Source: a virus. Taken from it: DNA of 25,318 nucleotides. Both the position numbers and the translations under genes were made by a program. The notes under the pieces are model-generated. The model did not search any database. It had not been told where the DNA came from and was given only the letters and a program-made list of their open reading frames with translations. The stretch's first letter is position 1; each line of letters begins with the position of its first letter. Of this stretch, positions 1 to 25,318 are shown piece after piece. The stretch is from positions 1 to 25,318 of IMG/VR virus record IMGVR_UViG_3300028840_001059; one strand, written 5' to 3'.

Positions 1-34
1 TGATTTTGTGTTATTATTCAAACGTCACTTGCAG

Positions 35-83
35 TTAGAGAATTTGTCAAATTTCGGTATGGTTTTCGCATAGGATAGTAAAC
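35..83 (+). promoter_or_regulatory. Putative phage promoter element, copy 1
   Basis: This is one of two near-identical blocks in the window (the other is at 24946-24993). Both read TTAGAGAATTTG, then eight variable bases, then CGGTATGGTTTTCGCATAG, then a short A/T-rich end with TAAAC. Each lies just upstream of a well-placed ribosome binding site and gene, so a promoter is the simplest reading. A -35-like TTGTCA (44-49) and a -10-like TAGGAT (71-76) are visible, but the 21-base spacer is too long for ordinary sigma-70. The core contains a TATG/CATA dyad (58-61 and 69-72). It may need an activator or the phage sigma-like factor encoded at 2470-3537. The start site is inferred, not seen. Confidence 0.65.
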
Positions 84-124
84 ATGAGCACGAAATTGGG
101 CAAATTCATCCGTATGATATAAGT

Positions 125-129
125 GGAGG
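125..129 (+). promoter_or_regulatory. Ribosome binding site for the CobT-like gene
   Basis: GGAGG lies five bases before the ATG at 135. An in-frame GTG at 123 would extend the protein by four residues, but it overlaps this site. The ATG at 135 is therefore preferred. Confidence 0.75.
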
Positions 130-134
130 CAGGA

Positions 135-2225
135 ATGGATATCAAGTTGGAGCAAGTGACCAAGAGCAAATTCCAGAGGATGGCGCGCACTCTGACCAAG
201 AAGTGGGACATCAAGGTTGTAGTGGCCGGCACCCGTTGTTGCACAGATGGCAATCGCATCTTTGTTCCGGGGAACAGCGACGACATGCAGGGTGAAAACG
301 CCAAATTGCTGGAAGGTTGCTTTGATCATGAAGTTTGGCACAACGTTGACGCGCAGCGGCATAACCAGGCCGGCAAGCGCAATTGCTTCCAGTTGATGCA
401 GCGTGTGTGCCGGAATCACACAGAGCGCATGATGCTCAACGTTTTTGATGACATTCGCATTGAGCGTGATGCTAGCGGTGAGTACATCGGGATGGCCCAG
501 AACCTTCGCAAGCTCAATGATTACCACATCAACAAGTACAAGAACACCCCGATCAAGCAGCTGGAGGCTGGCGGATTCTGGAAGCTAGTTGGTTGTGCTA
601 TCATAGCCAAGGCTCAGGGTTACAGTGTCAACTGGCCCAAGAGTGTTGAGATTGCCATGGACCGGATTGGTGAGGAAGTTGCCGCCAGTCGCACCACCCG
701 TTGGGCTGAGGATGGCCTGGCATTGGCTCGCAGGGTCATTGAAAAAGTCAAGGATCTCAAAGATGAGTTGAAGCAGGAACAGCAGAAGCGCAAGGAACAG
801 CAGGAGCAACAGAAGGCCAAACAACAGGAGCAGGAACAGGAACAGGACAGCGAGGATGAGCAGCAAGGCCAGTCTGGTGACAGCGATGACAACGAGGATG
901 AGCAGGACGACAACGAGGAAGGCCAGGGGCAGGACGGGGACAGCGAGGATGAGCAGGAAGACAACGAGGATGAAGGCGATGAAGAGGGTGAAGAGGATGA
1001 TGAATTTGATACTGACGACGACAGCGAGGGTGAAGGTGATGAGGATGAAGGTGATGAGGATGAAGGTGAAGAGGCAGATGCTGATGCCGAGGGCAGCGAT
1101 GACGACAACGAGGATGAGCAGGATGACGACAGCGAGGATGCCGATGAAGGCAGCGATGATCAGGATGCCGAGGGTGGTGAAGCTGAGAACAACATGAGTG
1201 ACAGCGAGTTGGATGAGGCGGTGGGTGATTTGGAAGACACCGAAAATGACACCGACACCGATGATCTCAATGATGAGGCTAACGATGAGTTGGAGCAAGA
1301 AGCAATTGACGACATCAAATCCAATGAGAGATACACCACTCACCCGGATGTGCTGGACCGTGACAAGTGGATCACGCCGGACACATACGCCAAGGATGAT
1401 TACAAGCGGTTGGCCACCGAGGTCAAAAAGCAGGTTCATGCACTCAAGGCCAAGCTGGGGCGGATTCTTCGGGCCAAAGCACAAGCACGCAAGGTAGTTG
1501 ATCAAGATGAAGGTGATTTAGACGGAGCAGCGCTGTGGAGGTTGCGGACTGGTAATGACAACATCTTCACCCAGACTCGCCAAGGTGAAGCTACCAATAC
1601 CTGCGTCACTATGTTGATTGACCTTTCAGGCTCCATGGGCCGTTGTGAGCGTGAGAATGACGGTGCTCACTATGCCAGGCTGACCGCCATCGCCATGGCT
1701 GAGACATTGAACAGCCTCAATATCCCGTTTGAAATACTGGGATTCTGTAACAAGGGAAGCTCATACATGCTGAACACAGGCAATGTCACTTACACCAGGA
1801 TGAACCCGTATGAGTTTGTTGAATTCAAGGGATACAACGAAAGCCACAAGAAAACACAGGCTAGATTGGTTCACATGGATGGTCGTGAGGGCAATGCGGA
1901 TGGTGAAGCGGTGCTCATGGCCGCCAAGAGGATGGCCACCCGGAATGAAAACCGCAAGATCCTGTTGGTGCTCAGCGATGGCCAACCCACCTCGGTCACC
2001 AATTTTGCGGTTGGTGCACAGTACCTCAAGGATGTTGTCACTGCCATCTCCAAGGCCGGTGTTGAGGTGTACGGCATCGGGTTGGGTGCTGACCATGTGG
2101 CGGAATACTACAATGCTGACACTGGCTCAGACCACGTCAGCATCCATGCGCTGGACACGCTGGCCAAAGAAGTCATCAGACTTCTCAAGAACAAATTGAC
2201 CAAGAAAGGCAAGAAGGTGGCCTGA
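135..2225 (+). CDS. CobT-like VWA-domain protein with metallopeptidase motif
   Basis: A 696-residue protein of the CobT/DUF2201-type family, in which an N-terminal putative metallopeptidase region is joined to a C-terminal von Willebrand A domain. H65-E-V-W-H69 is a classic HExxH zinc motif. A Gln/Lys-rich stretch (about 213-240) leads into about 160 residues dominated by Asp, Glu, Ser and Gly (about 240-400). The VWA domain follows, with a MIDAS motif DLSGSMG near residue 496 and a later LVLSDGQPTS segment. In cobaltochelatase-like systems CobT pairs with a MoxR/CobS AAA+ ATPase that remodels a target; no such ATPase is in this window. It is the first gene after promoter copy 1, and its stop overlaps the next small gene as TGATG. 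Phage homologues are often labelled porphyrin biosynthesis, which is probably misleading. The family call is firm; the substrate is unknown. Confidence 0.85.
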   Translation: MDIKLEQVTKSKFQRMARTLTKKWDIKVVVAGTRCCTDGNRIFVPGNSDDMQGENAKLLEGCFDHEVWHNVDAQRHNQAGKRNCFQLMQRVCRNHTERMMLNVFDDIRIERDASGEYIGMAQNLRKLNDYHINKYKNTPIKQLEAGGFWKLVGCAIIAKAQGYSVNWPKSVEIAMDRIGEEVAASRTTRWAEDGLALARRVIEKVKDLKDELKQEQQKRKEQQEQQKAKQQEQEQEQDSEDEQQGQSGDSDDNEDEQDDNEEGQGQDGDSEDEQEDNEDEGDEEGEEDDEFDTDDDSEGEGDEDEGDEDEGEEADADAEGSDDDNEDEQDDDSEDADEGSDDQDAEGGEAENNMSDSELDEAVGDLEDTENDTDTDDLNDEANDELEQEAIDDIKSNERYTTHPDVLDRDKWITPDTYAKDDYKRLATEVKKQVHALKAKLGRILRAKAQARKVVDQDEGDLDGAALWRLRTGNDNIFTQTRQGEATNTCVTMLIDLSGSMGRCERENDGAHYARLTAIAMAETLNSLNIPFEILGFCNKGSSYMLNTGNVTYTRMNPYEFVEFKGYNESHKKTQARLVHMDGREGNADGEAVLMAAKRMATRNENRKILLVLSDGQPTSVTNFAVGAQYLKDVVTAISKAGVEVYGIGLGADHVAEYYNADTGSDHVSIHALDTLAKEVIRLLKNKLTKKGKKVA
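1038..1067 (+). repeat. Tandem 15-base coding repeat in the acidic region
   Basis: GATGAGGATGAAGGT occurs twice in perfect tandem (1038-1052 and 1053-1067), coding Asp-Glu-Asp-Glu-Gly twice. The wider 840-1200 stretch also repeats GAGGATGAGCAG at about 851, 893, 944 and 1109. It is low-complexity DNA inside the CobT-like gene and could change length by slippage. Confidence 0.8.
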
Positions 2226-2368
2226 TGGAATTCATCGAATTGATAGCATTTTGCATAGTAATTGGAATCTGGGCGGGAATACTTGAGGCATTTTTCGGCA
2301 AAAGCCCATATGAGCGGCATGCCAGCGCAAAGCGTTGTGCATGTGAACGAAAATGCGCCCCACACTGA
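2225..2368 (+). CDS. Small membrane protein, hypothetical
   Basis: A 47-residue frame starting at the ATG that overlaps the CobT-like stop (TGATG), an arrangement that favours coupled translation. Residues about 4-24 form one hydrophobic segment (from ELIAFCIVIGIW onward), predicted to cross the membrane. The C-terminal half is basic and carries three Cys within RCACERKC. No family is recognised. A second frame (2310-2450) overlaps it on the same strand; probably only one of the two, or both as nested genes, is real. Support is start position, stop coupling and a clean membrane segment, not homology. Confidence 0.5.
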   Translation: MEFIELIAFCIVIGIWAGILEAFFGKSPYERHASAKRCACERKCAPH

Positions 2369-2450
2369 ATATCGTGCCGGGAGAGATGGCGCAAATGTGA
2401 AGTGTGGGGGTTGGTATGCATTGAAAATCGAATTGCCGAGAGGCACATAA
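2310..2450 (+). CDS. Small hypothetical protein overlapping the membrane ORF
   Basis: A 46-residue frame from an ATG at 2310, overlapping the 47-residue membrane protein in another frame. It has no strong Shine-Dalgarno. The C-terminal part (containing VKCGGWYALKIELP) looks like ordinary protein rather than random translation, and the frame fills the space to the sigma-like gene. A TTG at 2262 would lengthen it. No family is recognised and it may not be expressed. Confidence 0.3.
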   Translation: MSGMPAQSVVHVNENAPHTEYRAGRDGANVKCGGWYALKIELPRGT

Positions 2451-2469
2451 AATTGTCGAGAGGAAAAAT

Positions 2470-3537
2470 ATGGCATCCCATTTTCCAGCAGGATTTGTAT
2501 GCAACAATGAGTTGAGGGAAAATTACCCCATAGTTGAAAAGCAACTGCTTCCACTCATCAGAATAAAAGCCACAAAGCTCAAACGTCTGTCTGGCTATGA
2601 TTTTGATGATGCGTTGCAGGAAGGTAGGATTGCGTTGCTCAAGGCCATGGCCAATTATGATTACAATCGAGGCAGTCTTGAGCGATATGTGAGTGTGGTG
2701 CTGGACAACACTTACAATGCCATTCTGTTTGAAAGGATGTCGGCAAGTAGGATGCCCAGAGTTGTGTATTGGGAGGATGACGGGTGGAAGCAATCGCCAT
2801 CAGCACCGGTGTCACTCGATGCCATGATGGGGTTGAAAAAACTGATCAACGAGCCAGCAGATCCATCTTTCACACCAGAACAAGAGTTGGAAAACAATCA
2901 ATTGGAGGAAGTTGCAAGGGTTTTTCGGCTCAAAATGTTCAACAGCCTGAAGGGGAGGGATCTGGATGTTTTTGTTTGCAAGGTGAATCCGCCAATGGAC
3001 CTGTTGATCATGATTAGAAACATGGGTGATGATTATGAAAGGCCAACCAATTTGCACATAGCAAAATATCTTGGAACAGACAAAAATGCTGTAGATTGGT
3101 CATTGTGCAACATCAGGGAGAAATTCACAGACTTGTGCAGGCAAAAGGAATTCAGCGATTTGATGGGTGACACAGTAAGGGGAAAGGGATGGCCAATGAT
3201 TCATACATCTTGGGCGAACAAGCATGACATTGAGTTCATACAAAAAGTGGTTGCTGAAAGGAATTTGGATCCCAAACCACTTGAAGGATGTCACCAACAT
3301 GACGATTATCTTCAAAAATCCGGGGATGATGTGCGCCTTATTGAGAGGTATTCATGGGGTTGCATCATGTTCTTGAAATACAGAGGTAAGTGCTGCACTT
3401 TGGTGGTGGAAGGGAAATTGAATGCTCTGGAGGGCTTGGTATATGGTGAAAAAGGCAGCAGAGAACATTTGCCTGTGAATTGGTACAAAAACTTGGTCAA
3501 AGAACTGAGAACAGGAGGCACACAAAATGTCAGTTGA
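2470..3537 (+). CDS. Divergent sigma-70-family-like factor
   Basis: A 355-residue protein. Residues about 42-92 resemble sigma-70 region 2: DFDDALQEGRIALLKAM followed by YDYNRGSLERYV is the familiar core-binding pattern in which a helix with E-G-x-x-A-L-L-K-A precedes a Y-D-x-x-R-G-S motif. Residues about 162-228 end in a helix-turn-helix-like stretch (PTNLHIAKYLGTDKNAV) suited to region 4. The last about 120 residues, including CCTLVVEGKLNALEGLVYG, match no domain I recognise. A clear GAGAGGA site lies five bases before the ATG. It would direct RNA polymerase to phage promoters; the element repeated at 35-83 and 24946-24993 is an obvious candidate target. It is followed with an 11-base overlap by the zinc-ribbon gene. 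Sigma-like membership is likely; promoter recognition is inference. Confidence 0.7.
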   Translation: MASHFPAGFVCNNELRENYPIVEKQLLPLIRIKATKLKRLSGYDFDDALQEGRIALLKAMANYDYNRGSLERYVSVVLDNTYNAILFERMSASRMPRVVYWEDDGWKQSPSAPVSLDAMMGLKKLINEPADPSFTPEQELENNQLEEVARVFRLKMFNSLKGRDLDVFVCKVNPPMDLLIMIRNMGDDYERPTNLHIAKYLGTDKNAVDWSLCNIREKFTDLCRQKEFSDLMGDTVRGKGWPMIHTSWANKHDIEFIQKVVAERNLDPKPLEGCHQHDDYLQKSGDDVRLIERYSWGCIMFLKYRGKCCTLVVEGKLNALEGLVYGEKGSREHLPVNWYKNLVKELRTGGTQNVS

Positions 3538-4528
3538 GGAACTGAAGGAAGTCTCACATTTACCAGGTTGCATAGCGCAGTATGAGCCAGAAGACACCGT
3601 TTGCAACGAGGTGGAAGGCACCTATGAATGTCAAGAATGCGACCACACACAAACTGCACCGGATGAAGATGACATCCCTGACAAGGTGGAATGCCCGGAA
3701 TGTGGCAAAGAAATGCACATATCCAGGCCTTGTGCATACAGGGACATCTGCGCCGGATTCAAACAGTATCTCGCAGACAACGGTGAAGAGCGTGATGAAT
3801 ACCTGGATATACACGAGAATGATGAGGGTGGATATTGCATGGCTGCTGAGACAACCAACGCAGAATTCATAGAATTTTGCATCACGCTGATCGATGATTA
3901 TGGCATCGAGGATGGTCAAATCACCAGGACGCCTGAGCCTGAAGAGGAAAGTGAGGAAGATGAAGAGGCCACCGAGGAAGGCGAGGAAACAGCAGAAGGT
4001 GAAGAGGCCACAGATGCTGCCGCAGAACCGTCCAAGTCCAAGCCCAAGAAGGGTAAACCCAAGCCCAAGCCCAAGGAACCCAAATCACAGAAGGTGAATG
4101 AGAGGCGTGAAGCCCTGTGGGAGTTGTTTGGGCATTTCATGGAAAACCTGTATGAGAATTTGGGTGAAAACAGACGCAACAAGAGCGATCAAAAGGAATC
4201 ACCCGGACAATTGTACATTTCTGATCATCGGTCCAGCGGATATGTCAGCGTGTACTGCAAGACCAATCAAAACAGAGACACGCCGTTGGTGCTGATGCTT
4301 CTCAAGCCGCGCAACATGACCATGGACATCGAAATGCCGTTTGAGCCGGATGCTCTTGCAAAGGCGTTGAACAAGCCGGCAACCAAGAAGTTTGGCGAGA
4401 TCACGTCAATCTCAGACGGCAGGTTCAAATCCAAGATGAAGGGATTTGACAAAGAAAAGTTGGCCATGTTGGCGGAATTCATTGGCCAGGTGGTCAAAAA
4501 GAAAATCATTGAGTTGCCTGCGGTTTAG
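3527..4528 (+). CDS. Zinc-ribbon protein with acidic and Lys-Pro linker, unknown function
   Basis: A 333-residue protein with three visible parts. The N-terminal part has paired CxxC motifs (C35/C38 and C56/C59), which should bind zinc, plus extra Cys at 15 and 26. A disordered linker (about 135-192) runs from Glu-rich to repeated Lys-Pro. The C-terminal part (about 195-333) looks folded, contains LWELFGHFMENLYENLG and ends in a basic helix. An AGGAGG site precedes the ATG, which lies inside the end of the sigma-like gene. It is the last gene before the intrinsic terminator at 4548-4590. No family is recognised. A role with the sigma-like factor in transcription is possible from position only. 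Confidence 0.75.
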   Translation: MSVEELKEVSHLPGCIAQYEPEDTVCNEVEGTYECQECDHTQTAPDEDDIPDKVECPECGKEMHISRPCAYRDICAGFKQYLADNGEERDEYLDIHENDEGGYCMAAETTNAEFIEFCITLIDDYGIEDGQITRTPEPEEESEEDEEATEEGEETAEGEEATDAAAEPSKSKPKKGKPKPKPKEPKSQKVNERREALWELFGHFMENLYENLGENRRNKSDQKESPGQLYISDHRSSGYVSVYCKTNQNRDTPLVLMLLKPRNMTMDIEMPFEPDALAKALNKPATKKFGEITSISDGRFKSKMKGFDKEKLAMLAEFIGQVVKKKIIELPAV

Positions 4529-4547
4529 CCCAAAGCCCAGGTGGCAA

Positions 4548-4590
4548 GGGTGCCGTGCTGACTGACCGACCCAGCACGGCACCCGTTTTT
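4548..4590 (+). terminator. Strong intrinsic terminator inside the operon
   Basis: GGGTGCCGTGCTG (4548-4560) and CAGCACGGCACCC (4572-4584) form a perfect 13-bp GC-rich stem with an 11-base loop, followed by G and five T. This is a textbook rho-independent terminator for the 135-4528 gene set. It ends only six bases before the next start codon, so downstream genes need read-through, antitermination or another promoter. Confidence 0.9.
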
Positions 4591-4596
4591 GGTGAT

Positions 4597-5568
4597 ATGG
4601 CTTGTAAAATCGTCATAATAGGTGGTGGAATATCTGGTTTGATTGCCAACTATGTTTTCAAACGCCACGACTATGCGCGCAAATGTGACATAAAAGTCGT
4701 GGAGGTTGGAAAGATTGGTGGCGAGTTTGCTATTGGTGGATTGAAATACATCCACAGAACAGACAACATGGTCAGATTGTTCAACGAGCTACATTTGCCT
4801 TACAGCAATTACACAGTGCGTGGTGGAATCATGTTGCGAGGTGATGTGCTTCCATATCCCAATTGCTTTGAGGGGATGGACCCGCAAGAGCGCTCACGCA
4901 TCAGACAAGATCACTATACCAAAACGCGCAGGACAGCACCAGGACCGTGGTCAGAACGGTCCATGAATGATCCGGCATCCATCAAGCCCAGGAAGGCATT
5001 GCGGTGTGATTTTGAAGACCTCATCCATGGCTTGGCGCTGAAAGCTGATGTGATTCCAGAGAGTTTCATGAGACTCACGCCCAAGTCGGCAAGTTGCAGC
5101 AATCAAATCAAATTGCCGTATGATTATCTGATTTTCACCATTCCATTGTGGATCATCAGACCAAACGTTCAATTCTATGTTCCACACGGTGTTGCGATGA
5201 ATTTGAACATCGCCAAGGTGGTTCCAGTCAAGGATGAATATGCCAAATGGGATTATGTGTATACGCCTTACACTCCAGGTGATTGTATTCACAGATTTTC
5301 ACCATCCGGGAATGGTTATGTTGTAGAAGCAAATGGCACATTGGACAATCATAGCATGGAAAGTGATCTGAATTTCATCTTTCCGCAAGGGTATTACATA
5401 TCTGGTATGAAGACTGGGTTGAAGGGCCATTTGCTTCCATTGCCGCAAAAACCTGAATGGCCTGGCAACGTAGTGCCGCTGGGTAGGTTTGCTCAGTGGG
5501 AACCGAGGGCAACAGCAGATGTTGTTCTGGATGAAGCGCAGAAGTTGGCAAAAAGGTGGATCGGATGA
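4597..5568 (+). CDS. FAD/NAD(P)-binding oxidoreductase, UGM/amine-oxidase-like
   Basis: A 323-residue flavoprotein-like enzyme. The N-terminus KIVIIGGGISGL is the dinucleotide-binding GxGxxG beta-alpha-beta fold, and VVEVGKIGGEF provides the second-strand acidic residue and Gly pair seen in FAD enzymes. Near the C-terminus, PLGRFAQWEPR followed by an Ala/Asp-rich helix resembles the FAD-contacting end of UDP-galactopyranose mutase and amine oxidase/protoporphyrinogen oxidase relatives. It is a little shorter than typical members. The frame could be extended to a GTG at 4555, but that lies in the terminator stem, so ATG 4597 is chosen even though only a weak GGTG precedes it. The stop overlaps the next gene as ATGA. 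FAD binding is likely. The substrate is unknown; the neighbours suggest nucleotide or base modification, and that is inference. Confidence 0.7.
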   Translation: MACKIVIIGGGISGLIANYVFKRHDYARKCDIKVVEVGKIGGEFAIGGLKYIHRTDNMVRLFNELHLPYSNYTVRGGIMLRGDVLPYPNCFEGMDPQERSRIRQDHYTKTRRTAPGPWSERSMNDPASIKPRKALRCDFEDLIHGLALKADVIPESFMRLTPKSASCSNQIKLPYDYLIFTIPLWIIRPNVQFYVPHGVAMNLNIAKVVPVKDEYAKWDYVYTPYTPGDCIHRFSPSGNGYVVEANGTLDNHSMESDLNFIFPQGYYISGMKTGLKGHLLPLPQKPEWPGNVVPLGRFAQWEPRATADVVLDEAQKLAKRWIG

Positions 5569-6479
5569 CAGACAACTGGCAACGAATGTGGATTATACAA
5601 TCGGAACAGCAAAAAGCATTTGGTTTAGATCCAGAAGTGATGACTGGTGTTGAAAAGGGGAGGGTGGTCAAGGATCTGTTGTTGGGATTGTATGAAGAAA
5701 CACAAGAGCTTTCAAGGTGCATTGCTCAACATAAACAACATATCCTGAAAACGCCATCAATCGAAAAAGTCAACGTCATTGAGGAAATCACTGACGTTAT
5801 GAAATATTTGATGTCCATTGCTCAGGTGTTCGACATCAATGCTGAAGAAGTGTTTGAGGGATTTCTGAGCAAGACGCAAGTCATCAGCGACAAGGCAGAA
5901 GGTGCCCGGTGTGAGTTGGAAAAAGACACCAAGTTGCTGGGCGTGGATCTGGATGGGTGCGTTGCTGACATATCCAGTTGGCAACGCTTCATGGAGAAGC
6001 AAGGCAAGATGGCGGATTGGGAAGCCATCGATGAATTGGAGACACTTAAAGCTGAATATTACCGTTGTGGTGGATTCAGGGATGTGCCAATGATCGATGG
6101 CGCAAGGGAGGCGCTGGCAGAATTCAGAACAGCCGGATACAAGATTGTCATCATAACAGCCAGGCCACATTGGCAATACAAAAGGTTGTATGCGGATACC
6201 ATCCATTGGTTGAAAAAGAACGGAATTGAACACGATCTGCTGTTGTTCAACAAGGACAAGGCAGAAGCGTTGTATGAACATATCCACCCGGCAACACCAG
6301 CCTGGTTCATTGAAGACCGGGACAAACATGCCATGGAGTTGGTGAACATAGGCATCAATGTGTTGCTACTTGATTACAAATACAACAAAAATGTGGAACA
6401 TGATCTAATCACAAGGGTGTACAATTGGGATGGAATCAAACAGATTGTGCTTGGAGGCGGAAATGATACATCAGATTGA
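5565..6479 (+). CDS. MazG-like NTP pyrophosphohydrolase fused to a HAD phosphatase
   Basis: A 304-residue two-domain protein. Residues about 1-110 are all-alpha and carry E44-E-T-Q-E48 and E74-I-T-D77, the EExxE and ExxD metal-binding pairs of MazG/dUTPase-type NTP pyrophosphohydrolases. Residues about 122-300 are a HAD phosphatase: nucleophile motif D128-L-D130-G, IITARP (motif II Thr), FNKDKAE (Lys of motif III) and FIEDRDKHA (motif IV acids), most like 5'(3')-deoxyribonucleotidases. Together they could take a dNTP to dNMP and on to the nucleoside, cleaning or steering the pool. The ATG overlaps the upstream stop (ATGA) and an AAGGTGGA site precedes it. The next gene overlaps by 17 bases. 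The domain calls are firm; substrate specificity is not visible. Confidence 0.8.
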   Translation: MTDNWQRMWIIQSEQQKAFGLDPEVMTGVEKGRVVKDLLLGLYEETQELSRCIAQHKQHILKTPSIEKVNVIEEITDVMKYLMSIAQVFDINAEEVFEGFLSKTQVISDKAEGARCELEKDTKLLGVDLDGCVADISSWQRFMEKQGKMADWEAIDELETLKAEYYRCGGFRDVPMIDGAREALAEFRTAGYKIVIITARPHWQYKRLYADTIHWLKKNGIEHDLLLFNKDKAEALYEHIHPATPAWFIEDRDKHAMELVNIGINVLLLDYKYNKNVEHDLITRVYNWDGIKQIVLGGGNDTSD

Positions 6480-7200
6480 AATCGCTGGCAGAGTCATGAA
6501 AGTGAAGGACACATCTGACTCAGAGCACAGACCCAGCATTGGAAATGATGCCCCGCATGCGCATTGGTGCATGAAACGCACAGATGCATTTGTGGAATTG
6601 GAGGCTTTCAAGAGAGTGTGCCAGCGGGTTGGGAAAGTGAAGAGTGTGTTTGAGATGTTTGGAGGCAGTGGTTGGCACTCCAACCTCATCCAAAAATATT
6701 GTGAACCGCAGCGTCACATGGCGGTTGATATCAACGAGGATTGTGTGGAATCCATTCACATGTCATTGCCATTGGTGGATGCCATTAGGGCTGATTCATA
6801 CGCATTTTTGAAGGCAACGAACCAGGAATTCACATGGATTCACGCGGATTTCAACTGCTTCACATTCAACAAGGCAGAAGCTGCTGGGAAAGATGGGGAA
6901 AGATACAGTAGGGCATTGCACCACATATTCAAAAAGTCAGAGAGATTTGCAACAATTACAGACAGCGCCATCTTTGGTTTGAAGCGCTTTGAGAAGAATA
7001 GGCAATCATACGGCATCAAGGATTGGCGTGAATACTATGGAAATGCAGCAGGAGCATTTGCAGAGAAATGGGGATATGCTGTGAAGCACATAGTCATTTG
7101 GAAATGGATGGCTGCTATGTTCTTGCTGGAAAAAGACGCCGAACATGGATTTGAAATAGAAATTGTGAGCGAACAGATACCCCACAGGAGGTTGGCATGA
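6463..7200 (+). CDS. SAM-methyltransferase-like Rossmann protein
   Basis: A 245-residue protein whose VFEMFGGSGWHSNLI segment (F63-E64, G67-G-S-G70) resembles the SAM-binding motif I of class I methyltransferases. AVDINEDC (motif II-like) and IHADFNCFTF (motif IV position) follow. The usual DPPY/NPPY or PCQ catalytic motif is not evident; DFNCF takes its place. The start is ATG 6463, five bases after GGAGG; an upstream in-frame GTG at 6430 is less likely. The stop is shared with the ThyX start as ATGA, so the two should be co-translated. It may methylate DNA, RNA or a nucleotide, or be a non-catalytic relative. Fold confidence is moderate and the target is unknown. Confidence 0.55.
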   Translation: MIHQIEIAGRVMKVKDTSDSEHRPSIGNDAPHAHWCMKRTDAFVELEAFKRVCQRVGKVKSVFEMFGGSGWHSNLIQKYCEPQRHMAVDINEDCVESIHMSLPLVDAIRADSYAFLKATNQEFTWIHADFNCFTFNKAEAAGKDGERYSRALHHIFKKSERFATITDSAIFGLKRFEKNRQSYGIKDWREYYGNAAGAFAEKWGYAVKHIVIWKWMAAMFLLEKDAEHGFEIEIVSEQIPHRRLA

Positions 7201-8159
7201 CAAATGAACCAGAAGTGACTTTGTTGTCTTGGACAAATAATCCGCTGGAGACTGTGTACAGCGTTTGGGAAGCATCAAAAACCGAGGATGAGTTGCGCAC
7301 GCCTGAAGAGATCAAGGCTGATGTAGATCCCAAGGAAGTTGAGCAACTATTCAGGGCAGTCATTGCTCAGGGCATCCCGGTTGGTGAACACATTGATTTC
7401 ATCTTCATGTTGGAGAATGTCAGTGTGTCATTTCGTGAACAGATGGTCAGACACCGGATTGGCGTGAAGCCAAGTCCAGAGCGTTTGGGTGTAGATATTG
7501 TGCCCAATCTGTCTGAATCATCTTGGTGGTCCCAATCAATGAGAATTCAGGACATGGGCAGGTTTGCCATCCAAGGCAATTACAGGACGGCACGCAGCAT
7601 CCGGGAACATGGCGATCCAGGCATCCAGGCGTTGTACAACGAGACCATGTCAGTCATCGAAAATACATACAATGAGATGGTGAAGGCGGGCATTCCGATG
7701 GAGGATGCCAGGGATGTGATACCGTTGGGTGCTCATCATCGCATCAGTTGGAAGATCAACATGGCAGCACTCCAGCACATCGTTGGCAAACGAGCGTGTT
7801 GGATTCTTCAGTTGGGTTTGTGGGGGCCAATCATCGACGGTATGGTTGATGAGTTGGTTGAGAAGGTTCATCCAATCTTCAGGGAAGTTGTCACACCGCC
7901 ATGCATACAGGGGAATGAATTCACCGGATGTGTGTTCATGGAGGAATGCCGCAGACGGCTGACTGGCGATGATGCATTGCCGCCTTGTACGCTTCATTTC
8001 AATTATCATCATCTGGATGAACAACACAGGGGGATGGCAGCATTGATGTTGGGCAAGTTGGATATTCCGATGAAGGCAGAGATGATGGAGCGTGCCGAGG
8101 ATTATGCACGTTTTTGGGGCAGAGATCCATACAATGGAAAGATGCTTGGCAGGAAGTAA
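7197..8159 (+). CDS. thyX: Divergent flavin-dependent thymidylate synthase (ThyX family)
   Basis: A 320-residue ThyX-family protein. ThyX makes dTMP from dUMP using methylene-tetrahydrofolate and FAD/NADPH. The MVRHR motif (R85-H86-R87) and a later S109-x4-S114-x-R116 (WWSQSMR) recall the signature RHRxxSxxxxSxR, but about 19 extra residues separate the halves. EDARDVIPLGAHH with INMAALQHIVGKR matches the second conserved block, whereas the usual Gln-x-Glu-Ile-Arg end of the dUMP site reads QLGLWGP. The C-terminal extension has four Cys (PPC, GCVFMEEC, PPC) that might bind metal. An AGGAGG site precedes an ATGA start, and the stop overlaps the next start (TAATG). The family call is good. Whether it methylates dUMP or makes another 5-substituted pyrimidine is open. 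Confidence 0.8.
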   Translation: MTNEPEVTLLSWTNNPLETVYSVWEASKTEDELRTPEEIKADVDPKEVEQLFRAVIAQGIPVGEHIDFIFMLENVSVSFREQMVRHRIGVKPSPERLGVDIVPNLSESSWWSQSMRIQDMGRFAIQGNYRTARSIREHGDPGIQALYNETMSVIENTYNEMVKAGIPMEDARDVIPLGAHHRISWKINMAALQHIVGKRACWILQLGLWGPIIDGMVDELVEKVHPIFREVVTPPCIQGNEFTGCVFMEECRRRLTGDDALPPCTLHFNYHHLDEQHRGMAALMLGKLDIPMKAEMMERAEDYARFWGRDPYNGKMLGRK

Positions 8160-8524
8160 TGCCCACGTTGGAGGAAATGCAGCGATGGCTCCGTGGGGAG
8201 GATGTTGAGGGTTTTCCAGAGCACGACAAGACCAAAGCGCTCAAGAAAGCCAGCAGCTTGAATCTCCGCAAGGTGGATGCCAAAAGGGAAGGGCGCAAAG
8301 AGCGTTGCTGGAGTGGCAAAAAGTATGAGATTATTGGTGATGGTGAAGATGCCATCTTGAAATTTGGCAGATACAATGGTGAACACTTGACACACATGGT
8401 CACAACGCCTGATGGCTACAGTTACATAGAATGGATGCTCAACCAAGACTTCCCAAGAGAATTGCTTGACATCATTGAGAATTTGCTTGAAGGCGAGATC
8501 AAACCAAGGGGAAATAAATGGTGA
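8159..8524 (+). CDS. ExoX C-terminal/DUF3820-like small protein
   Basis: A 121-residue protein starting at the ATG that overlaps the ThyX stop (TAATG). The C-terminal part, LKFGRYNGEHLTHM followed by YSYIEWMLNQDFP and a closing helix, matches the small domain found at the C-terminus of exodeoxyribonuclease X and in stand-alone DUF3820-type proteins (pattern FGKYKG...YLxWLL...F). The nuclease domain itself is absent. The N-terminal half is basic and unrecognised. It may bind DNA or assist a nuclease or polymerase. It overlaps the aminotransferase gene by seven bases. Confidence 0.55.
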   Translation: MPTLEEMQRWLRGEDVEGFPEHDKTKALKKASSLNLRKVDAKREGRKERCWSGKKYEIIGDGEDAILKFGRYNGEHLTHMVTTPDGYSYIEWMLNQDFPRELLDIIENLLEGEIKPRGNKW

Positions 8525-9858
8525 ACAATCCAAATTTGGAAGGTGGGGCGGAAATTCGCAACGGTCGGTTGATGAACAACGTGGAGCGCTATCCATTGCT
8601 GGTAGGTGCGGCGCAAGGTTCCACACTGTACAATGAAGGATGCGCAGACAAGAAAAAGTGGATGCACGCTGAACCAATGCCCTATGGGCTGTTGGATTAT
8701 TGGGGCGATGAGGGGGTGTGTTCATTGGGATACAACAGCCCAGAAGTATTCAGAGCCATCCACAAATTCTTGGGCACAGGATATCCACACCAGTTGCCAG
8801 ATATCTATCCACACCCGTTGAGATATCAGTTGGCTGATATGCTCTGTGAACGGACTGGGATGGATCGTGTGTTCCTGGCCAATTCAGGCACAGAGGCCAA
8901 TGAATCAGCGATCAAAATTGCCCGGAAATATTGGTGGGACAGGGGCAAGCACACAAAATACGATGACAAGGTGGCAGAACGCCACATCATTTTTACCATT
9001 GAGGGCAATTTCCACGGGCGCACAGGTTTGAGTCTGGCTGCTGGGGACTTCCGGGTCAGCCCATATCACAGGTGGGGGTTTGGGCCGTTGCCGGAGGGAT
9101 TTGCTGTTTTGACGGCTGACCCAGATTGGACCAGGCCTGTGTTCAAACAGGTTGTCTCCAACGGTGAGGAACATGAGCCGGTTGAGCCTGATTGGGAGAG
9201 TGCAGCGGCAATTATCCTTGCACCTGTGTTGGGAAACAATTGCGTCAGGACGTATCCACAAGCATTTTTCGATGAGTTGATGTACATCAGGCAAAAGTAT
9301 GGCGTGTTGCTCATCTTCGATGATGTTCAGGCAGGCAGTGGTCGGGCTGGCGCATATGCTACTTGGCAACATTACAACGTGAAGCCAGACATCATGACGT
9401 TGGCCAAGGGGATGGCCATGGGATTCCCTATGAGTGCCATGCTGGCAACTGAGAAAGTTGCCAGAACATTCACCCCAGGGGTGCATTTCAACACATTCGG
9501 TGGTTCACCATTCGTGTGTCACATGGCTATCGAGATGTTGCGATGGCTGGATGATCACATGGAGGAAATCAACGAAAAGGGCAAATTCATCAGGGAGTGG
9601 TTGGCTAGTTTGGATGATTGCATCGGGGCAGTGGATGGAATAGGGATGCTCAATGCTTTCACGCCTGTTTGGGATGAGTTGCCATTCGATGGATTTCAAC
9701 TCATCAGGGAGGCACGAAAGCATGGATTGAGCATGGCCACGCATCGTGCCAGTGGGCCGGTCAGATTCACTCCGCCATTGAATGTCGCGATGGAGGAAAT
9801 CAACACAGCAATAGACAAGTTGCACAAATCCATGTGCGTGTTGAAGGGGGAATCTTGA
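8518..9858 (+). CDS. Class III PLP-dependent aminotransferase
   Basis: A 446-residue enzyme of the acetylornithine/ornithine aminotransferase and glutamate-1-semialdehyde aminomutase superfamily. Visible motifs are FLANSGTEANESAIKIAR (phosphate-binding region), EGNFHGRT, LIFDDVQAGSGR (Asp contacting the pyridine nitrogen) and TLAKGMAMGFP, in which K297 is the expected Schiff-base lysine, followed by FNTFGGSPFVC. The length is normal for the family and all core motifs are intact, so it should be active. It transfers an amino group between an amine or amino acid and a keto acid. Such genes are rare in phages. Placement between ThyX/ExoX-C and a P-loop kinase suggests a nucleotide or DNA-modification role, or host amino-acid diversion. 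AAGGGG precedes the ATG. The stop overlaps the next start as TTGA. Confidence 0.85.
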   Translation: MVNNPNLEGGAEIRNGRLMNNVERYPLLVGAAQGSTLYNEGCADKKKWMHAEPMPYGLLDYWGDEGVCSLGYNSPEVFRAIHKFLGTGYPHQLPDIYPHPLRYQLADMLCERTGMDRVFLANSGTEANESAIKIARKYWWDRGKHTKYDDKVAERHIIFTIEGNFHGRTGLSLAAGDFRVSPYHRWGFGPLPEGFAVLTADPDWTRPVFKQVVSNGEEHEPVEPDWESAAAIILAPVLGNNCVRTYPQAFFDELMYIRQKYGVLLIFDDVQAGSGRAGAYATWQHYNVKPDIMTLAKGMAMGFPMSAMLATEKVARTFTPGVHFNTFGGSPFVCHMAIEMLRWLDDHMEEINEKGKFIREWLASLDDCIGAVDGIGMLNAFTPVWDELPFDGFQLIREARKHGLSMATHRASGPVRFTPPLNVAMEEINTAIDKLHKSMCVLKGES

Positions 9859-10457
9859 TCATCATCCTGGAAGGTTGCAATGGGGTGGGCAAGTCAGAAT
9901 ATGCCAGACGGTTGTCAGAGGCATTGAAAATCCCCATTTGTAGACCATTCAGGAATGGTAACACGGACACCCATTGGGATTCACACAACGTTGAATTACA
10001 AGATTGGCTCAAAGATGCAAAGGTGCCAGTCAATACGCATGTCGATGATTTGTATGTTGCTGATTTTTTGGACAACTTTGGAGTTGACGCAATATTGGAT
10101 CGGTCACTTCCATCTGCCATAGCATACGGGCGGGTGTTGGATCTGTCTGACGGATACTATCAAAACAGACTTGTGTGCCAATCGTTGTATGAGTTTTGGG
10201 AGAGTCGCATCACCAAACGTGATGATTCGTTGATGGTGTGGATGACTTGTGCATATGAAGATGCCAAGAGCAGGTGTGCAAATAGGGCATTCCCAAATAA
10301 AGGCACGTGGACAAAACTGGAAAATGAATTCAAGAGGTTGTTCCAGCGATGTCGGTTGCCCAACAAGAAGCAAATTAACACGTCAACTGTGAAGGTTGAT
10401 GATGGAGTCAAATCAATACTCAAGGTGTGTGAGGAATGTCTGAACCGGAAAGAATGA
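9855..10457 (+). CDS. P-loop nucleotide kinase, thymidylate-kinase-like
   Basis: A 200-residue P-loop kinase. The N-terminus IIILEGCNGVGKS is the Walker A motif of dNMP/thymidylate kinases (G7-x4-G12-K13-S14). ILDRSLPSAIAYG matches the DR segment of thymidylate and deoxynucleoside kinases that contacts the base or sugar. The LID-like basic region near CAYEDAKSRCANR is plausible. The start is TTG 9855, four bases after AAGGGGG and overlapping the aminotransferase stop (TTGA); an in-frame GTG at 9834 is the alternative. The stop overlaps the polymerase start as ATGA. It probably phosphorylates dTMP or a modified dNMP; a kinase acting on modified bases in DNA is a less likely option. Confidence 0.7.
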   Translation: MIIILEGCNGVGKSEYARRLSEALKIPICRPFRNGNTDTHWDSHNVELQDWLKDAKVPVNTHVDDLYVADFLDNFGVDAILDRSLPSAIAYGRVLDLSDGYYQNRLVCQSLYEFWESRITKRDDSLMVWMTCAYEDAKSRCANRAFPNKGTWTKLENEFKRLFQRCRLPNKKQINTSTVKVDDGVKSILKVCEECLNRKE

Positions 10458-13400
10458 CACATTTGCATGTCCATTCGGACATGTCGCAACTAGATGGTTG
10501 CGCCAAGATGGCGGACTACATCAAGATGGCAAAAGAACGTGGCCACAAGGCCATAGCTTTCACAGAACATGGCACCATGCGTGGATTCTACCAGTTGTTG
10601 CTTGATTCAAAGGAACACGACATCAAACCCATCTATGGCGTGGAATTGTATGTGTGTTCAGATATGACCAGGAAGGGGTTGACATCGGAAGAAAAGGCAG
10701 CAGTCATTGGTGACAAAAAGCTGAACAAAAAAGAGCAGAAGGAATTGCTCAGAGAACATGAGAATCTATTGGGCATCCGGGGCAGTTGGCACATGACGGC
10801 ATGGGCCAAGAATATGACCGGATTGAAGAATTTGTTCAAAATAACAAGCAAGGCGTGGATTGAAGGATTTTATTACAAACCACGCGTTGATTTGAAATTG
10901 CTTATTGAGCATGGCGATGGCATCATCGTGGGGACAGCTTGTTGCGGTGGGATGCTTGGGGAATTGGCATGGAAGGGGAGAGACAAGCAAGCTATGGAGG
11001 CGGCTGATGCCCTATATGAGAGATTTGGGGATGACTTCTGGTTGGAGATAATGCCACATGATCTCCCTGAGCAAGTCAAGACCAATCAATTCATGATTGA
11101 GTGCCAAAAGCGTTGGAGCAGGAAGGGAAGATTGCTGGCAACGCAAGATGCGCACTATTTGCACGAGGGTGATTGGGAGCATCACGAGGTGTTGTTGGCG
11201 ATTGGTACCAATTCAGTCATGAGCAACCCAGATCGATTCAGATTCACAGACAAGGGATTCCATTTCAGAACACGCCAGGAAATGTTGGAAGCATTCAAGA
11301 AATATCACCCATACATCGATGAATCCATGGTGAATTCTGCTTTGGATAAGACAGTTGTCTTGGCTGACGGGGTTGATTGCCAAGTGGAGATTGACAGGTT
11401 CAAATGCTTGGCGCCAGCACCTTACATCCCAACAGAATACAATGGGGATGAGTACAGATATATGTTGGAGTTGTGCAAGAAGGGCTGGGCATGGCGTGAC
11501 ATCCGTGGACGTGCCAAGAGGTTGGCCGCCAAGGAAAATGTATCATCCATGGTGATTGAAACACGCTACATCGAGCGCTTGAAGATGGAATTGACTGCAA
11601 TCAAGAAACAGAAGTTCATAGATTATTTCTTGATTGTGCATGAGTTGTACAAATGGATACGTGAACAGAACATCGCATGTGGGCCGGGCAGAGGTTCAGC
11701 CGCAGGCTCCATTGTGTCATTCCTGTTGGGCATCACATCGGTTGATCCAATTGAACACAAACTCCTGTTTGAACGATTCATCAACCCCAACCGTGTTGAT
11801 ATGCCGGACATTGACATGGATTTTGAAGATGTCAGGCGACAGGAAATCATCGAACATTTGCGTGAAAAATATGGTAGTGACAAGGTTTGCCAGATAGCAA
11901 CGATTGGAAAGTTGAGCGGAAAGCAATGCCTGAAGGATGTCAGCCGGGTGCTTGAGGTGCCATTCCTGGAAGTGAACCAAGTCACCAATAGCATCATTGA
12001 ACGGTCCAGCGGTGATGAACGAGCCAGCATGACCATTGAGGATTCATTCAAGGAATTCAAGGTTTGTCGTGAGTTCAATCAGAAGTATCCCAAGGTGCTT
12101 CATCACGCCAAACGCCTGGAGGGATTGGCTAAGAATTTGGGAATACACGCAGCAGGCGTGGTGACATCTCCGGTGCCATTGACCGAGTTGGTGCCGTTGG
12201 AGACACGTGATCACTCTTCAGGGAATCCAATTGTTGTTTGTGCTGTGGATATGTATGGCGCAGCAGCGATGGGATTGCTCAAGTTGGATGTGCTTGGGCT
12301 TAGAACTATGACGGTGCTCAGGGAAGCTGTGGAGGCAATCAAGAGGCGTCATGGTGTGGAAGTGGATTTGGAGCGGTTGGATCTTGATGATCCGCATGTG
12401 CTTCAAGGATTCACAGACCATGAATACATCGGTATATTCCAATATGATTCACCAGGCGCTGACAAAATCTGCTCAGGCGTTGAGTTTGTGAACTTTGAGG
12501 ATGTGGCAGCTATGACTGCACTCAATCGACCGGGCACAGCCAGAAGTGGGTTGGCAACACAATATGTAGCACGCAAGAAAAATCCAGAACTTATCAAGAA
12601 AACCGCATTTCACCCCAAGGTAAGTGAGATCACATCTGACACACTGGGCATCATCGTGTATCAGGAACACGTCATCAAAATCTTCACTGATATCGCTGGT
12701 TTTGCACCTGGCACAGCTGACTCACTGCGCAAAAAGATTGCCAAGAAATGGGGTGATGAGACTATTGGCAAAGAGCGTGAGAATTTCATCAAAGGTGCGT
12801 GTGACAAGACGGAGGGTATGACACCAGAGATTGCTGGAAAATTGATGGATGCCATCACATTTTTTGGTTCATATGGATTCAACAAATCTCATGCCACAGC
12901 GTATGGCATGATTGCATATTGGGGCATGTGGCTCAAGATCAAATATCCGCTTGAATTCTATTGGGCTTTGTTGAAGAATGAGCCCAACAGAATCAGGATT
13001 CAACAGGTTGCCAAAGATGCCAAGCGCCATGGGGTTGAGATAGCCAATCCAGACGTCAATGTGTCCAGGATTGGATTCTCAATTGATGACAGCAAGGGTA
13101 TCATCCGAGGCAGCATGGTGGATATCAAAAATGTGGGCGAGACAGCTGCAACATCTATCATGGAGCAGCAGCCATTCAAGGACTTTTGTGATTTTCTGGA
13201 ACGGGTGAACAGGCGCAAGGTGAACAAGCGGGTTGTGGCGAGTTTGGCCAGAGCAGGAGCGCTGGACAACCTGATTCCAAATGTCAGATGGTTCATTGAG
13301 AACCTGGATGAAGTTTGGAAGGTGGTGGGCAAAGCCAAATTCCGCAAAGGAGTTGAAGAACTGCTGGAGAAGTCCAAATCAGAGCCGCAGTGGTCTGATG

Positions 13401-14290
13401 AAGAGAAACAGTTGATTGCGTCCAAGGTCAGTCCGTTGGCATTTGGCCAACATCCGGTGGACGCCTATGGGGATTTCATCAGCCGGTCAATCAAAGTGCC
13501 GATTGCCAATATGAGTGATGAAAACTTCTTCAAGGACCACAATGGCAAGGGGTGCTTCATCTTGGGTGTGGTTGTGGAAGTCAAATACAACCAGGTGGGC
13601 GATTTTCATACAGGTGCATTGCCTGATGAAGATGAGCGCACGCGGATGGGTTGGGGCAAGAGATATGCCAACGTCAATGTGGAGGATGCCGGTGGCAAAC
13701 AGAATCGTATCAAGGTTGATTGGGACATATTTGATGACTACCGGGAGATTGTTGACGCTGGTGTGGGCACACCGGTTGTATTGCATGCGATTGCCAATGC
13801 GAGGTATGAAAACCTGCGTGCCCAATTCATAATAGATCTGGAAGAATACAGACAAAAAATTGAGAATGGCAAGGAATTGAGTATTTGGGAGCGCATCTTG
13901 TCAGGACAGCATCCGGTGTTGACCAGACAATGGAAGTCCAAAGCATCCAGGCGTGCGGCAATGATTCCGTATGGAGACACAATCAAACAAGCAGGCGCAA
14001 TCTACAAAGACAAAGGTGAAGCCACATTCAATATCACCGGAGTTATCACACACGTCAAAGAAAAATATGACAAGAAAATGAACTTGATGGCTTTCTTTGG
14101 AGTCATCGGGGTTGAAGGTTATGCTGATGTGCTTTGCTTTGCTTCCAGCTGGTCAGATTTCAGCCATCACATAAAACCAGGCCGGTTGCTGACGCTCAAG
14201 CTGTCTCGTGAAAGGGGTGCAAACTTCCTTCACAGCGACACAGGGAAAATTTGGATCTTGGATTCATCGAAAGTGCCCAAGGACACATAG
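10454..14290 (+). CDS. dnaE: DNA polymerase III alpha subunit (DnaE-type, with PHP domain)
   Basis: A 1278-residue replicative C-family polymerase. The PHP domain comes first: HLHVHSD (H5, H7), LDG (D14), FTEHG (H39), GVELYV and TQDAHYL keep the metal-ligand pattern of PHP domains that act as 3'-5' exonucleases. The palm shows CGPGRGSAAGS, then MPDIDMDFED with catalytic D452 and D454, and KLDVLGLRTMTV with the third Asp (D612). GFNKSHATAYGMIAYW marks the fingers/HhH region, and a beta-binding/OB-like tail follows (VITHVKEKYDKKMNLMAFF). It is slightly longer than E. coli DnaE. The start is taken at ATG 10454 because it forms an ATGA overlap with the kinase; ATG 10436 adds six residues. No separate epsilon subunit was seen, so PHP proofreading is plausible. 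The family is certain. Confidence 0.95.
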   Translation: MTHLHVHSDMSQLDGCAKMADYIKMAKERGHKAIAFTEHGTMRGFYQLLLDSKEHDIKPIYGVELYVCSDMTRKGLTSEEKAAVIGDKKLNKKEQKELLREHENLLGIRGSWHMTAWAKNMTGLKNLFKITSKAWIEGFYYKPRVDLKLLIEHGDGIIVGTACCGGMLGELAWKGRDKQAMEAADALYERFGDDFWLEIMPHDLPEQVKTNQFMIECQKRWSRKGRLLATQDAHYLHEGDWEHHEVLLAIGTNSVMSNPDRFRFTDKGFHFRTRQEMLEAFKKYHPYIDESMVNSALDKTVVLADGVDCQVEIDRFKCLAPAPYIPTEYNGDEYRYMLELCKKGWAWRDIRGRAKRLAAKENVSSMVIETRYIERLKMELTAIKKQKFIDYFLIVHELYKWIREQNIACGPGRGSAAGSIVSFLLGITSVDPIEHKLLFERFINPNRVDMPDIDMDFEDVRRQEIIEHLREKYGSDKVCQIATIGKLSGKQCLKDVSRVLEVPFLEVNQVTNSIIERSSGDERASMTIEDSFKEFKVCREFNQKYPKVLHHAKRLEGLAKNLGIHAAGVVTSPVPLTELVPLETRDHSSGNPIVVCAVDMYGAAAMGLLKLDVLGLRTMTVLREAVEAIKRRHGVEVDLERLDLDDPHVLQGFTDHEYIGIFQYDSPGADKICSGVEFVNFEDVAAMTALNRPGTARSGLATQYVARKKNPELIKKTAFHPKVSEITSDTLGIIVYQEHVIKIFTDIAGFAPGTADSLRKKIAKKWGDETIGKERENFIKGACDKTEGMTPEIAGKLMDAITFFGSYGFNKSHATAYGMIAYWGMWLKIKYPLEFYWALLKNEPNRIRIQQVAKDAKRHGVEIANPDVNVSRIGFSIDDSKGIIRGSMVDIKNVGETAATSIMEQQPFKDFCDFLERVNRRKVNKRVVASLARAGALDNLIPNVRWFIENLDEVWKVVGKAKFRKGVEELLEKSKSEPQWSDEEKQLIASKVSPLAFGQHPVDAYGDFISRSIKVPIANMSDENFFKDHNGKGCFILGVVVEVKYNQVGDFHTGALPDEDERTRMGWGKRYANVNVEDAGGKQNRIKVDWDIFDDYREIVDAGVGTPVVLHAIANARYENLRAQFIIDLEEYRQKIENGKELSIWERILSGQHPVLTRQWKSKASRRAAMIPYGDTIKQAGAIYKDKGEATFNITGVITHVKEKYDKKMNLMAFFGVIGVEGYADVLCFASSWSDFSHHIKPGRLLTLKLSRERGANFLHSDTGKIWILDSSKVPKDT

Positions 14291-14314
14291 TATATCGCAT
14301 GAACGGAGGGTGTC

Positions 14315-14827
14315 ATGAACAAAAAATATGGAATCATCTCAGTTGATGTTGATGGAGAACAAGTCAGCATGGATGTCGATGAAGAATTGCGCATTGGTGA
14401 CATCGACTATGACATGGGCAGAGTAGCAGCCCAGATGGCCTTCTGGGGGGAATTGTGGGGTCAAGCAGAATCCCAGCGTGTTGAGGCTGATTCTGATTAT
14501 CGCTTCTGGAGGGCGCAGCTGGGTGAATCCATCCTGAACAAAGATCCCAAAATCCCTGAATGGAAGGCAAAACAGAAGATTGAGGCATCACCCAAATTTC
14601 AGCGGTACAAAGACGGGATAGCCAAGGCAGCACGCAATGCCACGATGCTGAGGGCTGTTTTTCTGTCATTCCAAACCAAGGCTTCAATGCTTCAGTCCAA
14701 GGGTGCCAGGGCAAGGGCTGAGATGGAGGCCACTGGGATGGCAACCAAACGCAAGCCGGAAGGTGAACGTGAAGTGCTGAAAGACAAAATGCGCAAGATG
14801 AACATAAAGAAAAAGAAATCAGTCTGA
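14315..14827 (+). CDS. Possible UvsY-like recombination mediator
   Basis: A 170-residue, highly helical protein with a good GGAGGG site before the ATG. The central part, ADSDYRFWRAQLGESILN then EWKAKQKIEASPKFQRYK then VFLSFQTKASMLQSKGARARAEME, has the residue spacing of phage UvsY-type mediators, which load the recombinase onto SSB-coated single-stranded DNA. The C-terminus is strongly basic (KKKKSV end). It sits between the polymerase and the gp32-like SSB, just before recA, which is the context expected of a mediator. The similarity is by eye and weak; another coiled, DNA-associated protein is possible. Confidence 0.45.
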   Translation: MNKKYGIISVDVDGEQVSMDVDEELRIGDIDYDMGRVAAQMAFWGELWGQAESQRVEADSDYRFWRAQLGESILNKDPKIPEWKAKQKIEASPKFQRYKDGIAKAARNATMLRAVFLSFQTKASMLQSKGARARAEMEATGMATKRKPEGEREVLKDKMRKMNIKKKKSV

Positions 14828-14856
14828 TATCATCACAAACCAAAGTGAGGTGAAAA

Positions 14857-16152
14857 ATGGGCCTTGATGTCAACAAAATGAAGAAAAAGCGGGCAGAGAC
14901 ACAGCGGGGCAGTGATTTCTGGCAACCGCAAAACGGTGAGACCAAGTTGTATATTGGCATGCCGTGCCGCGATGATGATCAATGGGAGCCAACGGTTGGC
15001 CTCAACTTCATCGAGGTGTATGTGCACTACAGCGTTGGCAAGGACAACGCCATGGTGCTGTGCCTGAATGGCAAGGAAAACCCGATCATTCATCACCCAT
15101 ACATCGTTGCCTATCTCAAGGAAAAGGGCATCAAGATTCCAGAGGGCACCGAGTGTGGTGTTTGCAAGGCCATTCAAGAGGACAAAATCCAGGGTGATGC
15201 TGCCCATGACAGCAGAGCACAGATGCGTTATCTGTGGTGGCTCATCCCGATTGCCCACCGTGAAGATGCTGCGGATGACTGGCGGAGTTTTGGCCCCAAG
15301 GCGCAACCCTATATCTGTGGGCCAACTGTGCATGACGGATTCATGGATGTCATCGCAGAGAATGGTGACATCACCCAGATTGACTCTGCCATCTTGGTGC
15401 GGTTGGGTCGCAAAGGCAAGGGCATGAACACCAAGTATCAAGTTCAAGCGGACACGGAGACACTGAAAAAGCCGTTGAAGCTGGACAAAGCCACCAAGCG
15501 AGTCATACAAGAGGCCATCAAACAGAAGGGGCCGTGTGATTTGTTCCGGGTGGTGGCAGGCATGGTCAAGAAGCCATCGGAAATTGAAGCAGCCATCGGT
15601 GGCATCAAAGTGGACAGCGGTGAAGATGATGTCCCGGACACCGGAGGTGGTGGTGGTGGCACATCCAAGCCATGTTTTGGCCTTGACTACACCGATGATG
15701 ACGAATGCAACGCATGTGAGCTGCGCAAAGAGTGTGCCGAGAAGGCAGGCAAGGCCGGGGATGAAGGGGAGGATGCATCTGCATCAGAAGGCAGCGCAGA
15801 GCCACCGGAGGCATCCGAGACACCCCAGGAGGAAACATCGCAGGAAGCAGAATCCAGCGAGGAAGCAGAAGCATCTGCCGAGGGTGAATCATCCGATGAG
15901 GAAGAAACATGCTTTGGTAATCAGTGCACCGATGATGAAGAATGCCGGGCATGTGAATACAAGGTGGACTGTGCCAAGGAATGCGGCGTGCCCGTGCCGG
16001 GTGAAAAGCCCAAGCCCAAGAAAAAGGCTCTGCCCAAGAAGGGTGCAGCCAAGGAAAGCAAGGGAAAGCCCAAAGAGGCTAAACCTGCTGAGGGCGATGA
16101 CGATGGCCTGGCCGAGTTGGAACAACAACTGAAAGACATGGGCGACAGTTGA
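14857..16152 (+). CDS. gp32-like single-stranded DNA-binding protein
   Basis: A 431-residue SSB-like protein. It opens with a basic stretch, then FWQPQNGETKLYIGMPC, the pattern FWxPxxGxxxIRxLP typical of gp32-like proteins. H57, C69, C100 and C103 (EVYVHYSVG, VLCLNG, CGVC) match the His-Cys-Cys-Cys zinc site of T4 gp32. A Gly-rich linker (about 262-270) leads to an unusual tail with two copies of a CFG-x7-EC-x2-C type motif (from C273 and C352), separated by an acidic Ser/Glu stretch and followed by a Lys-Pro segment and an acidic end. The tail is longer than in gp32 and probably recruits partners. GTGAGGTGA precedes the ATG, and the stop overlaps the recA start as TTGA. Confidence 0.75.
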   Translation: MGLDVNKMKKKRAETQRGSDFWQPQNGETKLYIGMPCRDDDQWEPTVGLNFIEVYVHYSVGKDNAMVLCLNGKENPIIHHPYIVAYLKEKGIKIPEGTECGVCKAIQEDKIQGDAAHDSRAQMRYLWWLIPIAHREDAADDWRSFGPKAQPYICGPTVHDGFMDVIAENGDITQIDSAILVRLGRKGKGMNTKYQVQADTETLKKPLKLDKATKRVIQEAIKQKGPCDLFRVVAGMVKKPSEIEAAIGGIKVDSGEDDVPDTGGGGGGTSKPCFGLDYTDDDECNACELRKECAEKAGKAGDEGEDASASEGSAEPPEASETPQEETSQEAESSEEAEASAEGESSDEEETCFGNQCTDDEECRACEYKVDCAKECGVPVPGEKPKPKKKALPKKGAAKESKGKPKEAKPAEGDDDGLAELEQQLKDMGDS

Positions 16153-17234
16153 GCGAACCAAAACGCAAAAAGGCAACCCTGCCCCAGCAGGCCGTGAAAA
16201 AGCCTGTTGAGGCAGGGTTGTTGAATGAGATTGTGGATGTGCTCTCCAAAGAGGCAGGCGAGGGCACTACACAATTGTTGGGCAGCGATGGGTTGGCCAT
16301 CAAAATCAGAGGCATACTTAGCACACAGTGCCCAACGATAGATGGCGCAATTGGTCGTGGTGGCATACCGCTGGGCAAGATGACCATCATCAACGGCCCA
16401 GAAGCATCTGGCAAAACAACCTTGACACTCCACCTCGTTGCTGAATGCCAGAAGCAAGGTGGGATTGCGCTGTATGTGGATTCTGAACACAAGTTGGACC
16501 CTGAATATGCTGCAAATATCGGGGTGCATGTGAAGAATCTCATCATCAGCCAACCGCCATACGTGGAAAAATTTTATGCTATCACTGAGAAATGCGTTCA
16601 GATGGCTCAGGCACACAGATTGAAAACCGGCAAGCGCGTGCCAATACTTGTGATTTTGGATAGCATGAATGCTTCCATTGCCAAAAGGCAATATGATGGC
16701 GATTGGGAAGATCAACACATGGCACCCCAGGCCAGGGTGCACAGCGAGAATTTGCCCAAACTCATACCGTTATTGAGCAAAGAGGATGTGGCGCTGGTTT
16801 TCATCAGTCAAATCCGGGAAAAGATTGGTGTGATGTTTGGTGACAAAGAGGACATTTCGGGCGGCAGAGCGCCAAAATTTTATGCTAGTCTGATTCTGGA
16901 TGTGCGCAGATCAGGATTCATCAAAGATGGTGATGAAATCCTTGGCAATCACACCAAAGTGTATGTCCGCAAAAACAGCATTGCTCCGCCATTCAAAACC
17001 GCTGAGTTTGACATAATTTATGGCCAGGGCATTGACTACAATGGCGCTTTGATTGCCAGAGGATTGCAGCTTGGAATCATTGAGAAAAATGGCAATTGGT
17101 ATTCGTGTGGGACGGAGAAGTTGGGGAATGGGCTGAAGCAGGCATCTGATTGTTTGGCAACGATGCCTAAGATGGCGAAGCGAATACAAGAAAGTGTGGA
17201 AAGTCATGACCGCAGAAGTAGAAAAAACAAATGA
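16149..17234 (+). CDS. recA: RecA recombinase
   Basis: A 361-residue RecA. It forms a filament on single-stranded DNA and drives strand exchange. Visible features are LSTQCPTIDGAIGRGGIP, Walker A G83-PEASGKT90, YVDSEHKLD with the catalytic Glu, VILDSMNAS (Walker B), VFISQIREKIGVMFGDKED and GGRAPKFYASL (loop 2/core). The N-terminus is about 20 residues longer and more basic than usual, and the C-terminal domain is short and basic rather than acidic. The start is TTG 16149 in a TTGA overlap with the SSB; no stronger in-frame start lies before the conserved region. It is bacterial RecA-type rather than UvsX-type. It lies with SSB, a UvsY-like candidate and SbcCD, a recombination module. Confidence 0.92.
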   Translation: MSEPKRKKATLPQQAVKKPVEAGLLNEIVDVLSKEAGEGTTQLLGSDGLAIKIRGILSTQCPTIDGAIGRGGIPLGKMTIINGPEASGKTTLTLHLVAECQKQGGIALYVDSEHKLDPEYAANIGVHVKNLIISQPPYVEKFYAITEKCVQMAQAHRLKTGKRVPILVILDSMNASIAKRQYDGDWEDQHMAPQARVHSENLPKLIPLLSKEDVALVFISQIREKIGVMFGDKEDISGGRAPKFYASLILDVRRSGFIKDGDEILGNHTKVYVRKNSIAPPFKTAEFDIIYGQGIDYNGALIARGLQLGIIEKNGNWYSCGTEKLGNGLKQASDCLATMPKMAKRIQESVESHDRRSRKNK

Positions 17235-17517
17235 ACCGATGGACATCCCAACAGCAACCAAGAATTGGTTGAGTGTCATTGAAGACAAGTTGGGTTGTCC
17301 ATTGGAGCCGGAAGATGCAGCACTTGTGAATTATTTGGCGGACAACATCCTTCAACGCTGGAAGCGACAAGCATACAAGGATGGTGGTGGGCTTCAATTG
17401 TTCAAGGAAATGTATGCCAAATACAAGAGCAATGCACAGGGGTTCATCGTTGCTGTGCTTGAAGAGACTGGGAAGTTGGGAAGGTTGGAACAGATGAACG
17501 ATTGGAGGCATGCTTGA
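17206..17517 (+). CDS. Small protein between recA and sbcD, unknown
   Basis: A 103-residue, mostly helical protein starting at ATG 17206 inside the end of recA (29-base overlap), with GGAAAG just upstream. It contains WLSVIEDKLGCPLEPEDAAL and NILQRWKRQAYKDGGGLQLF, with mixed charge and no membrane segment. No family is recognised. Its stop overlaps the SbcD start as TTGA, so it is likely translated with the recombination genes. Confidence 0.7.
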   Translation: MTAEVEKTNEPMDIPTATKNWLSVIEDKLGCPLEPEDAALVNYLADNILQRWKRQAYKDGGGLQLFKEMYAKYKSNAQGFIVAVLEETGKLGRLEQMNDWRHA

Positions 17518-18620
17518 GGAAACATGAATACAAGGCAATCCTCACAGCTGATCTGCACCTCTCCAACAGACTCACGTATGCCCAACCGGAAGCAGGCGCA
17601 GGAGGCATCACAGACAGACTCAGAGACCAGTTGGGTGTGCTTACACAAATCTGGGAGTATTCAAAGAAGCATGAAGCAGATGTGTGGATACTTGGCGATT
17701 TGTATGATCGGAAATTGATTGATGCCATCACGCTCAACTATTCCGTTTGGGCAATAGACCAAAGAGTCAAAACACAAAACCTGTTCATCATACCCGGAAA
17801 TCATGATGCAGTTGCGCAAGGCAGCGAGCATTTCATGGTCAATGTGTTCCGTGAAGCCGGGATGGACGGTGTTGATGTCATTGATAAACCGACAATAGCA
17901 AAACCTGTGGCATACATGAAGTTGAATTTCGTCTGTATGCCTTACATGTCGTTGGATGCTAATCTGAAGGCGATTCAAGAAGTGCAGAAGCAGTTGCCGG
18001 AGGGTGACAATTATCTGATGTTGCACAATTCAATCTTGGGCGCAAAGCAAGGCGATTGGACGTGTGATTCAGGATTGGACCCTGACGTGATATCTGAAGG
18101 ATTTGATTGGGTGTTTGCTGGGCATTTCCATCGCCATCAAGAATTCAACAATGGATGCTATGTTGGTGCGCCCATGCAATTGAATTTCGGGGAGGAAGGG
18201 AACCAAAAATGTTGCTGGTTGGCAACATTCACGCCAGGCAATTGCGAAATGGAGGAACTGGAAATCAAGGCACCGTCATTCAGGACGTTCAAGGACTTGA
18301 AACAGACGGTCGGGTGGCACAAGGGTGATTATGTGCGCGTTGTGGTGGAATCCACCAAAGCTGAATGGGAAAAACAACAGGCTGGTGTGAAGGCGTTGTG
18401 TGAGCAGCTGAAGGAAGGTGGAACACACGCCATGCATGTACACAAACCCATACAACAGCATGAAGCAAGGTTGGGTCAAGGCAGCAGCGGGAAATTCGAC
18501 ATGAAGGACATGATGACCAAGTATGTCGAATCCACCGAGGTGGCCACCGGTGATTTGGACACAAACCGTCTCAAGGTGACTGGTCTTGAGATGTTGGAGT
18601 CTGCAAGTGAATCTGATTGA
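17514..18620 (+). CDS. sbcD: SbcD/Mre11/gp47-like nuclease subunit
   Basis: A 368-residue calcineurin-like metallophosphoesterase. The metal motifs are in the Mre11 order: TADLHLS (D13, H15), LGDLYDRK, IPGNHDA, LMLHNSI and AGHFHRH. With its SbcC partner it would process DNA ends to make single-stranded tails for RecA, as T4 gp47 does. The start is TTG 17514, five bases after a perfect GGAGG (17504-17508) and overlapping the upstream stop (TTGA). The in-frame TTG at 17502 lies ahead of that site and is rejected. The C-terminal about 100 residues would contact SbcC. It overlaps the SbcC start by 14 bases. Confidence 0.9.
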   Translation: MRKHEYKAILTADLHLSNRLTYAQPEAGAGGITDRLRDQLGVLTQIWEYSKKHEADVWILGDLYDRKLIDAITLNYSVWAIDQRVKTQNLFIIPGNHDAVAQGSEHFMVNVFREAGMDGVDVIDKPTIAKPVAYMKLNFVCMPYMSLDANLKAIQEVQKQLPEGDNYLMLHNSILGAKQGDWTCDSGLDPDVISEGFDWVFAGHFHRHQEFNNGCYVGAPMQLNFGEEGNQKCCWLATFTPGNCEMEELEIKAPSFRTFKDLKQTVGWHKGDYVRVVVESTKAEWEKQQAGVKALCEQLKEGGTHAMHVHKPIQQHEARLGQGSSGKFDMKDMMTKYVESTEVATGDLDTNRLKVTGLEMLESASESD

Positions 18621-20511
18621 GACATACATCAAGGGGTTTGGGTGTATCGGGGAGGCCAGATTGCAATTGGCTAACCAGGGGTTGGTGTATGTCATTGGTG
18701 AAAATCATGATACCAATGCCGCAGACAGCAACGGATCTGGTAAAACGACATTGTTCAAGGCTATCTGCTGGTGTCTGTATGGTGAGACGATTGATGGCGA
18801 CAAGGGAGATGAAGTCATCAAGCTGGGTGAGAAGGAAGCATTGGTGGAAGTGAGTGCATCAGACAATAAGGGTGACATTTGGACCATCTCCAGGTCACGC
18901 AAGAAAGGCAAGCCGGGTTTGGCGTTGAAGGATGTTAGTGGTGCACCGATACAGTTGGACAAAGATGAGCTTCAACGTCGCATCATCACAATGATCGGTT
19001 TGGACTTCCAGGCATTCAAGAACTCAGTGTTGTATGGGCAGAATGACTCTCACAGATTTGCACACCCAAAAACTAATGATTCACAGCGCAAATCAATGCT
19101 TCACAAGATATTGCGCACAGAGGTGTTGCAAAAATGCCATGAAGTGGCCAAAGAGAAAAGGCTCAGAATCAAGAAGCAAGCTGAAGGCATCGAAAAGGAC
19201 ATTGAGACCATCAAGGCCAAACGTGATGAACATGATCTGTCCACGCTCAAGAATGACGCCAAAGAGTGGGAGGAAAACAGAGAAAAGCGGGTTGCACACC
19301 AACGTGAAAAGGCTCAATCAGCGCTGGAACAGGCCAAGCACAACCAGGGACGTGCGGGCGAATTGGATGGCTTGACGGAGCAGATGTTTGAATTGGAAAA
19401 GCAAATCAATGAAGCAGAAGCAGCGCAAAAGGCAGCAGATGCGCTGGACACTGACATTGATAAGATTGCTGAGAGTGAGCGGGGATGGCTCATCGACAGA
19501 GGCAACGCATCAGCCGGTATCAGACAATGCGTTGAACACTTGGAACAATTGGCAGGTGAGCAATGTCCGGTTTGTGCAAATCCTTTGAGTGGCAAGAAAG
19601 CAAAGGAACATATCGCCAGCATCAAAGTGCAGAAGCAAAATGCTGAAAAGCGTGTTGATGATGTTGACAAGAAAGTTGAAGAGTTGAAGGCCAAGCGTGG
19701 TGCTCTGGAGAAAAAACAGAGTGCGCTGCGTGAGAAAGCACGCCAAGCCAAAGGCTTGTACAACCAAAAAACCAATCTCAAAGCCAAGATTATGACAGTT
19801 GAGAATCTGGCAAAGCGGGTGAATGAACTGAAGGCAGAGGTCAAAGAGGCCATGGCAGACATGAAGAAAGCCATGGATGAGAAGAATCCATATCAAGAGC
19901 GCTTGGAAATTGCACAAAAGAAAGTGGACAAATACAACAAGAAAATTACGCAATTGAAGATGGATTTTGCCGAAAAGAATGAAGAGGCAGCGCACATCCA
20001 GTTTTGGGTCAAAGGGTTCAGTAACCAGGGTTTGCCTAGTTACATTCTGGATAGCGTGATGCCATTCATCACCGAGCGTGCCAATCATTATCTGGAAATC
20101 CTGGCTGATGGCGACATCACCATGGAGTTCAAGACGCAACGGGAATTGAAGAGCCAGGCAGGCCAGGTGAGGGATGAGATTGACATCAGGTGGACCATCG
20201 AAGGGAATGAGGATGTCACACCATCTGGAGGGCAACAGAAAAAGATGGAGATTGCCACAGATTTGGCTTTGATGGATCTGGTAGCATCCCAGGAAAGTGG
20301 CCATATTGATTTGCTGATAATGGATGAAGTGTTGGATGGTTTGGACAGGGAGGGCAGGAACCGAGTGATGCTGTTGCTCCAAGAAATCAGGGCCAGGCGC
20401 AACACCATATTTGTTATCAGCCACGAGTCTGATTTGGCGGAAATGTTTGAGAAGCAAGTCAAGGCTATCAAACACGACGGTGACACAAGCGTTGAAAGGA
20501 TGGCCGCATGA
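18607..20511 (+). CDS. sbcC: SbcC/Rad50/gp46-like ATPase subunit
   Basis: A 634-residue SMC-like ATPase. Walker A lies in DSNGSGKTT (K46, T47) with extra residues inside the loop, as in phage gp46 proteins. Two long charged coiled-coil arms surround a zinc hook CPVC (C320, C323). The C-terminal lobe has the ABC signature (PSGGQQKKMEIA), Walker B LLIMDE, a D-loop LDGLD and the switch His in FVISHESD. It is shorter than cellular SbcC and close to phage gp46 size. The start is GTG 18607 with GGAG seven bases upstream, giving the expected N-terminus NLIETYIKGFG; the in-frame ATG at 18586 lacks a ribosome site. The stop overlaps the next gene as ATGA. Confidence 0.9.
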   Translation: MNLIETYIKGFGCIGEARLQLANQGLVYVIGENHDTNAADSNGSGKTTLFKAICWCLYGETIDGDKGDEVIKLGEKEALVEVSASDNKGDIWTISRSRKKGKPGLALKDVSGAPIQLDKDELQRRIITMIGLDFQAFKNSVLYGQNDSHRFAHPKTNDSQRKSMLHKILRTEVLQKCHEVAKEKRLRIKKQAEGIEKDIETIKAKRDEHDLSTLKNDAKEWEENREKRVAHQREKAQSALEQAKHNQGRAGELDGLTEQMFELEKQINEAEAAQKAADALDTDIDKIAESERGWLIDRGNASAGIRQCVEHLEQLAGEQCPVCANPLSGKKAKEHIASIKVQKQNAEKRVDDVDKKVEELKAKRGALEKKQSALREKARQAKGLYNQKTNLKAKIMTVENLAKRVNELKAEVKEAMADMKKAMDEKNPYQERLEIAQKKVDKYNKKITQLKMDFAEKNEEAAHIQFWVKGFSNQGLPSYILDSVMPFITERANHYLEILADGDITMEFKTQRELKSQAGQVRDEIDIRWTIEGNEDVTPSGGQQKKMEIATDLALMDLVASQESGHIDLLIMDEVLDGLDREGRNRVMLLLQEIRARRNTIFVISHESDLAEMFEKQVKAIKHDGDTSVERMAA

Positions 20512-20597
20512 AATGCCCATATTGCGGTTCAGAAGTCATCGTTGGAACAGGCGGCAATTGGTGGTGTCCAAAGTGTAAGCGGGGGAGGCGGCTGTGA
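20508..20597 (+). CDS. 29-residue zinc-ribbon microprotein
   Basis: A tiny frame beginning at the ATGA that ends SbcC. It encodes MKCPYCGS, a short beta-like spacer, then WWCPKCKRGRR: two CxxC knuckles that form a minimal zinc ribbon with a basic tail. AAGGA lies nine bases upstream. The next gene starts in a GTGA overlap with its stop, so the microprotein is embedded in the coupled series. No named family; it might be a truncated ribbon acting as a nucleic-acid or protein clip. Confidence 0.6.
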   Translation: MKCPYCGSEVIVGTGGNWWCPKCKRGRRL

Positions 20598-20818
20598 ATC
20601 TGGCTGTCACAGTGGATGGGTGCAATGATTGCCCATTTTCAGAATTTCAAGCGTCATACACACTTTGGTGCAATATTGGCACAGCCAAAGGAAACATCCC
20701 AGAACGGAAGTTGATCACAGACAACTACAAGCCTGGGTATCCAATCATGACGCCTGGTTGGTGTTGGCTGTTGCAGGGTGACGCCCATGTGGGGCATAGG
20801 CAAAGACATAGCGCATGA
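20594..20818 (+). CDS. Small Cys-rich phage protein
   Basis: A 74-residue protein from a GTG start in a GTGA overlap, with GGGAGG five bases upstream. The pattern CNDCPF, then LWCN, then PGWCWLL resembles small phage proteins of unknown function with CxxCPF...WC...PxWCPL spacing, probably metal-binding. The last about 15 residues are His/Arg-rich and may be an extension. Its stop overlaps the next start (ATGA). Confidence 0.65.
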   Translation: MNLAVTVDGCNDCPFSEFQASYTLWCNIGTAKGNIPERKLITDNYKPGYPIMTPGWCWLLQGDAHVGHRQRHSA

Positions 20819-21189
20819 GCATAAGACTCAAAATATTGTTGGCTTTGTTGATAGCTGTCTCAGTTGTACAGGCTGCATTCATCAACTACTTACTTGCAAC
20901 AATTGGCGTGTACAGGGAAAGGCAAGAGTTGATGGGGGAGCGTGTAGAATTGACACGGCAAACACTCATGGCAGAGCAGGAGTTGGCCAGCATCCGAGCA
21001 CGGTTGTGTGTTGCTTACAAGATCGCCTTGGCAAACACACTCGACAGATTGGGCTTGGAAAGGCCCAACAGCGCAGCAATGCAGTTGTTGGAGGCTTTTG
21101 ATGTACGCAGAGGAATGCCCAGAGTGTGGAGCGTGGATGGATTATCACCTGGAGGCAAGGCTAACATGGGTGGACCCAAACCCGAATGA
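20815..21189 (+). CDS. Single-pass membrane protein, unknown
   Basis: A 124-residue protein starting in an ATGA overlap. Residues about 5-28 (IRLKILLALLIAV and following) form one hydrophobic helix after a short basic N-terminus, so it is an inner-membrane anchor or uncleaved signal. Residues 32-75 look like a charged amphipathic helix or short coiled coil. The C-terminus is Gly/Pro-rich. No family is recognised; a spanin-like role is not supported by sequence or context. No strong ribosome site is present, so expression probably depends on coupling. The end overlaps the 21101 small gene. Confidence 0.65.
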   Translation: MSIRLKILLALLIAVSVVQAAFINYLLATIGVYRERQELMGERVELTRQTLMAEQELASIRARLCVAYKIALANTLDRLGLERPNSAAMQLLEAFDVRRGMPRVWSVDGLSPGGKANMGGPKPE

Positions 21190-21220
21190 CCCTGGTGACA
21201 CAGGGGAGAGATTGTGGTGA
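21101..21220 (+). CDS. 39-residue CPEC microprotein
   Basis: A small frame inside the end of the membrane-protein gene, in another frame. A perfect GGAGG (21090-21094) sits six bases before its ATG, better than the site of the gene it overlaps. It encodes MYAEECPECGAWMDYH and an acidic/Pro-Asn tail. The CxxC plus nearby His could bind a metal but only as half a ribbon. It ends six bases before the RuvC-like gene and may serve mainly to deliver ribosomes to it. Confidence 0.5.
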   Translation: MYAEECPECGAWMDYHLEARLTWVDPNPNDPGDTGERLW

Positions 21221-21226
21221 ACGGCG

Positions 21227-21985
21227 ATGAAGAAAATGAAACATAAAACAATCGGACAACCACGCAAATTCATCCGTGTTCAAGGATGGGATTTGGGGTT
21301 GAATCACGCAGCTGGCATCCAGTTTGACGATGGCGAGATGACCAATTTTTGGTACATAACGGATTATGCCGGCAGTGCTGAAAAATCCAAAGAACACGGC
21401 ATTAGGTTGAAGATACCAAGCGCCAAGAGCAAGGACAGGCAGTTGAAATCAGTTGAGCGCTTGGCTGTGATGAGCGGGCACATCAACAAGATTCTCAACC
21501 AGACTACACCTGACTATGTTGGCATGGAGGATTATGCCATCAGGGAGGAACAAGGCGCGCACTACCTCGGTGAAATTGGAGGCATCATCAGATTGGTGTT
21601 GTATCTGCATCCAATCAGATTCAGACTACACGATCCGGTGACTGTGAAGATGTATGGTGCGCATGATGGCACTTGTAGCAAGGAATATGCCCGTCACACA
21701 TACATTCAGCGTTGGAATTTGCCATTTGAGCAATATGACCAACCGTTGGCCAAGCCAACCAAGAGGGTGCCCAACCCAAAGCAGAATACACAGACCAGTG
21801 GCGATTTGTCTGATGCATATGCGATTGCGCAAATGGTGTGGGATGAAGTGCGCATCCGGGCGGGCACTATCATGTTGTCAGACCTGGAACACAACAAAGA
21901 GCGTCAGGTGTTCTTGAGAGTGACCAAAACCTACCCTGTCAATTTGCTTGACAGGGAGTGGATATACAGGCCAGGTGAAGTATGA
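21227..21985 (+). CDS. RuvC-like Holliday junction resolvase
   Basis: A 252-residue protein with a RuvC/RNase H-like fold. QGWDLGLNHAAG (D22) provides the first acidic residue on strand 1, DYVGMEDYAI the central Glu, and SGDLSDAYAIA the C-terminal acidic pair. RuvC family enzymes cut four-way junctions made during recombination and would clear branched replicating phage DNA before packaging. The protein is longer than E. coli RuvC (173 aa), with an extra C-terminal region. The start is ATG 21227 with only a weak GGTGA upstream; it probably depends on translation of the 39-residue gene just before. The stop overlaps the exonuclease start as ATGA. Confidence 0.7.
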   Translation: MKKMKHKTIGQPRKFIRVQGWDLGLNHAAGIQFDDGEMTNFWYITDYAGSAEKSKEHGIRLKIPSAKSKDRQLKSVERLAVMSGHINKILNQTTPDYVGMEDYAIREEQGAHYLGEIGGIIRLVLYLHPIRFRLHDPVTVKMYGAHDGTCSKEYARHTYIQRWNLPFEQYDQPLAKPTKRVPNPKQNTQTSGDLSDAYAIAQMVWDEVRIRAGTIMLSDLEHNKERQVFLRVTKTYPVNLLDREWIYRPGEV

Positions 21986-22884
21986 GCCATCTGTTGATAT
22001 TCGATGCCCGCCACCTTCTGTATCGGGCTGCCGATGTGTTCAGCGATTTGGGCGTTGAAGCAGATGGCGAATTCATCCCGACTGGTGCCATGTATGGCTT
22101 TCTCAATGTCGCAATGACAGTGCACAAGCGATGGGATGGGATTGCTGTGGTGGCGTGGGAGGGAACCAAGAATTTCAGATATGGGCTGTATCCTGAGTAC
22201 AAGCAGAAAAAGGAAGTCACAGAGGCAGACACCCAGATCAGGGAGAGGATGGAAATCCAGGAAGTCCACCTCAAAGAAATGCTCAGCATGTTGGGCATCT
22301 ACCAATACAGCGGGATTGGGTGTGAAGCGGATGACGTCATTGGAACCATCTCCAAACGGATGAGCAAGAAGGGGTACAATGCAATCATCTACTCTGGGGA
22401 TGGTGATCTGCGACAATTGGTTGATTCGCAGATCATGTGTGTATCTCCAGGCTTCAAGGGGAAGGACAAAGCATACACGTTCGGTGAAGTGGTCAGGAAG
22501 GATGGCGTGGAACCCAGCCAGATCCCTGACATGAAGGCGCTGGCAGGGGACACATCTGATAACATCCCTGGCGTGCGTGGCGTAGGACCAAAGACGGCAT
22601 CAAAGCTCATATCTCTGTATGGGGACATTGAAGGGGTGCTGCGAGCGGCACAGGAATCAGACGACTGGCCTGTGCCCGTGCGTCACAAGACAGCGATATT
22701 GGGCAAGGCCAATGATATTCGGCTGTTCAAGCAATTGACGACCATCAAAACAGATGTGCAACTGGTGAGGATTGAACCAAACCGCAGACCCAAGGAATTT
22801 GTGAAAAAGCTGTATGATTACAAATTCTCATCACTCATCACGCATCTCAAATTGAGTGCGTTGCGGAGGATGGCTGGGCCATGA
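21982..22884 (+). CDS. 5'-3' exonuclease / flap endonuclease
   Basis: A 300-residue PIN/FEN-fold nuclease like the N-terminal domain of DNA polymerase I and T5 D15. The metal-binding acids appear in LIFDARHLLYR (D8), GCEADDVIG and YSGDGDLRQL. The helix-hairpin-helix DNA-binding motif is GDTSDNIPGVRGVGPKTASKLI. It removes RNA primers and 5' flaps on the lagging strand, matching the DnaE-type polymerase upstream, which lacks this activity. The start is in an ATGA overlap with the resolvase and the stop overlaps the glycosylase ATG the same way. Confidence 0.92.
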   Translation: MSHLLIFDARHLLYRAADVFSDLGVEADGEFIPTGAMYGFLNVAMTVHKRWDGIAVVAWEGTKNFRYGLYPEYKQKKEVTEADTQIRERMEIQEVHLKEMLSMLGIYQYSGIGCEADDVIGTISKRMSKKGYNAIIYSGDGDLRQLVDSQIMCVSPGFKGKDKAYTFGEVVRKDGVEPSQIPDMKALAGDTSDNIPGVRGVGPKTASKLISLYGDIEGVLRAAQESDDWPVPVRHKTAILGKANDIRLFKQLTTIKTDVQLVRIEPNRRPKEFVKKLYDYKFSSLITHLKLSALRRMAGP

Positions 22885-23471
22885 TGTCAAGATTGGACAC
22901 AATTGTTGATTTGTGGAGCAAGTGCAAGCGATGTGAATTGCACAAGTGCCGCAACAAAATTGTCCAATGGAGAGGTTCACCAGAAGCAAAATTGGCAATC
23001 ATTGGGGAGGCACCCGGTGCAGATGAGGATGAACAGGGCATCCCATTTGTTGGACGGGCGGGCAATGCCCTGGATGACTTGATTGTGAAAGCTGGGTTGA
23101 AGCCGGACAAAGATGTGTTCATTTGCAACATCCTTGCATGCCGGCCACCCAATAACCGTGAGCCACTGCCGGATGAAGTGGAAGCATGCAAGCCCAGATT
23201 ACAGGCATTGCTTTGGGTGGTGAAGCCAGAAGTCATCCTGCTGGCCGGTGGGACGGCTGCAAGAGTGATGGCTGGTGTCAGGGGGATTGGGCAATGGAGG
23301 GGAGAGGAAGTTGCAACTGAAATGCTAGAATGGAAGGACAAGGCAGTCATATTCCCAGCCGTTGTCACATACCATCCATCATATTGGATCAGGAATGGAA
23401 GGGACAGGTTGTTGGGAGAAACAATGGCAGAGGACATCAGACATGCAGCCAGAGTTGGAAAAATCGCCTGA
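22881..23471 (+). CDS. Family 4 uracil-DNA glycosylase (Fe-S)
   Basis: A 196-residue family 4 UDG. It carries the four Cys of the 4Fe-4S cluster at the expected spacing (C15, C18, C87, C103), the active-site block IGEAPGADEDEQGIPFVGRAG, the NILACRPPNNR segment and the C-terminal TYHPSY motif. It removes uracil (or a related base) from DNA. Placement near dCMP deaminase and with ThyX suggests control of uracil in phage DNA. The start is ATG 22881 in an ATGA overlap; a second ATG follows at once. The end overlaps the next gene by 29 bases. Confidence 0.92.
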   Translation: MMSRLDTIVDLWSKCKRCELHKCRNKIVQWRGSPEAKLAIIGEAPGADEDEQGIPFVGRAGNALDDLIVKAGLKPDKDVFICNILACRPPNNREPLPDEVEACKPRLQALLWVVKPEVILLAGGTAARVMAGVRGIGQWRGEEVATEMLEWKDKAVIFPAVVTYHPSYWIRNGRDRLLGETMAEDIRHAARVGKIA

Positions 23472-23844
23472 AGAGGCAAAGCAGCCAGAAAAGCCCAAGA
23501 AGCAGCAACATGTACAAAAACTGCGACCTGGGGATACACCAAATGGCGGCATGATCCGTGATTTCTTGAAGAAAGTCAAACACAGAGGCAACCCCAAGGA
23601 TTTTGTCATAATTGTGGGCAATAGGTTGTTGGATTGGTGGGGCAATTATGACATCATGTTCCAGCCGGAAGGGGAGGAACAAGCCAAAAAGATGGGTGTC
23701 AACGGCATCACCTTGTTGCACAAGAAGGATTTGCACAAGATACTGCCTGAAGAAATTGCCTCACAATTTTGGAACAAAAAAATGAGGTTGCGGATTTCAC
23801 CCAAACAAACACCAAAGAGGAAGAAAGATGTGCAGGCCAAGTAA
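23443..23844 (+). CDS. Basic protein of unknown function
   Basis: A 133-residue protein from ATG 23443, nine bases after AGAGGA, inside the end of the glycosylase gene. Residues 1-30 are a Lys/Glu/Pro/Gln-rich disordered start. The folded part holds [35 protein letters not shown] and [15 protein letters not shown]. The C-terminus is strongly basic, suggesting nucleic-acid contact. No family is recognised. It overlaps the deaminase gene by 17 bases. Confidence 0.7.
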
Positions 23845-24277
23845 GGATGCATATTTCATGGGTTTGGCGTGTGAAGCGGCACTTCGCTCAACATGCAAAC
23901 GGCACAAAATAGGTGCTATATTGGTCAGCAGTGATGGATATGTATTGGCTACTGGATACAATGGAGCGCCAAAAGGGATGAAGCACTGTTTGGACATTGG
24001 GTGCATACGGGATCAAAGGAACATTCCATCAGGCACCCAGCAGCAATTGTGTAGGGCTGTGCATGCTGAGCAGAATGCGCTCATCCAAGCAGCGAGTCAC
24101 GGCACAAGCCTTGATGGTTCAACATTGTATTGTACGCACTCTCCATGTGTGATTTGCTTGAAAATGCTCATCAATGCTGGTATCAAGCGAATTGTGCATG
24201 GCAAACTTTATCCAGATGGTCTGGCTGAAGAAATGCTCAAGGAAGCAATTTGGGTGGATTTGGCAAAATGGGATTGA
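23828..24277 (+). CDS. Deoxycytidylate (dCMP) deaminase
   Basis: A 149-residue zinc enzyme converting dCMP to dUMP, the substrate of thymidylate synthase. The zinc and catalytic residues are H79-A-E81 (HAEQNAL) and C107/C110 (SPCVIC). [12 protein letters not shown] is the usual dCMP-deaminase substrate loop. The extra Cys and His (C23, C54, C59, C75) resemble the second structural zinc site seen in T4 and ComEB-type enzymes. The length is normal. GAGGAAGAAAG precedes the ATG. It feeds the ThyX reaction encoded about 16 kb upstream in the same unit. Confidence 0.93.
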
Positions 24278-24498
24278 AATCACCAATACATCCAGATACA
24301 GAACACATGACGACTGCTGAAATGCACATCTTCAAGGGGATGCGTGAATCTGGCAAAATCACAGTTTTCAGATGCACGTCATGTGAGAATTGTGGGGCTG
24401 AGATACCAAAACCCAAACGCTTTTGCAGCATTGAATGCAAAGAGATTTTTGAACAAAAACAAGAGGAAGAAAACACAGGAGAACAGGGAGATGAGTGA
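24268..24498 (+). CDS. Small zinc-finger protein
   Basis: A 76-residue protein from ATG 24268, overlapping the deaminase end by 10 bases. The C-terminal half contains [19 protein letters not shown], a CxxC then CxxxC zinc-finger pattern like short zinc ribbons at protein termini, followed by an acidic Gln/Glu tail. The N-terminal part ([17 protein letters not shown]) is helical. A TTG at 24250 would add six residues. It is probably a DNA- or protein-binding accessory; the family is not identified. Confidence 0.65.
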
Positions 24499-24754
24499 TT
24501 GGAATTGGAATATCAATTTGGACCCGCTTGTCGGGAAGCATGCGCACCTTGAGACCAAAGATGGAATCAGGCGGGAAGGGCGCATTTCAGCAATCGTCAT
24601 GAAATCATTCAAGTTGGATGGTCAGACGGTTGATGTGCCTGAAGCGTTTGAACTCAATGGTGACCCGGTGGATCTCATCCCAGTTGAGAGGTTGGTGTAT
24701 GTCAATTTCGTGCGGTTGAAAAATGTCCAAACGGATGGCGCACAAACCGATTAG
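24491..24754 (+). CDS. Small beta-rich protein, possibly Sm/SH3-like
   Basis: An 87-residue protein beginning at ATG 24491 after AGGAGA/GGGAG. LVGKHAHLETKDGIRREGRISAI followed by SFKLDG and ERLVYVNF has alternating hydrophobic strands and turns like an Sm/Hfq or SH3-type barrel (strand, turn with Gly, E/R-G-R-I strand). It is the last gene before the intergenic control region. An upstream in-frame ATG (24344) is rejected because it overlaps the zinc-finger gene fully and has no ribosome site. The fold guess is by pattern only. Confidence 0.65.
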   Translation: MSDWNWNINLDPLVGKHAHLETKDGIRREGRISAIVMKSFKLDGQTVDVPEAFELNGDPVDLIPVERLVYVNFVRLKNVQTDGAQTD

Positions 24755-24945
24755 CAAATAAAACAAACACTTCTGCTAAGAAATTCTTTCCTACCAATAC
24801 GAAAAAATTACTCAAGATAACCAATTGAAAATTGGTCAAATTCATTTGGTACGAAAAAAAGTTATGAATTTGTGCAATTTTTTGCATGATTTTGTGTGTG
24901 CAAAAATACATCAAATTTGATCTACTTCTCATATAAAACAGCGCA
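24755..24945. other. AT-rich intergenic control region with dyads
   Basis: No gene is visible here. The stretch contains several symmetric elements: ACCAATT-gaa-AATTGGT (24820-24836), CAAAT-tc-ATTTG (24837-24848), TTTTTGCA and TGCAAAAA flanking a 12-base loop (24879-24906), and the palindrome TCAAATTTGA (24911-24920). TACGAAAAAA occurs twice (24798, 24850). A 17-base block at 24829-24845 matches 93-109 at 16 of 17 positions, and TGATTTTGTGT (24887-24897) matches 1-11. No convincing operon-end terminator was found. Confidence 0.6.
24820..24836. promoter_or_regulatory. Perfect dyad, possible operator
   Basis: ACCAATT and AATTGGT are separated by GAA. It could bind a dimeric repressor or form a small hairpin. 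No T-run follows, so it is not a terminator. It overlaps the start of the 17-base block shared with 93-109. Confidence 0.4.
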
Positions 24946-24993
24946 TTAGAGAATTTGACCAAAAACGGTATGGTTTTCGCATAGAATATAAAC
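24946..24993 (+). promoter_or_regulatory. Putative phage promoter element, copy 2
   Basis: Second copy of the element at 35-83: TTAGAGAATTTG, eight variable bases, CGGTATGGTTTTCGCATAG, then AATATAAAC. The conserved blocks and their spacing are the same. A -35-like TTGACC (24955-24960) and -10-like TAGAAT (24982-24987) again lie 21 bases apart. It is followed within 25 bases by a GGAGGA ribosome site and the last gene, so transcription would start a new unit here. Confidence 0.65.
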
Positions 24994-25015
24994 AACCAAT
25001 TGACGGAGGAAGGCC

Positions 25016-25318
25016 ATGTGTAAAGCAGAAGCTATCAATTCAATCCAAATCGGCACACTCATTCAGACCGGTTGTGACGGACGCTGGAACAGACCTTGCC
25101 CGGTCAGCGATATCAGCGCACGCGGCACAGGCGTATATGGCGCGTATGTGGTTTTGACCATCGCTGATGTTCATAATTTGCGGGATGGGAAGGTTTGGAG
25201 TTGGACAACCCTCAGCATCAACGAGAGGGGATATGGCAAATTTTCCAGAATCGCAACCATCAAGAGCGTCTGTATGCATTGCAAAGCAGTTTTGAAGGAA
25301 GGCGATCCTGAAAGGGTG
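25016..25318 (+). CDS. Hypothetical protein, cut by the right edge
   Basis: An open frame of 101 codons with no stop before the window ends. A strong GGAGGA site lies five bases before the ATG. The visible part starts MCKAEAINSIQIG, has Cys at 2, 20 and 28, and later VCMHCKAV, a CxxC knuckle. Strand-rich segments (GAYVVLTIADV, KVWSWTTLSI) suggest a beta fold. No family is recognised. It is the first gene after promoter copy 2. Confidence 0.75.
   Translation, partial: MCKAEAINSIQIGTLIQTGCDGRWNRPCPVSDISARGTGVYGAYVVLTIADVHNLRDGKVWSWTTLSINERGYGKFSRIATIKSVCMHCKAVLKEGDPERV

Follow-up and report, generated by a model that had tools for sequence, protein, structure and literature searches.

A Conserved Five-Gene Viral Cassette as a Candidate Pre-Replicative Pathway to an Amine-Bearing Thymine Substitute

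Introduction

Do the adjoining nucleotide-enzyme genes of an uncultivated bacterial virus form a single pathway, and would such a pathway alter a base of the viral DNA? This question is raised by an IMG/VR virus record that is 25,318 bases long, was analyzed at its full length and is referred to here as the window. Its main genes all lie on the + strand, in the order CobT-like VWA protein, sigma-factor-like protein, Zn-ribbon protein, the block of nucleotide-enzyme genes, and DnaE. Genes for RecA, SbcD/SbcC, a RuvC-like protein, a 5'-3' exonuclease, uracil-DNA glycosylase (UDG) and dCMP deaminase are located 3' of DnaE. Replacement of a DNA base is a known kind of phage trait, and no known system was found to have the enzyme set described below.

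Results

Organization of the Gene Block

A preliminary description of the window had proposed a tight block of seven ORFs at positions 4597–10457. This arrangement was borne out: the ORFs were found at that place and on the + strand, overlapping or abutting one another, in the order FAD enzyme, MazG-HAD protein, methyltransferase-like protein (MT), divergent ThyX, ExoX-C-like protein, class III aminotransferase and dTMP-kinase-like enzyme. All seven had been tentatively assigned to one unfamiliar pathway for a modified, conceivably amino-bearing pyrimidine, of which five genes (FAD enzyme, MazG-HAD, ThyX, aminotransferase and kinase) were retained as a core; MT and the ExoX-C-like gene did not belong to it.

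Conservation of the Five Core Genes

Co-occurrence in other viruses, suggested earlier as a check on the pathway, was very strong from both search directions. The five core genes were present together in 21 distinct uncultivated viruses, within a span of approximately 4–5 kb. This number was derived from 46 loci carrying all five genes, after removal of near-identical ThyX sequences and of contigs present in duplicate. The window's ThyX used as a single query retrieved 11 IMG/VR loci, and a six-sequence ThyX alignment retrieved 36. Gene maps of the loci were drawn with a profile for each protein, and the five core genes were repeatedly found side by side.

An independent search from the FAD protein (13-sequence alignment) yielded 26 loci, eight of them on new contigs. 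Every FAD-protein locus with enough flanking sequence carried five of the five core genes, and the FAD protein was seen without its partners only where the contig ends. Such cuts were found in L068 and L083 in this search, and in L015 among the ThyX matches.

Three gene orders were observed: FAD-MazG-ThyX-AT-kinase, FAD-MazG-AT-ThyX-kinase and FAD-MazG-AT-kinase-ThyX, where AT denotes the aminotransferase. The position of MT varied among the cassettes, or the gene was absent. Identity of the cassette proteins to those of the window fell to about 20–30%, so that close kinship by itself does not account for the conserved association of the genes. The cassette adjoins the gene for a DnaE-type DNA polymerase III alpha (10436..14290, + strand, in the window) in 20 of the 21 distinct viruses; in L009, the two are not adjacent within the stretch covered. 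Part of the synteny therefore reflects common ancestry of the replication module. The genes and their co-occurrence, as well as the assignments of folds and catalytic residues given below, are what the analysis shows.

Single-sequence IMG/VR searches with the FAD protein, MT and the aminotransferase gave no matches, and relatives were later found with alignment queries. Among cultured phages, searched at the DNA and protein levels, no match was obtained to the block, the FAD protein, MT or the kinase, a result that weighs against the pathway proposed below, and matches to the aminotransferase were mostly ordinary host-type sequences. A literature search, whose coverage lay outside the main papers on thymidine hypermodification and base modification, found the gene set described nowhere.

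Accessory Genes

The optional member MT (6430..7200, + strand) is a Rossmann SAM-methyltransferase-like protein that scored under every curated cut-off, with sub-threshold TRM5/TYW2 and BioC matches, and its profile found no match in the PDB. It was present in the window and in L001, L002, L015 (weak), L016 and L036, while in the L020 contig it lay some 10 kb or more from the cassette. Every match of the MT search fell in a cassette virus.

The ExoX-C-like ORF was likewise present, with a sub-threshold Pfam match (0.005), but its start is most likely at 8159 (8159..8524, + strand) and not at 8114 as first given. In most other viruses this gene adjoins DnaE, which follows directly downstream, and lies away from the cassette; it is probably part of the replication module rather than of the pathway core. 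In L017, an NAD-dependent epimerase gene was located between ThyX and the aminotransferase, the sole case among the loci inspected.

The Divergent ThyX

Core gene 3 (7197..8159, + strand) matched Pfam Thy1 (PF02511) with an E-value of 1.5e-21 and 77.5 bits, above the gathering score of 24.8. It fell below the NCBIfam equivalog for FAD-dependent thymidylate synthase, with 56 bits against a cut-off of 87.9. Residue numbers were taken from alignments with T. maritima ThyX, whose Q75, RHR, S88, R90, E144, R147 and R174 have kept equivalents in the cassette ThyX. RHR, S88, R90, R147 and R174, which we take to be the residues holding and activating dUMP, correspond to R85-H86-R87, S114, R116, R172 and R199 of the window protein.

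Alignments against ordinary ThyX also revealed a remodeled signature region (7449..7544, + strand), in which RHR is followed by an insert of approximately 16 residues and by WSQSMRI instead of the ordinary short motif ending in S-x-R-Y. The equivalent of Y91 is lost (I or V at position 117), and the equivalent of R165 (position 190) is never arginine. Absence of Y91 is not unique to these proteins, being seen in other viral ThyX as well. The C-terminal part (7797..7988, + strand) contains four cysteines (C201, C236, C245 and C264) that did not vary among six aligned sequences and were retained in the broader set. Their candidacy as a feature unique to the cassette ThyX was dropped, since several are common to other viral ThyX.

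The structure model of ThyX was poor in the active-site loop, so that neither loss of function nor a change of product can be read from it. Y91 is the likely general acid of ThyX (PMC8316439), and acid trapping of the ordinary enzyme's reaction is reported to yield 5-hydroxymethyl-dUMP as an intermediate (PMC3498832). Taken together, these reports make a ThyX that releases a hydroxymethyl product chemically plausible, and the cassette ThyX may itself be such an enzyme.

In the phylogenetic tree, all cassette ThyX grouped together with support 98, as a single clade nested in a broader subfamily. When the ThyX profile was run against bacterial and archaeal genomes, 80 pattern matches were obtained and none was confirmed; at that sensitivity, the subfamily is virus-only. 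Fourteen loci with other ThyX of the subfamily contained no cassette within the stretch covered. Their neighbors included nucleoside deoxyribosyltransferase, a YfbR-like HD 5'-deoxynucleotidase and a radical-SAM/SPASM enzyme, and 5 of the 14 carried a second, further altered ThyX with changed RHR and SxR motifs. ThyX of this subfamily thus recurs with nucleotide-clearing phosphatases and with another modifying chemistry. The cassette virus L016 carries an additional ThyX of the ordinary type, which indicates that its cassette ThyX is not simply its thymidylate synthase.

MazG-NT5C Fusion and Kinase

Core gene 2 (5565..6479, + strand; alternative GTG start at 5556) joins a MazG pyrophosphohydrolase domain (Pfam, 1.3e-6) and an NT5C-type HAD deoxynucleotidase domain (5.8e-10) in one protein. 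Across 15 aligned relatives, the HAD aspartate pair D127/D129 and D76 of MazG were invariant, and E44 was nearly so. By its domains and catalytic aspartates, the protein is a candidate member of the phage enzymes that clear thymine nucleotides (Dtm/Dtt). Among dU-DNA phages, dTMP phosphatase activity has been proven for an NT5C-fold protein of PBS1 and an HD protein of DSS3_VP1, and a dTTP pyrophosphatase is present in PhiR1-37; with these enzymes the phages exclude T from their DNA (PMC12697855). By analogy, the MazG-NT5C fusion could perform both clearing steps. MazZ of S-2L cuts dGTP (PMC8342488), so that the specificity of a MazG domain is unpredictable, which counts against the assumed dTTP target.

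Core gene 5 (9834..10457, + strand) encodes a P-loop nucleotide kinase of the dTMP-kinase type. It matched the PHROG family phrog_761, 'thymidylate kinase' (1.1e-12), its profile matched dTMP kinases in the PDB (3e-7), and the DR and S..Y motifs were present.

With ThyX, the fusion and the kinase in view, ordinary thymidylate supply has to be considered. ThyX would then make dTMP and the kinase dTDP, MazG-HAD would serve housekeeping, and the FAD enzyme and aminotransferase would be unrelated auxiliary passengers. ThyX, kinase and dCMP deaminase are indeed common in phages, the key dUMP-site residues are kept, and most of the cassette records searched had no other thymidylate synthase. However, the supposed passengers were present in every complete locus, the ThyX active site is remodeled, L016 has a second ThyX, and an enzyme of a dTMP-destroying type beside a dTMP maker would be self-defeating. 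We therefore regard thymidylate supply as unlikely.

A cytosine version, in which the ThyX-like enzyme would act on dCMP and lead to a base of the 5-aminomethyl-cytosine type, appears improbable. It has a precedent in the dCMP hydroxymethylase of T4, a ThyA homologue. Nevertheless, the kinase and the NT5C domain resemble dTMP/dUMP enzymes, and the phage's own dCMP-deaminase-family protein (23828..24277, + strand; Pfam, 4.4e-26), a possible source of dUMP, would feed dUMP.

Class III Aminotransferase

Core gene 4 (8518..9858, + strand) encodes a class III (omega) PLP aminotransferase, identified by Pfam with an E-value of 8.5e-65 and 219 bits against a cut-off of 30.5. The PLP lysine K297 (codon 9406–9408), D268 and the arginine of the FHGRT motif were invariant among its relatives. 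It fell below the NCBIfam argD model for acetylornithine/ornithine aminotransferase (229.8 bits against 410). The nearest families handle terminal amines and aldehydes, namely those of acetylornithine, ornithine, putrescine and GABA. Their two-glutamate stretch, EPxQGE, is replaced by APVLGNN in the window protein and differs in every aligned relative as well, a change that suggests another substrate for the cassette enzyme. In this context, a terminal aldehyde on a base would be the simplest substrate. Two aminotransferases were present in L085.

FAD Enzyme

The product of core gene 1 (4597..5568, + strand; alternative GTG start at 4555) gave only weak family matches by sequence. Its structure model was of fair quality (pLDDT 79, pTM 0.77), and the best fold match was UDP-galactopyranose mutase (UGM), with Z 25.2 over 317 residues at full length, closely followed by PPOX and amine oxidases. 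Identity in the UGM matches was only 11–16%, with agreement in the overall fold and the FAD motif; the GxGxxG dinucleotide-binding motif was found in 13 of 13 aligned relatives. The model places the protein among FAD-dependent oxidoreductases of the UGM/PPOX/MAO (GR2) fold, and the fold gives the superfamily rather than the reaction. Oxidation of an alcohol is not the usual chemistry of these folds, which makes the hydroxymethyl-to-formyl conversion proposed below the weakest step of the pathway.

The likeness to UGM also raises the prospect of a sugar or nucleotide-sugar pathway, in which a UGM-like flavoenzyme and the aminotransferase would place an amino sugar on DNA or the virion, with ThyX incidental. 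UGM is the closest fold, and the L017 cassette includes the epimerase mentioned above. That epimerase occurred only once in the loci inspected, however, the cassettes that were inspected showed no glycosyltransferase, and class III aminotransferases usually use omega-amines and not sugars. MazG-NT5C, ThyX and kinase would be left unexplained in 21 of the 21 viruses, and we give the sugar pathway little credence.

Discussion

Proposed Pathway

The reading we favor is a pathway acting on a thymine-type base. That the cassette makes a modified nucleotide of this type before replication is probable. We lean, with less assurance, towards a virus-encoded pre-replicative pathway by which thymine is replaced, wholly or partly, by an amine-bearing 5-substituted deoxyuridine. 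We infer each reaction, the order of the reactions and the product, as follows.

In the first step, the divergent ThyX would hydroxymethylate dUMP, supplied partly by dCMP deaminase, at C5 and release 5-hydroxymethyl-dUMP instead of reducing it to dTMP. The FAD enzyme would then turn hydroxymethyl into formyl by oxidation, and the class III omega-aminotransferase would convert this aldehyde to a primary amine with an amino acid, probably glutamate, as the donor. The product of this third step would be 5-aminomethyl-dUMP, corresponding to 5-aminomethyl-dU as the simplest product. In the fourth step, the dTMP-kinase-like enzyme would form the diphosphate, and the triphosphate would enter DNA through the phage DnaE, the putative user of this dNTP. 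In the fifth, the MazG-NT5C fusion would take dTTP to dTMP and on to thymidine, and with thymine nucleotides destroyed there would be no competition from thymine. MT, where present, may tailor the product.

The identification of 5-aminomethyl-dU as the product is tentative. The same caution applies to the complete scheme, in which a hydroxymethylase of ThyX lineage, together with a flavin oxidase and a transaminase, might assemble 5-aminomethyl-dUTP, or a derivative that is methylated or otherwise elaborated, as a free nucleotide that takes the place of thymine at replication.

If the pathway operates as proposed, placement of an amine on a base before replication would be an added route to modified DNA. 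It would provide the first DNA base built by a transaminase, and for the first time a hypermodification pathway derived from ThyX would have been shown as a conserved set of genes. Viruses would have put ThyX, usually annotated as a plain thymidylate synthase, to use in base modification. The nuclease resistance of such viruses would be explained, and the five-gene module could be moved into E. coli for the production of amine-bearing DNA in vivo.

Comparison with Known Systems

Known thymine hypermodification had served as the initial point of comparison. The enzyme classes are indeed common to both; the hallmark kinase, ADDT and a ThyA-type synthase were not found in the records searched, and the logic appears to differ in being pre-replicative. 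Like the cassette, M6, ViI and PhiW-14 use a thymidylate-synthase homologue, a kinase, and flavin and PLP steps, with an amine-bearing thymine substitute, which in the present case is predicted. Unlike the predicted pathway, they build the base on DNA after incorporation of 5-hmdU, using a 5-hmdU-DNA kinase and ADDT, the hallmarks of post-replicative thymine hypermodification.

Neither the 5-hmdU DNA kinase domain (HMUDK_hel, PF18723) nor ADDT (PF18724) was found in any of 11 cassette records, which reach 114 kb in length and may be incomplete, whereas M6 and PhiW-14, run as controls, were positive for both. A ThyA-type enzyme (PF00303), the expected hydroxymethylase of such a route, was found in 0 of 15 records. 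Despite the flavin, PLP and kinase enzymes in common, post-replicative hypermodification of the M6, ViI and PhiW-14 type is thus very unlikely for the cassette. Nucleotide-pool counter-defense, in which nucleotides would be destroyed or altered to starve or evade host defenses while phage DNA stays unchanged, would suit the nucleotide-degrading MazG and NT5C families but would not require ThyX, the aminotransferase and the FAD enzyme to form an invariant set, and it is scarcely credible.

For the favored amine-bearing deoxyuridine, a further parallel exists. Lee and colleagues are said to have described in 2022 the formation of 5-aminomethyl-dU from glycine in some Pseudomonas phages, by a post-replicative route with a flavin lyase and no transaminase. 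The base predicted here reportedly occurs there as an intermediate.

In Bacillus phage SP-15, whose DNA contains dihydroxypentyl-uracil, the modified T is made as a triphosphate, as predicted for the cassette, and there are two ThyX proteins, one of which was proposed by the authors as a hydroxymethyluridylate synthase (PMC5977210). In contrast to the cassette, its candidate genes are of the carbohydrate type. SP-15 gp130 and gp9 were considered as members of the cassette ThyX subfamily and rejected, as the cassette ThyX profile matches neither.

The dU-DNA phages PBS1, DSS3_VP1 and PhiR1-37 resemble the proposed system in that a phage enzyme, either a dTMP phosphatase (of NT5C fold in PBS1) or a dTTP pyrophosphatase, removes thymine nucleotides (PMC12697855). 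Their pathway, however, ends at dUTP, whereas the cassette virus has further enzymes and a UDG family protein (22881..23471, + strand; Pfam, 3.6e-30), the presence of which in the same phage speaks against plain dU-DNA. The Z-cluster of S-2L (purZ, datZ, mazZ) is also a compact conserved set in which a MazG enzyme reshapes the dNTP pool ahead of replication (PMC8342488), although it concerns a purine, 2-aminoadenine, and employs other enzymes. In the cassette, the presence of ThyX, the class III aminotransferase and the dNMP kinase suggests that free nucleotides are the substrates, and by analogy its logic looks pre-replicative, like that of the dU-DNA and Z-DNA systems.

Gene Content of the Cassette and Its Surroundings

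Variants of the cassette of FAD oxidoreductase, MazG-HAD, ThyX, aminotransferase and kinase-like genes were observed among the IMG/VR loci. In L017, an NAD-dependent epimerase gene (10774-12189) lay within the cassette, flanked by ThyX and the aminotransferase. A single cassette of L085 carried two aminotransferase genes (at 9919 and 11470). Upstream of the block, the window encodes a CobT-like VWA protein (123-2225) and a sigma-factor-like protein (2470-3537), both kept by most cassette viruses. Large in-frame insertions were present in DnaE of L018 (11948-17920), L002 (12866-17737), L013, L016, L019 and L020; DnaE of L018 matched the Pfam intein splicing domain (5e-24).

Other ThyX Loci and ThyX Cysteines

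In loci L021, L024, L026, L030, L033, L034 and L037, ThyX of the same subfamily was accompanied by a nucleoside 2-deoxyribosyltransferase and a YfbR-like HD deoxynucleotidase, and in several also by a radical SAM/SPASM enzyme. This gene set, with or without the latter enzyme, is a candidate second pathway. A DNA polymerase with an exonuclease domain adjoined the set.

Near the first ThyX gene, a paralogous ThyX-like protein was encoded in L024 (7742-8650), L037 (6413-7294), L028, L030 and L032. The residues typical of the RHR and SxR motifs are missing from this protein, which is perhaps a partner subunit or a second enzyme.

The C-terminal part of the window ThyX contains four conserved cysteines (7797-7988), possibly forming a metal or Fe-S site. 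Several of these four are also found in other viral ThyX proteins, for example in SRV and KPP22.
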